This document shows, in pieces, positions 1-64,000 of a stretch of DNA of 64,000 nucleotides. The notes under the pieces were generated by a model. That model did not search any database and was not told the DNA's origin. It saw only the letters and a program-made list of their open reading frames with translations. How positions within the stretch are numbered: position 1 is the stretch's first letter; each line of letters opens with the position of its first letter. Source of the stretch: Nitrospira sp. GTDB lineage: Bacteria > Nitrospirota > Nitrospiria > Nitrospirales > Nitrospiraceae. Location of the stretch: NCBI GenBank assembly GCA_029194665.1, contig JARFXO010000010.1:1-64000 (forward strand), given 5' to 3'. The position numbers were made by a program, and so were the translations under genes.

Positions 1-99
1 TTGTCGAAGGGCGTAGGGTTCCGCGCAGTCCTATTCGTGGTTCGACAAGCTCACCACGAACGGAGTTCTGGGTACAACATGAGCGGGAAATCATCATGA
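1..99 (+). CDS. 3' end of an ORF, possibly FGE-sulfatase/C-type-lectin-like (partial)
   Basis: Frame 1 is open from the window edge to a TGA at 97-99, giving the last 32 residues of a protein. It contains GVGFRAVLF, which resembles the last strand of formylglycine-generating-enzyme (FGE) folds, the commonest kind of DGR target. The remaining residues are encoded by a hairpin repeat (34-60). Its stop overlaps the avd start as ATGA (96-99), so the two genes are probably translationally coupled. The sequence does not copy the 3' end of the template repeat at 1588-1700 apart from GGGTTCCG, so this end is not itself a templated variable repeat. Family assignment from so short a tail is tentative. 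Confidence 0.45.
   Translation: MSKGVGFRAVLFVVRQAHHERSSGYNMSGKSS
34..60. repeat. Inverted-repeat hairpin of a dispersed-repeat type
   Basis: TTCGTGGT (34-41) pairs with ACCACGAA (53-60) around an 11-base loop. From general knowledge, the core TTCGACAAGCTCACCACGAA belongs to a repeat often scattered in environmental bacterial genomes, where it is sometimes read through as protein tails such as VVRQAHHER, as here. It lies between the upstream ORF and avd. In other DGRs a DNA hairpin follows the variable repeat, but a role for this one is speculative. I saw no second copy in the window. Confidence 0.6.
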
Positions 100-449
100 C
101 CGAGGAAGGAACCGGCAGCCTTCCCGCTGCTGTCACGAAGGCCTACGATGTGTTGCTCTGGCTCATCAACCACGTGGGCAAATTTCCAAGGTCGCATCGG
201 TTTGTGCTTGGAGATCGGATCGAATCGCGTATGTTGAACGTACTCGAATCTCTGGTCCTGGCAGCCTATGCGCGAGAGAAGAAGTCGCATCTCCAGCAGG
301 CGAATGGGAATGTACAGGTCTTGCGTTTGTTGGTGCGAGCTGGGAAAGATTTGGGGTTCACCAGCGCGAAGCAGTATGAGTTCATCTCGCGCGAACTGGT
401 CGAGCTGGGCCGTCAAATCGGCGGCTGGACGAAAATTCAGGCAGGATGA
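96..449 (+). CDS. avd: DGR accessory variability determinant (Avd), four-helix bundle protein
   Basis: A 117-residue protein that is helical throughout, with the look of the Avd / S23-like four-helix bundle family (for example KAYDVLLWLINHVGKFPRSHRF near the N-terminus and a Lys/Arg-rich helix around residues 55-70). Avd proteins form a basic barrel-shaped pentamer that binds the reverse transcriptase and the template RNA and is required for mutagenic retrohoming. The start ATG overlaps the stop of the upstream ORF, and the gene ends 3 bases before the reverse transcriptase start, which fits a single DGR operon. The identification rests on family look plus the RT next door. Confidence 0.85.
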   Translation: MTEEGTGSLPAAVTKAYDVLLWLINHVGKFPRSHRFVLGDRIESRMLNVLESLVLAAYAREKKSHLQQANGNVQVLRLLVRAGKDLGFTSAKQYEFISRELVELGRQIGGWTKIQAG

Positions 450-452
450 TCG

Positions 453-1493
453 ATGGGCACCCTGTTCGAGCAAATCACGTCTTTTCCCAATCTGGTGCAA
501 GCGGCACGTCTAGCCGGCCGAGGCAAGCGCTTTCGTCCCAACGTAGCAGCCTTCGCCTTGGATCTGGAAGAGGAGCTGCATCAGGTGCGGCAAGAACTGG
601 TCTCGCGCAGGTATTGTCCCGGCCCCTACCGCACGTTTGTCATCCGTGAGAAGAAGCCCCGTTTCATCAGCGCGGCACCGTTCCGCGACCGCGTCGTGCA
701 CCATGCGCTCTGCAATATCATCGAGCCGATTTTCGATCGCCGTTTTCTCTACGATTCATACGCCTGCCGCAAGGGGAAGGGCACGCATGCGGCGGTGGAT
801 CGCGCGTCGTCCTACGCAGGACGATTTCGGTATGTGCTGAAGTGTGACATTGAGAAATATTTTCCCAGCATCGACCATGCCATTCTCCTTGAGCTGATCG
901 CCAAGCAAATCTGGGATGAGGGAGCGCTCTGGCTGATCCGCACCATCCTGGAGGGCAGCAACCAGCAGCCCAACGCACAGCATTACTTTCCGGGCGACGA
1001 TCTGTTTGCTCCGTTTGAACGGCGTCGTGGCATTCCCATCGGGAACCAAACGAGTCAGTTCTTTGCGAATGTCTACCTGGATCGTCTGGATCATTACGTG
1101 AAGGAAACGCTTCGTGTGCCCGGCTATGTGCGGTATGTCGACGATCTGCTGCTGTTCGATCACGATAAGCGACGGCTTCACGACGTGCGGTCGGCTCTTG
1201 GGGAGGCCCTCGCGGTGCTGCGATTGCGCCTCCATCCGAGGAAGTGCTTTGTGGCCACGGTCGCATCAGGATTTACCTTTCTCGGCTATCGGATCTTTCC
1301 CGCACATCGCCGGTTGGACGCGGACAATGTCCGACGATTCAAGCGGCGGCTCCGGCTGTATCGCCAGGCGGTGGCAGACCGGAGGATGTCGGACCTTCAG
1401 CGGAAAGATCGTATCCGAAGTTGGGTGGCCCATGCGGCACATGCCGACACGGCACGCCTGCGCACGAGAATCTTAGGCAAGGCGGTGTTGTGA
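453..1493 (+). CDS. Diversity-generating retroelement reverse transcriptase
   Basis: A 346-residue reverse transcriptase with the palm motifs in order: [23 protein letters not shown] (first catalytic Asp, about residue 130), [23 protein letters not shown], and the YVDD box in [10 protein letters not shown], followed by FLGY and a basic thumb-like end. The IGxxxSQ form of motif 4, in place of QGxxxSP, is the recognised mark of DGR reverse transcriptases as opposed to group II intron or retron enzymes. The known role is error-prone cDNA synthesis at template adenines, with the cDNA replacing a variable repeat in a target gene. An AGGA sits 6 bases ahead of the ATG. It lacks maturase and endonuclease domains and looks intact. 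Confidence 0.95.
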
Positions 1494-1540
1494 GCGTGGA
1501 AACATGCTTCGGGCGATGCACGTGGTAGGGGAGAGGATTG

Positions 1541-1562
1541 TGGCGGGACTGAGGCTCCGCCA
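1541..1562 (+). other. Stem-loop between DGR reverse transcriptase and template repeat
   Basis: TGGCGG (1541-1546) pairs with CCGCCA (1557-1562) around a 10-base loop. An alternative hairpin CTCCGC/GCGGGG with a CAT loop overlaps it, and a run of five T follows at 1578-1582. It could fold the template RNA leader or act as a weak terminator of the RT message. The sequence alone does not decide between these. Confidence 0.35.
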
Positions 1563-1587
1563 TGCGGGGTTGGTCGCTTTTTATGAT

Positions 1588-1700
1588 CCGCGGTGGGTCT
1601 TGGAACAATGAACCGGACAACGTCCGGTCTGCAAACCGGAACAGGAACATACCCACGAAACGGAACGATAATATCGGGTTCCGTTGCGCCCAAGACGCCT
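1588..1700 (+). repeat. Probable DGR template repeat (TR)
   Basis: About 95 bases after the RT stop, the + strand reads in one frame (codons from 1604) as a typical FGE-fold C-terminus: RGGSWNNEPDNVRS, then ANRNRN, then RNDNIGFRCA. Eight codons are AAC or AAT (1604, 1607, 1619, 1634, 1640, 1646, 1664, 1670). This is the codon pattern expected of a DGR template, because adenine mutagenesis of AAY can give many amino acids but no stop codon. There is no convincing start or full-length protein around it, so it is a template rather than a gene. Both boundaries are approximate, since no variable repeat is present here to align. The expected 3' homology (IMH) side is near GGGTTCCGTTGCGCC (1676-1690). 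Confidence 0.85.
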
Positions 1701-2131
1701 GCCCGATGGCTGGACTCCGACTCTTCATGGAGAAGGTTCGGAGTGTGCCGTTGGGCGTCCAGACCGATCCCGGGCTGGTTGGATGAGACGCCGGCCAGCC
1801 GAAGAACGCACCGCCTACATTTCGGACCGGTCAAGTGACCCAACCACTGGTCCAGGACCGGCCCGAGATGAGGTCAACGGTGGTTGATAACGAAGTCCTA
1901 AGAAGGCTGTGCGAAGTCAACACGATCTATCAAAGGGTCGGATATCGAAACGTCTCTCCCACATGGCTGGTGTCGGTGCGATGGGGAATTGCATCGTGAT
2001 GGACTTTGCGAGGGGACAGTGTGCAAGGCAAGTATGAGGCATAGCGGAGAAGAACGATCCGTCGCTGGTGGGCTGCTTGCCGCCGTCGGGATTCCTATGG
2101 TACCGTCGAATCCTCATATTCTGGAGTTGGA
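1701..2131. other. Non-coding stretch downstream of the template repeat
   Basis: I see no supportable gene in these 430 bases. Short ORFs on both strands lack family resemblance and plausible ribosome sites. Sequence just after the TR may belong to the structured template RNA that DGR reverse transcriptases need for priming. The right part must also hold the promoter of the exported protein that starts at 2132. Confidence 0.5.
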
Positions 2132-3031
2132 ATGATGGTGAAACTTACATGTGGTATGCGACTGGTGTTGACGGTGGGAGCGTGTCTGCTCTTGGGGCTA
2201 CCTCCATGGCCTACGGTGCTCGGGGCTGAGGAGCCGGTCACGATTTCAAAGTCCGAGGAGTATTTCCCTGATGTGGTCGGGAGCAGTTGGACCTATCGCG
2301 GCCAGATCAACGAGGGACCACTCCAATCTGTGGAACTGAAGATGTTCACAAATGTGTCGACGGTCTCGGGCACTAAAACCATGAACGGTGTCACCGTCAC
2401 GGTGTTCCATGATACGAACCCGGGCGATCATGGACCGTCGGATAGTTTTTATCGACGCGATGCCGTCGGCATTGTGTATTATGGGTCGGATCCGGGAACA
2501 CCGTTCGAGAAACATCTGACCCCCTATCAGATTTTTAGATTTCCGTTGAGAATTCCATCCTCCTTCCAGCAGTTTGACCGAATGGGAGTTGATTTCGGCA
2601 GCGATATGGATCGTGACCAGACGGATGAAAAGGTCGATACCCAGGGCTGGAGTAAAGTGGTTGGTCGAGAAACCATCACCGTTCCGGCCGGTACGTTTCA
2701 GGATGCCATCAAAGTGGAATCGCGGATGAACATGAAGATCCACTTGTCAGGAAGCCGTCGCACCGTCTCAGGAATCGACGTGATGACGGCCTGGTTCGCC
2801 AAGGGGGTCGGTCTCGTGAAATATACCGAACGGCAGGAATTATCAGCCATCAAGGAAGACCGCGGCGTCGTAACGGAGATCACGGAAGAACTGGAAGCGT
2901 ACGAGGTCAAACCCGCGAAGGCCTCACTGAGTCGATTCGAACCCACGGCGAAGGGTGTTCTCACTGATGACTTTGGCGATCATGAACTGGGTCAGATAGT
3001 CTTCCACGCCCGTTTTCGTGCCTACCCCTGA
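2132..3031 (+). CDS. Exported protein of unknown function
   Basis: A 299-residue protein with a signal peptide (basic start, hydrophobic VLTVGACLLLGLPP, likely cleavage after VLGA near residue 33). The mature part is rich in beta-strand patterns (SSWTYRG, then WSKVVGRETITVPAGTF), reminiscent of periplasmic beta-sandwich lipoprotein-carrier-like or DUF3108-like proteins. I do not recognise the exact family. GGAG precedes the ATG by 5 bases. Its last 36 codons run antisense into the end of putA, a 108-bp tail-to-tail overlap, so the C-terminus may be a readthrough extension beyond an ancestral stop. No partner gene is evident. Confidence 0.75.
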   Translation: MMVKLTCGMRLVLTVGACLLLGLPPWPTVLGAEEPVTISKSEEYFPDVVGSSWTYRGQINEGPLQSVELKMFTNVSTVSGTKTMNGVTVTVFHDTNPGDHGPSDSFYRRDAVGIVYYGSDPGTPFEKHLTPYQIFRFPLRIPSSFQQFDRMGVDFGSDMDRDQTDEKVDTQGWSKVVGRETITVPAGTFQDAIKVESRMNMKIHLSGSRRTVSGIDVMTAWFAKGVGLVKYTERQELSAIKEDRGVVTEITEELEAYEVKPAKASLSRFEPTAKGVLTDDFGDHELGQIVFHARFRAYP

Positions 3032-5875
3032 GAATCGGTGCCCACCGAAGGGTTGTCGGGAAACGAGGGCGCCGGTGATCGGTCGGTTCAAGTAGAGATT
3101 GCCCACGTCGAATTCCTCCCGTGCCTTGGCAAGAGTGGCCGGGCTTCTGGCATAGACTCCGCCGGTCAATGCATAGTCGGTCCCATTCGCCATGCGAATT
3201 GCGTCGGCCATACTGTCCGCTTTCATAACGGCTAGGACCGGCCCAAAGATTTCCTCCTGTGCCAGACGGTGATGCGGTTGGATGTCGACAAACACCGTCG
3301 GTCCGACGAAATATCCGGTTTGATCCACGGGGTACTGCACGAGGAGCCGGCCTTCTTCGAGCCCGAGTGACAGATAGCGTTGTATACTCGCCTTGGCTCG
3401 GGCATCGATCACCGGTCCTACTTTGGTGGACGGGTGCATGGGATTGCCGACCTCCAAGCTCAGCACTGCCTCACGGAGGCGGGAAACGAAGGTCTCGTAG
3501 ACGGTGCGATGGACGATGACTCGGGAGCAAGCCGAGCACTTCTGTCCCGCGTAGCCGGCGAACGATGCGACGACACCGGTAATTGCTTCGTCGAGGTCCG
3601 CGGTCTCATCGACAATGATGGCATTCTTCCCACCCATCTCGGCAATCACCCGCTTGACCATAGGCTGTCCTGGGCGCTCGTGTGATGCTTCGGCCAACAT
3701 GCGGAGTCCAACGGCCTTCGATCCGGTAAACGCGATCGTTACGACATGGGGATGCGCGACGAGCGCTTGGCCGACCTCCGGTCCACCTGGAAGACAGGTC
3801 AAACAACCGGCTGGTACACCGGCTTGGATCAAGATGTCGGTGAGCAAAGTTCCTAAGATGGGCGAGCGTTCCGACGGTTTGAACAGGACCGGATTTCCGG
3901 TCACGAGTGCTGCTGAGATCATTCCTGTCGGGATGGCGAGCGGAAAATTCCATGGCGCGATGACTGCCGTCACGCCGCGCGGTTCATAGACAAGCTGGTT
4001 GAGTTCCCCCGGACGGTTGCCCAATCGCATCGGCCGAGCCAGACGATCCATCTCATCGGCATAGTAGCGAAGAAAGTCGATCGCTTCCGTCACATCGGCA
4101 TCGGCCTCGCGCCAGGGTTTGCCGACCTCAAAGATCTCCCAGGCTGCCAGCTCGTACCGACGACGAGACATTTCCGACGCTGCATGGCGCAGCATTTCAG
4201 ATCGAGCTTCCGGAGCCTTCCGCCACCAAGGGTCCCATTGTTTGAGCGCCTGTTCAATGATGTAGTCCAGGTCGGACAACGCCGCGCTTTGCACCTTGGC
4301 CACGACCTCATGTGGTCTACAAGGGTTACGGGATTCCAGCCATGGACCGGTCAGTCTGATGCCGGGTGCTCCACCGCGCCATTCTCGACCCAGCTGAGAT
4401 TGAACCGATCCAATACTCGCTCGCATGGCCTTCCGAACCTCTGCCCGTGAAAAGTCGCTATGTGGTTCATTGCTGAAAAGCTTCTTGCCGTTCGTTGTTG
4501 TGGGTTGGAATTGCGCCGACGTTGTTGGTGGAACGAGAAGCCGGGCCAATGGTTGTGACTCGACGTACTCTTTTTGGAGGAACGATTCGTTTGATGTATT
4601 TTCCAAGAGCCGCCGTACCAGATAGGCCATGCCGGGGAGCAGTTGACCCACGGGTGTGTACAAACGTACCCGACGCCCCAGTTTCACCAAAGCTTGTTGG
4701 AAAGGCTCCGCCATACCGAAGATCATTTGGTATTCGCGCGTGTCAGGCGTCAGACCCCGCGATTCCGCATGGGCTTCGATGGCAGCCAACGTGCGAAGAT
4801 TGTGCGTGCCGAACGCGGGACGGATGAGATCGGCATGGTCAAACAGCAGCGGAATCAATCGCTCGTACTGCATATCGGTTTCCGCCTTCTGCTCAAAAAG
4901 CGGAAGCGGCCAGCCTGCTTGCCGATATCGGACAGTGTCTGAATCCCAGTAAGCACCTTTGACCAGTCGAATCGTGATCGGTGTACCACGTGTTCGTACC
5001 CAGGCCACGAGATCATGGACATCCCGTTCGGTTTCTCGGTGATAGGCTTGCAGCGCGAGTCCGGCATGGGGATAGGATCGATAGGCTGGCTCTGCGAAGA
5101 GTCGTTTAAAAATATTCAGGATCAGGTCCTTCGTGTCGGCTTGCTCCATATCGAAAATCAATCCGGCCGGCAGCGACTGTGCCAGATCCACCAGCGGACG
5201 GAGACGCGCGGCGATCGATTCGTAACTTCCATCGGGATCGATCGGGTCCAAACGAGATGAGAGAGCCGAAATTTTGAGCGACAGCTGCACTGGTGGGATC
5301 GGTCCCAAGTGGTCTTGTTGGAGCAGCGGCGTGGAAGGCCAAGTGTTGATGGCCTGACCGAGTTCTTTCAACGCATTCAGGCACTGATCACGATAGTGGT
5401 CGGCCTCCCGCTCGCTGATCGTCGCTTCTCCCAGCAGATCGACAGACCAGGCTCGTCCGTCTTTCCATAACTGCGACAGGACCGGTAATGCCTCTGCGAT
5501 CGAGGCTCCGGCGATGAAGGTCTTGGCCATCTGTTCGATCTGTTTCCTGATCGATTTGCCTGTGAGACGGGCTCCCATGCTTGTTGAAGCCAGTGCCTTC
5601 AATCCCCACTGAAGTCCGAACAACTCGTTGCTCTCGCGGCCGAAATATTCTTCGGCCAGCGAGACGACTCGTTGATCGTCCTGAATGACCGGAAGGACAT
5701 CGATGAAGTGGAACAACCTGGTCTTAAACGATGCATCCTTCATCGCCAGGTTGATCGCCGAATGAGACCACCAGCGGCTATCGAAGATCGAGGGGGAATG
5801 GCCGGCGGAGAGCCGGGCAAGTTGTTCGCCGATCCGAAGAATGGTCGGCTCAAGCGAAGAGGGTACCGTCGTCAT
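2924..5875 (-). CDS. putA: Bifunctional proline dehydrogenase / L-glutamate-gamma-semialdehyde dehydrogenase
   Basis: A 983-residue enzyme that oxidises proline to glutamate in two steps. The N-terminal FAD-dependent proline dehydrogenase barrel shows RLVKGAYWD (about residue 300). The C-terminal NAD-dependent aldehyde dehydrogenase shows APWNFPLAIP, FTGSKAVG, EMGGKNA and the catalytic Cys in AGQKCSACSR, ending with the PutA-like ENTLRRGF. The ribbon-helix-helix DNA-binding domain of E. coli PutA is absent, so it should not autoregulate. I chose the ATG at 5875 over a longer frame to 5950 because AGGAG lies 6 bases upstream. A TATACT box lies a few bases further up, but no clear -35 is visible. 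The 3' end overlaps the convergent exported-protein gene by 108 bp. Confidence 0.95.
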   Translation of the reverse strand: MTTVPSSLEPTILRIGEQLARLSAGHSPSIFDSRWWSHSAINLAMKDASFKTRLFHFIDVLPVIQDDQRVVSLAEEYFGRESNELFGLQWGLKALASTSMGARLTGKSIRKQIEQMAKTFIAGASIAEALPVLSQLWKDGRAWSVDLLGEATISEREADHYRDQCLNALKELGQAINTWPSTPLLQQDHLGPIPPVQLSLKISALSSRLDPIDPDGSYESIAARLRPLVDLAQSLPAGLIFDMEQADTKDLILNIFKRLFAEPAYRSYPHAGLALQAYHRETERDVHDLVAWVRTRGTPITIRLVKGAYWDSDTVRYRQAGWPLPLFEQKAETDMQYERLIPLLFDHADLIRPAFGTHNLRTLAAIEAHAESRGLTPDTREYQMIFGMAEPFQQALVKLGRRVRLYTPVGQLLPGMAYLVRRLLENTSNESFLQKEYVESQPLARLLVPPTTSAQFQPTTTNGKKLFSNEPHSDFSRAEVRKAMRASIGSVQSQLGREWRGGAPGIRLTGPWLESRNPCRPHEVVAKVQSAALSDLDYIIEQALKQWDPWWRKAPEARSEMLRHAASEMSRRRYELAAWEIFEVGKPWREADADVTEAIDFLRYYADEMDRLARPMRLGNRPGELNQLVYEPRGVTAVIAPWNFPLAIPTGMISAALVTGNPVLFKPSERSPILGTLLTDILIQAGVPAGCLTCLPGGPEVGQALVAHPHVVTIAFTGSKAVGLRMLAEASHERPGQPMVKRVIAEMGGKNAIIVDETADLDEAITGVVASFAGYAGQKCSACSRVIVHRTVYETFVSRLREAVLSLEVGNPMHPSTKVGPVIDARAKASIQRYLSLGLEEGRLLVQYPVDQTGYFVGPTVFVDIQPHHRLAQEEIFGPVLAVMKADSMADAIRMANGTDYALTGGVYARSPATLAKAREEFDVGNLYLNRPITGALVSRQPFGGHRFSGVGTKTGVEDYLTQFMIAKVISENTLRRGFESTQ

Positions 5876-6067
5876 ATATACTCCTGACACAGTATACCTC
5901 GTCCTTTGCTTCCCCAGTAGGCTACATGGATAATGGCCCGACCGACCCATATCATTTCGCGTCTATCATCGCTTATGATGCTGGAGTCAGATTAAATACG
6001 GACTCAGATCGAAGACACGCGTGCTCTATGACGCGGGTCGGTCGAAATCAGAGTAGGAGATATCGAT

Positions 6068-6943
6068 ATGGCTGACGAACATGGTCATGGGGCACAACAG
6101 CCTCAGGTAAAAGATAATTTGATCCCCGGCGTGAAGCAGGTCATCGCGGTGAGCAGCGGAAAAGGAGGAGTCGGCAAATCAACCGTGGCGGCGAACCTGG
6201 CCTGTGCGTTGGCCGTGGCCGGTGCCAAGGTAGGGCTGTTGGACGCCGACCTGTACGGCCCCAACATTCCGATGATGATGGGGAGTACGGCCGGACCGGA
6301 ACAGAAAGACGGCAAGATTGTTCCGGTCGAGAATTACGGGGTGAAGCTGATTTCCATGGCGTTTCTGGTGCCGGAAGAAGCCCCGCTGGTTTGGCGCGGT
6401 CCGATGGTCCATCAGTATCTGCAAGCGTTCTTCCGCGATGTGCTCTGGGGGGACCTGGATTATTTACTTATCGACTTGCCGCCTGGTACCGGTGACGTGC
6501 AGCTATCCTTGTCACAGATGGTTCCGTTAGCCGGAGCTATTACCGTGACCACGCCGCAAGAAGTCGCGCTCTACGACGTTCGTAAGGGTATGGCGATGTT
6601 CCAGAAAGTAAATGTTCCGCTCCTAGGTATCATCGAAAATATGAGTTATTTTGTCTGTGGTCACTGCGGTGAGCGGACGGAGATCTTTTCACATGGAGGA
6701 GGGGAGCGAGCGGCGGCCAAGCTCGCGGTGCCGTTCCTCGGGCGGATCCCAATCGATCCAGCCATTAGGGATGGGGGAGATACCGGTCATCCGATCGTCG
6801 TCTCTGATCCGGCATCTCCTCAGGCCGAGGCGTTTCGGGGGATCGCAAAGAAAATCATGCAAGAGCTGGGTGGGACCGGGAAAGCCGGACAGTCCATCGA
6901 TAGTTTGCTCAAGAAGATCAAGCAACCGTTCAGCAGCAATTGA
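6068..6943 (+). CDS. mrp: Mrp/NBP35-type iron-sulfur cluster carrier ATPase
   Basis: A 291-residue P-loop ATPase of the Mrp/ApbC/NBP35 family that holds and transfers [4Fe-4S] clusters to apo-proteins in the cytoplasm. It shows the deviant Walker A in SSGKGGVGKST (about residue 30), DADLYGPNIP, LLIDLPPGTGD, and the CxxC cluster ligands in FVCGHCG (about residue 195). The N-terminal DUF59/MIP18-like domain of longer Mrp proteins is missing. AGGAG precedes the ATG by 8 bases. It is followed by a Rieske ferredoxin gene 26 bases downstream, which fits an iron-sulfur theme. Confidence 0.95.
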   Translation: MADEHGHGAQQPQVKDNLIPGVKQVIAVSSGKGGVGKSTVAANLACALAVAGAKVGLLDADLYGPNIPMMMGSTAGPEQKDGKIVPVENYGVKLISMAFLVPEEAPLVWRGPMVHQYLQAFFRDVLWGDLDYLLIDLPPGTGDVQLSLSQMVPLAGAITVTTPQEVALYDVRKGMAMFQKVNVPLLGIIENMSYFVCGHCGERTEIFSHGGGERAAAKLAVPFLGRIPIDPAIRDGGDTGHPIVVSDPASPQAEAFRGIAKKIMQELGGTGKAGQSIDSLLKKIKQPFSSN

Positions 6944-6969
6944 CAGGGCTTATTGCTTGGAGGGAAAGA

Positions 6970-7281
6970 ATGGCGGAGTTCGTGCGAGTGGCGGCTACGG
7001 CAGATGTAAAACCTGGGCATGGGATTGTGGCAGAAGCGAACGGAAAGACGCTGGCCCTATTTAACGTGGACGGGACGATTCATGCGATCAACAATACCTG
7101 TTGCCATCGAGAGGGGCCGTTGGGAGAGGGAGAGTTGGAAGGCAACATCGTCACCTGCCCCTGGCATGGCTGGCGATACAACGTGATCACTGGGGCTTGC
7201 ATCAACAATCCATCCGCAAAGGTAGAGGCCTATCAGGTGAAGATCGAAGGCGGCGATGTGAAGGTTTTACTTGAACAATGA
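6970..7281 (+). CDS. Rieske [2Fe-2S] ferredoxin-like protein
   Basis: A 103-residue soluble Rieske protein with the C-x-H ... C-x2-H ligands in CCHREGPLG and CPWHGWRY (about residues 37-60). The family works as an electron carrier for oxygenases or as a small NirD-like subunit; there is no nitrite reductase partner here. I chose the ATG at 6970, with GGAGGGA in front, rather than a longer frame from 6940. It lies 26 bases after mrp and is probably cotranscribed with it. There is no signal peptide, so it is cytoplasmic. The physiological partner is unknown. Confidence 0.9.
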   Translation: MAEFVRVAATADVKPGHGIVAEANGKTLALFNVDGTIHAINNTCCHREGPLGEGELEGNIVTCPWHGWRYNVITGACINNPSAKVEAYQVKIEGGDVKVLLEQ

Positions 7282-7397
7282 GTATTGCTCGCACCAAAGG
7301 ACGAACCGCATACAGTGTTTGGGTTGTGACTCAGAGGGGTAGGATTCGGGGGCTTTGCGATACACCATCAGCCATTCACTCTAACTTGAGGTGACAC

Positions 7398-7763
7398 ATG
7401 TCTGTTTCTGCCAACGATCAAACCGATATTGCGGCGGCGCTCGTGCGTCTCTATGTCTTTCTGGCCCAGTATCTTGATCGGTGTTTTGATGAGGCGGCTC
7501 GGAAGAGTTACCCGGACTCCGAACTCCAAGGGCACCTTGACGAAACGCGGCGGCAGCTCATGGAGATCCTGTCGGTCAATCCGGTTGTCCAACATAAGCT
7601 TACCGAGGAGTGTGACCGAATCCTGAAGCTCGGTGCCTCTTGCCTAAAATCCGGTGCGATGGATGCCAAGACCCGCGAGGCGATTCAAGCTGAGCGGGCA
7701 GTGCTCAAGAACAAGACCATCGCGTTGAGCGACTTGGTCGCCGTCTTCCGAGCGTTAGAATGA
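7398..7763 (+). CDS. Conserved-looking hypothetical helical protein
   Basis: A 121-residue protein predicted to be nearly all helix (repeated Ala/Leu/Glu/Arg heptad-like stretches such as LAQYLDRCFDEAARKS and ETRRQLMEIL). It has no signal peptide and no motif I recognise. It begins 117 bases after the Rieske gene, and only 3 bases separate its stop from the next gene, so it is the first of a probable three-gene operon ending in lipA. A link to lipoate metabolism is guilt by association only. Confidence 0.7.
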   Translation: MSVSANDQTDIAAALVRLYVFLAQYLDRCFDEAARKSYPDSELQGHLDETRRQLMEILSVNPVVQHKLTEECDRILKLGASCLKSGAMDAKTREAIQAERAVLKNKTIALSDLVAVFRALE

Positions 7764-7766
7764 GCG

Positions 7767-8132
7767 ATGGATCAGGGCGGGCTCGACAAACACCAGCTCG
7801 CTGGATTGGACGACCGGGAGCGGGGATTTAGCAGGCCGGTCGAGTTTGAACGAGCAGAGGAAGGCTATCGAGCTATTTTACGGTACGAGACAGTCTGCGT
7901 CACGACCGAGATACATCAGACCCAGGACGACACACTCAGCAGTTTGATTCAGACCTTACATGCCCGTGGCTACCGGCAGCTGAAAACTCAACTGAGTTTT
8001 CGCGAGGGCGTCTATCTCGGATCGCGGGAACTTTGGGTGGAGTATCCTGATCCGCCGGAAACTGTGCCAGCCCCATCTGGTTTCTTTGATAAAATAAAGA
8101 GCTGGTTTACGCCGGGCTCCGTGAAGGGATAG
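7767..8132 (+). CDS. Hypothetical protein upstream of lipA
   Basis: A 121-residue protein of unknown family. The middle ([19 protein letters not shown], then [29 protein letters not shown]) has an alternating strand-helix-strand look, and the end is a short amphipathic FFDKIKSWF. It has no signal peptide. It sits 3 bases after the preceding gene and 4 bases before lipA, so all three are likely on one message. A small accessory role near lipoyl synthase is possible but has no sequence support. Confidence 0.7.
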
Positions 8133-8136
8133 CGCT

Positions 8137-9048
8137 ATGAGCTTTATTCCTTTTGATCGTCTTCGGTCCTCCGCAATAACCAGCCATCAACCATCGGCTG
8201 ATCGACGACCCCGCCTTCCTTCCTGGTTTAAAGTCCAGGCCAAGACTGGTCCGAATTATCTCGATGTCAAGCAGACCATGGAGCGACTCAAGCTCCATAC
8301 GATATGCGAGGAGGCAGGTTGCCCGAACCGGTGGGAATGTTGGAATGCCCGTACCGCCACCTTCCTCATCCTGGGCGATATCTGCACCAGACGCTGTCAC
8401 TACTGTTCTGTGGAGACAGGGAGGCCGCTTCCAGTAGATGAGAGAGAGCCAGGTCGTGTGGCAGAAGCAATCCAAGCCCTCAACCTGCGCCATGCCGTGA
8501 TCACCTCGGTGAATCGTGACGAATTGCCTGATGGTGGAGCCTGGGTCTTTGCAGAAACGATTCGACAAACCAGGCGGCTGAATCCAGCCTGCACAATCGA
8601 GGTCCTGATACCGGATTTTGAAGGTGACGCTACTGCGCTGGCAACAGTTTGTGCGGAGAAGCCTGAAATCCTGAATCATAATATTGAAACCGTCAGGCGA
8701 CTCTTCCCTTCAATCAGACCCCAGGGGAAGTATCAACGGTCGATCGAACTTCTTGCGAAGGCCAAACAGCACGGCATGAAGACGAAATCCGGTTTGATCG
8801 TAGGGATGGGCGAGACTCTCGACGAAGCGCGCGAAGTCATGCGCGACCTCCGAGCGGTCGATTGCGATATCATGACCATCGGCCAATATCTCCAACCGAC
8901 GAGAGACCATCTGCCAGTCGCACGGTTTTACGATCCTTCCGAATTTGCGCTGCTGAAAGAGGAAGGCCTCACCATGGGCTTCACCCACGTGGAATCCGGT
9001 CCGCTCGTCCGCAGCTCCTATCACGCGGAGCAGCAGGTAGCTGGTTGA
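8137..9048 (+). CDS. lipA: Lipoyl synthase
   Basis: A 303-residue radical-SAM enzyme that inserts two sulfurs into protein-bound octanoyl groups to form lipoyl cofactors. It carries both cluster motifs: the auxiliary [12 protein letters not shown] (C-x4-C-x5-C, about residue 63) and the radical-SAM CTRRCHYC (C-x3-C-x2-C, about residue 88). It also has [15 protein letters not shown] and the C-terminal [10 protein letters not shown] serine motif. Length is normal. It is the last gene of the operon with the two unknown proteins. No lipB lies in the window. Confidence 0.97.
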
Positions 9049-9322
9049 TAAACGATATCTCCGCAGGATCGGAAATCTTCAGCCCGTCTAGGGGTGAGTC
9101 AACCCGTTAGGTGTCACCTTTTCCTCTTTCTTTCCCTTTGCCCACACATCCATTGTTGATCTCCGGACCCTGTTCGCCTATAGACTATAAATTCAGCTTG
9201 TCAGGGACTGGCTCCGGCGTCCGTGACGATGCCTGTCCCGGTTCGGACCTAGATCGGTGTACAGAGCCGTCGGCTCGGGTGTTCCGGCCGGTGAAGCCCT
9301 CAACGAGCAATGGGAGGTGTGC

Positions 9323-10237
9323 ATGATCGAAACCTATTTCAACCGATTCGTGGATCGTTCGTTCGAATGGATTTCTTCGTCAGGCCTACGGATTATTTTG
9401 ATAACGGTCGGGATGCTCCTCTTATTTTCGCTCCTTCAACGACTCGTGGAGCGGTTTCGTCGTCTCTGTGAAGGACGGCTTTTCGGGCCGATGGAATTGA
9501 AACGGGCTGATACGCTGACTCAAGTCATCCGGGATCTCGCCCGCGTCGTCATTCTTGGAGTCGGGGGAATGATGGTGCTCTCGGAGGTCGGAGTGGATTT
9601 GAAACCCCTGCTGGCCGCGGCCGGGCTGGGCGGCCTGGCCATCGGTTTCGGCGCCCAAAGTTTGGTCAAGGATGTGATCTCGGGATTTTTCATTCTTCTC
9701 GAAGACTCGATCCGGGTTGGTGATGTGGTGGAGATTGCCGGGGTGAGCGGCTTGGTGGAAGAAGTGAAGCTGAGGACCATCGTGCTGCGTGATGAGTCCG
9801 GAAGCATTCATGTCATTCCGAACGGCACTATCAATACCGTGAAGAACATGACGCAACTCTATTCCTATTATGTCTTCAATATCGGCATCGCCTACAGGGA
9901 AAGCGTCGATGAGGTCATGGCCTTGCTGAAGGACATTGCCGAAGAATTGCGACAAGATGCCGAGTTTGCCGGCGATATCTTGGAACCGCTGGAGATGTCA
10001 GGAGTCGAACGGTTTGCCGATTCCGCCGTCATCATCAAATGCCGGATCAAGACCAAACCGATTCAGCAATGGCGGATCGGCCGCGAGATGAACCGCCGGA
10101 TCAAGAACACCTTCGATGCCAAGGGTATCGAGATGCCTTTTCCTCACCAGACGATTTATTGGGGCGCGCCCAAGGATGGAACGGCGCCACCACTCTATGT
10201 GGTGAGCGGGTCGTCTAATCCCTCGGTCGTACGATGA
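9323..10237 (+). CDS. MscS-family mechanosensitive channel
   Basis: A 304-residue small-conductance mechanosensitive channel of the inner membrane. Transmembrane segments lie near the N-terminus (IILITVGMLLLFSLL) and around residue 80. They are followed by the pore helix with the Gly/Ala pattern AAAGLGGLAIGFGAQSLVKD and the beta domain (VGDVVEIAG, then VIPNGTINTVKNMT). It should gate during osmotic downshock. The ATG at 9323 has GGAGG 5 bases upstream and is preferred to the longer frame from 9257. Its downstream neighbour is a degraded toxin-antitoxin locus on the other strand. Confidence 0.93.
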   Translation: MIETYFNRFVDRSFEWISSSGLRIILITVGMLLLFSLLQRLVERFRRLCEGRLFGPMELKRADTLTQVIRDLARVVILGVGGMMVLSEVGVDLKPLLAAAGLGGLAIGFGAQSLVKDVISGFFILLEDSIRVGDVVEIAGVSGLVEEVKLRTIVLRDESGSIHVIPNGTINTVKNMTQLYSYYVFNIGIAYRESVDEVMALLKDIAEELRQDAEFAGDILEPLEMSGVERFADSAVIIKCRIKTKPIQQWRIGREMNRRIKNTFDAKGIEMPFPHQTIYWGAPKDGTAPPLYVVSGSSNPSVVR

Positions 10238-10249
10238 GCGCCAAGCGTC

Positions 10250-10366
10250 TCATCCATGTCGGCCTCCTTTGAGTCGTCTGGACGGCCTCAAAATGTCTAA
10301 GTACTGCCATACCTGTCGTTGTGCAGTCGGTAAGATGTCGAGACGAGGAATGAAGGTGCGGATCAT
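10250..10366 (-). pseudogene. N-terminal stump of an AbiEii-like nucleotidyltransferase toxin
   Basis: Starting at the ATG at 10366, which overlaps the stop of the antitoxin-like gene as ATGA, 38 codons are open. The first part (FIPRLDILPTAQRQVWQYL) looks like the start of AbiEii/AbiGii-family nucleotidyltransferase toxins. The similarity then ends in SRRLKGGRHG and a stop. The catalytic nucleotidyltransferase core is absent, so this is a 5' remnant of a toxin gene whose remainder was deleted, with mscS now occupying the next sequence. The family call is from pattern memory and rests mainly on the neighbour and the ATGA coupling. Confidence 0.55.
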
Positions 10367-10659
10367 GAAAGGATTCGAGCAGGCATGGGCGGAACGTGGT
10401 CCGGGGCGGCAAGCCCGAGCCGGTAGTGCCAATAGGCCCATGAACGAGGCGTGAACTGGCCGATTTCGGCCCGGCGCAACAGGGCGCGTAGATAATCGTC
10501 GCCAGCAAGCGTGGCCAGCGCTTGAACGTCATCATAATCGCCGATGTTCATGACCTGGGCTACGACGCGCTCCGGCATGGTAACGGCTTCCTCCGGCGTC
10601 ATCCACCAGATGTATTTGCGCGCGAAAAGTGTGACCAATGCGGGATCAAGCGGTGTCAT
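10363..10659 (-). CDS. AbiE-type toxin partner (antitoxin-like small protein)
   Basis: A 98-residue protein of a family commonly found directly upstream of AbiEii/AbiGii nucleotidyltransferase toxins. Recognisable parts are ARKYIWWMTPEEAV, QVMNIGDYDDVQAL and the C-terminal FTPRSWAYWHYRLGL. It starts at the ATG at 10659 with no strong ribosome site. Its stop overlaps the start of a truncated toxin gene (ATGA, 10363-10366). The gene appears intact although its partner is broken, so it may be in early decay or may serve as an orphan antitoxin. The exact biochemical role of this partner family is not something I can state. Confidence 0.65.
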   Translation of the reverse strand: MTPLDPALVTLFARKYIWWMTPEEAVTMPERVVAQVMNIGDYDDVQALATLAGDDYLRALLRRAEIGQFTPRSWAYWHYRLGLAAPDHVPPMPARILS

Positions 10660-10994
10660 AGGAACAACATGACCAATGAATTGGCGATGACTGATGGGCG
10701 AATTCTACGCCAGAACCGGGCGCTTGCCAACAGGCATGTTTCCGAATGGTATGAGAAGAAATGCGCTGTATCGATCAATCATCGGCATGGTCTCCGCTTG
10801 AGGGCGAGCGGCATGCCCGCGCCGAGTGTCGGTCGAAGGCGCGATCGCATATCCGTCTGGGCAGAGATCAAGACGTCGGTATATGTCGAGAGGACGAGCG
10901 GTGCAATAGCCGCTAAAAGTTTACAGCCGAGAGAAACCTGGTAGTCTTCCGTGAGGGCATTCCACTGCAAGCTGCCGGATCTCTTGGCTTCGCC
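10660..10994. other. Gene-free stretch between degraded TA locus and nuclease gene
   Basis: These 335 bases carry only spurious ORFs on both strands, with no family resemblance or ribosome sites. The stretch must hold promoters for the two divergent flanking genes, but I could not identify them. Given the truncated toxin nearby, it may be leftover accessory DNA. Confidence 0.5.
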
Positions 10995-12110
10995 ATGGCG
11001 CTCCATCTCATCGAAAATAATGACATCCGCTCGCTAGAGCCGGTGAAGTTTGAAAAGATCAAGCTCAAAGAACGCGCAGACCTCCAACGACTCCTGCGAG
11101 ATCGAATCGAGATCATTTTCCCCCATGCTGATGAGAGGCTACCTGCAATGGTCCTCGCTGAGGAGTTCAGCAGATGGGATGACTCCTCGCGCAGAATCGA
11201 CCTGTTGGCTCTTGATAGAGATGCAAATCTTGTCGTCGTGGAACTCAAACGAACTGATGATGGGGGGCATATGGAACTTCAAGCCCTCCGCTATGCCGCG
11301 ATGGTTTCGACCATGACGTTTGCCCAAGCTGTCGAAGCGCACGAAGAATACTTGCGGCAACGAGGTTTCTCCGATGACGCCAAGGAGGCAATCCTTCAAT
11401 TCTTAGGCTGGGAGGATGAGACCGACCGACGCTTTGCTGAGGCAGTTCGGATTGTGCTAGTCTCCGCGGATTTTTCCAAAGAGATTACGACCACGGCCTT
11501 GTGGCTGAATGAACGCGGTCTGGACATTCGGTGTGTCCGATTGAAGCCGTACGGAATGAATGCGCAAGTCATTCTCGATGTTCAACAGCTGATTCCGCTT
11601 CCTGAGGTCCAGGAGTACATGATTCAAGTCGGGATCAAACAACGATCTGAGCAAATGTCAGGGGGTCGGACATGGAGCTGGGAGGCATTTCTCATAGAAA
11701 CTCGCAAGAACTGTGGTGAAGACATTACGCAGCTAGTTCGATCCATCTACGAATGGTCTATCACTGAATTTGGGCAGGTTCGATTTACTGGGGACAAGAG
11801 TCCACGCTTTGGACCGACCTTTCGCCCGGATGGGAGCGGGCCTCGGATGTTTTTAGTGAAGGCAAATGGCCAAATCGCCTTTCGCTTCACTGACTGGAAG
11901 CCGATGTCTTGGGGCAATGATCGAACCATTGGAAAGGGATTCTTGGAGCGGCTGGACAAGATACCAGGATTTGATCTGGCCGAACCTGATCTGGATAAGA
12001 AACGTAACGTCCCATTGACACTGCTCTTAGATCCCGCACACCTCGATCTGTTCAAGAAGGCGGCAAGCTGGCTGAAGCAGGCAGTTCTGACGGTTGAAAA
12101 AAAGTCTTAA
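10995..12110 (+). CDS. PD-(D/E)XK nuclease-like protein (NucS/DUF91-like N-terminus)
   Basis: A 371-residue protein. Residues about 55-90 contain a restriction-endonuclease-fold signature: the acidic residue in RRIDLLALD followed by VVVELKR (D-x11-ExK). This resembles the nuclease half of NucS/DUF91 proteins. The second half (FGPTFRPDGSGPRMFLVK, then QIAFRFTDWKP) is a beta-rich region I do not recognise. It stands alone, without a methylase, helicase or ATPase, next to remnants of an AbiE-like system. A DNA repair or stand-alone defence nuclease is the likely class; the substrate cannot be told. The ATG at 10995 has a weak ribosome site. Confidence 0.75.
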   Translation: MALHLIENNDIRSLEPVKFEKIKLKERADLQRLLRDRIEIIFPHADERLPAMVLAEEFSRWDDSSRRIDLLALDRDANLVVVELKRTDDGGHMELQALRYAAMVSTMTFAQAVEAHEEYLRQRGFSDDAKEAILQFLGWEDETDRRFAEAVRIVLVSADFSKEITTTALWLNERGLDIRCVRLKPYGMNAQVILDVQQLIPLPEVQEYMIQVGIKQRSEQMSGGRTWSWEAFLIETRKNCGEDITQLVRSIYEWSITEFGQVRFTGDKSPRFGPTFRPDGSGPRMFLVKANGQIAFRFTDWKPMSWGNDRTIGKGFLERLDKIPGFDLAEPDLDKKRNVPLTLLLDPAHLDLFKKAASWLKQAVLTVEKKS

Positions 12111-12343
12111 CTGTCCCCGGATTGATTGCCTATCAAGCAATCACTTCGCGCAGGGGTGCAACTGCCTGTCGTGTGGTTCCTTGTCGGAGTCCGCTACTGT
12201 TGGGCGTGGTTTGAAGACTGGTGAACCGGCATCGGCCGCCTGAATCGTTCAATTAGCGTTGATTCGCTTCGTTCAGGCCCAGTGGTGCACCGCGCTCCTA
12301 TCGTGCCGAGCAGCAGGCCTGCCGCAAGACATAGAAAATAGTC

Positions 12344-13027
12344 ATGAGTCGCCACATCATCGTTGTCAGCGCCCATCCGGACGATATGGAAATCGGGATG
12401 GGCGGGACGGTCGCCAAACTCGTCGAGTCTCAAGCACCCATCACGTCCGTCGTCATCACGGACGGTGGCCGTTCCTCGAATCCGTTTGGGTTCAGCGAGC
12501 AACGGATGGCCGAAGTCAGAAGGGAAGAGGCGCTGCGGGCCGCGCATGTGCTGGGGGTCCGTGAGGTCGTTTTTTGCGATCAACCGGATGCGGCGGAAGA
12601 GATCGATGTCCAGGCCGTCAAACGGAAACTGGTCGAACTATTAGCGCACCTGCAGCCAGACGAAATCTATGCATTGGACGAGGAAGGTGATCGACATCCA
12701 GCCCATCGGCTCGCCGGCAAATTGGCGAGGGAAAGCGTACGGGAGTCAGGCATCGTCCCGGCCGCCGGCCTCTGGGCATATGAAGTCTGGGGACCATTGG
12801 CGGCTTGGGACCGGATTGAATACATCGATGTGCAGCTGGCTAAGAAGATGGCGGCTATCGCGGAGCATCACAGTCAAGTGGCCACGATTCCCTATGGGGA
12901 AGGGGTCTTGGGGCTGAACCGCTGGCGTGCCGTGTTCGCCGATCCTGCAGCCCAGGCTCTGGCTGGCGTCTATGCGGAAGTCTTTCGATGGGTGGCTCTC
13001 ACTGTGCAAGAATCAGAATCTATATAG
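12344..13027 (+). CDS. PIG-L/LmbE-family deacetylase
   Basis: A 227-residue zinc-dependent N-acetylglucosamine-type deacetylase. It shows the hallmark AHPDDMEIG near the N-terminus (His and Asp metal ligand and base) and the third ligand region DRHPAHRLAG around residue 125. Relatives act on GlcNAc-inositol, GlcNAc-malate in bacillithiol synthesis, or related sugars. No BshA- or MshA-like glycosyltransferase is adjacent, so the substrate is unknown. It has no signal peptide. It stands alone, convergent with the methyltransferase gene on the reverse strand. Confidence 0.88.
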   Translation: MSRHIIVVSAHPDDMEIGMGGTVAKLVESQAPITSVVITDGGRSSNPFGFSEQRMAEVRREEALRAAHVLGVREVVFCDQPDAAEEIDVQAVKRKLVELLAHLQPDEIYALDEEGDRHPAHRLAGKLARESVRESGIVPAAGLWAYEVWGPLAAWDRIEYIDVQLAKKMAAIAEHHSQVATIPYGEGVLGLNRWRAVFADPAAQALAGVYAEVFRWVALTVQESESI

Positions 13028-13072
13028 AACCCTCACAGCTAGTTCTCGCTTCTGCCATGCTGAATCGTCGGC

Positions 13073-13876
13073 TCAGGCTGAACTTCCAATCTTTTTCCAC
13101 CCTGAGAGCACGCAGCGCTGCGCGATCAGCGGGGTAAATCGAGAAATGTCTTGAGCGATTCCGGTCATGAACCGGTCGGCGAGGGACTGATCCTCAAAAC
13201 ATTCGTAGACGTCATCGAGAAACCCGCCTCGAAGGAGCGGGTGATACAGAAACTGTTGTCCGGGACCAGTCTCAACTTCGAGCGGATATTCGATCACCTC
13301 GACTCGCTCAAGATCGAGTTTCTCGAGCCATGTTCGCCCTTCTTGTGCCGATGGTCGTTCGTTTAGGTAAATTTGAAAACGCTCCCGCTCGCCTGTCAGG
13401 CCCTGCCGGGTCATTGATTGATCTACCAGTTGCCACAGTGAATCGAATGTTCCATAGGACGGAAAGGTCAGGACGAGCTGACCACCAGGGTTAAGCCGTT
13501 CGACGAGTCCACGGACAGCCTCGAATCTATTAGGGCGGAAGAACATCACGGAGAGATTTCCTGTGACGCGATCAAAGGTCGGCAGATCAGGAGGCAGAGA
13601 TCGCATGTCTATACATTCGAAGCGGAGCCATGGTAGCTGTGATCCTTGAATCGCCCTGGCACGAGCAATCTGACCGGCACTGATGTCAATCGCCAGCACT
13701 TCACCGGTTGGACCAACTTGCTCAGCCAGATAGAAAGCAGGAATGCCGTGGCCGGATGCGACATCCAGGATCCGCAGCCCTGGTCGAAGGGCGAGGTGCT
13801 GCAGCAACGATTCAGCGAATGGCGTGGACCAATAATCGTGCTTCGGAAGAGGCCAGCGCGGAGCCTGCTTGCTCAT
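13073..13876 (-). CDS. Class I SAM-dependent methyltransferase
   Basis: A 267-residue methyltransferase with the Rossmann motif I in ILDVASGHGIPAFYLAE (about residue 36), VLAIDISAGQ (motif II), and FDRVTGNLSVMFF as motif IV. The layout resembles UbiE/MenG-like small-molecule methyltransferases, but the substrate cannot be told. It is 13 bases downstream of pgm on the same strand and may be cotranscribed with it. No signal peptide. Confidence 0.85.
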   Translation of the reverse strand: MSKQAPRWPLPKHDYWSTPFAESLLQHLALRPGLRILDVASGHGIPAFYLAEQVGPTGEVLAIDISAGQIARARAIQGSQLPWLRFECIDMRSLPPDLPTFDRVTGNLSVMFFRPNRFEAVRGLVERLNPGGQLVLTFPSYGTFDSLWQLVDQSMTRQGLTGERERFQIYLNERPSAQEGRTWLEKLDLERVEVIEYPLEVETGPGQQFLYHPLLRGGFLDDVYECFEDQSLADRFMTGIAQDISRFTPLIAQRCVLSGWKKIGSSA

Positions 13877-13889
13877 GAGGCGATGAAGA

Positions 13890-15536
13890 TCATGTGGGAG
13901 AGGCCAATGCGGTGGCGACGAGCGCCTGAGCTTCTTCCTGGATCTTCTTCAGATGCTCTTTCCCTTTAAAACTCTCTGCGTAGAGTTTATACACATCTTC
14001 GGTTCCGGACGGCCTAGCGGCGAACCAGCCGCTCTTGGTCACCACCTTCAAGCCACCGATGGCTGCGCCGTTGCCGGGAGCCTTAGTGAGCATGGCCGTG
14101 ACCTTGTCACCGGCGAGCTGCGTTGCTCTGACTTGATCGGGTGACAGCTTCGACAGAATCGTTTTCTGCTCCGGCGTGGCAGGTGCATCTATCCGTTCGT
14201 AGACCGGCTCACCCAGCTCGTTTGTGAGGTCTCGGTATAATTCGGATGGATCGCGACCGGTCTTAGCCATCATTTCGGCTGCTAGCAGATCCATGATGAT
14301 GCCGTCCTTATCAGTCGACCATACTGTCCCATCTTTCCGTAAGAATGACGCGCCGGCGCTTTCTTCGCCGCCAAAACCTAGTGACCCGTCGAGCAGGCCA
14401 CTCACAAACCACTTGAATCCAACCGGTACTTCGACCAACTTTCGGTTAAGTTTGGCCGCCACACGATCGATGAGGCTGCTGCTCACCAGTGTCTTGCCGA
14501 TCCCGGCATCCGATTTCCAGCCGGGACGGTTGGCAAAGAGGTAGGCAATCGAGACGGCCAGGTAATGGTTCGGATTCATCAAGCCGGAACGAGTGACGAT
14601 CCCATGTCGGTCATTGTCCGCATCATTCCCGAATGCCACGTCGAAGCGATCTTTCAAGGCGATCAAATTCGCCATGGCATAGGGGGAAGAGCAGTCCATT
14701 CTGATCTTGCCGTCCCAATCCAAGGGCATGAAGCGGAACGTTGGATCGACAGTCGGATTCACGACCTCGATATTCAGCCCGTAACGCTCGACAATCGGTT
14801 GCCAGTAGGCCACCCCGGACCCGCCCAGCGGATCAACCCCAAGCCTCAGCCTCGCGGACCTGATAGCATCCATGTCGACGACGTTGATCAGATCGTTCAC
14901 GTAGGCTCCAATGTAATCGTGTCGACGTGTGGTCGATGCCTGTCGGGCCTGTTCAATCGGAAGACGTTTCATTCCTTGAAGGTTAGCGGCTAGAAGGACA
15001 TTGGCTCGATCCTCGATCCATTTCGTGATCTGTGTATCGGCTGGGCCTCCTTGTGGCGGGTTGTATTTGATGCCTCCGTCTTCCGGCGGATTGTGGGATG
15101 GCGTGATGACGATCCCGTCGGCCAGACCGGATGTTCGGCCACGGTTGTGCGTGAGGATTGCATGAGAGATCACCGGTGTCGGCGTGAACCCACCGTCCTT
15201 GTCGATCATGACATCAACGCCATTCGCTGCGAGGATCTCCAGGGCTGTCACGACCGCAGGCTCTGATAGAGCATGTGTATCTTTTCCCAAATACAGCGGC
15301 CCGGTCGTGTGTTGTGCCGACCGGTATTCGCAAACGGCCTGAGTGATGGCCGCGATATGGTTCTCGTTGAAGCTTCGTTTGAAGGAAGAACCGCGATGTC
15401 CAGATGTGCCGAACGACACACGTTGTTCTCGCACTGAAGCGTCCGGCTTCTCAGTCCAATACGCGGACAAGAGCTTTTCGATATCCACGAGGATTGAGCG
15501 GGGTGCCGGCTGACCGGCGAAAGGATGAATAGCCAT
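13890..15536 (-). CDS. pgm: Phosphoglucomutase (alpha-D-glucose phosphate-specific)
   Basis: A 548-residue enzyme interconverting glucose 1-phosphate and glucose 6-phosphate, linking glycolysis to glycogen and cell-envelope sugar synthesis. The N-terminus [11 protein letters not shown] closely follows bacterial Pgm. [11 protein letters not shown] precedes the phosphoserine loop TPSHNPP, and the metal loop ([11 protein letters not shown]) and phosphate-binding [16 protein letters not shown] are all present. Family similarity fixes the start at the ATG at 15536 rather than an upstream TTG at 15572, although no good ribosome site is visible. Confidence 0.96.
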
Positions 15537-15810
15537 AGGTAAGATGTAATTCGACAGTCCGATCGCTGTCAACTGTGGAGTGTCAACGTAATAGGAAAGC
15601 AGACCTCGGTCTTGTCAGGTATCAATAGCAGTGGTTGCCTCGGAAGCTCCTGTATAGCTTACGTGAGGATGGCGATACTCGGAAGGATTGGTCTTCGAAC
15701 TATGAAATCGGAGGAGACAAAACTCCTTATAGAACGCTGAGTTCATGGATTTCGAGGGATTGATCCGGTAAGATGCCGACAGGACCTGTGCGTCATCTGA
15801 AGGGGTTGTT

Positions 15811-18800
15811 GTGTCCCGTATTCGGCTTGCCTTCCTCGTCATACTGGCCCTCGTCGTGTTGGCCGGAACATTTCTCTCGTTTTCAAGGGAACTGACCGGT
15901 CAAAACTATCTCAAGGACTTTGTTCTCGATCAACTCGAGGAGAGTCTGGGCCGGAAAATCGACGTTCGTCACATCAAGTTCGTCATCTTCCCTAGTATTC
16001 GTGTGGAGTTGTCCGAAGTCGCGGTTCATGATCCACGGTCAGATCAGCTGGTGCTGATGGCGAAACGGATCAATCTGGTCTTGCGTTTCTTGCCGCTTTT
16101 GAAAAAGCAAATTGTCGGAAAACGGTTGTTGATTGAGGAACCGACGCTCACTCTTCGACGGGACGAAAGCGGTCGTTGGAATCTCCTGGACGGGTTAAAC
16201 GGGCAAGGGGATACCGACCAGCAAACGATGGAGCTGATGGCACGGACGTTCATGATCAGAGAGGCGACGCTCGTCAACGGAACGATCACGGTTGTTGATG
16301 CGGCCAGACCTGACGGCATTCGGTCCATCAAGTTAGAGCATGTCGAGCTTAAGTTGCTGGTCCGCCCTGATCGCAACCTCGCCGAATTGCACCTGTCAGC
16401 GGATCACCAAGGGCAAGGAGAACCAGGCCTATCCGCTCTGTCGCTGGATGGCGTCGTCAAACGAGCAGAACCAACGCTGTCGTTGTCCGGCGAACAAACG
16501 ACGGAATCGGCCACAGGATTTCAGTTTGAAGGACAGATTGACGCCGCCGATCTTAGGATACGGGACGCAGCCGACTTTCTTGGTCCCAGGCCGGTTTCGA
16601 AGAATCTTCAAGGAGCGTTAAATCTTAAGGGTACCGTCCGCGTCATGCCGGGTGTTGCCGGATATGACATGGTCCTGTCCGACATGACCGCTCATTTAAA
16701 TAACATTGCGCTGAAAGGAAAGGCCAATCTGGCCGGCCTTCTGACTCCTCAACCGACGTTTGCCGTCACGTTCAGCAGTTCTCCTGTTGCCCTTCCCCAG
16801 CTACTAAAAACCATTTCCCCTGACTGGATCCATCGGCAGCTTCCAGCCTTGCTGGTTGATCGTCAGATCGACGGCAAGGTGCAAGTGGTGAACGCGACGC
16901 TCACCGGGTCAACGACGACCGGTCTCCAACTATCGACGATCGGGGAGTTCCATCTCAGCGAAGGTCGAGGTTTGATCGGCCGGGATCGGATAGCGGCGAA
17001 AGACCTTGCTGCCGTGGTGGTGGTCGAGACAGGGCGTGTTCGTATCACCAAGGTAAGCGGAATGTATGGGGCGATGCATATCACCGGTGGGAAAGGGGAG
17101 GTGTCGTTTCTCGACGCAGGTCCATGGGCGGAACTGGAGATCACGGGAGAGACGGCGGCAACTCATCTTGTCGAATATTTTGTGAAGACGGTGAAAGCGG
17201 AACGAGCCGGGCAGTGGTTAGCCGGTATTCGTGATGCAGAGGGAACAGTTCAGTCGACGTTTCGTTTGATGGGACCGTTGAACCAGTCCGGCGGGATCAC
17301 GTATGCCGGTGGGGAAATTACGGCTGACCAAGTCAGTTTCACCCATGTGAATTGGCCTGAGCGTTTGACCGGGATGCAGGGAAGAGTTGTCTTCGCCGAT
17401 GGGTTCACACAGTTTGATCAAATCACCGGACATCTCGGCGGGACCGATGTCCAAGTCCAAGGGACCATCACAGGTGGAGGGACAAGCCGGTTCCAAGACT
17501 TTGTGATTCGCACAAGCGGTGAGGCGGCGCAGATGATGCGGCTGTTCCACGCCACGGCGCTCGGACAGCGCTCGTTCGAAGGGACGATCAGCTCGACGGT
17601 GGCGTTCTCCGGTCTCACGGCGAGACCTCATATCCGCGGGTCCGTTGTGTTGGATGGCGCAAAAGTGGTGGTTGGAGCAATGGAAAAACCCGTCGGCCCT
17701 CACGCGACGGTGGAATTCGAGGGCGTCATGCCCCAGGCTACCACCATCAAGCTCCATCGCGTGGAGCTGGTACTGCCAGCTTTGACCATTCCCGCGAAAG
17801 GAACGATGCAGCTCGGGAATGGTTTCATGATCGATATGGCAGTGGCAACCGGCACAGTGTCGGTTGCCAGTCTTCCGGAATGGATGCCCAAAGGTGGGCT
17901 TGAGGCGGGCAACCTCGAAGTTTCGCTCGATATCAAAGGAAGGGAGACGGATTGGCGGACGTGGAAAATTGCCGGATGGATGGGGTTAACGAATGGGTTA
18001 ATGCAGGCCAAAGGGATCGACGGGCACTTACAGGATCTCTATGCTCGTGTGAAGCTTGCCCGCAATGAGGTCGAACTCAAACGGCTGTCGTTTAAGGTCC
18101 ATGGTAGCGACGTTGCCATAGAAGCTGTGATTCAAAATTGGATGACGAAACCGATCATCACCGGCAAGATCGAATCAAACCAATTGGATTTGAGCTTGGT
18201 CATTCCGAAGGGTGAACGGACTCCGATTCGTGAATTCCTCGAGACTCTGGCGGCCACCGGTCACCTTACGATGTCTGCATCCATCGCACGGGGGCATTAC
18301 CGACACATGAAAGTCGGCGCGCTTACCGCGCGAATCAATATTCTGGACGGAGTGCTTGACATCGATCGTCTTTCCGCCGAGTCAACCCATGGGCAAGTGG
18401 CTGGACGGCTGGTGCTGCACCTTCCCCGAAAGGCACCGGCGGACTTTGATCTTTCGTTCCGGGCTACCGGCGTAGAATTTGAAGACTTGATGAGCCTGAC
18501 CAACGCTCAGGTACATGGCGTATCAGGAGAGGCTCGCTTCAGCGGCATGCTTCGCGGTCATGGGCGCAATCCTCATGGGGTCTATCCCTCGTTAAATGGG
18601 AAAGTCGAGTTGTTGTTGGAAAACGGTCGTATCCTGAAATCGAACGAGCGGGCGATATGGAAGATTATTAGTTTGCTGAACCTCCCGGCTGTGCTGCAGG
18701 GAAAGGTGGATCTTGAAAAGGAGGGGCTGCCCTACAACAGGATTTCCGCGATCGTTGCCATTCAAGATGGGATGTTTCAGACGGAAAGCCTGATCATCGA

Positions 18801-19176
18801 CAGCCCGATTCTGAAAATTACGGCTGCCGGGAATTACGATTTGCCGACCGACCAGCTGGATCTCGTCGTTGCCGTGAGTCCGTTCGGGTCATACTCACAA
18901 TTCCTCAAGACGATTCCACTCTTTGGACGTATCGTGGCGGGCGATCGCAAGGGTATCGCCACGGCGATGTTCACCGTGAAGGGAGCGATGGAGAATCCAG
19001 ACGTGACCTATCTGCCGGTGAAGTCCTTTGCGTCCGGTCTGTCGGGATTGGCCCAACTCGCGGTCGATGTCCTAACGAACACCCTGACGCTGCCGATAGA
19101 TTTGGTAACGCCGGATGAAGAATCCGGAGTGCGACCAAAGGATATGACTTCGTCGCCGGCTCCTGCCGTGCCGTGA
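15811..19176 (+). CDS. Large AsmA-like protein (envelope lipid-transport family)
   Basis: A 1121-residue protein with one N-terminal membrane anchor (LAFLVILALVVLAGTFLSF) and a long, repetitive beta-rich periplasmic part. The N-terminus (GRKIDVRHIKFVIFPSIRVELSEVAV) matches the AsmA pattern, and the C-terminal ISAIVAIQDGMFQTE through VSPFGSYSQFLKTIPLFG resembles the AsmA/YhdP/TamB end. Such proteins form bridge-like grooves thought to move phospholipids between the membranes. GTG start with AGGGG just upstream. It stands as a single gene; the last 30 residues are low complexity. Confidence 0.88.
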   Translation: MSRIRLAFLVILALVVLAGTFLSFSRELTGQNYLKDFVLDQLEESLGRKIDVRHIKFVIFPSIRVELSEVAVHDPRSDQLVLMAKRINLVLRFLPLLKKQIVGKRLLIEEPTLTLRRDESGRWNLLDGLNGQGDTDQQTMELMARTFMIREATLVNGTITVVDAARPDGIRSIKLEHVELKLLVRPDRNLAELHLSADHQGQGEPGLSALSLDGVVKRAEPTLSLSGEQTTESATGFQFEGQIDAADLRIRDAADFLGPRPVSKNLQGALNLKGTVRVMPGVAGYDMVLSDMTAHLNNIALKGKANLAGLLTPQPTFAVTFSSSPVALPQLLKTISPDWIHRQLPALLVDRQIDGKVQVVNATLTGSTTTGLQLSTIGEFHLSEGRGLIGRDRIAAKDLAAVVVVETGRVRITKVSGMYGAMHITGGKGEVSFLDAGPWAELEITGETAATHLVEYFVKTVKAERAGQWLAGIRDAEGTVQSTFRLMGPLNQSGGITYAGGEITADQVSFTHVNWPERLTGMQGRVVFADGFTQFDQITGHLGGTDVQVQGTITGGGTSRFQDFVIRTSGEAAQMMRLFHATALGQRSFEGTISSTVAFSGLTARPHIRGSVVLDGAKVVVGAMEKPVGPHATVEFEGVMPQATTIKLHRVELVLPALTIPAKGTMQLGNGFMIDMAVATGTVSVASLPEWMPKGGLEAGNLEVSLDIKGRETDWRTWKIAGWMGLTNGLMQAKGIDGHLQDLYARVKLARNEVELKRLSFKVHGSDVAIEAVIQNWMTKPIITGKIESNQLDLSLVIPKGERTPIREFLETLAATGHLTMSASIARGHYRHMKVGALTARINILDGVLDIDRLSAESTHGQVAGRLVLHLPRKAPADFDLSFRATGVEFEDLMSLTNAQVHGVSGEARFSGMLRGHGRNPHGVYPSLNGKVELLLENGRILKSNERAIWKIISLLNLPAVLQGKVDLEKEGLPYNRISAIVAIQDGMFQTESLIIDSPILKITAAGNYDLPTDQLDLVVAVSPFGSYSQFLKTIPLFGRIVAGDRKGIATAMFTVKGAMENPDVTYLPVKSFASGLSGLAQLAVDVLTNTLTLPIDLVTPDEESGVRPKDMTSSPAPAVP

Positions 19177-19303
19177 CGCCCCTTCATTCTTGAGCAACTT
19201 CCATTTCTTGACCGACCTACGCCCTCATGTTAGCATCACTGGAAGTGCGACTCTGGACACCTCTAAGGATTCCATTCGATCCTGCCACCCCACTGCTAGA
19301 TCC

Positions 19304-20452
19304 ATGAAACGCTCCACGATCTCACAACCAGAGGCGGCCACACTGTTCATCGCGGCCAGCGAGCAGGACTCGAACCTGTACTACGCCACGCGCTTCGTGG
19401 CGCCGGACCCGTTCATCTACCTCGAAATCAAAGGTGAGCGGTTGATGGTCATGAGCGATCTGGAAATGGATCGTGCCAGGACCCAATCTTCAGTGGATCG
19501 AGTATTGTCTTATTCTGAAATCGAAGAGAAGGCGAAGAAACAGGGGATCAAGAGCCCGACGACGGTTGATATCGTGCACATCGTGTTAAAGGAGTTCAAA
19601 GTCCGCCGCCTGTTGGTGCCGGCCAATTTCCCGTTCATTCACGCCACGCGATTACAGGAGTTGGGGTACAGTCTCAAACCAAAACGCGATCCTTTCTACG
19701 AACAGCGCGTCATAAAAAACGTGGAGGAGGTTCGATCCATCGAGCTCTCCCAGCGGGCCACTGAGGACGCGGTGGCCTCGGCGCATGACCTGCTGAGACG
19801 GGCGACCATCCGGGATGGGGAGCTGTGGTTTGACGGAGCGCTGTTGACATCTGAGCGGGTCAAGCAGTTGATCAATGTCACACTCATGGAGCGGAACTGT
19901 GTGGCTCAGCATACGATTGTAGCTGGTGGGGAACAAGCCTGTGATCCGCACAACGAAGGGAGCGGACCGTTGCCGGCTCATGGCAGCATTATTTTCGATG
20001 TGTTCCCTCGTTCAGCGACGACTCGCTATTTTGCCGACATGTCCCGTACGGTGATACGCGGGACGGCGAGTTCGGAACTCAAGCGGTTGTATGGTGCTGT
20101 GAAGGATGCCCAGGAAGATGCCATCGACCAGATCAAGGACGGCGCCGATGGAATGAAGATCCACCAAGGTATCTGTGCCCGATTTGAAAAGGCAGGGTAC
20201 AAGACCGGCTTGATGAACGGCCGCATGCAGGGGTATTTTCACGGAACCGGACATGGTGTGGGGCTTGATATCCACGAGGCGCCACGGATCAGTCGAACTG
20301 GGTCACTCCTCCAAGAGGGCCACGTCGTCACGGTCGAACCAGGACTGTATTATCCAGGATTGGGAGCAGTCCGAATCGAGGACATGGTGCTCGTGACGAA
20401 GGACGGTTGCCGCAATCTCACCAATTTTCCCAAAGTCTTCGAGCTCGGATAG
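19304..20452 (+). CDS. M24-family metallopeptidase (Xaa-Pro aminopeptidase-like)
   Basis: A 382-residue two-domain protein: a creatinase-type N-terminal domain and a pita-bread catalytic domain. All five metal ligands are visible: Asp in IIFDVFP, Asp in YFADMSRT, His in HGTGHGVGLD, Glu in VEPGLYY and Glu in RIEDM. It should remove N-terminal residues preceding proline. I prefer the ATG at 19304 over an upstream TTG at 19190, because the extra 38 residues look non-coding. It lies 71 bases ahead of the archease-rtcB pair on the same strand. Confidence 0.9.
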   Translation: MKRSTISQPEAATLFIAASEQDSNLYYATRFVAPDPFIYLEIKGERLMVMSDLEMDRARTQSSVDRVLSYSEIEEKAKKQGIKSPTTVDIVHIVLKEFKVRRLLVPANFPFIHATRLQELGYSLKPKRDPFYEQRVIKNVEEVRSIELSQRATEDAVASAHDLLRRATIRDGELWFDGALLTSERVKQLINVTLMERNCVAQHTIVAGGEQACDPHNEGSGPLPAHGSIIFDVFPRSATTRYFADMSRTVIRGTASSELKRLYGAVKDAQEDAIDQIKDGADGMKIHQGICARFEKAGYKTGLMNGRMQGYFHGTGHGVGLDIHEAPRISRTGSLLQEGHVVTVEPGLYYPGLGAVRIEDMVLVTKDGCRNLTNFPKVFELG

Positions 20453-20523
20453 AGGGCGGTTCGGGCCAGTCCCCTCATTTCCACCTTTCCTTATCGGGTA
20501 AGCATTCCGTTTGTGGTGCTGAG

Positions 20524-20961
20524 ATGTCCCACGCATTTCACTTTCTGGACGATGTCGCCATAGCCGATCTGGCGTTCGAGGCCTCCGGCAATTCGCTCCA
20601 GGAACTCTTCCAAGGGGCGACCTGTGCGGTCATCGAAGCGCTGGCTGATCCCACGACAGTGGGATCTACTTGGCGGCAAATGCTTGAACGCACCGATGAG
20701 GATCCCGCCGAACTGTTGTTCGATTGGCTCTCGGAACTTGTGTACTGGAAGGATGCAGCCGGGGTAGTATTCAGTCGGTCGGAACTCACGCTGGCTCGCC
20801 AGGACCACGACTGCTGGAAACTGACGGGGTTCCTGTACGGAGAGCCGGTCAACGGCTCAGCTCAGACCCTGAGGGCCGATGTGAAGGGAGTTACCAAGCA
20901 TCTCTATCGTCTTCGACAGAAAGACGAGCAGTGGACGGTCATGGTGGTGTTGGACGTATGA
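20524..20961 (+). CDS. Archease (RtcB activation factor)
   Basis: A 145-residue archease, the small metal-binding protein that promotes guanylylation and turnover of the RNA ligase RtcB. Family features are the N-terminal FLDDVAIADLAFEASG, the helix with LLFDWLSELVYW around residue 60, and the acidic C-terminal region ending MVVLDV. I chose the ATG at 20524 over a frame open from 20407. Its stop overlaps the rtcB start as ATGA (20958-20961), so the two are translationally coupled, which is the usual archease-rtcB arrangement. Confidence 0.93.
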   Translation: MSHAFHFLDDVAIADLAFEASGNSLQELFQGATCAVIEALADPTTVGSTWRQMLERTDEDPAELLFDWLSELVYWKDAAGVVFSRSELTLARQDHDCWKLTGFLYGEPVNGSAQTLRADVKGVTKHLYRLRQKDEQWTVMVVLDV

Positions 20962-22409
20962 AGCTGAATACCGAAATGCAGGTCAATCGGATTAGTGATG
21001 AGGTATGGGAAATTCCCGTTACCGAAAAATCAGGCATGCTTGTTCCTGCCCGAATCTATGCCACCCCAACCATTCTCCAATCGATGGATGCCGGAGTATT
21101 CGAGCAGGTGACGAACGTCGCTTGTCTCCCTGGAATTAGACGATACGCGCTCTGCATGCCGGATGGTCATTGGGGCTACGGATTTCCTATTGGAGGTGTC
21201 GCCGCATTTGATGTCCGGTCAGGAGTCATTTCGCCTGGGGGTGTCGGTTATGACGTGAATTGTGGCATGCGTCTCATCAGAACAGATCTCACCCGGCAGG
21301 ATGTGCAGCCTCAGCTTGATCGATTGATGACGGAATTGTTTCGTCGAGTACCGGCAGGGGTAGGCGCAAGCGGGTTTGTACGGTTGGACCGCTCGTCGTT
21401 TGAACAAGTCATGACCAAGGGGGCTCAATGGTGTATTGCTCAGGGATTCGGTTGGCATCGCGATCTGGAGACAATTGAAGAAGGAGGCTGCATAACCGGA
21501 GCCGACCCTTCAAAAGTCAGCGACCAGGCAGTCAAACGAGGAATCAATCAGTTGGGGACCTTGGGGTCAGGTAACCACTATCTCGAAGTACAGGTGGTAT
21601 CCAGTGATCGGGTATTTGACAAAGAGACTGCTTCAGCTTGGGGGATCACCGGCCACGACCAGATCGTGGTGATGGTCCACTGCGGATCTCGTGGGTTCGG
21701 CCACCAGGTCGCGAGCGACTACCTTAAGATATTCGAACGAGCAATGAGGCGATACGGGATTACCGTCAAGGATCAGCAACTGGCCTGTGCCCCGTTCGCT
21801 TCCGTCGAAGGACAGGATTACTTTTCGGCTATGAACTGCGCGGCCAACACGGCCTTCGCCAATCGTCAGGTCATCACTCATCAGATTCGAGAAGCGTTTG
21901 CCACGGTGTTCAGCCGGCCGGCAGAAGAGCTGGGTATGGAGCTGGTCTACGACGTGGCGCACAATATCGCCAAAGTTGAGCGGTATCCGGAAGGAGAATT
22001 GGTGGTCCATCGGAAAGGATCAACGAGAGCATTGGGTCCAGGAAGTCCAGATCTCTCGCCACGATATCGTATGACAGGCCAACCGGTGATTTGCGGCGGT
22101 TCAATGGAAACCGGATCGTATCTATTGGTGGGGACGGAAGGAGCGGTGCGGGATACCTTTGCTTCGACGATGCACGGATCGGGGCGGACAATGTCGAGGG
22201 CCCAGGCGAAGAAGGCAATTCGTGGTGAGCAGATACAGAAACAACTGAAACAGCGCGGTATCCTCGTGAAGGCGGTTTCAATGTCGGGTTTGGCGGAAGA
22301 AGCTGGGTTCGCATACAAAAACATATCCGAAGTGGTCGAGGCGGTCGATCGTGCGGGAATCACAAAGACTGTGGCGGAACTCCGGCCCATAGGCAATATA
22401 AAGGGCTAG
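20958..22409 (+). CDS. rtcB: RNA-splicing ligase RtcB
   Basis: A 483-residue GTP-dependent ligase joining 2',3'-cyclic-phosphate or 3'-phosphate RNA ends to 5'-OH ends. Visible motifs are PDGHWGYGFPIGG, the Mn-binding GGVGYDVNCGMR (with Asp and Cys), LGSGNHYLE, HCGSRGFGHQ, VYDVAHN, and near the C-terminus the GMETGSYLLVG-like segment and HGSGRTMSR, which holds the His guanylylated in the family. Coupled to archease by a 4-base overlap. No RtcR regulator or RtcA cyclase is in the window. In bacteria RtcB repairs cleaved tRNA or rRNA, for example after RNase-toxin damage. Confidence 0.97.
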   Translation: MKLNTEMQVNRISDEVWEIPVTEKSGMLVPARIYATPTILQSMDAGVFEQVTNVACLPGIRRYALCMPDGHWGYGFPIGGVAAFDVRSGVISPGGVGYDVNCGMRLIRTDLTRQDVQPQLDRLMTELFRRVPAGVGASGFVRLDRSSFEQVMTKGAQWCIAQGFGWHRDLETIEEGGCITGADPSKVSDQAVKRGINQLGTLGSGNHYLEVQVVSSDRVFDKETASAWGITGHDQIVVMVHCGSRGFGHQVASDYLKIFERAMRRYGITVKDQQLACAPFASVEGQDYFSAMNCAANTAFANRQVITHQIREAFATVFSRPAEELGMELVYDVAHNIAKVERYPEGELVVHRKGSTRALGPGSPDLSPRYRMTGQPVICGGSMETGSYLLVGTEGAVRDTFASTMHGSGRTMSRAQAKKAIRGEQIQKQLKQRGILVKAVSMSGLAEEAGFAYKNISEVVEAVDRAGITKTVAELRPIGNIKG

Positions 22410-22446
22410 TGACGAATAGGCGCACGGCTTCCAGGTATGCTCACCG

Positions 22447-23862
22447 CTAGGCAGCTTTGGCAGTTCGAATCTTCGCTGCCTGTCCAAGAATATCGAGAGC
22501 GGCGATTCGGTAGGCTTCGGCATATGTTGGAAAGTTGAAGACGTTGTCGATAAACGATTCGATCGTTGCGCCGCTCTGAAGGGCTAATTGTCCCAGGTGT
22601 ACCAACTCCGTGGCAGAATCTCCGACGACTTGTATCCCGAGTAGCCGCGCACCTGCTGGATCAGCTACCATTTTAAGGAGACCGTGGCCGGCACCTGATA
22701 TCTGGGCGCGGGCGATCTCCTCAAACTTCGCCCGTCCGATCAACGGATCTCGATAGCGCTCTCGAGCGCCTACCTCGTCAAGGCCGATACTGGCCATTTC
22801 CGGGATCGTATAGATGCCTAACGGGATGGTCGAGGCGGCATCACCGATCGGGAGGTTGAGGGCGTGGCGGACGGCGCGTCGGCCCTGCTCCATGGCTTTA
22901 GATGCCAATGCCGGCGCACCAACCATGTCACCGACGGCGTAGATGTGAGGAACATTCGTCTGGCAGAATTGATTGACGGGAATCACGCCTTTATGAGAAA
23001 CCATGATCCCCGCAGCGGAAAGATTCAGATCATCGACGTTGGCCTGCCGACCCAGAGCGACCAGCATCTTCTCACTATTGACTATCGTGCCATCGCTCAG
23101 TTTCGTGGCAACGTGCGCTACCTCGTTCCATCGCACCTGCTCGATATGCTGTCCGCCGAGATAATGGCCACCCCGCTGTTCAAAGCCTTTGATGAACTGT
23201 TCGACCAGTTCTCGATCCATAAATTGAAGCGGATGGGGAGCTCGATCGATCAGCGTGACTTCTACACCCAGCAGCGCAAAGATAGAAGCATACTCGCAGC
23301 CGATCACACCACCTCCGACGACAGCCAGTGACCGTGGTATGTACATCATGGAAAGGAGCGAGTCGCTGTCAAGAATGTGCTCATGGTCGACGGGGATCTC
23401 CTCGGGGTTTCTCGGGCGCGAGCCCGTGGCGACCACGATGGTATCTGCCATGAATTGTTGTTGCGCTCCGTCCACGGTTTGCATCTCGATTGTGTGCTCA
23501 CTGAGGAAACGCGCTTGTCCGTGAAACAGCGAGATCCCGTTGCGCCGAATCTGACGGCTCATAAAGGAGTCGTGGGCTTGGACGACATCTTCAAGACGGC
23601 TCAAGAGTGTCGCAATTTGAGTATCCGGTTTCAGACTGAATCGGAACGCTTCTCCTGCCCGCCTGAGCCGATCCAGCTGGAGGGCGCTTTCTCGCAATGT
23701 CTTGCTGGGGATCGTTCCGCGATAGACACAGCTGCCCCCGATGCCGCGCTCTCGTTCAATCAGGGCGACACGCTTCCCGGCTTTGGTACCCTGGACTGCG
23801 GCCTTCTGGCCGGCTGGGCCGGCTCCGATCACGATGATGTCGTACGTACTTGGTATGCTCAT
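22447..23862 (-). CDS. sthA: Soluble pyridine nucleotide transhydrogenase (Si-specific)
   Basis: A 471-residue flavoprotein of the pyridine nucleotide-disulfide oxidoreductase family, with FAD motif IIVIGAGPAGQKAA, NAD(P) motif AVVGGGVIGCEYAS and a dimerisation domain. The redox site reads GGSCVYRGTIPSK, keeping only one of the two cysteines of lipoamide dehydrogenases (the second is Thr). This marks soluble transhydrogenase, which exchanges electrons between NADPH and NADH. The start overlaps the stop of the HDOD gene by 4 bases (ATGA), so the two are coupled. Related mercuric or lipoamide reductases are excluded by the missing cysteine. Confidence 0.93.
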   Translation of the reverse strand: MSIPSTYDIIVIGAGPAGQKAAVQGTKAGKRVALIERERGIGGSCVYRGTIPSKTLRESALQLDRLRRAGEAFRFSLKPDTQIATLLSRLEDVVQAHDSFMSRQIRRNGISLFHGQARFLSEHTIEMQTVDGAQQQFMADTIVVATGSRPRNPEEIPVDHEHILDSDSLLSMMYIPRSLAVVGGGVIGCEYASIFALLGVEVTLIDRAPHPLQFMDRELVEQFIKGFEQRGGHYLGGQHIEQVRWNEVAHVATKLSDGTIVNSEKMLVALGRQANVDDLNLSAAGIMVSHKGVIPVNQFCQTNVPHIYAVGDMVGAPALASKAMEQGRRAVRHALNLPIGDAASTIPLGIYTIPEMASIGLDEVGARERYRDPLIGRAKFEEIARAQISGAGHGLLKMVADPAGARLLGIQVVGDSATELVHLGQLALQSGATIESFIDNVFNFPTYAEAYRIAALDILGQAAKIRTAKAA

Positions 23863-24749
23863 AGGTTCATCGCATTGACAATGGTTAAGACCTGATCTTT
23901 AGTCATCAGGAGTTTATCGACGTCTTGAGGGTACAGATTCAACTCTGCGAATACCGGATGATCGCGGAGACTTTCTTCGGGCATTTCTTCTGGCGTGAGG
24001 AGGTGGCTCGCCAATCGATCTGCAATAAAGGTGAGCATGCATTCCTGGCGGAAGGTGGTGGTATGCTCGTAGTCCCTGTAATATTGGATCGCCTCTGCCA
24101 CTTGTTTGGGCAAACTCCATTTATCGGCGATCAGAACGCCCACATGGGTATGGTAGCCCTCGATCAATGTTTTAATGTGAGATTTGTTATCCAGTATCGT
24201 GGCCAGTGCTTTGACCCAATCGTCGCTTTTTTCTCGAGCGATCGTCGTGGTTATTCGCAGGACAACGGGTTTCCCGATTTCATGCAATAGTCCGCAGAGA
24301 TAGGCGCTTTCGACATTCATGCGTTTCGCCCGGGCGACTTCTTTTGCAAAGGCCCCGGTGGCTAACGAATGCCGCCAGAGCTGTTTGACTTCATCTTCAT
24401 ATCCCGGTACCTGGAACGCGCCGACCTTCAATGAGGCAGTAAAGGCGATTTCCGAGAGCAGAGTGATCCCCAACATGGCGACAGCGTGCTGGAGCGAGAC
24501 GACCGGACTCCTGGGCATGTAGGCTGGCGAATTGGCAATCTTCAACACATGAGCGGCAAGGGCTTGGTCTTGATGGATCAATGCGGAGAGCTTCGCCGCA
24601 TCGGAGGCAGGATCCGCCGCCAGTGCCAGAACCTGGCTGGCTGCTTGCGGGAGCAGGGGAAGCTCAACCTCTTCCGCCTCAATTTTTTGAATCAAGGCTT
24701 GTTCCAACCGTTCAATTGGGGTGGTTACCGATCCTATTTCAGAAGCCAT
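23859..24749 (-). CDS. HDOD-domain protein
   Basis: A 296-residue protein dominated by an HDOD domain (about residues 25-220), with LPLLPQAASQVLALA at the start, LKIANSPAYMPRSPVVSLQHAVAMLG, and LCGLLHEIGKPV at the HD-like position. HDOD proteins are usually non-catalytic signalling scaffolds linked to c-di-GMP, motility or stress. I chose the ATG at 24749, with GAGGAG 9 bases upstream. It overlaps sthA by 4 bases, an unexpected pairing of a signalling protein and a redox enzyme. No receiver domain is attached. Confidence 0.88.
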   Translation of the reverse strand: MASEIGSVTTPIERLEQALIQKIEAEEVELPLLPQAASQVLALAADPASDAAKLSALIHQDQALAAHVLKIANSPAYMPRSPVVSLQHAVAMLGITLLSEIAFTASLKVGAFQVPGYEDEVKQLWRHSLATGAFAKEVARAKRMNVESAYLCGLLHEIGKPVVLRITTTIAREKSDDWVKALATILDNKSHIKTLIEGYHTHVGVLIADKWSLPKQVAEAIQYYRDYEHTTTFRQECMLTFIADRLASHLLTPEEMPEESLRDHPVFAELNLYPQDVDKLLMTKDQVLTIVNAMNL

Positions 24750-24938
24750 ATGGATCTGCTCCTCGAATTCGAGTCTATGGGTCACGACATCCCTTTTCGG
24801 CTGGTTTCCGACAAAGGTTGAGTGATCGTGACTTTGAAATCGTTACAGCATATACTCTGGCCTCCATTATCATGCCGGAAACTGCTGTGCCATATGCAGT
24901 GACTGTCGGGTCCTGCGTGACGAGGCAGGGGAGTATCA

Positions 24939-25262
24939 ATGATGAAGGTTGTGACACTTGCCGATTTTCAGCAATTCACCGGCGAGAAGATGAAAAAGAA
25001 CAACCTGTTTCAAACGGAGCGTTTCTTCTGCGACATCTATTGTTTTGAGCCGGGCCAAGCACAAAAGGGCCACGTTCATGGTGACCAGGATAAGGTGTAT
25101 ATCGTCCTGGAGGGACAAGGCACATTTCAGGTCGGTACCGACCATCGAACGCTCGAAGCAGGGCAGGGGACCGTGGCCCAGGCTGGCGAGGAGCACGGGG
25201 TAAAGAACCATACGAGCAAGCGACTCATAGTGTTGGTCTTCGTTGCCCCCAATCCAGTCTAA
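24939..25262 (+). CDS. Small single-domain cupin protein
   Basis: A 107-residue cupin with motif 1 in GHVHGDQDKVYIVLEGQG (His and Glu-like metal ligands) and motif 2 in GEEHGVKNH. It is probably a metal-binding sensor or a small sugar or substrate-binding protein; no substrate can be assigned. GGGGAG lies 5 bases before the ATG at 24939 (a second ATG follows directly). It stands alone and is followed by a strong hairpin at 25293-25327. Confidence 0.85.
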   Translation: MMKVVTLADFQQFTGEKMKKNNLFQTERFFCDIYCFEPGQAQKGHVHGDQDKVYIVLEGQGTFQVGTDHRTLEAGQGTVAQAGEEHGVKNHTSKRLIVLVFVAPNPV

Positions 25263-25292
25263 AGTCTAACTGGATCAGCAGTACAAAATGGG

Positions 25293-25327
25293 CAAGGGGG
25301 AGAGAGCATCATGCTCTCTCCCCCTTG
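25293..25327. terminator. Bidirectional hairpin terminator candidate
   Basis: A perfect 17-base palindromic arm, CAAGGGGGAGAGAGCAT (25293-25309), is mirrored at 25311-25327 around a single C. It lies 31 bases after the cupin stop and 71 bases beyond the end of the convergent cytochrome gene. There is no long T-tract, so efficiency is uncertain, but the place between convergent genes is typical. Confidence 0.7.
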
Positions 25328-25398
25328 TCGTGTTGCGCATTTGTATAGAAGGCTCGGTCAGTCGTTACCCCGTCCCGGGCATCCTCTGAACCCTAATC

Positions 25399-25860
25399 TT
25401 AGGGCTTGTAACAGGAGCGGTCGGCCGGCTTGCCTCCGTGCGAGAACTGGTTCTCATATGCCATCACTTGCCAGATCTGCTCTTCGGATATCAGGCCTTT
25501 ATTGGCCTTCATCTTCGTCTTTGGGACACCTTCCGAGATACGCCAGAACCAGAACGCGTCCGAGAAGCGGCAGACGATATTCGGGTCACGAAAATCCCGT
25601 GCGCCCTTTTTCTTTGGTGTGCCGTCTGTCCCGTGACAACTGCTGCAGTTGACCTCGGTCTTAAACTCGCCTCGATAAATCTTCCCTCCCTCCTCAATGG
25701 CTTTTGGGTCAGTCCATCCACCAGCCGGCATTTTCTTGTCGGCATACTCGGGTGGAGGTGAAGGCAATGGAGGCAGGTCTTCGGCGGAGGCCATGCCTCC
25801 TGAAAGTACAAGGGCACATCCCACCATCAGCGTTGAGAGGCACACATTTCTTCTCGTCAT
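25399..25860 (-). CDS. Exported monoheme cytochrome c
   Basis: A 153-residue periplasmic class I cytochrome c. It has a signal peptide (CLSTLMVGCALVLSGGMASA, cleaved near residue 26), a Pro-rich linker (LPPLPSPPPEYADKK), the heme attachment site CSSCH around residue 72, and candidate axial Met residues around 115 (KTKMKANKG). I prefer the ATG at 25860 to the GTG two codons earlier: GGAGG lies 5 bases upstream. It is a single gene, so its redox partner is unknown; nitrite oxidisers carry many such carriers. Transcription probably ends at the hairpin beyond its 3' end. Confidence 0.92.
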   Translation of the reverse strand: MTRRNVCLSTLMVGCALVLSGGMASAEDLPPLPSPPPEYADKKMPAGGWTDPKAIEEGGKIYRGEFKTEVNCSSCHGTDGTPKKKGARDFRDPNIVCRFSDAFWFWRISEGVPKTKMKANKGLISEEQIWQVMAYENQFSHGGKPADRSCYKP

Positions 25861-26134
25861 TCGCACCTCCTAATTGAATTGTATGGATGAGTTGCCTGTC
25901 TTGTTTGCTTGAGTCGGTCGCTCGGTCAGAGTGTGCTGCATGCTCTCGATCGGCATGGACTATACCATACTGTTTTCTCTCGAAAAAACTGAAAACATGC
26001 GATGTATCATGCGGTCATCTGGCCTGACTGCGTGGTATCGACGCCTGACTCCAGGAATGTTTCGTAAGATAACCCCTATTTTGACTCACTAGACGACCCG
26101 CGATTTCTGAGGCGTATAGTTCCATGATTCGATA

Positions 26135-28006
26135 TTATGGTTCGCGGAGGATTTGTTTGGTCGCTTCAACAATGGACCGCACTCCAATCCCATAGTGATC
26201 GACGAGTTCTTCAGGTTTTCCACTATGCGGGATTTCACGAACGGCGAGTTTAAAGACTTTCATGCCTTCCGTTGCAACAGCGCTGAGAACGGCATCGCCC
26301 AGACCTCCGTGGGCGTAGTGATCTTCAACCGTGAGGATTCGACGCTGTGTCGCCAGTCCGCTTTCCATCAAGGTGGTCTTATCGATAGGCGCGATGCTGT
26401 AAAGATCGATCACGCGAACCGCAATGCCAGATGATTTCAACTGGTCATGGGCTTTCAAGGCTTCAAACAGCGTCACTCCCGCGGCCACGATTGTGAGCAC
26501 ATCCGATGCACTCTGCCGAAGGATTTTGCTGCCGCCGATGCGGAACCGTTCCTCTGGTCCGTAGAGCACCGGAGTCTTCGGCCTTCCGGCACGTATATAG
26601 ACCATGCCTCTGTGTTTGGCGGCTTCCTCGATTAATTGATACGTTGAGTTGCCGTCGGAGGGATAGAGTACCGTCACGTTTGGTTGCGCCGCCATCATCG
26701 CGATATCTTCCAAGCCCATTTGCGACGGCCCATCTTCGCCGATGCTCACGCCGACATGAGTTCCAACGAGCTTAACATTCGAACCACTGATCGCGACCAT
26801 ACGGATGAAGTCGTAGGCGCGACTGAAGAAACAGGCAAAAGTCGCTGCAAACGGGATCTTGCCGCAGGCAGCCAGACCGGCGGCGGCACCCACCATATTT
26901 TGCTCGGCGATGAAACTCTCAAAGAACCGATTGGGAAACTTCTTGCCGAATTTATCGGTGTATGTGGAATTTTTTACATCGGCGTCCAATGCGACGATCG
27001 ACGAGTTCACGGAACCCAAGGCTTCCAATGCCACACCGAAGGCTTCGCGCGTCGCGACGGAGTCACCGATTTTATAGGGTGCGGCGGGCATTGGGCTGTT
27101 GGCTGAGGGAGGGGTGCTGGAAGCCGATGGTTTTGGGATCTGGACCACCGCACCGTTCTGGCTCAATTGCCTCGTGAGTTCGTCGAGGGCCTTCTGGGTC
27201 TCCTCGCCTTTTTTAAGTGGTTTGCCGTGCCAGTCTGCCTTGTTCTCGATGAACGAAATACCTTTGCCTTTGTACGTTCTTGCCAGCACCACGGTCGGTT
27301 GTCCTTTGGTGCGGCCAGCCTCATCAAATGCCTTGAGGATGGCCACGAGATCATGGCCATCGACGACGATGGCATGCCAACCGAATCCGGCCCACCGGGA
27401 ACGGTATGCCTCCATGTCGTGCTGCAGCATGGTGGGATCACTCTGTCCCAGTCGGTTCACATCAACAATCGCGCACAAATTATCCAAGCCATATTGGCGT
27501 CCGATCTCAGCGGCTTCCCAGACCGATCCTTCGACCGATTCTCCATCCCCCATCAATACGTAGGTTCGGTAATCGAGCCTGTCGACGAACTTTGCATTCA
27601 ATGCGATGCCGATCCCGACGGGAAGTCCTTGTCCCAGTGAACCAGTCGCCATATCAACGAAGGGCAAGCGAGGAGTCGGATGTCCTTCAAGGTCGGACGT
27701 CAAGGTGCGCAACTTTAAAAGGTCACTTTGAGGAAAGAGGCCCGCTTCCGCCCATGCTGCGTAGAGCAGCGGAGCCGCATGACCTTTTGACAGGATAAAA
27801 CGGTCGCTGTTAGGCGACTTTGGATCATGGGGATCGTAACGCATGACGGAATAAAACAATGCGGCGACGATGTCGGCGGCGGAGGCGCAGCTCGAAGGAT
27901 GACCGCTCCCTGCCTCGCTGGTGGCCCGCACACTGTTGATGCGGAGTTGGGTGGCCTTGTTATGTAAGGTGCTGAGCAATTCAGGCGAAGCAGCTGAACC
28001 TACCAT
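26135..28006 (-). CDS. tkt: Transketolase (animal-type short form)
   Basis: A 623-residue thiamine-diphosphate enzyme of the pentose phosphate and carbon-rearrangement pathways. It shows SEAGSGHPSSCASAADI, SKGHAAPLLYAA, the TPP motif GDGESVEGSVWEA (about residue 155) and ending NxxDVNRLGQS, and the C-terminal half with FFESFIAEQNM, GEDGPSQMGLEDIAM and VEDHYAHGGLGDAV. The wording of these motifs and the length follow mammalian-type transketolases rather than E. coli TktA, whose motif is GDGCMMEG. A Ser/Pro-rich linker (about residues 293-310) joins the halves. AGGA sits 8 bases ahead of the ATG. Confidence 0.95.
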   Translation of the reverse strand: MVGSAASPELLSTLHNKATQLRINSVRATSEAGSGHPSSCASAADIVAALFYSVMRYDPHDPKSPNSDRFILSKGHAAPLLYAAWAEAGLFPQSDLLKLRTLTSDLEGHPTPRLPFVDMATGSLGQGLPVGIGIALNAKFVDRLDYRTYVLMGDGESVEGSVWEAAEIGRQYGLDNLCAIVDVNRLGQSDPTMLQHDMEAYRSRWAGFGWHAIVVDGHDLVAILKAFDEAGRTKGQPTVVLARTYKGKGISFIENKADWHGKPLKKGEETQKALDELTRQLSQNGAVVQIPKPSASSTPPSANSPMPAAPYKIGDSVATREAFGVALEALGSVNSSIVALDADVKNSTYTDKFGKKFPNRFFESFIAEQNMVGAAAGLAACGKIPFAATFACFFSRAYDFIRMVAISGSNVKLVGTHVGVSIGEDGPSQMGLEDIAMMAAQPNVTVLYPSDGNSTYQLIEEAAKHRGMVYIRAGRPKTPVLYGPEERFRIGGSKILRQSASDVLTIVAAGVTLFEALKAHDQLKSSGIAVRVIDLYSIAPIDKTTLMESGLATQRRILTVEDHYAHGGLGDAVLSAVATEGMKVFKLAVREIPHSGKPEELVDHYGIGVRSIVEATKQILREP

Positions 28007-28122
28007 GGGAGATCCTTTCGGGATAGAGATCAGAGAATGAGTATTGTGTGATTGTATACTCTCGGCAGTGGTCTGAGAGAGCTTGAGGCTAACAAATCGG
28101 CTGGGTAGAGGTCAATGAAGAG

Positions 28123-28158
28123 ATGTAGCGCCCCTGGAGAGAACCAGGGGCGCTACAT
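28123..28158 (-). terminator. Hairpin terminator candidate after the FN3 lipoprotein gene
   Basis: ATGTAGCGCCCCTGG (28123-28137) pairs perfectly with CCAGGGGCGCTACAT (28144-28158) around an AGAGAA loop, 15 base pairs. It lies 28 bases beyond the stop of the lipoprotein gene on the reverse strand and upstream of transketolase. No T-run of note, so termination strength is uncertain. Confidence 0.65.
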
Positions 28159-28186
28159 GAAAGGTGATAGTAGCGAATGCTATCGC

Positions 28187-28888
28187 TTAGCTTTGAACCG
28201 AAGGCGTGACCACGAGCACCTCATTTGAACAAGGGCTATCAGATTCACTCTCCGATTCGCCGAATGCACTGATTGAAAAGAAATAGACGGTATTGGGTTC
28301 GAGGCCGGTGATTGTGGCTGGGGGAGCCCCAACCCGTTGGCTTTCCTCGTAGGAACATGAGCCAGGTTCTCCAGACGATTTTTTCCCATAGTGGACAAAA
28401 TACCCTTGCACATCTGGATCAGTCGACGCATCCCAAGTCAATCGTGCAGTAGCTCCGGTTGGGGTAGAGGTCACTGAGATGGTCGGGTCTTCCTCGCCCT
28501 CAGCAGATTCCCCTTCAACTGAAGGGTCAGAATCTTCGGTCACATGTGCAGTCGCCTGTTCTTCGGCGGCTTGCTCGGCGGCATGCGCGGTCGCGTGTTC
28601 TGCGGTCGTGTCTTCTGCGGCCACATGTACGGCCGCGGGTTCTGTCGGAGTTGCTGTCGGGTCCTCCTCGGCAGGAGATCCCGCTGTAGCAGGGTTAGAG
28701 CCAGACTGGGTCCCTTCACCCGATTGGGCGTCGGATGGTGTGGAGAGAGACGAGATAGGTGGTACCCCTTGTCCGTCTGCACCACATCCAGCTAGCGGGA
28801 GGGCGATGAGACCCAAAGCTATGACCTGGGCGATCACAATCGTGAAATTTCGATGGACGAGACCAAACGAAATCGCGTTTCTCAGCAT
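28187..28888 (-). CDS. Lipoprotein with Ala/Glu/Thr-rich linker and fibronectin type III domain
   Basis: A 233-residue lipoprotein. The signal peptide ends in the lipobox LAGC (Cys about residue 35). Residues about 40-130 are low complexity, dominated by Ala, Glu, Thr, His and Ser, and look like a disordered stalk. The last 95 residues form a fibronectin type III domain (TARLTWDASTDPDVQGYFVHYG, ending TGLEPNTVYFFSISAF). Such proteins are displayed at the envelope and may bind other proteins or glycans; no function can be assigned. A strong hairpin follows the gene. Confidence 0.88.
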   Translation of the reverse strand: MLRNAISFGLVHRNFTIVIAQVIALGLIALPLAGCGADGQGVPPISSLSTPSDAQSGEGTQSGSNPATAGSPAEEDPTATPTEPAAVHVAAEDTTAEHATAHAAEQAAEEQATAHVTEDSDPSVEGESAEGEEDPTISVTSTPTGATARLTWDASTDPDVQGYFVHYGKKSSGEPGSCSYEESQRVGAPPATITGLEPNTVYFFSISAFGESESESDSPCSNEVLVVTPSVQS

Positions 28889-29145
28889 AAGAAACTCCCT
28901 CAGAATTAGGTGAAAATTGTGTACGAAGCAACGACGGTTTCAGTGGAGTAGCAAAGTGTATGCCCATGCGTGAATTAAAAAATGCGTTACTATTCAGTGC
29001 GTTGAGAATTTGCAGGACGGATCAGCATGCTGAGTGTGAAGGGATCAACCTTCAAGTAGTGCCGACAGCCAGCGAGGACGTGATGAGCCCGCACCGTAGG
29101 ATTGGCCCACTCACGACCGTTGTGATGATTGATCAAGAGAAGGGA

Positions 29146-29994
29146 TCAAGAAGCGATTCGTTGAGGATCTGGTCGATCTCTAAAAAATCGAAACAGCAGA
29201 TAGCCGTTTATGAGGACCACGATGGATAGAATACTGTAGGTCGTGATGGGTGTGGCCAGATCGAGTTCTACCAGCACCCGAGACAGACCGAATCCGACTA
29301 CTAACCCATCGAATGCCATACAAATGCGTCTGAATGTTTCAGGGTCCATCAATCGGATGAGGTAGGTTCCGAGTGGAATACCGACGATGACGCTCGGAAC
29401 GATGTAGGGGATAATATCCATGCTGCCGACACTGTAGAAGCCGATGAATCCATAAGCAATCGCCGTGAGAGAGGATTCAGCGACACGGATGACTCCCAAG
29501 GCTGCCCGGAAATCTTGTTTGGCATACCCTTGATTGTTGAAGAGCAAGGCAAGAGGGGGACCGGAAATGGTTGTGACCGAATAGAGCGTCCCGATTCCAA
29601 TTCCAAACGGGATGGCAATAGCCCTTTCAGCTTGAATGGGTTTTCGGATGCCGGCAGCTTGAAGAAGGATCAACGGTAATAGAAAGAAATAAGTGACGAA
29701 TTTGATCCACGCGGGTTGAACCAGAAAGAGAATGTAACTGCCGATGCCGATTCCAATGGCCAGCCCAATCAGAATCGGGGCTACACGCCGCCAGATATTC
29801 GGGATGCTCTTCCGATTCATGAACAGTACATAGCCATTAATGACGAGCTCGATCAGCACGAGGGCAGGGTTTAAGATGCGATTGGTGTAGAACAGCAATG
29901 CCACTGGAACAGTGATCGACGAAAAGCCGTAGCCGAGTGCACCGTTGACCGTGGCGGCGACAAACGTAATGAGGACGAGAACGACTGCATCCAT
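29146..29994 (-). CDS. TauE/SafE-family anion transporter
   Basis: A 282-residue inner-membrane protein with about eight hydrophobic segments and the TauE/SafE (DUF81) look: VATVNGALGYGFSSITVP at the N-terminus and a matching repeat around ISGPPLALLF in the middle. Family members export sulfite, sulfoacetate or related anions. It lies 6 bases downstream of an Rrf2-type regulator on the same strand, consistent with sulfur-responsive control, but the transported ion is not proven. Confidence 0.9.
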   Translation of the reverse strand: MDAVVLVLITFVAATVNGALGYGFSSITVPVALLFYTNRILNPALVLIELVINGYVLFMNRKSIPNIWRRVAPILIGLAIGIGIGSYILFLVQPAWIKFVTYFFLLPLILLQAAGIRKPIQAERAIAIPFGIGIGTLYSVTTISGPPLALLFNNQGYAKQDFRAALGVIRVAESSLTAIAYGFIGFYSVGSMDIIPYIVPSVIVGIPLGTYLIRLMDPETFRRICMAFDGLVVGFGLSRVLVELDLATPITTYSILSIVVLINGYLLFRFFRDRPDPQRIAS

Positions 29995-30000
29995 GAGGGC

Positions 30001-30435
30001 TTAGCCTTTGGGATGGCCTGCGGCAAAGTCGGCCAGGGAATAGTGATCGAGGATTCCAGCAATCGCATCACGGACTGTGCCCATGACTTGTTGTACGGGA
30101 CATCGCGCTTTATTCGCGTAGGGACAGTCGTTGCATTTCTGGTACGCCGTCTTACTGACGCAGCCGATCGGCGCCAGGGGACCATCGAGTATGCGTATGA
30201 CTTGACCCAATGTGATCTCGTTCGGTTGTTTAATAAGGATATACCCTCCGTGCACGCCGCGTCGGCTGGAGATGAGCCCTGCTCGCTTGAGTGTGAGAAG
30301 AATCTGCTCCAAGAATTCAACAGGGATGTGCTGGCGAGCGGCGATGTCGTGGCGCTGCAGAGTTCGGTTTCCGTGAGTCAAGGTGAGCTCAAGCAACGCT
30401 CGGAGACCATATTCACTTTTTTTCGAGAGTCTCAT
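30001..30435 (-). CDS. Rrf2-family transcriptional regulator with cysteine cluster
   Basis: A 144-residue winged-helix regulator: MRLSKKSEYGLRALLEL at the start, the recognition helix region HIPVEFLEQILLTLKRAGLI, the GGYILIKQP wing, and then C-x9-C-x2-C-x7-C from residue 92 in CVSKTAYQKCNDCPYANKARC. Rrf2 proteins with three or four such cysteines (IscR, NsrR, RsrR) hold an Fe-S cluster; CymR-type members sense cysteine metabolism instead. It is probably cotranscribed with the TauE transporter. No clear operator is visible upstream. Confidence 0.93.
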   Translation of the reverse strand: MRLSKKSEYGLRALLELTLTHGNRTLQRHDIAARQHIPVEFLEQILLTLKRAGLISSRRGVHGGYILIKQPNEITLGQVIRILDGPLAPIGCVSKTAYQKCNDCPYANKARCPVQQVMGTVRDAIAGILDHYSLADFAAGHPKG

Positions 30436-30650
30436 AAAAGTAGAGTGAGTTTGTCAACAAGTTTCACAATAGAGTAAATGTCGACGGTTCGTCAAGGTCA
30501 AAGTTTCTGAGGTGAGTATTCATCAGTGGCCGACACAGGAGACGTCTCGGGTAGTTCGATCATTGCAGAGTTCAGGCTTTCCAGCTTTTATTCCCTTTGT
30601 GGATTCATTAAGATAGGTGCCTGGTATCGTCCTCCTCCGCGAGGTCATTT

Positions 30651-32012
30651 TTGAAATCCAAGATCGTTTTTTCTTGCCAAGCCTGCGGCCATCAGGCCCC
30701 ACGGTGGCTTGGCCGCTGCCCTGACTGCGGCGGCTGGAATACGATGAAAGAGGAGCGGCAGGCGGCGACCGGAAAAGGGCGACCTGTTGCCCTGAAGGCA
30801 GCTCAGCCCAAGGCCACGCCCATTGGTGAAATTGAGGTAGTGGGAGAGGATCGTCACCTCACCCGTATCGGTGAATTCGATCGTGTCTTGGGTGGTGGGG
30901 TGATTCCCGGCTCGGTCATTCTCATCGGGGGCGATCCTGGGATCGGGAAGACAACGTTACTCTTGCAAGCCTTGCCACGGTTGGCGACCAAGGAGACGCC
31001 TGTTCTCTACGTCTCCGGGGAAGAGTCTCCTCGGCAGATCAAGATGCGTGGGCAGCGGCTCGGCATCGAGCATCCGCATCTGTTGATTCTCGCCGAAACT
31101 TCTCTCGAACATATTCTGAAAGCCATCCAGGAAACTGGGCCAGCTGCGGTGGTGATCGATTCGATTCAGACCGTGTATACAGAACAAATTACCTCCGCTC
31201 CCGGCAGCATCAGTCAAGTTCAGGAAGTCGCCGGACAGCTGATGTGGTTTGCGAAACGAGCCGGTGTCCCGGTCTTTATCATCGGGCATGTGACCAAAGA
31301 AGGGGCCATTGCCGGGCCGCGGCTGCTGGAACATATCGTCGATACGGTCTTATACTTTGAAGGCGATAAAGGGCACAGCTATCGGATTCTCCGCGCCGTG
31401 AAGAATCGTTTTGGATCGACGAACGAAATCGGGGTCTTCGAAATGAAGGATGTGGGGCTCGAGGAGGTGAATAACCCTTCAGAATTGTTTCTGGCGGAAC
31501 GTCCTGAACGGAGTACCGGATCTGTGGTTGTGTCGAGTCTCGAAGGTACGAGACCGATACTGGTTGAACTGCAAGCGTTGGTGTCCTCGACCACCTATGC
31601 GATGCCTAAACGAATGGCGAACGGGGTGGAGGTCAACAGAGTCTCGCTGTTGCTCGCCGTGATGGAGAAACGGCTGGGGGTGCATCTTTCCGGGCAGGAC
31701 GTGTATCTGAATGTCGTTGGAGGCATGCATATCGACGAACCGGCGATTGACTTGGGGATCGTCGCAGCTGTCACATCGAGTTTACGGGAGGTGACTGTCG
31801 AGCCAGGGACGTTATTGTTGGGAGAAGTAGGCCTGGGAGGCGAGATACGTGCCGTCAGTCAGGCTGAATTGCGCATTCGCGAGTCCGCCAAGATGGGATT
31901 CAAGCGATGCATTTTGCCTGAGCGAAATCTGACGAAGCTCGATCCCATCGACGGAATGGAGCTGATCGGTATTCAGGAACTGCGGGAGGCATTGGATGCG
32001 GTGTTGGCGTGA
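30651..32012 (+). CDS. radA: DNA repair protein RadA
   Basis: A 453-residue RecA-related branch-migration ATPase that helps process recombination intermediates. It shows the N-terminal zinc finger (CQACG and CPDCGGW), Walker A GGDPGIGKTT (about residue 95), Walker B VVIDSIQTV, the RadA-specific KNRFGSTNEIG, and a C-terminal Lon-protease-like domain (EPAIDLGIVAA). The start is TTG at 30651 with GAGG 8 bases upstream; there is no ATG in range. It begins a long forward gene run. Confidence 0.96.
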   Translation: MKSKIVFSCQACGHQAPRWLGRCPDCGGWNTMKEERQAATGKGRPVALKAAQPKATPIGEIEVVGEDRHLTRIGEFDRVLGGGVIPGSVILIGGDPGIGKTTLLLQALPRLATKETPVLYVSGEESPRQIKMRGQRLGIEHPHLLILAETSLEHILKAIQETGPAAVVIDSIQTVYTEQITSAPGSISQVQEVAGQLMWFAKRAGVPVFIIGHVTKEGAIAGPRLLEHIVDTVLYFEGDKGHSYRILRAVKNRFGSTNEIGVFEMKDVGLEEVNNPSELFLAERPERSTGSVVVSSLEGTRPILVELQALVSSTTYAMPKRMANGVEVNRVSLLLAVMEKRLGVHLSGQDVYLNVVGGMHIDEPAIDLGIVAAVTSSLREVTVEPGTLLLGEVGLGGEIRAVSQAELRIRESAKMGFKRCILPERNLTKLDPIDGMELIGIQELREALDAVLA

Positions 32013-32038
32013 GGGGGGGGCAGGAGGGGAGGGGGATA

Positions 32039-32887
32039 GTGAAGAATAGGATGATGAAACGTGCTTTTCCCCTTACATTCCTCACAGCGTTCTGGCTCCT
32101 TCTCACCGCATGCGCCCTGTTCGTACCGAAGCATGAAGCGCCGCCGCTTAAGCAGGTGACCGCCGAAGAACTGACCGAGCTCTTGCGCCAGCGAGATGCA
32201 GCGATCCATTCTTTCAAGGGGCTGTTCAGCGCGAAAGTGCGTGGCGGGTTCTTGCCGATTGCCTCTCGCGTCGAAGGCGCGGTCTACTACCGTCGGCCGA
32301 ACGCGTTGAGGCTGAGGGGGTTTACTCCTCTCGGGAACGAGCTGTTCGACTTTGTTCAAAGTGATGATCTGTACAAGCTTCGCTTGCCTCTCGAGGGGAA
32401 AGCCTATGCCGGTCACCAGTCCGACCTGAAAGCTGGTGGGAAGCTGGCTCGATTCTCTCAGTTGAGTGTATGGGCGGTGGGTGGCGTGTTGGGGACACAC
32501 TCCGTTGCCGGGGGCGAAACGGTGAAGGTCGTGGAAGAGAAAGGTCGATATCGTCTCGACGTCTATGCGTCGACAACCGAGGGAACGAGCCCATCGCATC
32601 ATCCAATCCGACGCCTATGGTTTGACGTCCGATTGCTGGTGGTGCAAGAAGATTGGTTTGGGCCGAGTGGGGAGGTCGAGGCGACGATTCAGTATGACGA
32701 CTTTAGGCCGCTGGACGAGGTGGGAAGTATTCCGATAGAGGGCATAGGTGATCAGGATGCCCGGCTATTCCGCCCCTTCAAGATTTCTCTGGAAGATGGG
32801 CGCGGGCAAGGCTCACTGCAAGTCACCTTCCACGAGATGCATCATAATCAAGCCATACGTGCAGAAGACTTAGGTCAGGCCTCGTAA
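32039..32887 (+). CDS. DUF4292/LolB-like lipoprotein
   Basis: A 282-residue lipoprotein: basic start, hydrophobic stretch and lipobox LLTAC (about residue 25). The mature part has the LolA/LolB-like fold signature: IHSFKGLFSAKVRG, GAVYYRRPNALRLRGFTPLG and ELFDFVQSDDLYKL. It may carry or accept lipids at the outer membrane. GTG at 32039 has GGAGG 6 bases upstream and is preferred; ATG at 32051 or 32054 are alternatives with poorer sites. It lies between radA and tsaB with short spacers. Confidence 0.82.
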   Translation: MKNRMMKRAFPLTFLTAFWLLLTACALFVPKHEAPPLKQVTAEELTELLRQRDAAIHSFKGLFSAKVRGGFLPIASRVEGAVYYRRPNALRLRGFTPLGNELFDFVQSDDLYKLRLPLEGKAYAGHQSDLKAGGKLARFSQLSVWAVGGVLGTHSVAGGETVKVVEEKGRYRLDVYASTTEGTSPSHHPIRRLWFDVRLLVVQEDWFGPSGEVEATIQYDDFRPLDEVGSIPIEGIGDQDARLFRPFKISLEDGRGQGSLQVTFHEMHHNQAIRAEDLGQAS

Positions 32888-32893
32888 TCGTCG

Positions 32894-33667
32894 ATGAAAA
32901 TCCTTGCGGTTGAAACGTCCACGACGTGGCAGAGCGTCGCGATTCTCGAAGATGACCTCATCCTGGCGATGCATGAGCAGGAGGCCGGTGGCGCTCAAGG
33001 GTCTCTCCTCTTGCCCACTATCGATCGACTGTTGTCTCAATCCGGATTGCAACTCAGCGATCTCAGTGGTCTTGCCTGTTCGATCGGGCCTGGTTCGTTT
33101 ACCGGTATCAGAGTGGGTCTTGCCACATGCCTCGGACTTCGGGGCGCCGTTGGTCTCCCGCTCACGCTGGTGCCGACGCTGGAAGCAATGGCGAGGAGTC
33201 TGGAAGCAGCAACCGTTCCCGTCTGTCCGATGTTGGTCGGTCGTCGTGGAGAACTGTACTGGGCGATTTTTCGTTGGGTGGGGGGCCAGCGATTGAATCG
33301 CACCCTGAGCGAACAAGTGGGAACCCCAAGCGCGTTGGCACGGAGCCTCACCGAACACACGATGGTATTTGGGCCCGGATGGTCGTCGATGGGGCAGGAT
33401 ATCCAAGCGGCATTGCCGCCGTCAGTCACCGTCACGTCAGGGCCCGATCGAGTCTTCAGACCTTCCGCTAGCCAGGTCGCTCGTATCGGGATGGAGCAGC
33501 TTCGCCGAGGCGAGGTCGCCGGCGAAGTGATTGCGCCGCTGTATGTTCAGCGGGCCGAAGCGGAAATCCAGTACGACCGGTCGGGAGGCGTCTCGCCGGT
33601 TGCGCGACGCCAGAAGCGGGTTGAAACAAAAATCGCCGAGCGAATGGGTCGAGCTCGTCGCCGGTAG
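32894..33667 (+). CDS. tsaB: tRNA threonylcarbamoyladenosine biosynthesis protein TsaB
   Basis: A 257-residue ASKHA-fold protein that scaffolds TsaD and TsaE in making t6A37 on ANN-decoding tRNAs. Motifs are MKILAVETSTTWQSVAI at the N-terminus, ACSIGPGSFTGIRVGL around residue 60, and PLYVQRAEAE near the C-terminus, followed by a basic tail of about 30 residues (RRQKRVETKIAERMGRARRR). TsaD is encoded 10 kb further on. It starts 6 bases after the lipoprotein stop, and rimI follows 14 bases later, the common tsaB-rimI pairing. Confidence 0.95.
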   Translation: MKILAVETSTTWQSVAILEDDLILAMHEQEAGGAQGSLLLPTIDRLLSQSGLQLSDLSGLACSIGPGSFTGIRVGLATCLGLRGAVGLPLTLVPTLEAMARSLEAATVPVCPMLVGRRGELYWAIFRWVGGQRLNRTLSEQVGTPSALARSLTEHTMVFGPGWSSMGQDIQAALPPSVTVTSGPDRVFRPSASQVARIGMEQLRRGEVAGEVIAPLYVQRAEAEIQYDRSGGVSPVARRQKRVETKIAERMGRARRR

Positions 33668-33681
33668 AACATGAAAGAAAT

Positions 33682-34242
33682 ATGAGCAGCGAGGCTGGGT
33701 CTGCGTTCAGGATCATCCCGGCAACTCTGGAGATGTTACCGGACATCCTTGCTTTGGAAGAGGCTTGCTTCTCGTCCCCTTGGACGCGCAAAATGCTGGA
33801 AGCTGAGTTGACGGGCAACCAATTCGCCCACTTTCTCGTCGCGAGGCACCACCAGGAGTCGGCAACAAAGGTAGAACCCACGATTATCGGGTATCATTGC
33901 TTCTGGATCGTCTTTGAAGAGCTGCGTTTGATGAATTTGGCGGTGCGAGAGTCGATGCGGAGAAGGGGGGTTGGAAGAGCGCTTGTCACCGAAGCCCTCC
34001 ATCGGGGATTAGAGCAAGCGACGACTCGGGCGGTCCTCGAAGTGAGAGCCTCAAACGAGCCCGCGCTTGCTCTCTATACACGTCTAGGTTTTGTGCAGAT
34101 CAGTAGTCGCCCTCATTATTATACGAATCCCACCGAAGACGCCGTGCTGATGGAAATGAACCCGCTCGTGATATTGCGCGGCCCGCAGCGGGATAAGAGT
34201 TTTGCCTCAGGAGGTGAACCAGCTTCGACAAACCCACTTTAA
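33682..34242 (+). CDS. rimI: Ribosomal protein alanine N-acetyltransferase
   Basis: A 186-residue GNAT acetyltransferase. LEEACFSSPWT (the RimI substrate-binding Trp region) lies at residues 28-38, followed by LMNLAVRESMRRRGVGRALV (acetyl-CoA loop, RxxGxG/A) and NEPALALYTRLGF. The family acetylates the N-terminal alanine of ribosomal protein S18, sometimes other substrates. Adjacent to tsaB, as often seen. The last 25 residues are poorly conserved. Confidence 0.93.
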   Translation: MSSEAGSAFRIIPATLEMLPDILALEEACFSSPWTRKMLEAELTGNQFAHFLVARHHQESATKVEPTIIGYHCFWIVFEELRLMNLAVRESMRRRGVGRALVTEALHRGLEQATTRAVLEVRASNEPALALYTRLGFVQISSRPHYYTNPTEDAVLMEMNPLVILRGPQRDKSFASGGEPASTNPL

Positions 34243-34257
34243 CTAGGAGGTGTCGTT

Positions 34258-34497
34258 ATGTTGACAGAAGAAACGATTGCCGAACAGCTTCGCCACTCCA
34301 ACACCGAATTCCGGGAACTCGAAGCGTGTCACCATCGTCTGGATCTTGAACTCAACGAGCTGCAAAAGCGCCATGTCCTGACCCCGACTGAGGAGATCGA
34401 GAAAAAGCGTATACAAAAGGAAAAATTGGCGAAGAAAGACAAGCTTGCAGAACTGATTCGCCTCTACCGCGAGCAAAGGCTCGAGCCGGCGCGGTGA
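34258..34497 (+). CDS. DUF465/YdcH-like small coiled-coil protein
   Basis: A 79-residue, highly charged helical protein with the DUF465 pattern (EFRELEACHHRLDLELNELQK, KKRIQKEKLAKKDKLAELI). It should form an antiparallel helical hairpin; the function of the family is not established. A strong AGGAGG lies ahead of the ATG. Sits between rimI and tatC. Confidence 0.85.
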   Translation: MLTEETIAEQLRHSNTEFRELEACHHRLDLELNELQKRHVLTPTEEIEKKRIQKEKLAKKDKLAELIRLYREQRLEPAR

Positions 34498-34542
34498 CAG
34501 GCTGATCGGCCATCGACTCTGCAGGCGGCTGAATCAGTTAAT

Positions 34543-35319
34543 ATGGAACAGGTCAACCATCCGCTTGCCTCACACATCCAAGCCGTCAAGCGACGACTGA
34601 TCATCATTGGTGTGACAGTCTTGGGTTCGTTGGTGCTGACCTTTTCTTTTTCCACCGAAATGGTCGCGTGGCTCAACCGCCCCTTTCCCAATCAACTTGC
34701 GTTTTATGGCCCCACTGAGGCGCTGTTCGCTTCGATCAAGGTGTCATTGTTAGCAGCCCTCATTCTCAGCTTGCCGGTCATTTTTTATCAATGTTGGAAG
34801 TTCATCGAGCCCGCCCTGTTGCCGAAAGAACAGCGGTGGGCAATCCCGCTATTTATGGTGGCGGGAGGGCTCTTCGCCTTGGGGCTGGTTTTCTGCAATC
34901 TGGTGATTTTGCCGCTGGTGATCGACCTGTTCGTCAGTTTCGGACTTGATCGCGATATTACCCCGCAGTTGAGCGTCGGCACCTACATTGATTTTAACGT
35001 GAAATTCCTGTTCATTTTCGGCTGTGCCTTTGAACTGCCCTTGGCCATGAGTCTTGTGGCTGTGATTGGAGTGGTCTCGGCAGACACGTTTGCGAGGTAC
35101 CGTAAACATGCCGTGTTGTTGTGTCTCATTATTTCCGCTATCGTGACTCCTGACGCAACGCTCTTGACCATGCTCTTGATGGCGGTTCCATTGATGGGGC
35201 TGTATGAGATCGGGATTGTGGGTGCCCGGCTGTTCGGGCGAAGCCGAGACGAAAAGGGGGTTGATTTGCCCCTTGATCCTGATTTGCCGATCAACACAGC
35301 CGGAACGAGAGGACGATGA
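34543..35319 (+). CDS. tatC: Sec-independent protein translocase TatC
   Basis: A 258-residue inner-membrane protein with six transmembrane segments. It is the twin-arginine signal receptor of the Tat pathway. Recognisable parts are the N-terminal LASHIQAVKRRL, the conserved first periplasmic loop FYGPTEALFASIKVSLLAALILSLPVI, and PALLPKEQRWAIP. Tat exports folded cofactor proteins such as Fe-S and molybdopterin enzymes. No tatA/tatB is here. Its stop overlaps the next gene start as ATGA (35316-35319). Confidence 0.95.
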   Translation: MEQVNHPLASHIQAVKRRLIIIGVTVLGSLVLTFSFSTEMVAWLNRPFPNQLAFYGPTEALFASIKVSLLAALILSLPVIFYQCWKFIEPALLPKEQRWAIPLFMVAGGLFALGLVFCNLVILPLVIDLFVSFGLDRDITPQLSVGTYIDFNVKFLFIFGCAFELPLAMSLVAVIGVVSADTFARYRKHAVLLCLIISAIVTPDATLLTMLLMAVPLMGLYEIGIVGARLFGRSRDEKGVDLPLDPDLPINTAGTRGR

Positions 35320-36395
35320 GACACGAGGCCGTGAAGACTCAACAGATAGGAGCCATCATGTCGGGGCTACTGGTGTGGAGTGGTCTTCTCGGTTCAGCCG
35401 GTGGGGAAACTCTTCAATCCTTCGATCAGTCGCGGATGCCGTCGCCGTTAATGATCTCGGAACGACAGGAACAATCCGCAGCCAGCGTACAGGCATTAGT
35501 GATCGGCGGAAACGGTGTCATCTATGCTGGATCATTCGGGCACGGAATTTTCCGAACGGTGGACCGAGGAACAACATGGATTCGGGTGGGACAGGGCATC
35601 ACTGATCCGTTTATTTTGAGTTTGGCCTGCTCGAAAAATGGTGCAATCTATGCCGGTACATTTCGTGGTGGAGTGTTTCGTTCGCGTGATGAAGGGGCTA
35701 GCTGGCAGCCGATCAATGCTGGGCTCAAACGACTGGAGATCAAGGCCTTACTGGTAGTGGACCATGAACTATTCGCCGGAACCGGAGACGGCGTGTATCG
35801 TCTGCACGCCTCCGAAGATCATTGGACGCCTGTGACGACAGGGCTGGATGATATTCTGGTCCATGCGGTCGTTCGCGCTGCGGACGGAACACTATTCGCA
35901 GGGACGTCCGGGAAGGGCATCTTTCGGTTCAGCCCTCGCTCAACCGGTTGGGTGCGTATGCAGCAGGGGCTGAAGGATCACGAGGGGATGACCGAAAATT
36001 TCATTCGTGTTTTGGCGATTGATCAGGACCAGAGTATTTTTGCCGGCACGTTCGACGGCGGGGTCTTTCGTAGTGCCGACGGCGGACTGACGTGGCGCCC
36101 GATCAGCCGGGCACTGCCTAACGATTCTATCCGAGGCATTGTGCTCAGCGACCAAGGATTGGTTGTCGCGACCGGGAACGGGATTTTTAAGACCGTAGAT
36201 AAGGGAACACGATGGATTCCCCTTAATAAGGGGCTGACCAACCTTGCAATTCAAGTGTTGATCGGATCTGGTGAGAAAGGACTCTATGCAGGGACCAGCT
36301 CAGGGGTCTTCCGCAGCGATGACGGTTTGTCGTGGGTGGGCGTTAATCAAGGATTGGAAGCGGAGATGGCGCCGCCGCCGTTTCTCTTTCGATAA
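35316..36395 (+). CDS. BNR/Ycf48-like beta-propeller repeat protein
   Basis: A 359-residue protein made of about six repeats of the type IYAGTFRGGVFRSRDEGASWQPINAGL, the sortilin/BNR/Asp-box pattern (S/T-x-D-x-G-x-T/S-W). It should fold as a beta-propeller. A hydrophobic start (IMSGLLVWSGLLGSAGG) suggests export or anchoring. Photosystem-assembly Ycf48 and exported sensors have the same repeats; the role here is unknown. Translational coupling to tatC (ATGA) is notable. Confidence 0.85.
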   Translation: MRHEAVKTQQIGAIMSGLLVWSGLLGSAGGETLQSFDQSRMPSPLMISERQEQSAASVQALVIGGNGVIYAGSFGHGIFRTVDRGTTWIRVGQGITDPFILSLACSKNGAIYAGTFRGGVFRSRDEGASWQPINAGLKRLEIKALLVVDHELFAGTGDGVYRLHASEDHWTPVTTGLDDILVHAVVRAADGTLFAGTSGKGIFRFSPRSTGWVRMQQGLKDHEGMTENFIRVLAIDQDQSIFAGTFDGGVFRSADGGLTWRPISRALPNDSIRGIVLSDQGLVVATGNGIFKTVDKGTRWIPLNKGLTNLAIQVLIGSGEKGLYAGTSSGVFRSDDGLSWVGVNQGLEAEMAPPPFLFR

Positions 36396-36415
36396 CCGCA
36401 GAAAGGATATCTGCA

Positions 36416-36934
36416 ATGGCTGATGTAGACGGGCAGACACGGGCAACGATCGCCGTGACGAGTAAGGGGAAAGCGATGGGAGAAATCGTGCTGAAGTTTT
36501 TCCCGGACGTGGCGCCCGACCACGTCAACAACTTCGTCAAGCTTTGCCAAGAGGGATTTTACAATGGGACGACGTTTCATCGCGTCATCCCCGGTTTCAT
36601 GATTCAGGGAGGAGACCCCAACAGTAAGAATTCCGATCGTTCATCCCACGGAATGGGCGGACCTGGTCATAAGGTGAAGGCGGAGTTCAACAGTACGCCG
36701 CACAAGCGAGGCATTGTGTCCATGGCGCGCGCGAACGATCCGGATAGCGCGGGGTCACAGTTCTTTATTTGCGTTGCAGACGCCAATTTCCTCGACTGGC
36801 AATATACGGTCTTCGGCGAGGTGGTCGCCGGAATGGAGGTTGCCGACCAGATCGTCAATTTGAAGCGCGATGGGCGGGACAATCCCCTGGAGCGCGCGGA
36901 GATGACGGTGACGATCAGCAAAGCTGGAGGCTGA
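36416..36934 (+). CDS. ppiB: Cyclophilin-type peptidyl-prolyl isomerase
   Basis: A 172-residue single-domain cyclophilin that catalyses proline cis-trans isomerisation in folding. Diagnostic segments are FHRVIPGFMIQGGDP (catalytic Arg and Gln, about residue 58), SMARANDPDSAGSQFFI and FLDWQYTVFGEV. It has no signal peptide, so it is cytoplasmic. It is 20 bases after the propeller gene in the same run. Confidence 0.93.
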   Translation: MADVDGQTRATIAVTSKGKAMGEIVLKFFPDVAPDHVNNFVKLCQEGFYNGTTFHRVIPGFMIQGGDPNSKNSDRSSHGMGGPGHKVKAEFNSTPHKRGIVSMARANDPDSAGSQFFICVADANFLDWQYTVFGEVVAGMEVADQIVNLKRDGRDNPLERAEMTVTISKAGG

Positions 36935-36949
36935 GGCAGAAGGTCAAAC

Positions 36950-37660
36950 ATGCCGTTGAACTTCCGTTGTCTGATCTTAGCCTTGACCTCAGCCTTCCTG
37001 CTGGTCGGTTGTGCCATTCCTCAAGTTCCATCACGGATTGTCTATGAGGACCCGGTCAATTACGTGCGACTGGAAGAGGACGCTGGTGTTCTGGCTGAAT
37101 GGCCTCCAAGTCATCATGCCCATCCCATCACGATAGAGCCGGGACAGGTACGCGAGATTCTGTCAGGCCTGAAGGTGCGAGAACATCGGATTGCGATGCA
37201 ACGGTGGATCCGTGGCGAGGCTGAGCTCGTTGCAGCCTTCACCGATGAGGAACTGGGGATCTTGTCTGTGCGGATATCGGAGGCGCTAGCGGAGGCAAAG
37301 TATAACGAACGTGTCACATTCTATTTGAGTCAACCGCAAACATTGACGAGACGAATCATCACGACGGGCGGCCTCTACGTTCATGGAACGGAACTGCATA
37401 TCCTTCTGGGAAACTGGCGGATCCTTTACGGCATTCCGGCTTATGGGATGATCTATGATCGGCGTTACCCTATGCGGCCGACTGCGGCGAAGGGATTCGA
37501 TTTGCTCTTTCAACCTCCCGAAGCTGTGATTCCGGTGAAGAGCAGCCTGCTGGACGGAATTTTGGCCAATGCGAAGGACGAACTCATCATCGATTTGACC
37601 AAGCTCGATCCTCCAGATCCGGGGGTTTCTCTCATACATACGGTGTTGTCTGAATCCTGA
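36950..37660 (+). CDS. Putative lipoprotein of unknown function
   Basis: A 236-residue protein with a lipoprotein signal (LALTSAFLLVGC, Cys about residue 21). The mature part (NYVRLEEDAGVLAEWPPSHHAHPITI, then RRIITTGGLYVHGTELHILLGNWRILYG) does not match a family I recognise. It starts 15 bases after the cyclophilin stop and ends the forward gene run, facing the convergent glycosyltransferase. It is probably envelope-located. Confidence 0.8.
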   Translation: MPLNFRCLILALTSAFLLVGCAIPQVPSRIVYEDPVNYVRLEEDAGVLAEWPPSHHAHPITIEPGQVREILSGLKVREHRIAMQRWIRGEAELVAAFTDEELGILSVRISEALAEAKYNERVTFYLSQPQTLTRRIITTGGLYVHGTELHILLGNWRILYGIPAYGMIYDRRYPMRPTAAKGFDLLFQPPEAVIPVKSSLLDGILANAKDELIIDLTKLDPPDPGVSLIHTVLSES

Positions 37661-37746
37661 ATCGCTGTGTGAACGACCGCGGGCGGCACGGCATTCTATT
37701 TGATACGACGAGAGGTCGCTCGAAGGAAAGGAGGTAGAGAAAAGCC

Positions 37747-38745
37747 TTACCGACCAGGTGGACCCCAAAGATTCATTTTAGGTACCTCAATCAAGGCTTC
37801 GACGATGGACTGCCAGCCGAGTTTGCTGTGGCCTTCAATGCGATCGCAAAAACGGATGGGTAATTCTTTCACCTCCGCACCGAGCTGCAGTGCCCGCCAA
37901 GCCAATTCGACTTGAAAGATGTATCCTTTCGCCCGGATGGTCGCAAGGTTCATCCGCGCCAAGAGCTCACGGCGATAGCAGCGGAATCCTCCCGTCCAGT
38001 CGTGGATGGTCGAACCCAGGAAGAGGCTGACGTAGGCATTCCCGCAGCGAGAGACGAAGCGACGACTTGCATTCCAGTTTTCGGTCCCCCCGCCGGCCAC
38101 ATAGCGACTCCCAATCACTAGGTCGGCAGTCCGGCTGCGGTTTACGAGGCGAGGCAGATCCCAGGGAGCATGGCTGAAGTCGCAATCCATTTCGAGGATG
38201 AGGCTGTAACTGCGCTGCAGCGCCCACTGGAAGCCTGCAAGATAAGCCGGTCCAAGCCCTTCCTTTTTCGTCCGGTGCAGGACGTGGACATGTCCATGCT
38301 TGTAACTGAGCCGATCGGCTAACTCCCCGGTTCCGTCCGGCGAGTTATCATCAACGATCAAGATATCGGTCACAAGATATTGGCTGATCGCCGGGACAAG
38401 CGCCTCAAGGTTGGTACGTTCATTGTAAGTCGGGAGGACAATAACGATCGATTGTTTGAAATCGAACGGTGAGGCGGGGATGAGCTGTTTACCTGCCGCC
38501 GATTGGGAATACTCAAGGTACAGGTTTCCCATATCATGGCGGCTGACGGCAATGCGCGCACTGTCGGCGCCTCGGGCGATCAGCTCCTCGGCAAGATCGA
38601 AGTCCGAGACGGCGTATGCTTCATCTGGGCTTAGCGCTTTGAGAGGAAGGACACAGTTGCTCTTGCTGACGGGACAGTAGCGTACGGCAGGTGCTAGAGT
38701 CTTCTCTCTCGATAATGGTAGCGAGAGTGATTCGCCAGTGGGCAT
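37747..38745 (-). CDS. Family 2 glycosyltransferase (polyprenol-phosphate mannose/glucose synthase-like) with N-terminal extension
   Basis: A 332-residue enzyme. Residues about 98-330 are a GT2 domain of the dolichol-phosphate mannose synthase type: IVIVLPTYNERTNLEALVPAI, ILIVDDNSPDGTG (nucleotide and metal binding DD), EMDCDFSHAPWDLPRL, DLVIGSRYVAGGG, GGFRCYRREL. It would transfer a sugar from NDP-sugar to a polyprenyl phosphate at the membrane. The first 95 residues are an extension absent from typical members and include a CPVSKSNC segment; I do not recognise it. There are no C-terminal membrane helices. ATG at 38745 has no strong ribosome site. Confidence 0.88.
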   Translation of the reverse strand: MPTGESLSLPLSREKTLAPAVRYCPVSKSNCVLPLKALSPDEAYAVSDFDLAEELIARGADSARIAVSRHDMGNLYLEYSQSAAGKQLIPASPFDFKQSIVIVLPTYNERTNLEALVPAISQYLVTDILIVDDNSPDGTGELADRLSYKHGHVHVLHRTKKEGLGPAYLAGFQWALQRSYSLILEMDCDFSHAPWDLPRLVNRSRTADLVIGSRYVAGGGTENWNASRRFVSRCGNAYVSLFLGSTIHDWTGGFRCYRRELLARMNLATIRAKGYIFQVELAWRALQLGAEVKELPIRFCDRIEGHSKLGWQSIVEALIEVPKMNLWGPPGR

Positions 38746-38939
38746 AGGGAGTTCTCATAGAACCAGATGCGGAGATGGGCGGCATTGTAAACGACAGGGG
38801 ATACCCGTGCAAGCCGAAGTCTATCCGGTTGGCTAGGCCCGCTGCCGCGCGTTTTGACAGCGCGGGAACGGCTATGCTACAGTCCGCGAACTGTCGATAT
38901 TTCAGGTCATTCTTTCCTTAATTTCTTGAGGAACACCGT

Positions 38940-40298
38940 ATGGGCGGGACAGAGGCGCATGTAGTTATCGTGGCAGGAGCGGGACCGGCTGGAATGGCCG
39001 TTGCCAGTGCGCTTTCGAAGGTCGGTCACGAAATCATTATTCTCAACCGTGATATCAAATTCGGCGGATTGGCTGAATACGGGATATTCCCTTCAAAGCT
39101 CAAACTCCGTGGCGGTCTCAAGAAGCAGTATTGGGAACTTCTTCAACAGAAGAACGTCCATTATTTTGGGAACGTCTCCATCGGGAACGGAAAGGACCTC
39201 ACGGTCGAAGATGTGCGCGGGCTGGGTGCAAGCGCAGTTGTCTTTACGATCGGTGCGCAGGGAACCAAGGCCATTGGCGTCGAGGGAGACTCGGCGCAAG
39301 GCGTCTTTCACGCAAAAGATGTGGTCTATCACTTCAATCGTTTACCGGGGTTTGGCGACCGCCCATTTGAAATGGGGAAACATGCAGCAGTGATCGGGGC
39401 GGGAGATGTGATGGTGGATATTGCCCACTGGTTGATCCGTTACAAGAAGGTTGAGATGGTCACGGCAATTGTCAGGCGGGGACCTGTGGAACGTAAGTAC
39501 AACCCAAAGGAGATTCGCAGTATCTGTGCCAATATGGACATCGCGGGAATCAAAGCCGAGTTTGAACGTATCAAGGACCGTCTCGTCAAGGTTGGCCAGA
39601 ATCCCGATGAAGTCTTGAAGGCATTTACCGACGAATTTACCAAATGCGAGCCGAAGGTATCCGCGACGAAGATGGGATTTCGGTTTCTCGCGTCGCCGAA
39701 GCGTATTCTGGTCGACAGCGATAATCGGGTTCGCGGACTTGAAATGGAAGATAACCGGCTCGACCCGAAAGGTGAAGATACCGTCGCTGTGGGTTTGAAG
39801 CAGCACTACGAATTTCCCTGTGATTCGGTCGTTTTTGCCGTCGGGGACAAGGTGGATGAGGCGGTCGGTCTACCCTATAAGAACGGTGTGTTTTCCACGA
39901 ACCCAAATAACACCGGTAATGATCCCGATGATGCGCTCTTTCAGGCCTACGATGAATCTACCGGCAAGGTGATGGAGGGCGTATTTTTGGCCGGTTGGGC
40001 ACGAAAAGCGAGTGAAGGCCTTGTCGGTGTCGCGAAGCGTGACGGTGATTGGTGTGCCGAAGTCGTTGAGCGCTATCTGACGGCCAAGAGCGGCAATGAC
40101 GCCAAGATTGTCCTTGCGCACTTGCACTCGCTTCTCGGAAAGCGGCAAAGTCGCCCGGTCGATGTGAATGGCTTGCGAGCACTCGATGTGGCGGAACGCT
40201 CGTTCGCTGGGAAAGTCGACTGCATCGGAGAGTTCAAATTTTCAGCAAATCAGGACATGCTCAAACACATTGAGGAGGCGAGAGCCTACACCAGTTGA
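38940..40298 (+). CDS. FAD/NADP oxidoreductase, adrenodoxin-reductase / ferredoxin-NADP-reductase-like
   Basis: A 452-residue flavoprotein with an FAD motif VIVAGAGPAGMAVASAL at the N-terminus and an NADP motif AVIGAGDVMVDIAHW around residue 148, in the arrangement of adrenodoxin reductase, FprA and the GltD subunit. The cysteine pair of thioredoxin reductases and the N-terminal Fe-S cluster of GltD are absent. It probably moves electrons between NADPH and ferredoxin, useful to an autotroph that needs low-potential ferredoxin. GAGGAAC precedes the ATG. No ferredoxin gene is adjacent; it is convergent with nadK. Confidence 0.82.
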   Translation: MGGTEAHVVIVAGAGPAGMAVASALSKVGHEIIILNRDIKFGGLAEYGIFPSKLKLRGGLKKQYWELLQQKNVHYFGNVSIGNGKDLTVEDVRGLGASAVVFTIGAQGTKAIGVEGDSAQGVFHAKDVVYHFNRLPGFGDRPFEMGKHAAVIGAGDVMVDIAHWLIRYKKVEMVTAIVRRGPVERKYNPKEIRSICANMDIAGIKAEFERIKDRLVKVGQNPDEVLKAFTDEFTKCEPKVSATKMGFRFLASPKRILVDSDNRVRGLEMEDNRLDPKGEDTVAVGLKQHYEFPCDSVVFAVGDKVDEAVGLPYKNGVFSTNPNNTGNDPDDALFQAYDESTGKVMEGVFLAGWARKASEGLVGVAKRDGDWCAEVVERYLTAKSGNDAKIVLAHLHSLLGKRQSRPVDVNGLRALDVAERSFAGKVDCIGEFKFSANQDMLKHIEEARAYTS

Positions 40299-40310
40299 AG
40301 AGCAACGTCT

Positions 40311-41171
40311 TCAGCCATGACCCCATTTCAGTTTTTCCCGCAACACTTCATAATAGTGGCTTTCTGGAAATCTGATCAATCTCGTCCGGTAGTCTGAAGC
40401 CTGAATCACTGCCGTATCGCTCTGTGTCATGGCCACGCCGACTTGCCCATCGAGTGTGGCCATTGATCCCTCATCTTTACTCGTCAACGTCACTTCAATG
40501 ACGACATCGCCTTGTACGATCAACGGGCGATGCGTCAAGGTGTGCGGACAGATAGGGGTCAAGATGAGTGCCTGGAGGGCGGGGTTCATGATGGGGCCTC
40601 CAGCAGAGAGGGAGTAGGCGGTAGAGCCTGTCGGTGTGCCGATGATCAGGCCGTCACCGCGTAGGGTGGTCACCAACTGGCCTCCTATGGCGATCTGTAG
40701 TTCGATCATACGAGCGAGGGTGCCTTTACTGATGACGACATCATTGAGTACGATTCCTCGCGCGACCGTTTCTCCGTGCCGATGAACGTGCGTCGTTAAC
40801 ATCAGTCGTTCATCGAGAGTGAAGTCGTTGGCGAACACTCGTTCCAGCGACGGATAGAGGTTGTCCAGCCGCACCTCGGTTAAGAACCCGAGCCCGCCCA
40901 TGTTGACCCCTAGGATAGGAATACTCCGTTCAGCTGCTAGTCGTGCTGCACTCAGAATGGTTCCGTCGCCGCCCAGGACCAACAGCACATCGGCCTTTTC
41001 GGCGAGCTGAGTTTTCTGAATTCCGCCCGGTTCATTCAGCAAGCTTGCTGAGGTCGTGTCGAGAAGGACATTGATGCTACGGGCTCGGAGCCACGCAACG
41101 ACCCCGAGCAACGTGGTTTTGACTTCGGGGAACTTGGGTTTGGTGAGAATCCCAATACTTTTACTTTTCAT
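40311..41171 (-). CDS. nadK: NAD kinase
   Basis: A 286-residue ATP-dependent enzyme phosphorylating NAD to NADP. The GGDGT motif (LLVLGGDGTILSAA, about residue 68), NMGGLGFLTEV, NDVVISKG and GTPTGSTAYSLSAGGPI are all present. Single gene, separated by 12 bases from the convergent flavoprotein gene, which itself uses NADP. Confidence 0.96.
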   Translation of the reverse strand: MKSKSIGILTKPKFPEVKTTLLGVVAWLRARSINVLLDTTSASLLNEPGGIQKTQLAEKADVLLVLGGDGTILSAARLAAERSIPILGVNMGGLGFLTEVRLDNLYPSLERVFANDFTLDERLMLTTHVHRHGETVARGIVLNDVVISKGTLARMIELQIAIGGQLVTTLRGDGLIIGTPTGSTAYSLSAGGPIMNPALQALILTPICPHTLTHRPLIVQGDVVIEVTLTSKDEGSMATLDGQVGVAMTQSDTAVIQASDYRTRLIRFPESHYYEVLREKLKWGHG

Positions 41172-41334
41172 GGATCGCGTCTGCGTGAACGGAGCAAAAG
41201 GGTGACGATTGTATCGGGATCCTTCTTTTTATGTCAACGCAGGGCCAAGCGCATCCAAGAGTCGTCATGTGGTAAGAAAAAACAACGAGCGATGTTTGTT
41301 GTGAGTGTCACGCCGTTTTGTTATCCGCTCAACC

Positions 41335-41363
41335 TTGACTCTCAAGAATACTGTGGTTAAAAT
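41335..41363 (+). promoter_or_regulatory. Sigma70-type promoter for clpC
   Basis: TTGACT (41335-41340) and TAAAAT (41358-41363) are separated by 17 bases, a near-consensus housekeeping promoter. It lies about 70 bases ahead of the clpC ATG. I found no CtsR or CIRCE operator nearby. Confidence 0.65.
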
Positions 41364-41432
41364 TAGGCCAAGGTTTTTCAACGGTTTTGCTCGAACGCGG
41401 CCAGGATTCGCAGTCACGAGTAAGGAGGCAGG

Positions 41433-43859
41433 ATGTTCGAACGATTCACGGACAAAGGTCGAAAGATCATCATTCTCGCGCGCGAGGAAGCCGAGCGACA
41501 CCAGAACGACTATCTAGGGACTGAACATCTCGTCTTGGCCATACTTCGTGAGTCCGACGGCATTGCTCTTATGATTTTGAAAAAGATGGGGCTTTCTACA
41601 GAGCAGATCAGGCTAGAAATCGAGCGAAATCTGCCTGGTGGAGGGACCACCATGACGTTCGGGGAGATTCCCTTTAGTCCACGCGTCAAGAAGGTCATTG
41701 AATACGGCGTCGAAGAAGCTCGACTGCTGGGCCACAATCACATCGGCAGCGAGCATCTTCTTCTCGGCCTTCTTCGTGAAGAAGAAGGCATAGGTGGAAA
41801 GATTCTTCGCAGTCTGGGCGCAAATCTGCTGACGGCACGGCAGTTGACCGTGACGTTTCTCCGGAAGTCGGCTCCGCGCGAGCGGGATCGGAAGAGTAAT
41901 ACTCCGGCTCTCGACGAATTCGGCCGTGATCTGACCCAGTTGGCCCAAGAAGGTCAACTGGATCCCGTGATCGGCAGGGCTGATGAAATTGAGCGTGTAC
42001 TGCAGATCCTCAGTCGAAGGAGCAAGAATAACCCTGTGCTGATCGGTGAATCTGGTGTTGGAAAAACCGCCATCGTGGAAGGGCTTGCGCAGCGGATTGT
42101 TCAATCTGAAGTTCCGGACAATCTGCTCTCTCGTCGGGTCATCGCCCTGGATCTAGGTTCGTTAGTAGCCGGTACCAAATACCGCGGGCAGTTCGAAGAA
42201 CGTCTCAAGGTCGTGATGAAGGAGATTGTCCAAGCCGGCAATATCATCATTTTCATCGATGAGCTGCATACGCTGGTTGGGGCAGGAGCTGCGGAGGGGT
42301 CCATCGATGCCTCCAATATGCTGAAGCCGGCCTTGTCGCGCGGCGAGATCCAATGCATTGGGGCCACGACGTTGGATGAGTACCGAAAACATATTGAAAA
42401 AGATGGCGCGTTGAAACGGCGATTCCAGCCGATACACGTTCAGCCCCCCAACCTCGACGAAACTGTCCGTATTATTCAAGGGCTTCGAGACCGATACGAA
42501 GAACATCACGGGGTGGAAATCACGGAAGACGCCATTATCGAGGCCGTCAAGTTGTCCGATCGATACATCACCGACCGGTTCCTCCCGGACAAGGCGATCG
42601 ATTTGATCGACGAAACCGGGTCACGGGCGAAGCTCCAGACCTATGCGCTCCCTTCCGAATTGAAAGCAATGGAGCAAGAGCTAAAGAAGGTGTCGCGGGA
42701 GAAGGAACTCTCGATCTCCATGCAGAATTTCGAGGAAGCCGTACGGCATCGTGAGGAAGAAGAGAGGCTGCGTAAGCTGCTCGACGAATCCAAGCGAGAA
42801 TGGAAAAAGAACCAGGAGAAGAGTAAGCCTGTGATCGGCAAGGAGGATGTCGCTTACGTTGTCTCAAAAATGACCGGTATTCCGCTCTTTAAGCTGGAGG
42901 AAGAAGAGTCCAACAAGCTCTTGCGCATGGAAGAATTTCTCCATAAACGAGTCGTCGGTCAAAACGAGGCGATCTCGGCGGTCGCTCGCGCCATCCGTCG
43001 ATCTCGTGCCGGCTTGAAGGAAGCTCGGAAACCGATCGGTTCGTTCATTTTCTTGGGACCGACGGGCGTGGGCAAGACGGAACTGGCCAGGACGTTGGCC
43101 GAGTTTCTGTTCAACAGTGAAGATGCGTTGATTCGTGTCGATATGTCCGAATATCAGGAGAAGTTTACGAGTTCTCGACTCTTCGGTGCCCCTCCCGGTT
43201 ATGTGGGGTATGAAGAGGGGGGACAGTTGACCGAGAAGGTTCGCCGTCGGCCTTATTCCGTCGTGTTGTTCGATGAAATCGAGAAGGCGCATCCGGATGT
43301 GTTCAACGTCCTGCTCCAAGTATTAGATGACGGCGTGTTGACTGATAGTCTCGGGCGAAAGGTTGATTTCAAGAACACGGTCGTCATTATGACGTCCAAC
43401 ATCGGGACGAAATTGATTCAGAAGGGTGTTTCCCTCGGTTTCCAGAGCACAGAAAGCGAAGCCGCCCGACGGAAGAAGGAAGAAGTGCTCGGAGAACTTC
43501 GGAAATCGTTCAGTCCAGAATTCCTGAACCGGATCGATGAGATCGTGATTTTCCATCAATTAGAAAAAGAACAGCTCTATAGCATCCTGGATATCCTTCT
43601 CCGTGAGTTGAACCTCCGCCTCATGGAGAAAGGGATTGAGATTGAGGTCGACGACGAAGTCAAGCAGTGGCTCATCAAAGAGGGCTATGAGCCGTTGTAC
43701 GGAGCAAGGCCAATGCGGCGGGCTATTCAACGTGCCATCGGAGACCCGCTCTCCGATGAGCTGATCAGGGGGCGTTTTAAAGAAAGCCACAAGGTGAAAG
43801 TGGTTCTGCGGGACGGAGCTCCGACATTCATCGAACAGGAGGCAATGGCCGAAGTCTAG
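41433..43859 (+). CDS. clpC: ATP-dependent Clp protease ATP-binding subunit ClpC
   Basis: An 808-residue AAA+ unfoldase that feeds proteins to ClpP. In order: two N-terminal Clp repeats ([20 protein letters not shown], then [17 protein letters not shown]), the first ATPase with GESGVGKTA (about 210), the UVR/M region ([19 protein letters not shown], about 430) that marks ClpC, and the second ATPase with GPTGVGKTE (about 545), DMSEYQEKF and [13 protein letters not shown]. It is a single-gene unit bracketed by a recognisable promoter and terminator. No mcsA/mcsB arginine-kinase genes accompany it, unlike in Firmicutes. Confidence 0.97.
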
Positions 43860-43899
43860 TGTCCTTTGTGATCGTTCAGATTCTCATACAAGCCTTGGC

Positions 43900-43937
43900 G
43901 GCCTCTGTGGCTGATTGCTGCAGGGGCCGTTTTGTTA
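43900..43937 (+). terminator. Rho-independent terminator after clpC
   Basis: GGCCTCTG (43900-43907) pairs with CAGGGGCC (43921-43928), one G-T wobble, around a 13-base loop. GTTTTGTTA follows. It lies 40 bases after the clpC stop. It also covers the upstream TTG (43932) that could otherwise start tsaD, favouring the later ATG at 43968. Confidence 0.65.
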
Positions 43938-43967
43938 TTCAATGTCATCCTGCTGCTTCGTAACGAG

Positions 43968-45071
43968 ATGTGTTCACACTCCAATCGGCCAGAATTTCAA
44001 CCTGAAGCTCAATGGTGTCCGAGCCCGGTTCTTGGCATCGAGTCTTCATGCGACGAAACAGCTGCAGCCGTACTCAGTTGTGAAGGAGCAGTGCTTTCCA
44101 ACGTCGTGTCTTCACAAGTGGCCGTCCATGAAAAATTTGGTGGCGTCGTCCCAGAGTTAGCCGCGCGAGCTCACCTTGGGAAGATCGACATGGTGGTCAG
44201 AGAAGCCTTGGCGACAGCCCAAGTCTCGAAACATACTCTCGGGGCCATAGCCGTCACCCAGGGACCTGGATTGGCTGGAGCGCTTTTGGTAGGAGTTAAT
44301 TATGCAAAAGCCTTGAGCTACGGGTTAGGTATTTCGATCATCGGGGTCAACCACCTACAGGGACACATCGCCTCTGCATGGCTCGCCGACCCCATGTTTC
44401 CGCCGTCCTGCATTGTGCTGGTTGCATCGGGTGGCCATACCCACCTCTATCGGCATGGAGTCGGTGGCCTGTGTATCCTACTAGGACGCACTCGCGACGA
44501 CGCCGCTGGTGAGGCGTTCGACAAGGGGGCCCAGATGCTTGGTTTGGGATATCCGGGTGGACCAGCTATTGATCAAATCGCACGTTCCGGTGATGTACAG
44601 GTCTTTCGATTCCCTCGATTTCACCGGGCAAAGAACAGTCTTGAGTTCAGCTTCAGTGGTCTCAAGACGGCTTTGTTGTATAAGTTACGAGAGCTAGGTG
44701 GTCCTCTGCGCTCTCAACTGGTCGCCGACTTGGCGGCCGGCTACCAAGAGGCTATTGTGCAGGTTTTGGCCACGAAGGCCTTCGCTGCCCTCAAGCAGTC
44801 GAACCTGGCTGCGCTGGCTGTCGTGGGAGGGGTTTCGGCTAATTCGCGGTTGAGAACCGTGCTGAACGAGCGCGCGGCACGTGAAGATATTCGCCTATTG
44901 CTGCCGCCCATTGAGTATTGTACCGACAACGCTGCCATGATTGCCTCAGCGGGGCGCCAGTTGCTGATGAACGGAGAACGACCATTTGTAGATTTCGACA
45001 TCAGCCCGTCTGAGAGATTCGTGACGATTCATAAAGCAGACCGAGCGAATGTCGGTTTCTCTAGTGGATAA
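43968..45071 (+). CDS. tsaD: tRNA N6-adenosine threonylcarbamoyltransferase TsaD
   Basis: A 367-residue (from ATG 43968) catalytic subunit of t6A37 synthesis. It shows VLGIESSCDETAAAV at the N-terminus, VTQGPGLAGALLVGV, the metal ligands in NHLQGHIASA, LVASGGHTHLY, the DAAGEAFDKGAQMLGLGYPGG loop and VGGVSANSRLR. A frame extends to a TTG at 43932, but that codon lies inside the clpC terminator stem region, so I chose the ATG. About 20 residues still precede the usual start, so an even later start is possible. TsaB is encoded at 32.9 kb. Followed 11 bases later by hflX. Confidence 0.94.
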   Translation: MCSHSNRPEFQPEAQWCPSPVLGIESSCDETAAAVLSCEGAVLSNVVSSQVAVHEKFGGVVPELAARAHLGKIDMVVREALATAQVSKHTLGAIAVTQGPGLAGALLVGVNYAKALSYGLGISIIGVNHLQGHIASAWLADPMFPPSCIVLVASGGHTHLYRHGVGGLCILLGRTRDDAAGEAFDKGAQMLGLGYPGGPAIDQIARSGDVQVFRFPRFHRAKNSLEFSFSGLKTALLYKLRELGGPLRSQLVADLAAGYQEAIVQVLATKAFAALKQSNLAALAVVGGVSANSRLRTVLNERAAREDIRLLLPPIEYCTDNAAMIASAGRQLLMNGERPFVDFDISPSERFVTIHKADRANVGFSSG

Positions 45072-45082
45072 GGAGAAAGCCA

Positions 45083-46777
45083 ATTCCTGACATCCGGGGT
45101 CAGATCACAGGACTACGCGCCGGCCAAGTCGAGTCGATTGAACGCCTCCACCGACGTCGTGTACCACCCGACAAGGTCATTACTCCGGAGCTGGCGAAGA
45201 CAATGGCCCAGCTGACCATTGAGCTCCGTCGCCCAATCGGCGTGCTGTTGACCAGGCGAGGACAAGTTCAGGAAGTGATTGTGGGAACGGATTTGACGTT
45301 GTCTCCAACAACGTTGACCTTGTTCCGTGCGGGTGCGCGATCGCTCCGGGGTTTGAGGTTCATTCGCACTCAGCTGCACGATCAGCCGCTAAATCAAGAG
45401 ATGCTCACCGACCTTGCCTTCTTGCGACTTGACCTTATCGGCCTCCTCTCTATCACGGAGGATGGCCGACTAGGCAATCTGTTCATAGCTCATCTGCTGG
45501 CACCCAATTCGGCCGGTCAATTGTTCAAAGTGCTCAAGGCTGTCCCGTTCCACAACCTGACAATGGTGTTCGATCAGTTCATCGAAGAGCTGGAGGCAGA
45601 CCTTCAGCAGATGAGAGCTCACTATGCGATTGAGACCGGCAAGGAAGCGGCGATACTTGTCAGTGCCTCTGTCAAAAGTCGGTCCGAGCAGGAAGAGCGT
45701 TTAGCCGAACTGGCGGAGTTGGCGATCTCCGCCGGTGTCACGGTGGTCGACCGCATCGTACAAAGAACGCCGGATGGCCATCAGCGGTATCTCTTGGGAC
45801 GCGGCAAGATGAAGGATGTCCTGATTCAGACGCTCCATCGGGGTGCCGACATGGTGATCATTGATCAAACCTTGTCGCCGGCTCAACTGCGAGCAATTTC
45901 AGAGATGACTGATATTAAGGTGATTGACCGGACGCAACTGATCCTGGATATTTTTGCTCGCCGAGCCCACAGCCGTGAAGGCAAAGTACAGGTGGAACTA
46001 GCGCAGTTACGTTACCTGCTTCCGCGATTGTCCGGGAAAGGTGCCCAACTCTCGCGTCTAGGTGGCGGGATCGGCACTCGGGGGCCGGGCGAAACCAAAT
46101 TGGAAACTGATCGTCGCCGCGTGCGCGACCGGATCACGCATTTAGAACGGGAACTGATGCAGTTTGGCCGACGGCAGGACCAACGTCGGTCCAGGCGAGG
46201 TCGGCACGGACTTCCTATCGTTTCACTCGTGGGCTATACAAACGCCGGTAAGTCCACATTGCTCAACGTGTTGACGAACAGTCAGGTCTCCGCTCAAAAC
46301 AGATTATTCGAAACCCTGGACACAACGAGCCGCCGTCTCCGGTTTCCTGAGGATCGCGAAGTCATCATTACCGACACGGTGGGGTTTATTCGAGATCTTC
46401 CGCAAGAACTGGTCGGCGCCTTTCGGACGACGCTCGAAGAGCTCCGAGCGGCTGATCTCCTGCTGCATGTTGTCGATGGTAGCGCAGCAGACATTGATAT
46501 CCAAATTACGGCTGTCATCGCCATCCTTGAGGAGTTGGAGTTGAATGGGATACCGAGATTGCTCGTGTTTAATAAGTGTGACCAGATGTTGCCATCGCGC
46601 GTCGAGTTACTCTGCCGACGTTACGGAGCCATCGGCATTTCGGCACTCCAGCCCGCCACACTTCATCCTCTCCTCGCTCGACTGGAAGCGCATGTGAGAA
46701 CTCTGTCAATCGGTGAACAGCAGACAGCTGGCCTTCCGAAGTTGGACGACGCGCCGGTGCTTGCATCTCGTCGATAA
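45083..46777 (+). CDS. hflX: GTPase HflX, apparently initiating at an ATT codon
   Basis: A 564-residue ribosome-associated GTPase that splits stalled or stressed 70S ribosomes. It has the long N-terminal HflX domain, a glycine-rich linker (SRLGGGIGTRGPGETKLETDRRR), G1 in GYTNAGKSTLL, G3 in DTVGFIRDLP and G4 in FNKCD. The first ATG is at 45203, but the family-typical block GLRAGQ through RRRVPPDKVITPELA lies in frame before it. The frame is open back to 45065 without any ATG, GTG or TTG. An AGGAG (45071-45075) stands 7 bases ahead of ATT at 45083, making that the best start. Rare ATT starts are known, for example in infC. Confidence 0.9.
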   Translation: MPDIRGQITGLRAGQVESIERLHRRRVPPDKVITPELAKTMAQLTIELRRPIGVLLTRRGQVQEVIVGTDLTLSPTTLTLFRAGARSLRGLRFIRTQLHDQPLNQEMLTDLAFLRLDLIGLLSITEDGRLGNLFIAHLLAPNSAGQLFKVLKAVPFHNLTMVFDQFIEELEADLQQMRAHYAIETGKEAAILVSASVKSRSEQEERLAELAELAISAGVTVVDRIVQRTPDGHQRYLLGRGKMKDVLIQTLHRGADMVIIDQTLSPAQLRAISEMTDIKVIDRTQLILDIFARRAHSREGKVQVELAQLRYLLPRLSGKGAQLSRLGGGIGTRGPGETKLETDRRRVRDRITHLERELMQFGRRQDQRRSRRGRHGLPIVSLVGYTNAGKSTLLNVLTNSQVSAQNRLFETLDTTSRRLRFPEDREVIITDTVGFIRDLPQELVGAFRTTLEELRAADLLLHVVDGSAADIDIQITAVIAILEELELNGIPRLLVFNKCDQMLPSRVELLCRRYGAIGISALQPATLHPLLARLEAHVRTLSIGEQQTAGLPKLDDAPVLASRR

Positions 46778-46798
46778 CCGCTGCACAATCGGGCCGCT

Positions 46799-47464
46799 AT
46801 GAAACAAGCCAAACGTATGAGGACTCCGCTGGCCCTCGACCGTCCAGCGCAGATTGCCGTAAGCCTCCGTCACGCCATGCCGGTGGCTCGTGTGGAATTA
46901 ACGCATCGTTCTCCGTGGGAGCTACTGGTCGCCACAGTTCTATCGGCACAGTGCACGGACCAGCGTGTGAATCAAGTGACGCCGACACTATTCGGGCAAT
47001 ATCCAACACCGCAAGCCATGACAAAGGCGATGCCGACGGAGCTGGAAGCATTGATCCGATCAACCGGTTTTTTTAAGAGCAAGGCGAAAAACTTGATCGG
47101 CTGTGCGCAGGTCATAACGGATCGGTTTAAGGGACAAGTTCCCGACACAATGGAAGCACTCACGTCGATACCTGGTGTTGGGAGAAAAACAGCCAACGTG
47201 CTCCTTGGAGCCGTGTTTGGAAAACCGGCTATTGTGGTTGATACGCATGTGAGACGGGTGGCCAACCGATTGGCCCTGACCCATTCAAGTGATCCCGAGC
47301 AAATCGAGTGCGATCTGCAATCGCTGTATCCCCAAAGCCAGTGGACGGATGTGTCCCAACGGTTGCTCCTTCATGGCCGGTATGTGTGCCTCGCACGGAA
47401 GCCTCGCTGTTGTGTTTGTCCGATTTACGATCTTTGTGAGTGGGAAGGAAAACTTCAGAAATGA
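46799..47464 (+). CDS. nth: Endonuclease III
   Basis: A 221-residue base-excision-repair glycosylase/AP lyase removing oxidised pyrimidines. The helix-hairpin-helix SIPGVGRKTANVLLGAVFGK holds the catalytic Lys, the catalytic Asp is in VVDTHVRRVANRL, and the C-terminal [4Fe-4S] ligands follow C-x6-C-x2-C-x5-C (CLARKPRCCVCPIYDLC). Its stop overlaps yicC as ATGA (47461-47464). Confidence 0.96.
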   Translation: MKQAKRMRTPLALDRPAQIAVSLRHAMPVARVELTHRSPWELLVATVLSAQCTDQRVNQVTPTLFGQYPTPQAMTKAMPTELEALIRSTGFFKSKAKNLIGCAQVITDRFKGQVPDTMEALTSIPGVGRKTANVLLGAVFGKPAIVVDTHVRRVANRLALTHSSDPEQIECDLQSLYPQSQWTDVSQRLLLHGRYVCLARKPRCCVCPIYDLCEWEGKLQK

Positions 47465-48339
47465 TTAAGAGCATGACAGGCTTTGGTCGGCGACAGGGGA
47501 CATGGTCCGACGGAACCGTCAGCGTTGAAGTGAGATCGGTCAACCATCGATTCCTCGAAACATCCATTCGCATGCCGAGGTCGATGAGCGGGCTCGAAGA
47601 ACGCTTCAAGAAAGCGATCCAACAACATTGTGGACGTGGAAGAGTCGAGCTTACGGTGTTGCTACAGGGTAGCCGAGGAAGCGCTCGTGCGGTGCAACTT
47701 GACGTTGAACTGGCGAAACAGTACCATCGTGCCCTTCATACACTTCAGCGCACGCTGAAACTTAAAGGCTCCATTGATATCGGACTGATGGCGGGGTTCC
47801 GCGACATCATAGCTCTTTCTGAGCAGCCGACCGACGATCCTAAGCTCACAAGGGTGGTGGAGAAACTGGGGCTAGGCGCGGTGTCGGATATGACGAAGAT
47901 GCGGGAGAAAGAGGGGGGCTTGCTTGCACAGGATATCCTGGCTCGACTTGATCAGGTGCGTGAATGCAGGAGTGCAGTATCGTTCCGTGCTCCCCTTATT
48001 GCGCAGGAAACCTTCGACCGTATGAAGCAGCGAGTGGAAAAATTGTTGGGAGACCCTATCCCCGACCTCCCTCGGCTCAATCAGGAGCTGGCCCTCTATG
48101 CAGACCGGTGCGACATTACGGAAGAATTGGTTAGGCTGGACACGCATATGGTACAGTTTGAGTGTGTGCTCAAAGGCACCGAACCGGTGGGGAAGACGTT
48201 GGATTTTCTACTTCAGGAGATGGGTCGGGAGGTCAATACCATTGGATCAAAAGCCAACGACGCGGAGATCAGGACCAACGTCGTGCGAATGAAGGCCGAG
48301 CTTGAGCGGGTGCGCGAACAGATACAGAATGTCGAATGA
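47461..48339 (+). CDS. yicC: YicC-family endoribonuclease
   Basis: A 292-residue YicC protein with the family opening MIKSMTGFGR, EVRSVNHRFLETSIRMPR, and the C-terminal DUF1732 part (CDITEELVRLDTHMVQF, then GKTLDFLLQEMGREVNTIGSKAND), which is strongly conserved. The family has endoribonuclease activity and in E. coli helps degrade some small RNAs. Coupled to nth upstream and gmk downstream by 4-base overlaps; yicC-gmk is a common pair. Confidence 0.95.
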   Translation: MIKSMTGFGRRQGTWSDGTVSVEVRSVNHRFLETSIRMPRSMSGLEERFKKAIQQHCGRGRVELTVLLQGSRGSARAVQLDVELAKQYHRALHTLQRTLKLKGSIDIGLMAGFRDIIALSEQPTDDPKLTRVVEKLGLGAVSDMTKMREKEGGLLAQDILARLDQVRECRSAVSFRAPLIAQETFDRMKQRVEKLLGDPIPDLPRLNQELALYADRCDITEELVRLDTHMVQFECVLKGTEPVGKTLDFLLQEMGREVNTIGSKANDAEIRTNVVRMKAELERVREQIQNVE

Positions 48340-49052
48340 ACACCGCGATTACCACAAGTAACGAACCTCCGGGTGTGACGGGGAATCGGCAGGCTTCTGA
48401 ACGCCGGGGAATCCTGTACATTATTTCAGCCCCTTCAGGAGCGGGAAAAACGACCTTATGTAAACAGATCGCGGCATCGGTCTCAGGGCTGTGGCATTCT
48501 GTGTCGTTTACGACTAGAAAGCCACGCTCAGGAGAAGAACACGGACGTGAGTATTTCTTTATCGAAGAGAACGTATTTCACGATATGATTGCGAGAAATG
48601 AGTTCTTGGAATACGCACATGTGTATTCCAACTGGTACGGAACACCGCTGAAGCCCTTAATGGATAAGATGGACCAGGGCATCGATGTCTTGCTGGAAAT
48701 CGACGTCCAGGGCGCGCTCCAGATTAAAAAGAAATTCGGCGATGCCGTCTATATCTTTATCCTCCCTCCATCGATGGACATCCTGCGCGCTCGACTCCAA
48801 GGTCGCGGGTCCGATTCTCAAGAGGAGATTGTTCGCCGATTGCAAAAAGTAAGGGAAGAAGTCTGGAGTTTCAGAGAATACCATTACATTGTCCGCAACG
48901 TTGATCTGACGCAGTCTCTCCATGAGCTGCAAAGCGTTTTCGTGGCGGAACGTCTGAGAACCAAGCGAATGGATATGCATTGGCTTGAGCGAAGCTTCAT
49001 GCTTGAGAAAGATGCAAAATTGTCGGAAAGGGAACCGTCAACCACTCTATAG
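48336..49052 (+). CDS. gmk: Guanylate kinase
   Basis: A 238-residue enzyme phosphorylating GMP to GDP. The P-loop is in IISAPSGAGKTTL (about residue 30), followed by SVSFTTRKPRSGEEHGREYFF and LLEIDVQGALQIKK. The first 20 residues and the last 25 extend beyond a typical 205-residue enzyme and are not conserved. Overlaps yicC by ATGA and is followed by rpoZ 19 bases on, the classic gmk-rpoZ order. Confidence 0.96.
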   Translation: MNTAITTSNEPPGVTGNRQASERRGILYIISAPSGAGKTTLCKQIAASVSGLWHSVSFTTRKPRSGEEHGREYFFIEENVFHDMIARNEFLEYAHVYSNWYGTPLKPLMDKMDQGIDVLLEIDVQGALQIKKKFGDAVYIFILPPSMDILRARLQGRGSDSQEEIVRRLQKVREEVWSFREYHYIVRNVDLTQSLHELQSVFVAERLRTKRMDMHWLERSFMLEKDAKLSEREPSTTL

Positions 49053-49071
49053 CAAGGGGGCAAGACCTATT

Positions 49072-49431
49072 ATGATCGACATGCTGAGTTTGTTGCCGCA
49101 ATATACGTCCAATGAATTTGATTCGCGCCATCGACTGGTCATCGTCGCCTCACAGCGGGCGAAGCACTTGACTCAAGGTGCTAAGCAAGCCGGGTCCTCT
49201 CGCTTCACAAAAGAAACAACCATCGCGCTTGACGAGGTACTAAGAGGTTTTGCCAAGTATTTGACCGGCAAGGAGGCTCGCGATGCGATGAAGGAAGCGA
49301 AACGAGGAAAAGAGGGGGAAACCGAGCGGATAGCGATGATGACTGGAGAGGACGCCCGCGAAATCAAGAAGGAGCTCAGTGTGTACGTCGATGATACGGT
49401 ACAGCCGACGGCGGCTCCGGCTGAGGAGTAA
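49072..49431 (+). CDS. rpoZ: RNA polymerase omega subunit
   Basis: A 119-residue omega subunit, with FDSRHRLVIVASQRAKHLTQGA near the N-terminus and TTIALDEVLRGFAK after it. The subunit helps fold and attach beta-prime. The end is a charged, Ala/Pro-rich tail beyond a typical omega. I chose ATG at 49072; another ATG lies 9 bases later. It sits between gmk and coaBC as in many bacteria. Confidence 0.9.
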   Translation: MIDMLSLLPQYTSNEFDSRHRLVIVASQRAKHLTQGAKQAGSSRFTKETTIALDEVLRGFAKYLTGKEARDAMKEAKRGKEGETERIAMMTGEDAREIKKELSVYVDDTVQPTAAPAEE

Positions 49432-49434
49432 AGA

Positions 49435-50691
49435 TTGGACGAAACACAATCACCGGCACATCTGTGGGGTAAGCGGCTTACCCTTGGAGTAACCGGAAGC
49501 ATCGCCGCGTATAAAGCGGTTTGCTTGCTTCGAGCCTTTGCGCGTGAAGGGGCCACTGTCTCGGTGGTGATGACTGAGGCCGCCACGAAATTTGTGACTC
49601 CCCTTACGTTTGAAGTCCTCTCCGGAAAGCGGGTCACGACGGGTCTTTTTGAATCTCATGAAGAGATGGCTCATCTCATCGTCCCAGGGCAAGCCGACGC
49701 AATTGTTGTTGCGCCGGCTACTGCAAATGTTTTGGCAAAGGCGGCGCTTGGCCTGGCGGATGATCTGTTGAGCACGATGCTATTGAATGCTCGGTGTTCC
49801 GTGATTGTGGCTCCTGCCATGGACGGGGACATGTGGGCACATCCCACGGTTGTGCAACATGTTCAGCTGCTCCGCGCCCGCGGAATCGTTGTCCTTGATC
49901 CTGAGGTGGGTCCGCTGGCATCAGGTCAAGTGGCACAAGGGAGGCTTCCAGCAGAGTCAAGAATATTGGATGCCGTTCATAAGGCACTGTTTCCTCAGCT
50001 GGATTGGCAGGGACAGCGGGTGTTGGTATCCGCGGGCCCGACTCATGAACCAATTGATCCGGTTCGGTTTATTTCCAACCGCTCCTCCGGGAAAATGGGG
50101 TATGCCATTGCAGAAGCCGCAAGGGATCGAGGCGCCGAAGTGGTCTTGGTTACAGGGCCTTCCTCTCTAACGCCTCCTCCAGGGGTCACCACCGTTTCAG
50201 TCAACACCGCGAGCGAGATGAGCGACGCGTTGAGTCGGCATTTCCAGTCCTCTACGGTTCTGATCATGGCTGCAGCGGTCGCAGACTTCCGCCCAAGAAT
50301 GCCGGCTGGGCAGAAGCTCAAGAAACAGGGTAAATCTGCGCTGGTGCTCGAACTTGAATCCACTCCGGACATTCTCGCGATGTTGTCCGCACGCCGGACC
50401 TCGCAAATTGTGGTTGGTTTCGCAGCAGAGACGGAACAAGTCTTATCTCATGCGGCAGACAAGTTGAGAGGGAAAGGATTGGATCTTATCATTGCCAACG
50501 ATGTCGCCCAAGCGGGAAGTGGGTTTGGCAGTGACGACAATGCGGTCGTCATGCTTTCGGCCACAGGCGAACAGAAAGCCTTCGGCCCGATGCCCAAGCG
50601 CCGTCTGGCCGACGAAATTCTGACGACCGTGCGCGAACTGTGCCTGACAGCACCTCGTCGCGCGTCCCTGGTAGAGGGAGTCGAGCTATGA
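49435..50691 (+). CDS. coaBC: Phosphopantothenoylcysteine decarboxylase / phosphopantothenate-cysteine ligase
   Basis: A 418-residue bifunctional coenzyme A enzyme. The N-terminal FMN decarboxylase (CoaC) shows LGVTGSIAAYKAVCLLR, APATANVLAKAALGLADDLLS and the PAMDGDMW segment. The C-terminal ligase (CoaB) shows VSAGPTHEPIDPVRFISNRSSGKMGYA, MAAAVADFRP and DLIIANDVAQ. The start is TTG at 49435 with GAGGAG 6 bases upstream (overlapping the rpoZ stop). The stop overlaps the TPR gene by ATGA (50688-50691). Confidence 0.95.
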   Translation: MDETQSPAHLWGKRLTLGVTGSIAAYKAVCLLRAFAREGATVSVVMTEAATKFVTPLTFEVLSGKRVTTGLFESHEEMAHLIVPGQADAIVVAPATANVLAKAALGLADDLLSTMLLNARCSVIVAPAMDGDMWAHPTVVQHVQLLRARGIVVLDPEVGPLASGQVAQGRLPAESRILDAVHKALFPQLDWQGQRVLVSAGPTHEPIDPVRFISNRSSGKMGYAIAEAARDRGAEVVLVTGPSSLTPPPGVTTVSVNTASEMSDALSRHFQSSTVLIMAAAVADFRPRMPAGQKLKKQGKSALVLELESTPDILAMLSARRTSQIVVGFAAETEQVLSHAADKLRGKGLDLIIANDVAQAGSGFGSDDNAVVMLSATGEQKAFGPMPKRRLADEILTTVRELCLTAPRRASLVEGVEL

Positions 50692-51428
50692 CCTCAGGTT
50701 CAAGAAAAACGGATAATGCCGCTGTAATTGATCAGTTGGCCTTGGCCTTAGCGAAAGAGCCAAGGTCTAAGGTCTTCATCCCGCTGGCAGAAGAATACGG
50801 CAAAGCCGGCATGTGGGAGAAGGCCGTTGCTGTTCTTGAAGATGGGTTGAAGACGTATCCAAATTTCATCACGGCCATGGTGGCATTAGGTCGCGCATAT
50901 GAGCAGATGAACCAACCAGTCAAGGCTAAGGCCATTCTTGAAGAAGCCATAAAGTTGAGCCCTGACAATCTTCGTGCCCATCGAACATTAGCGAAGCTCT
51001 ACGCGGCTCAAGGGGCCAAGGAAGCGGCCGTTCGGTCGTGCGATGTTATTTTATCCATGAACCCATACGACCAGGAAGCGTTATCCCTTCGCGCCGGGTT
51101 CGACGTACCGATGGTTCATGGTGCGGCACAATCGCAAAGACAATTGCATGCCAAGCCGGTAAAGACCGCTAGCTTTGAATCTGACCGGCTTGGCGATGGG
51201 AACTTGGCATGCGCATTAAGCGATGCGATCTCGGCAACCAAAGCTGAAACCAACGGGGCGTCCGGTAGCGCACCCAGTTCGGAAGAAAGACTTGTTCAGA
51301 CAGCCGGTTGCACGGACCACGCCTCAGACAAAACGAAAAGCGCAGTGATCGCACAGCTTGAGCAGTGGCTGAACTCGGTCCAGACACGTCGACGAAATCC
51401 CCAAGCCTCCTCTCGACTCGACTCCTAA
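50688..51428 (+). CDS. Tetratricopeptide-repeat protein
   Basis: A 246-residue soluble protein with about three TPR units in residues 10-145 (FIPLAEEYGKAGMWEKAVAVLEDGLKTYPN, ALGRAYEQMNQPVKAKAILEEAIKLSPDN, TLAKLYAAQGAKEAA). A less ordered, Ser/Ala-rich C-terminal half follows, with a short final helix (VIAQLEQWLNSVQTRRR). It has no signal peptide. It is coupled to coaBC. TPR proteins mediate protein contacts; the partner is unknown. Confidence 0.88.
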   Translation: MTSGSRKTDNAAVIDQLALALAKEPRSKVFIPLAEEYGKAGMWEKAVAVLEDGLKTYPNFITAMVALGRAYEQMNQPVKAKAILEEAIKLSPDNLRAHRTLAKLYAAQGAKEAAVRSCDVILSMNPYDQEALSLRAGFDVPMVHGAAQSQRQLHAKPVKTASFESDRLGDGNLACALSDAISATKAETNGASGSAPSSEERLVQTAGCTDHASDKTKSAVIAQLEQWLNSVQTRRRNPQASSRLDS

Positions 51429-51536
51429 ACTCCCCTCATGACTTCAACGGTTTGACCCTCTAGGAGTGTGCTGATAGAATGCCGCCTTTGGCGTGGCGGT
51501 GTGAGACAGCTATAGAGGGGAGGTATCCCACGCGAC

Positions 51537-52034
51537 ATGCGCATCTTAGTCCTTCACGGTCCGAATCTGAACCTGTTGGGTCATCGGGAGGAATCCATTT
51601 ATGGGACGGCGACTCTTGATACGATCGATGCGTCGCTGATCAAGTTGGGTAAGGAACTTGGGGCTGAACTTGTCATCTGCCAGTCGAATCTTGAAGGGGA
51701 ATTGGTGAACTGGATTCAAGAAGCGCGACGAGGCTACCACGGCATTATCATCAATCCAGCGGCCTATACTCACACCAGTATCGCGATACGAGATGCGCTG
51801 GCCGCCGTTGATTTGCCGACCATTGAGGTTCATCTATCAAACATCTATCGGCGTGAAGAATTCAGGCGACATTCGTATGTGTCGGGAGTTGCATTGGCAC
51901 AGATCTCTGGGTTCGGTGTGGCTGGCTATCTGTTGGCCTTACGAGGACTGTGCGAACAAATATCTGCTACCGGATCAAAACGTTCTGCTGATGAGAGTGC
52001 CTCAGGAAGCGGAGCGAAGACAGGCGCTCGGTAA
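51537..52034 (+). CDS. aroQ: 3-dehydroquinate dehydratase, type II
   Basis: A 165-residue enzyme of the shikimate pathway. Recognisable motifs are [20 protein letters not shown] (with catalytic Tyr), [28 protein letters not shown] and VEVHLSN-like [18 protein letters not shown] (catalytic His). The last 20 residues ([19 protein letters not shown]) are an unconserved tail. It stands ahead of efp-accB-accC, a common order. Confidence 0.96.
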
Positions 52035-52085
52035 AGGTATGATCAAGCTGTCCGTTGCTTTTTTAATGACAGGAGGGAGTAGCGA

Positions 52086-52646
52086 GTGATTTCTACGGTG
52101 GATTTTCGCAGCGGGGTGCGTTTGATGGTTGAGGGGGAGCCTTTTTATATCGTCGAGTTTCAGCATGTCAAGCCCGGTAAAGGCGGTGCCTTCGTACGTA
52201 CGAAGTTGAAAAGCTACCTCTCTGGAAACCTGTTGGACCGAACGTTTCGCTCTGGAGAACGGTTTGAAGAGCCCGATTTGGAAGAGCGCGACATGCAGTT
52301 CCTCTACGCATCCGGAAATTCATACACGCTGATGGATACCGAGACGTACGAGCAATTGACGTTTGAAAAGAGTCAGTTGGGAGAGAATGCCGATTTGTTG
52401 AAAGAAAATATGATCGCCAAGATTCTCATCTACGAGCATCGTCCGATTGCCGTCGAGTTGCCGAACTTTATTGAGCTCAAGGTCGTCGATGCGGAGCCCG
52501 GTGTGCGGGGAGACACTGCCTCTGGAGGAACCAAGCCGGCGGTCGTGGAAACGGGGGCGACGATCAAAGTTCCGCTCTATTTGGAGGTCGGCACCGTCAT
52601 TCGGATTGATACTCGCACCAGATCCTATGTGGAGCGTGTTCGGTGA
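52086..52646 (+). CDS. efp: Elongation factor P
   Basis: A 186-residue factor that relieves ribosome stalling at polyproline. MISTVDFRSGVRLMVEGEPFYIVEFQHVKPGKGGAF shows the modification-loop Lys at residue 32 (PGKGGA), so a lysine-type EF-P. The C-terminal OB domain ends GTVIRIDTRTRSYVERV. GTG start with an AGGAGGGAG upstream. No epmA/epmB or earP is near; the modification route is unknown. The stop overlaps the accB start (GTGA). Confidence 0.96.
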   Translation: MISTVDFRSGVRLMVEGEPFYIVEFQHVKPGKGGAFVRTKLKSYLSGNLLDRTFRSGERFEEPDLEERDMQFLYASGNSYTLMDTETYEQLTFEKSQLGENADLLKENMIAKILIYEHRPIAVELPNFIELKVVDAEPGVRGDTASGGTKPAVVETGATIKVPLYLEVGTVIRIDTRTRSYVERVR

Positions 52647-53206
52647 GCCGTCGTCGATCTATTCAATCCAAGACTAAGACGCGTCGGATTCTGTTGACCC
52701 AGACAACGAACGAAACGAGCCCTGAGATCTTACTCACAGGGGATTCCACCAAGCAAATCCAAGAACTCATCGATTTGCTTCGGCGCAATAATTTGACCGA
52801 GCTTGAGTATGAACGACAGGGTGTCCGCATCCGCGTCCGTCACGAATTGGTAGCCAGACCTCTCGCGACTTCAGCGCAGGAGTCTGTCCAACCCCCGCCT
52901 CAGCAACCGATGCATTCTGCTTCAGTCACGGCGCCAGCATTGGACGCAAGCACGGGTTTTGTGACCGTCACATCCCCAATTGTCGGCACGTTTTACCGAT
53001 CTCCCTCACCAGACGCCGATCCATATGTTGAAGAGGGGGAGTTTGTGAAGAAGGGCCAAGTGCTGTGCATCGTCGAAGCGATGAAACTCATGAACGAAAT
53101 TGAGTCCGAAGTGGACGGTCGCCTTGTCAAGATCTTGGTGGAAAGCACAAAGTCAGTGGAATATGGTCAGGTACTGTTTCTTATCGATCCCAAAGCCGCC
53201 TCATAG
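52643..53206 (+). CDS. accB: Biotin carboxyl carrier protein of acetyl-CoA carboxylase
   Basis: A 187-residue carrier: N-terminal helix (STKQIQELIDLLRRNNLTELE), a Pro/Gln/Ser-rich linker, and the biotinyl domain with VTSPIVGTFYRSPSPDADPYVEEG and the biotin-Lys site VEAMKLMNEIE. The start is taken as GTG at 52643, overlapping the efp stop; the first 28 basic residues precede the usual AccB start, so an internal start is possible. Followed by accC. Confidence 0.95.
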   Translation: MSRRRSIQSKTKTRRILLTQTTNETSPEILLTGDSTKQIQELIDLLRRNNLTELEYERQGVRIRVRHELVARPLATSAQESVQPPPQQPMHSASVTAPALDASTGFVTVTSPIVGTFYRSPSPDADPYVEEGEFVKKGQVLCIVEAMKLMNEIESEVDGRLVKILVESTKSVEYGQVLFLIDPKAAS

Positions 53207-53249
53207 GTCATTCTAAGGGCTGTTCTCGCCATCGTATCGGAGCCGAGAC

Positions 53250-54590
53250 GTGTTTAAGAAAGTTCTGGTTGCCAATCGCGGAGAAATCGCGCTGAGAGTG
53301 ATCCGCGCTTGTAAAGAACTCGGCATCAAGACCGTGGCCATTCATTCTGAGGCAGATGCGCTTGCGCTGCACGTTCGAGCAGCCGACGAAAAAGTCTGTG
53401 TCGGCCCGGCCGAATCGGCATTGAGTTACCGAAATATTCCCAATGTTTTGAGTGCTGCAGAGATTACGGGTGTCGACGCCATCCATCCGGGGTACGGATT
53501 TCTGTCGGAGAACGCCCATTTTGCGGAAGTTTGCGAGTCAATCGGCGTGAAGTTTATCGGACCGAGCTCAGAAAATATCGCCATGATGGGGGATAAGGCG
53601 AAGGCGCGGGAGATCGTGGCGAAGCGAGGCCTTCCGGTCACGCCCGGGAGTCCAGGCGAATTGCGCAGTGAGGAGGACGCGTTGCAGGCGGCGCAGAAGA
53701 TCGGCTTTCCCGTCATAATTAAAGCTACGGCCGGAGGGGGAGGGCGAGGCATGCGTGTCGTCAACAAGGCCGACGACCTGAGCCGAGCCTTTCAGGCTGC
53801 CCAAGCTGAAGCAAAAGCGACCTTCGGTAATGACGGTGTGTACCTCGAGCGGTACTTTCTAGAACCGCGTCATATCGAAGTGCAGATTTTGGCTGATCAC
53901 CACGGTCGGGTGGTCCACCTCGGAGAACGAGACTGTTCCATTCAACGGCGACATCAAAAATTGGTTGAGGAAACCCCCTCTCCCGTGGTCGATGACAAAT
54001 TGCGCCGGGAAATTGGTCGAGTAGCTGTGGAGGCGGTGAAGGCTGCGCATTACCGAAACGTGGGCACGGTAGAATTTTTACTCGACAAAGATCGTCAGTT
54101 CTATTTCATGGAAGTCAATACACGCATCCAGGTGGAACACCCAATCACCGAAATGGTGACCGGCGTAGATCTGATTAAGGAGCAAATCCGTTTGGCGGCC
54201 GGTCATCCGCTTTCTATTCGCCAACAGGATGTTATTCTTACGGGACACAGTCTGGAGTGTCGTATTAATGCCGAGGATCCCGAGAAATTTACGCCCTCTC
54301 CAGGAGTCATCACCAAGTACAGTTCTCCGGGAGGGTTTGGAATCCGGGTCGATTCAGCCATGGAGTCAGGCTCCGTCGTCGTTCCTTACTACGATTCCAT
54401 GATTGCAAAGCTGATCACCCATGGCCGTGATCGACAGGAGTCAGTGGCTCGTATGCAACGGGCGCTCGGCGAGTTTATCATCGAAGGTATCAAGACCACG
54501 ATCCCGCTTCACCGGCGAATCCTCGATGATCCCGAGTTTCAAAAAGGCCATGTGTCGACGACGTTCTTGGAACAGTTCCTGGCAGGATAA
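53250..54590 (+). CDS. accC: Biotin carboxylase subunit of acetyl-CoA carboxylase
   Basis: A 446-residue ATP-grasp enzyme carboxylating biotin on AccB, the first step of fatty acid synthesis. It begins [20 protein letters not shown] and shows [14 protein letters not shown], the ATP loop [28 protein letters not shown], and [23 protein letters not shown] start at 53250. The carboxyltransferase genes accA/accD are not in the window. Confidence 0.97.
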
Positions 54591-54605
54591 GTCGCGAGTT
54601 CTCTC

Positions 54606-54625
54606 TCCTACATCGCTGTGTAGGA
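54606..54625 (+). terminator. Weak hairpin after accC
   Basis: TCCTACA (54606-54612) pairs with TGTAGGA (54619-54625) around a TCGCTG loop, 15 bases after the accC stop. There is no T-tract, so it may be an attenuating or pausing structure rather than a true terminator. Confidence 0.35.
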
Positions 54626-54779
54626 CGGTTGTCCTCTCAAGAGCGCATTTCTTGGTAGCCTTCTAGACTCGTGTTAAGCTGAGCATCTGTTGTGGAGCGG
54701 ACGTCGGCCCGTTGCAGACGGCGAAGGTGAATCCGCTATGACCTTCCTGTTAGGATAAGTGCACTCAGAAGTGGAGCAT

Positions 54780-56033
54780 ATGCGACGGATCGGATTCATC
54801 ATGGGCATCGTGGCCATCGGACTTGCAATCGGAGGATACGTATTTTTTAACGGGGAAAGGAAGGCGCCTGTCCGATACCGAACTGCAGCAGTCGAACGCG
54901 GTGAGGTCATTTCCGTCGTCAGTGCGACCGGTACAATCAATCCGGTGGTCGCTGTTCAGGTAGGCACGCAAGTGTCGGGGATGATCAAGAGCCTCCACGC
55001 CGATTTTAACTCGCGTGTGAAGGCCGGTGAAACGGTCGCAGTCATTGACCCCGAACCGTTCAAAGCTCGTCGAGAACAGGCGGCCAGTAATCTGGAAATG
55101 GCGCGATCGAACGTAGCGCGATCCAACGCCGATCTGGCGCAGCGAAAACGAGAACTGGACCGTGTTCAATCACTGTTGCCACAGCAGTTTGTTTCACAAA
55201 ACGACGTCGATGTTGCACTCACGAATTTTCAAAGCGCAGAAGCACAGTTGCGGGTCGCTGCGGCGCAGGTCAAGCAAGCAGGAGCAGCGTTGAATGCGGC
55301 TGAGTTGGAGCTGAAATATACGGTTATTCGGTCGCCTGTGGACGGTATTGTCGTTGCCCGGAATGTAGAGGTCGGCCAGACGGTCGCGTCCAGTTTTGCC
55401 ACGCCCAATCTGTTTCTGATTGCCCTCGATTTGACCAAAATGCAAGTTGATACCAATGTGAGTGAGTCGGACATTGGAGGGATGACCGAAGGGAAGGGAG
55501 CGATGTTCACCGTCGATGCCTACCCTGGGGTGACCTTTACCGGTATCATCAAACAGGTGCGACTCGCGCCCATCAACGTCCAGAATGTCGTCACCTACAA
55601 CGTAGTTGTCAGTGTGGAGAACAAGGACTTACTGCTAAAACCCGGGATGACTGCGAATGTATCGATTATCGTGGCCAAACGAGACCAGGTGCTCAAGGTT
55701 CCCAATGCAGCTCTCAGATTTGTGCCTCCGAAGGGCGACGGGAGTCGTCGGGAGGTCGATGGGCAGGCAGCAAACCGACATGGAGGCGGTTCGTTCAAGA
55801 TGGATGATGGAACGATGCTGTCGAAAACTATCTGGACGCAGGTAGAAAGCGGCGATCTCGCCCCTCTGTCGATCCAAACGGGTATTTCGGACGGTGTCAC
55901 CACTGAAATACTGTCCGACGGTCTCCGGGAGGGAGATCTTGTTGTTGTCGGTATCGAACAACCGTTCGGCGAGCGGAAAGGTAGCGAATTGCCGCCTGGG
56001 TTCGGGAACCAGCAACGCCCGCGCTCTCGATGA
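54780..56033 (+). CDS. MacA-like periplasmic adaptor of an ABC-type efflux pump
   Basis: A 417-residue membrane-fusion protein with an N-terminal membrane anchor (IGFIMGIVAIGLAIGGYVFF). It has the barrel-sandwich start VVAVQVGTQVSGMIKSLHADFNSRVKAGETVAVIDP, a long alpha-hairpin (about 100-175, SNLEMARSNVARSNADLAQRKRELD), and the return YTVIRSPVDGIVVARNVEVGQTV. It should link the MacB-type transporter encoded next to an outer-membrane channel; no tolC is here. ATG at 54780 is preferred to a GTG at 54759. The cargo is unknown. Confidence 0.92.
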   Translation: MRRIGFIMGIVAIGLAIGGYVFFNGERKAPVRYRTAAVERGEVISVVSATGTINPVVAVQVGTQVSGMIKSLHADFNSRVKAGETVAVIDPEPFKARREQAASNLEMARSNVARSNADLAQRKRELDRVQSLLPQQFVSQNDVDVALTNFQSAEAQLRVAAAQVKQAGAALNAAELELKYTVIRSPVDGIVVARNVEVGQTVASSFATPNLFLIALDLTKMQVDTNVSESDIGGMTEGKGAMFTVDAYPGVTFTGIIKQVRLAPINVQNVVTYNVVVSVENKDLLLKPGMTANVSIIVAKRDQVLKVPNAALRFVPPKGDGSRREVDGQAANRHGGGSFKMDDGTMLSKTIWTQVESGDLAPLSIQTGISDGVTTEILSDGLREGDLVVVGIEQPFGERKGSELPPGFGNQQRPRSR

Positions 56034-56154
56034 AGCATCCGGTAGGCTCAAGGACGGTGTTTGAGCGTCGTTCGTTGGCGGGCGCGGACAAAGCACTTTT
56101 ACCCACATTTTTCGCCTTGATGATCCTCGTTGGTTCGTAGGATGACATAGATCT

Positions 56155-56865
56155 GTGAATTCATTGATCGTCGGCGAAGATATTTGGAAGGTCTATCGGG
56201 TCGGAGATGTCGAGGTGCAAGCTCTGCGCGGGGTGAGTGTCACCATCGAACAGGGGGAATTTGTCGCGATCATGGGGTCGAGCGGGTCCGGTAAGTCTAC
56301 GTTGATGAACATTCTCGGTTGTCTGGATCAACCGACAAAGGGGAAGTACCGGTTGAACGGCGTCGAGGTCGGACGTTTGCGGCCGGACCGGTTGGCAGAG
56401 ATCCGGAATCAGCAAATCGGCTTTGTTTTCCAGAGCTTCAATCTTATTCCTCGCACCAGCGCCCTGGAAAATGCTCAGTTGCCCCTGTTCTACAGAGGCC
56501 TTTCTCTGAAAGAGCAGCGCACGCTCGCGTCGGCTGCGCTCGAACGCGTCGGATTAAAGGGACGCGAGCATCACTCCCCCACGCAACTTTCCGGCGGCCA
56601 ACAACAACGGGTGGCGATCGCTCGGGCTCTGGTGACGTCGCCCTCTTTGTTGCTGGCCGACGAGCCAACAGGAAACCTCGATACAGAGTCCAGCCGGGAA
56701 ATCATGGGGATTCTAGAAGGATTGAATCGGGACGGTATGACGGTGATCCTGGTCACGCACGAAGTGGATGTGGCTGCCTATGCTTCGCGGGAATTCGTCA
56801 TCAAGGATGGTCAGGTCCTGAGCGATCGAACGGTCAAGGGGCGGTCCCAAGCAGTGGGAGCGTAA
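56155..56865 (+). CDS. MacB/LolD-type ABC transporter ATP-binding protein
   Basis: A 236-residue ATPase with Walker [10 protein letters not shown], the Q-loop region [25 protein letters not shown], signature [15 protein letters not shown] and Walker [16 protein letters not shown]. This wording is that of the MacB/LolD/FtsE group. GTG start at 56155. The next gene encodes the permease directly after its stop, so the transporter is split where E. coli MacB is one polypeptide. Confidence 0.94.
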
Positions 56866-58101
56866 ATGCTGGCGTTTGTATGGCTGACGGTGATCACCGC
56901 GCTCAGAGTGCTCCGGCGAAACCGGCTGCGGGCCGGATTGACCATGCTGGGAATCGTCATCGGTGTCGGCGCCGTCATCGCCATGGTCAGTATCGGTGAG
57001 GGCGCCAAGCAGGCTGTGCAGAAGCAAATCGCTTCGATGGGCACAAACGTGATCCTCATTTGGCCGAGCGCCATCGTTGTCGGCGGCGTGCGGAGCGCGC
57101 AAGGCGGCGCCGTCACGCTGACCGTTTCAGACGCGCTGGACTTAAAAAGGAAAGTCCCCTTGTTGTCTGAGACGGGTTGGTACCGGCGGGATGCAATGCA
57201 AATCGTGAACGGCAACCGCAATTGGAACTGCTCGGTGTACGGAGCGTCTCCCGGATATCTCAGCATACGTGACTGGTCCTACAGTAGTGGAGGGCCGTTT
57301 ACTCAGACCGATATGGATAGCGCGGCCCGTGTGGCCATCCTCGGACAGACCGTGGTCGACAATCTCTTTGATCCCGGCGAAGAACTCGTCGGCGCCGCCA
57401 TTCGCATCAACCACATCCCATTCCGGGTCATCGGAGTGTTTTCTCCGAAAGGACAGAACTCGTACGGCTCCGATCAGGACGACGTCGTCTTCATTCCGTT
57501 TACAACCGGTGAGCGAAAGGTTCTTGGCACGCCGTTTCTCGGATCGGTCGGAGCCATCTCCGCATCCACGGATCGGCTTGAGGACATCGAGGATGCGGTC
57601 AAGGAAATTCGAGCGGTCATGCGGGCGCGGCATCGCTTGGAAGATGAGCAGCCTGATGATTTTACGATCAGGACGCAAGTCGATATGGGGAAAATACAGG
57701 AGGGCACGAGTCAAACCTTGACGGTCATGTTGATGGCCATTGCATCCGTTTCACTACTCGTTGGAGGTATCGGCATCATGAACATTCTGCTCGTCTCTGT
57801 GACGGAGCGGACAAGGGAAATCGGAGTTCGGATGGCGGTCGGGGCCAAGCGAGCCCATATCCTGATACAGTTCTTGATCGAGGCTATGACGCTCAGTATG
57901 GTCGGTGGTTGTATCGGCATCCTATTCGGGGTGTTGGCGGCCCGCTTGACGACTGTGATTGCCGGTTGGCCGACCATTATTTCAAGCGATACCGTTGCCG
58001 TCGCTTTTGTGTTTTCCGTCGTGGTAGGCCTATTCTTCGGTTTATATCCTGCCAATAAAGCCGCTCGACTCAACCCCATCGAAGCGTTGCGCTACGAATA
58101 G
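56866..58101 (+). CDS. MacB-type ABC transporter permease
   Basis: A 411-residue permease. N-terminal helix with RLRAGLTMLGIVIGVGAVIAMVSIG, a large MacB periplasmic core domain (about 55-280, including GASPGYLSIRDW and RVAILGQTVVDNLF), and three C-terminal helices starting TVMLMAIASVSLLVGGIGIMNILLVSVTERTREIGVRMAVGA, the FtsX/MacB-like coupling segment. With the ATPase and adaptor it forms a tripartite exporter for drugs, peptides or lipids. The start follows the ATPase stop with no gap. Confidence 0.94.
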   Translation: MLAFVWLTVITALRVLRRNRLRAGLTMLGIVIGVGAVIAMVSIGEGAKQAVQKQIASMGTNVILIWPSAIVVGGVRSAQGGAVTLTVSDALDLKRKVPLLSETGWYRRDAMQIVNGNRNWNCSVYGASPGYLSIRDWSYSSGGPFTQTDMDSAARVAILGQTVVDNLFDPGEELVGAAIRINHIPFRVIGVFSPKGQNSYGSDQDDVVFIPFTTGERKVLGTPFLGSVGAISASTDRLEDIEDAVKEIRAVMRARHRLEDEQPDDFTIRTQVDMGKIQEGTSQTLTVMLMAIASVSLLVGGIGIMNILLVSVTERTREIGVRMAVGAKRAHILIQFLIEAMTLSMVGGCIGILFGVLAARLTTVIAGWPTIISSDTVAVAFVFSVVVGLFFGLYPANKAARLNPIEALRYE

Positions 58102-58127
58102 GGTTGCAATCATCCGCACAAGGCCCC

Positions 58128-59327
58128 TCAAGGATCCATCCCGATGACTCTTTCAATCGCCCGAGGTTGAGGTTCATCGGTTTGACGTGCGAGGTCGACC
58201 ACCAAGGGTGTGAGGTACTCGGTACCCCCTGGTTGATGGGTGATGGTGACGATCGGTTGATGCAGTTTCTCCTGATTGAGTTCTGTGACCACTGCCAACT
58301 CTTGTGTGTTCAGTCGCACATGACTGTGGACCGGATAGATACCGACTCTCGCAATAAATGACGACAAGACTCGTTGATCGAGCTTGCCTTGTTGAGCTTC
58401 TTGATACAAGCGTTGGAACGTTTGGTGCGGAGTGAGCGGAGCAGTCCCGCCGAATCCCGTTATCAAGTCATCGTATCGATCCACGGCGATCAGGATGCGG
58501 GTGCCGTCTGAGGTAAACTGTCCTCGTGACTCTTTCGGGTAGCCGCTGTCATCGAGATAGACATGATGATTCGCGATGAGATGCAGTATGGCAGCCTCAA
58601 TCCGGTCTTGTCGCTCCAACATAAGCACCGCGCGGCGGGGATGGGTTTCCAATTCTTGTTGGTCGGCCTTGGAAAGTCCTGACGCGGCGTGGGCATGGCG
58701 GACAACGGCAGGCCGGATCTGTAGGAGCCCGATATCATGCAGGAGAGCGGCGGTCGCAAGCTCTTGCAGTTCCAGGGGGTTGAATTGGAATGCCTGTCCT
58801 AAGACCAGGGACAGCGTACAGGTGGCCAGCGCATGCCGGCTGAGAGTGGAGTCGCCCGCCCGGTTTTGGCTCAATGCCATGAAAATGGCGGAGTCAGTGA
58901 GAGTTCTCATCGCGATCGTGATTTCTTGAACGGCTTCGGCTGCCTGCTGAGGGTTGACGGTCCCGGTTTTGGTGATGGTCGTATAAACGGATTGTACAGC
59001 TTGATCCATCTGTTGTTTGGCCAGCTTGGCCTGAGCATATTCTTCGTTGAGCTGAGCCAAAGGCTTGGGTTGCTTCATGCTCAAAAGAGGTGCCGCCACG
59101 GTCGGGCAATGCGTTGTGTCTGATACTTGAGGGGACTGGGAACCGATTCCTTGGTCGAGATCGATGTCGACCATCTTCACTCCTGCCCGTACCAATTTTT
59201 CAATCTGTGAAGGATGCTCGATTAGAAATGAATGGCGGAGGAAGGGAGAGCGGAACCACGAAAGGTCCAAATGGGCGACGTACATTCCGATCTGAAGCTC
59301 ACGGACAGAGACGCGGGTTCTCGCCAT
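58128..59327 (-). CDS. HD-GYP-domain c-di-GMP phosphodiesterase-like protein
   Basis: A 399-residue protein. N-terminal DUF3391-like domain (VSVRELQIGMYVAHLDLSWFRSPFLRHSFLI), a helical connector (about 100-170), then an HD-GYP domain with TAALLHDIGLLQI (the HD pair), THPRRAVLML and HHVYLDDSGYPKES (GYP motif). Such proteins hydrolyse cyclic di-GMP and alter motility or attachment. ATG at 59327 has GGAG 5 bases upstream, preferred to a frame from 59384. Convergent with the permease gene 26 bases away. Confidence 0.92.
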   Translation of the reverse strand: MARTRVSVRELQIGMYVAHLDLSWFRSPFLRHSFLIEHPSQIEKLVRAGVKMVDIDLDQGIGSQSPQVSDTTHCPTVAAPLLSMKQPKPLAQLNEEYAQAKLAKQQMDQAVQSVYTTITKTGTVNPQQAAEAVQEITIAMRTLTDSAIFMALSQNRAGDSTLSRHALATCTLSLVLGQAFQFNPLELQELATAALLHDIGLLQIRPAVVRHAHAASGLSKADQQELETHPRRAVLMLERQDRIEAAILHLIANHHVYLDDSGYPKESRGQFTSDGTRILIAVDRYDDLITGFGGTAPLTPHQTFQRLYQEAQQGKLDQRVLSSFIARVGIYPVHSHVRLNTQELAVVTELNQEKLHQPIVTITHQPGGTEYLTPLVVDLARQTDEPQPRAIERVIGMDP

Positions 59328-59427
59328 CGGGCTCCGGTTACAAGTAATGAGGTTGCAGAAACACCTCCTTTGAGGTATCGGCACCGAGGGCAGATACCTG
59401 TAGCTGAGTAATGGTTACGCTGAGTGG

Positions 59428-59820
59428 TCAGTCCGAGTGATCAGGCGGGTGAAGGAACGAGAGAGTGAGCTCGATGCGAGGGTCGGCTTTGTCGACCTGT
59501 TTGTACAGATGGGTTTCAACGATGCGATTGTCATTTAAGCCAAGCCCTTCGCAGACCGCATCTTGGGCGATCTTAAGACCGCCATCGAGGTCGCGTCGTA
59601 AGGCGGAGGCAAAAAAGAACCGGATCGTGAGCGCGAGCGGTCCAGATCGAAGCCGATCCCGCAAGGAGCATCGAGCAGGGGACTGGGCCACGACCAGCCA
59701 CACTTGCTGGCCGACGTATGTTTTATACGCACGTCCGGCAGAGGACAACAAACGGCGTCCATTCACCGATGCGTATTGATGATTGATGCTGGGAGGGACA
59801 GGCAATGTAACCGTGAGCAT
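59428..59820 (-). CDS. RusA-family Holliday junction resolvase
   Basis: A 130-residue RusA-like nuclease: LTVTLPVPPSINHQYASVNGRR at the start and the catalytic acidic cluster RRDLDGGLKIAQDAVCEGLGLNDNRI in the middle. RusA resolves four-way junctions and is often phage-derived. The long frame back to 60024 gives a non-family Pro/Ser-rich lead, so I chose ATG at 59820. Here it follows mraZ on the same strand, with 213 bases between. Confidence 0.88.
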   Translation of the reverse strand: MLTVTLPVPPSINHQYASVNGRRLLSSAGRAYKTYVGQQVWLVVAQSPARCSLRDRLRSGPLALTIRFFFASALRRDLDGGLKIAQDAVCEGLGLNDNRIVETHLYKQVDKADPRIELTLSFLHPPDHSD

Positions 59821-60033
59821 GCTCGATGTGATAATAGGCGGGTGGGATGGATTCCGAACGACCAGCTTGGAGTTCAATGGAGCGAGCGTCGGCGCTACGG
59901 CCGAACCATTGTGGGGCACGGGTGTCGTTGAGCTTGGCCGTGATCGCTTGTGTATCCGCTGGATTGCTGTGGGAGGGCGTAGTCTCAAAGAGAAGACGGT
60001 GTGGCGACGTCGGTGTGATGGCATGGACCCGAG

Positions 60034-60474
60034 CTAGAGGAGGTTCATGATCTTAGCCATGTTCTGCTCATACCGATCTTCCGTACGGGCGATATATCGA
60101 CGCCAGTCACTTGGGTTCCAGATTTCCATTCGGTGATACAGGCCGACGAGTATGATCTCTTGATCTTCATCGACAGGAACCAATTTTCGCAAACGACCAG
60201 GAATCAGGATTCGCCCGGTCTTGTCGATGTCCGATGATCCGGCTTCGGAGACGACAAAGTGCATAAACAGGCGACTTTGGTCTTCGTCCAGAGACGTCCT
60301 GGTTCGTTCAAGGACCTTCTCCCATTCTCTCGTGGAATAGATCAGGAGCGACTGTTCCGGACCTTTCAGGAACATGACCGTCTGGCCCTCGGCCTCGATC
60401 TGCTCGCGGATTGGTGAGGGGACGATGAATCGCCCTTTCTCATCAACCTTGCAAAGGTATTCACCGGCAAACAT
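60034..60474 (-). CDS. mraZ: Transcriptional regulator MraZ
   Basis: A 146-residue protein with two AbrB-like repeats: FAGEYLCKVDEKGRFIVPSPIRE and SSDIDKTGRILIPGRLRKLV. MraZ rings bind repeated GTG boxes in the dcw promoter and control cell-division genes. Here it is not followed by rsmH/mraW but by rusA, so the dcw link is broken at this locus. It lies 15 bases after an excisionase-like HTH gene. Confidence 0.93.
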   Translation of the reverse strand: MFAGEYLCKVDEKGRFIVPSPIREQIEAEGQTVMFLKGPEQSLLIYSTREWEKVLERTRTSLDEDQSRLFMHFVVSEAGSSDIDKTGRILIPGRLRKLVPVDEDQEIILVGLYHRMEIWNPSDWRRYIARTEDRYEQNMAKIMNLL

Positions 60475-60489
60475 TGAGATATCCTGTGT

Positions 60490-60687
60490 TTAGGAATTCA
60501 CGGCGGTTCTGGTTCGGTCGCGGATCCATTGCTCGAGATCCGAACGTACAAATCGCCATTCCTTTCCCAGCTTGAAGGCTGGAATCTGCCGACTTCGAAG
60601 ATAGCGGTAGAGGGTACGTTGAGTAATCTTGAGATGGCGACAGGTTTCGGTCGCTGTCATGAGTTCGGTTTTCGGAGCCTTGCTCAT
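60490..60687 (-). CDS. BldC/excisionase-type helix-turn-helix protein
   Basis: A 65-residue MerR-like winged helix: MTATETCRHLKITQRTLYRYLRSRQIPAFKLGKEWRFVRSDLEQWIRDR. Such proteins occur as excisionases or small transcription factors (BldC). ATG at 60687 has GGAG 3 bases upstream, chosen over a frame from 60717. It is just upstream of mraZ and may be cotranscribed with it. Confidence 0.9.
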   Translation of the reverse strand: MSKAPKTELMTATETCRHLKITQRTLYRYLRSRQIPAFKLGKEWRFVRSDLEQWIRDRTRTAVNS

Positions 60688-60792
60688 CACTCCACCTGTT
60701 ACTAGAGCGAGGAACATTCATACTGCCTCCAGTACTGCGCTATTCTAGAGACCGCAACAGGAATGTCAAGCGAAAGTATATGACATTACAGG

Positions 60793-61134
60793 TCAAAGGC
60801 CGTCAGTTCCGTCTGGTACTCCTTCACCATCTTCGGATTGCTCCATTATCGCTTCGATATCGTCGACGTCCTCTCCCATTTCCTGCCCCATTTTCTTCAT
60901 CAAGCGGGCGACGCTCCGAGGATCATTCTCATCAATGCCTCCGAGGGTAGCTGGATCTGAGAGCGATTCGAGGCGAGCTTCTTCGGACTTGGGAGCGGCA
61001 AATCGCGACAGGAGGCGTTCCAACTTGGAGCTGCCACAGTGCCGACAGACAATCGATCTGGGATGGCGAGGGTTCATGATCAGGAACGAACTTCGTCTGC
61101 AGCACTCCTGACAGGAGTACTCGTAAATTGGCAT
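60793..61134 (-). CDS. FmdB-family zinc ribbon protein
   Basis: A 113-residue protein: MPIYEYSCQECCRRSSF followed by VCRHCGSSKLERLLSRFA, the two CxxC pairs of a putative regulatory FmdB-type zinc ribbon. The C-terminal half is acidic (DENDPRSVARLMKKMGQEMGEDVDDIEAIMEQ). It lies 19 bases downstream of comF on the same strand. Function in the family is unclear. Confidence 0.9.
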   Translation of the reverse strand: MPIYEYSCQECCRRSSFLIMNPRHPRSIVCRHCGSSKLERLLSRFAAPKSEEARLESLSDPATLGGIDENDPRSVARLMKKMGQEMGEDVDDIEAIMEQSEDGEGVPDGTDGL

Positions 61135-61153
61135 GGGTTTCCCTCCAAATGGT

Positions 61154-61954
61154 TCAAAAGGGGTATGGATGCTGAGCCAGGATTCGGTCGGGGACGATAT
61201 CAGTACCCACGGTTCGGCTTAATGTGATAACGAATACGTCGGCAGACCCAGCTCTACGCAAGACTTTTGCACATTCATTCACCGTGGTGCCGGTCGTGAA
61301 GACATCGTCGATGAGCAGAATGCGCATATTGAGGATCGCATCGGGGCGTCGGACAGCAAACGATCGCCGAAGGTTTTTTTGACGGCTCTTCCGTGACAAG
61401 GTGGTCTGGGGCGGTGTAGGAACGGTACGGATCAAATTGGTATATACCACGGGAATATCGAGGTGACGTCCGATGTGATCGGCAAGAAGCAGAGACTGAT
61501 TGAATTCTCGCTCACGAAGCCTCTGAATGTGTAGGGGTACCGGCATGATCATATCTACAGTATTGAGTGGAGGAAGTCGAGCCATCATGAGCCCGGCAAG
61601 TGGAGCCGCGAGTGAAACTTTGCCCTGGTACTTAAAGAGGCGGATTGCATGTTGGAGCGGAGGCAGATAAGGGTACAGCGTCCAGGCCCTCGTATAAGAA
61701 GGCGGACGTACAGCGCAGGGTTGGCAGACGTGATGGGGGCTGTAGGTCGAGGCGATGGAAGAAGGGAAGGGGTGGTCACAACGGGCGCATCGAGCGTCAG
61801 GCATGGGCGAAATCGTGCTCCAACAATCAGAGCAAAAATGCGGGATCGGGTCATCTTTCAGACATGAGCTGCAACTCGCACAATGAACAGGAAGAAGGAA
61901 CCTCATCGCACGGCGCGCGAGACGTGGGACCAATTCTGTCACATGATTGACCAT
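61154..61954 (-). CDS. ComF-family phosphoribosyltransferase-like protein
   Basis: A 266-residue protein with a four-Cys-pair zinc region (CASCSSC, CSDCW, CARCDHP) and a phosphoribosyltransferase fold ending in the PRPP loop ILLIDDVFTTGTTVNEC. ComF proteins support DNA uptake in competent bacteria. I chose ATG at 61954, which leaves the expected short lead before the zinc region, over a GTG at 61984 with a poorly spaced ribosome site. No other com genes are adjacent. Confidence 0.88.
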   Translation of the reverse strand: MVNHVTELVPRLARRAMRFLLPVHCASCSSCLKDDPIPHFCSDCWSTISPMPDARCARCDHPFPSSIASTYSPHHVCQPCAVRPPSYTRAWTLYPYLPPLQHAIRLFKYQGKVSLAAPLAGLMMARLPPLNTVDMIMPVPLHIQRLREREFNQSLLLADHIGRHLDIPVVYTNLIRTVPTPPQTTLSRKSRQKNLRRSFAVRRPDAILNMRILLIDDVFTTGTTVNECAKVLRRAGSADVFVITLSRTVGTDIVPDRILAQHPYPF

Positions 61955-62104
61955 TGAGAATTCTTGATTCTTGCTTGCTCTCACCCCCTCTTTATGGCGA
62001 AGAGCCTGCCGGTGTCAAGGTTGTCCGCTTCCGATTTATTGTGCTATACGAAGAAGAATGACCGGGTACCCAGGTGATCAATTGCCGGAGCGAGCGGACC
62101 GTCC

Positions 62105-62803
62105 ATGGTGACATTGAGACAACTTTCGAAAACCTATTCGCGTGGCGAAGCCATGGTCACGGCTTTGCACGATGTGAGTTTAGAGATTAAGGTCGGCGAA
62201 TTCTGCGCGTTCGTGGGTCCCAGCGGCTGCGGGAAAAGTACCCTTTTGAACCTTGTTGCGGGCTTGGACCTGCCTACATCGGGAGAGATTGTGCTGGATG
62301 GGCGATCCACCAAGAATCTGACCAGTTACGAGTGGACGCAGCTCAGGCGTGAAACGATCGGGATCGTTTTCCAAGCCTTCCATTTGGTTCATGGTTTGAC
62401 GGCTGAAGAGAACATTGCGCTGCCCTTGATGTTGCGCGGAGAAAATGGGCGGGAGATCGCAAAACGGGTGGAGGATATGTTGGATAGGGTGGGGATGAGA
62501 CACCGGCGTGGACATCGACCCGCCGAATTATCCGGTGGAGAGCAACAAAGAATCGCGATCGCGCGGGCATTAGCCCATGGCCCCCGTCTCCTGTTGGCTG
62601 ATGAACCGACAGGAAATATCGATTCTCATCAAGGAGCAGGTATTATGGCGCTCATTCGTGAACTGGCGATATCTGGAGGGCAGACGGTGCTGCTGGTGAC
62701 CCACAGCGTGCAGGCCTCACAATCCGCCGACTATGTGTGGACGATGCGAGATGGACAGCTGATTTCACGCACTGAACGTAGGACCGAACTGGTAACCCCG
62801 TGA
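62105..62803 (+). CDS. LolD/MacB-like ABC transporter ATP-binding protein without a permease partner
   Basis: A 232-residue ATPase: Walker A GPSGCGKST, IGIVFQAFHLVHGLTAEENIALPL, signature LSGGEQQRIAIARAL, Walker [15 protein letters not shown]. No permease gene is adjacent; the next gene is pyrD, whose GTG start overlaps its stop (62800-62803). A function in lipoprotein release or cell division (FtsE-like) is possible. The permease must be elsewhere, or this is a stand-alone relative. Confidence 0.9.
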   Translation: MVTLRQLSKTYSRGEAMVTALHDVSLEIKVGEFCAFVGPSGCGKSTLLNLVAGLDLPTSGEIVLDGRSTKNLTSYEWTQLRRETIGIVFQAFHLVHGLTAEENIALPLMLRGENGREIAKRVEDMLDRVGMRHRRGHRPAELSGGEQQRIAIARALAHGPRLLLADEPTGNIDSHQGAGIMALIRELAISGGQTVLLVTHSVQASQSADYVWTMRDGQLISRTERRTELVTP

Positions 62804-63729
62804 TCGACCTCTCCACAACGATCGCCGGCGTGACCTTTCCCAGCTGTTTCATGAATGCGTCGGGAGCGCTGTGTGTCACAGGGGAGGAACTCGAGGCCCT
62901 CGGGAAATCCCGGGCGGGAGCGATCGTCACGAAGTCGATGACGATGGAGTCACGCCAAGGCAACCCTACGCCACGGTATTATGGATTTCCCGGAGGATCG
63001 ATCAATTCGATGGGCCTTCCCAACCTTGGCTATAGAGCCTACGCTGAGTTGATCCCTCACCTCAAGCGGTTCGGAAAGCCGGTTATCGCCAGCGTGGCTG
63101 GACTCAGAGAGGAAGACTTTCCGACCATTGCGGAAACAATCAATGCAGTTCAGCCGGATCTCATCGAGGTCAATTTATCTTGTCCGAATATTCCAGGTAA
63201 GCCTCAAATTGGCTACGATCCAGAAGCTTCCGAACGGGTCCTTAGGAAAATTCGGCCCAAGATATCGGTTCCGATGGGAGTGAAGTTACCCCCGTACTTT
63301 GATCCGGCGCATCATGAAGCCATAGGGAAGGTACTCGGGCGTTGCGGAGTCGACTTTCTCAATATGATCAATTCCGTGGGCAACGGTTTGGTTGTCGATC
63401 CGGAACGCGAAACCGTCGTCATTAAACCGAAAGGAGGGTTCGGCGGGTTAGGTGGACGACTGATCAAGCCGGTGGCATTGGCGAACGTCCGTGCCTTCTA
63501 CAAGTTTTGGGGGGGGAAGATCCCGATCATCGGAACCGGAGGGATTGTGGAGGGAATCGATGTGTTCGAACATTTCCTCTGCGGGGCTTCAGCGGTTCAA
63601 ATCGGGACCGTGTTGGTGGAGGAAGGGCTGGGTGTATTCGGCCGACTGGAAGCGGAATTGACCGCTGTCCTGACAAGAAAAGGATACCGGTCGATTCTCG
63701 AATGCCGAGGACGGCTCAAGGAATTGTGA
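62800..63729 (+). CDS. pyrD: Dihydroorotate dehydrogenase, class 1A-like
   Basis: A 309-residue FMN enzyme of pyrimidine synthesis. NLSCPNIPGKPQIGYD carries the catalytic Cys and matches the fumarate-linked class 1A signature, not NISCPN-VKEGG of class 1B or the membrane class 2. KPKGGFGGLGG, IIGTGGIVEGIDVFEHFLCGASAVQIGT and KGYRSI agree with Lactococcus PyrDA. GTG start overlaps the preceding ATPase. There is no pyrK-like electron-transfer subunit next to it, which supports class 1A. Confidence 0.93.
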   Translation: MIDLSTTIAGVTFPSCFMNASGALCVTGEELEALGKSRAGAIVTKSMTMESRQGNPTPRYYGFPGGSINSMGLPNLGYRAYAELIPHLKRFGKPVIASVAGLREEDFPTIAETINAVQPDLIEVNLSCPNIPGKPQIGYDPEASERVLRKIRPKISVPMGVKLPPYFDPAHHEAIGKVLGRCGVDFLNMINSVGNGLVVDPERETVVIKPKGGFGGLGGRLIKPVALANVRAFYKFWGGKIPIIGTGGIVEGIDVFEHFLCGASAVQIGTVLVEEGLGVFGRLEAELTAVLTRKGYRSILECRGRLKEL

Positions 63730-63731
63730 AC

Positions 63732-64000
63732 CTATTTGTTGCCGAAGTTGCGAGGCAACAAGTTGTTTTGTAGGGCCTGACGCAGGAGTTGGGCGACGTT
63801 CCGAACATCGAGTCGGCGCATCAAGTTGAAACGATGCACTTCGACCGTCCGGACGCTGATATCCAGCGATGCGGCGATCTCGCGATTAGTGTGGCCCAAG
63901 GCGACCAATCGGAGGATCTCGCGTTGGCGGGGCGTGATCTGCACAGAAGATTTGGGGCGCTGTTCCATTCGGTGGAGCGGACGTGCGGCGGTCTTCTTCT
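63732..64000 (-). CDS. LuxR/NarL-type response regulator, C-terminal part (partial)
   Basis: The reverse frame is open to the window end with no stop, so the 5' part lies beyond 64000. The visible 89 residues hold a LuxR-type helix-turn-helix: ITPRQREILRLVALGHTNREIAASLDISVRTVEVHRFNLMRRLDVRNVAQLL. A linker (KKTAARPLHR) precedes it, suggesting an upstream receiver domain. An ATG at 63968 could give a short HTH-only protein, but this is less likely. It is convergent with pyrD, with 2 bases between. Confidence 0.88.
   Translation of the reverse strand, partial: KKTAARPLHRMEQRPKSSVQITPRQREILRLVALGHTNREIAASLDISVRTVEVHRFNLMRRLDVRNVAQLLRQALQNNLLPRNFGNK

Follow-up and report, generated by a model that had tools for sequence, protein, structure and literature searches.

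A diversity-generating retroelement of Nitrospira with several lectin-effector targets and a C/T-rich tract behind its target genes

We analysed a window of 64,000 bases (bases 1-64000 of contig C10) from a Nitrospira genome (4.80 Mb, 17 contigs, 99.5% complete) and found at its start a real, complete diversity-generating retroelement (DGR), for which the accessory protein Avd, the reverse transcriptase (RT), the template repeat (TR) and the targets were identified. It is very likely a cellular, Avd-containing DGR in which copies of the TR with errors at adenines replace the variable repeats (VRs) of several lectin-effector targets, both near the cassette and remote from it.

Avd, RT and TR lie in that order at the start of the contig, all on the + strand. 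Avd (96-449, + strand, 117 aa), the four-helix accessory protein of DGRs, scored 104 bits against the NCBIfam family NF033474, 'diversity-generating retroelement protein Avd' (cut-off 80), and was above the cut-off for the Pfam family bAvd. It is 85-90% identical to the copies of two Nitrospira relatives. The RT (453-1493, + strand, 346 aa) carries YVDD and IGNQTSQ, the latter fitting the DGR-clade motif (I/V/L)GxxxSQ, and is 83% identical to the RT on Nitrospira contig L065 and 76% to that on L055. Both frames are open and all motifs are present. The initial annotation had described Avd, an RT with these two motifs and a template repeat ordered on one strand, and the protein families, motifs and common strand bear it out.

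The best solved relative of the RT is 8ub7 (chain titled 'Reverse transcriptase', E 5e-53), which we take to be the RT of the BPP-1 DGR; the second best is a group II RT (E 3e-21). In a maximum-likelihood tree of DGR and group II RTs, the window RT fell among the DGR RTs, which included those of BIP-1 and ANMV-1; a split with support of 100/100 set them apart from the genome's second RT and from four group II RTs. The phylogeny that had been proposed as a check of the locus thus places its RT with DGRs and apart from group II introns. A group II intron RT was rejected, as the match to NCBIfam group_II_RT_mat (146 bits) is below its cut-off of 300 and both motif (IGNQTSQ rather than QGxxxSP) and tree are against it. 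The match to NCBIfam retron_St85 (50 bits) was also under its cut-off (235). The second genomic RT (C3:74250-75179, QGGIISP, 572 aa) was rejected as a second DGR because the tree places it with group II introns. A phage origin of the locus was rejected because the downstream genes, read by eye, look chromosomal; among these neighbours, also read by eye, are a proline/aldehyde dehydrogenase-like gene (2924-5950) and an Mrp-like gene (6068-6943).

Similarity to the VRs places the TR at 1584-1697 (+ strand). The initial annotation had placed the template at 1588-1700, slightly offset from this span of VR similarity. The variable adenines span 1604-1673, and 25 of the 29 adenines over 1595-1676 are at codon positions 1 and 2. 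Translated in frame, the TR gives GGSWNNEPDNVRSANRN...GFRCAQD, and the target proteins have the FGE fold, in agreement with the FGE-type templating suggested earlier. By TR/VR comparison, the 3' end of the TR (GGGTTCCGTTGCGCCCAAGACG; 1676-1697, + strand) is IMH*-like: it reads CCCAAGAC in all three TRs and CCCAGGAC in most VRs, a difference that resembles the one between IMH* and IMH in BPP-1. The sequence beyond the TR (1698-1876, + strand) is non-coding and conserved; it was recognized from its fold and from its conservation in four sequences (the window, the L065 and L055 cassettes, and a scar in the genome G037). Presumably it belongs to the template RNA as an Sp-like 3' portion. The predicted fold of 1584-1890 was better than those of 100 of 100 shuffles (z = -5.85), and 4 of 59 pairs of the predicted template RNA, a small number, were changed on both sides.

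A search of the whole genome with the TR recovered four further matches (E 1e-18 to 9e-31), at C5:230887, C7:291237, C1:703833 and C1:698394; the next was no better than 0.02. Relative to the TR, the C5 VR was changed at 16 of 32 adenines and 1 of 78 other bases (Fisher p 1e-9) and the C7 VR at 20 and 4 (p 3e-10). The corresponding counts were 18 and 6 for the VR of the TIR target on C1 (p 1e-7), and 16 and 9 for that of the trypsin target on C1 (p 3e-5). The relation between TR and VRs is far beyond chance, because the mismatches concentrate on template adenines. Adenine-biased matches elsewhere in the genome were what the initial annotation had proposed to look for, and these four VRs, with 16-20 of 32 adenines changed against 1-9 of 78 other bases, are such matches. 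In their cores, the C5 and C7 VRs do not differ at any non-A site but have the same base at only 28% of A sites, as separate error-prone copies of a single template should; therefore one TR wrote both. There were no stop codons in any of the four VRs. A scan for matches at non-A sites added two decayed copies, one at C1:702124 (67/81) and one on C3 (64/81), and ordinary FGE paralogues scored at most 57/81. The genome has 24 FGE-family genes above the cut-off, the TR itself aside. The two C1 VRs, with 6 and 9 non-A changes, may belong to former targets.

It had been thought that the machine was complete apart from its target. The machine is complete, but it has four target genes on other contigs; there is no target upstream in the window because window base 1 is base 1 of contig C10. 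At the contig start is half of a REP-like palindromic repeat (1-63, + strand), the other half of which forms the last bases of C7: the last letters of C7 are ...CCGTTCGCCC, and C10 opens with TTGTCGAAGGGCG. The unit obtained by joining them, CCGTTCGCCCTGAGCTTGTCGAAGGGCG, has 14 copies in the genome (at most 2 mismatches), and its reversed control has none. Some of these REP-like repeats sit directly behind lectin genes. The stop codon of the caspase gene is 114 bases from the C7 end. At a paralogous locus on C3, which is unbroken, an FGE gene, a REP pair and an Avd start follow one another. The order VR gene-Avd-RT-TR is orthologous in two Nitrospira relatives (L065 and L055), where the VR gene (TIR-FGE in L065, trypsin-FGE in L055) is about 90 bases ahead of Avd. 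Very probably C7 abuts C10, and the gap is an assembly break within the repeat. The TIR-FGE VR of L065 is frameshifted (L065:6431-6569), reading RMRVPLCPG for GFRCAQD, which is either genuine or an assembly error.

All four targets have an FGE-sulfatase domain above the Pfam cut-off at the VR. The C7 target (601 aa) joins this domain to a caspase domain (Peptidase_C14), the C5 target and one C1 target join it to Trypsin_2, and the other C1 target has TIR_2, one membrane segment and FGE. The caspase and trypsin targets have hydrophobic N-termini. Read by eye, the caspase target has SGHG and DACRNN, and the TIR target keeps the WxxxE glutamate. The trypsin targets, also by eye, have the His and Ser (TAAHVV, GNSGGP/GHSGGP) and a glycine at the usual position of the catalytic Asp. 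The single hydrophobic segments in the hydropathy profiles fit export or one membrane pass, and on hydropathy the lectin domain is predicted to be outside the cytoplasm in all four. MoxR, vWA and STAND were not among the Pfam matches of the four targets. An Hcp-like (T6SS_HCP) gene accompanies the TIR-FGE target in two species: on C1 it lies behind TIR-FGE (L134:17999 onward), and in L065 it lies behind the TR (L065:8483-8971). A partnership of these genes with type VI secretion was rejected, as no VipB sheath gene is present in the genome.

The diversified domain shares its fold with SUMF1/FGE (phmmer E about 1e-47) and is also a relative of TvpA (2y3c). An AlphaFold model of the lectin domain of the caspase target had a mean pLDDT of 60, lowest in the VR region, too weak as support for the fold. 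SUMF1/FGE has two catalytic cysteines in a loop; in the alignment the VR covers this loop and has no cysteines of its own, and enzyme activity is not predicted here. Because the VR replaces the catalytic-cysteine loop, diversification acts on a binding surface and not on the FGE active site. The surface or ligand-binding protein expected by the initial annotation is seen in the ligand-binding CLec fold, but the Pfam matches show fusions to effector domains instead of a plain adhesin. The targets are more like putative sensors of conflict systems than plain adhesins.

DGR RTs of the window's family were found in 10 of about 79 genomes of the genus, and TR/VR-like repeats in 22 of about 79. The pattern of decay is a VR gene followed by an Avd stub: 16 codons behind the trypsin-FGE target on C1 (L134:12606-12653), 66 nt on C3 and 51 codons in G001. 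The C1 stub is followed by what, read by eye, resembles a toxin-antitoxin pair with a YgiT-type zinc finger (L134:12606-13330 in all). In G037 (L171:4786-5069), a lectin gene continues into TR sequence and the 3' flank of the TR, and Avd-RT is missing. This hybrid is VR-gene-like upstream of base 1584, its part corresponding to 1584-1866 matches the TR side of the window at 85%, and its flanks match the C1 cluster and the intact L055 cassette. Recombination of a VR with the TR appears to have excised the DGR core here. The Nitrospira set shows how cassettes end, by VR-TR recombination or by decay to a VR gene and an Avd stub, and targets left after cassette decay can still be served by another cassette.

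Directly 3' of the VR gene stop, the tract-bearing Nitrospira targets share a C/T-rich sequence, TAACCTTTWCNCTTTGACCCTGTTTCCTTTTCTCCGG. A 26-base core of this tract was found at 22 sites in 77 genomes of the genus (reversed control, 0). Twenty of the 22 sites are behind an FGE-type end, in most cases at a constant spacing, and 17 of these ends carry a VR that resembles the TR. The four sites in this genome are behind the FGE ends of genes on C5, C7, C1 (trypsin) and C3. Since the first set of VRs had been chosen by the tract, we remeasured conservation on VRs picked by TR similarity. The tract had an identity of 0.70-0.83, compared with about 0.5-0.7 across most of the upstream lectin coding sequence (top window 0.84) and 0.16-0.43 behind the tract. 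One family, TM-FGE (C1:702124, with orthologues in G037, G001 and G012), is without the full tract. Between species its VRs are frozen, with 90% identity at A sites and 83% at other sites, whereas tract-bearing VRs are 35% identical at A sites and 80% at others. This correlation between tract and variability rests on one evolutionary loss, because the frozen side is one orthologous family in four genomes. Behind the cis target of the window there was no BPP-1-type hairpin (6-bp stem with 4-nt loop), and the fold energy of the sequence behind its VR was no better than that of shuffles.

Beyond Nitrospira, we examined 80 RT loci (79 from a public search and one plasmid), of which 47 had A-biased TR/VR pairs. 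The criterion for a tract (at least three CTTT in 45 bases) was set while viewing the data, and the counts are descriptive. A tract was present behind the VR at 13 of 19 loci with at least 50% RT identity to the window, 3 of 11 with 45-50%, and 0 of 24 below. It was found behind 1 of 19 TRs and at 5% of other gene ends, and its random rate was 2.4% in one estimate and 1% in another. In a tree of 57 RTs, all 18 loci with a tract were in one clade of 30 rows (support 97/97), 12 of which were without a tract by this criterion, and there were none among the 27 outside. The tract-bearing relatives span several phyla. The four scored loci with hairpins share another clade of this tree. Ideonella, Alteromonas, Moritella, Photobacterium and phage BIP-1 have GATA- or GAAA-loop hairpins instead of a tract (that of Photobacterium is short and was read by eye), and Prosthecochloris has neither. 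Behind the VRs of L056, L058, L116 and L223, the CTTT tract is replaced by TCTG/TTTTCTG repeats, which may be a further class of post-VR element. The sole prospective test was made on plasmid DGRs: a tract was predicted and found for those of Nostoc, Microcystis, Acaryochloris and Anabaena (RTs 51-55% identical to L063), weak in Anabaena and in some Acaryochloris VRs; the Fischerella tract was known before the prediction. The exact tract pattern had no match in viral contigs.

Three other explanations of these data were weighed. That 1562-1786 is a broken FGE gene end and not a template is extremely improbable: the interval does form an open frame with similarity to the FGE family, but there is no FGE sequence ahead of it, two relatives have the TR unit 3' of the RT as well, together with a conserved flank, and the differences sit at adenines in four separate genes, an adenine bias that refutes such a reading. 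The cassette could also be a relic, with Avd, RT and TR intact but disused and the VRs fossils of past diversification. Orphan VRs are indeed common in Nitrospira genomes in which no DGR RT was found (compare the 22 genomes with repeats and the 10 with RTs), the C1 VRs have drifted, and TR base T1600 is unlike all four VRs, reflecting either no recent copying that reached this base or drift of the TR. We nevertheless consider a relic unlikely, given the open frames and complete motifs of Avd and RT, the single non-A change in the C5 VR, which fits recent copying, and the freedom of all four VRs from stop codons. We infer that the cassette is currently active.

The third explanation concerns the tract, which might play no part in retrohoming and be either DNA hitchhiking with the end of the lectin domain or a feature of transcription. 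In its favour, genomes hold duplicated FGE ends that could bring their 3' flank with them, and the tract sits right behind a gene. On the other hand, the tract is conserved as well as, or better than, most of the coding sequence ahead and the flank decays at once beyond it; it recurs in other phyla where the rest of the flank is unlike; it is nearly absent behind TRs and rare at other gene ends; and it has no hairpin of the intrinsic terminator type. On balance we find this explanation rather doubtful. A broader proposal, which we regard as evenly poised, is that there are two classes of target tag, a GRNA-loop hairpin in the phage-type clade and the CTTT tract in a large cellular clade of lectin sensors, and that the tag picks the paralogues diversified in trans while its loss freezes them.

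In our preferred reading, an active DGR with several targets, Avd-RT would copy the RNA that contains the TR, making errors at adenines, and the resulting cDNA would replace the VR at the 3' end of target genes, so that one TR could serve several of them. The cis target would be the caspase-FGE gene on C7, which almost certainly adjoins the cassette; at least one trypsin-FGE gene, on C5, would be served at a distance; the two C1 targets (trypsin-FGE and TIR-membrane-FGE) may hold older or occasional copies. A GC-rich IMH and the C/T-rich tract just past the stop codon, replacing the hairpin of BPP-1, probably mark the target. The VR would lie in a predicted extracytoplasmic FGE/C-type-lectin domain without catalytic cysteines, joined to a protease or TIR effector. 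The most likely function is to vary sensors in which ligand binding is coupled to an effector, a role that has been proposed for DGR conflict systems. A tract that separates variable from frozen targets is a concrete candidate for how cellular DGRs choose among lectin paralogues, and this target-site tract, with the function we infer for it, and the variable/frozen contrast are the points of interest to specialists.

To our knowledge, the mechanism of DGRs is known almost solely from phage BPP-1. Our literature search, which covered the main text of freely available papers, found no description of an element behind the VR, whether pyrimidine-rich or other. A DGR in a Nitrospira-type genome, which the initial annotation held to be worth study, is not new, as DiGReF listed one from Nitrospirae in 2012 (PMC3521204); it is from the same phylum, and the article's text, at least, gives neither its targets nor its locus. 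The literature already describes CLec sensors that DGRs diversify and that carry trypsin, caspase and TIR domains, as well as trans targets and decayed loci (PMC10907252, PMC7159879, PMC7517822); the window's DGR, with its TIR, caspase and trypsin lectin proteins, is a further example of this known kind. The conflict-system DGRs of cyanobacteria and Thiohalocapsa also have Avd-RT-TR, diversify FGE/CLec targets to which trypsin, caspase-like and TIR domains are fused or linked, act on remote or trans targets and include decayed loci; the RTs of cyanobacterial plasmid DGRs are in the same clade as the window RT. They differ from the DGR described here, in which effector and VR domain are within one short polypeptide, the Pfam matches of the four targets include no MoxR, vWA or STAND module, and the lectin domain is predicted to be extracytoplasmic in all four. 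For remote targets, the cyanobacterial study guessed at cruciforms (PMC7517822). BPP-1 targets are marked by a hairpin 3' of the VR, and this hairpin is needed for efficient homing (PMC3240598). The BPP-1 cassette has been reconstituted in a laboratory strain of E. coli (PMC12875486). The DGRs of BPP-1 and BIP-1 have Avd, RT, TR, IMH, adenine mutagenesis and a related RT in common with that of Nitrospira. In contrast, their order is Avd-TR-RT rather than Avd-RT-TR, their target site has a GRNA-loop hairpin (PMC3240598) where the Nitrospira targets have a C/T-rich tract, and their target is a tail protein, whereas here it is a protein of the cell.
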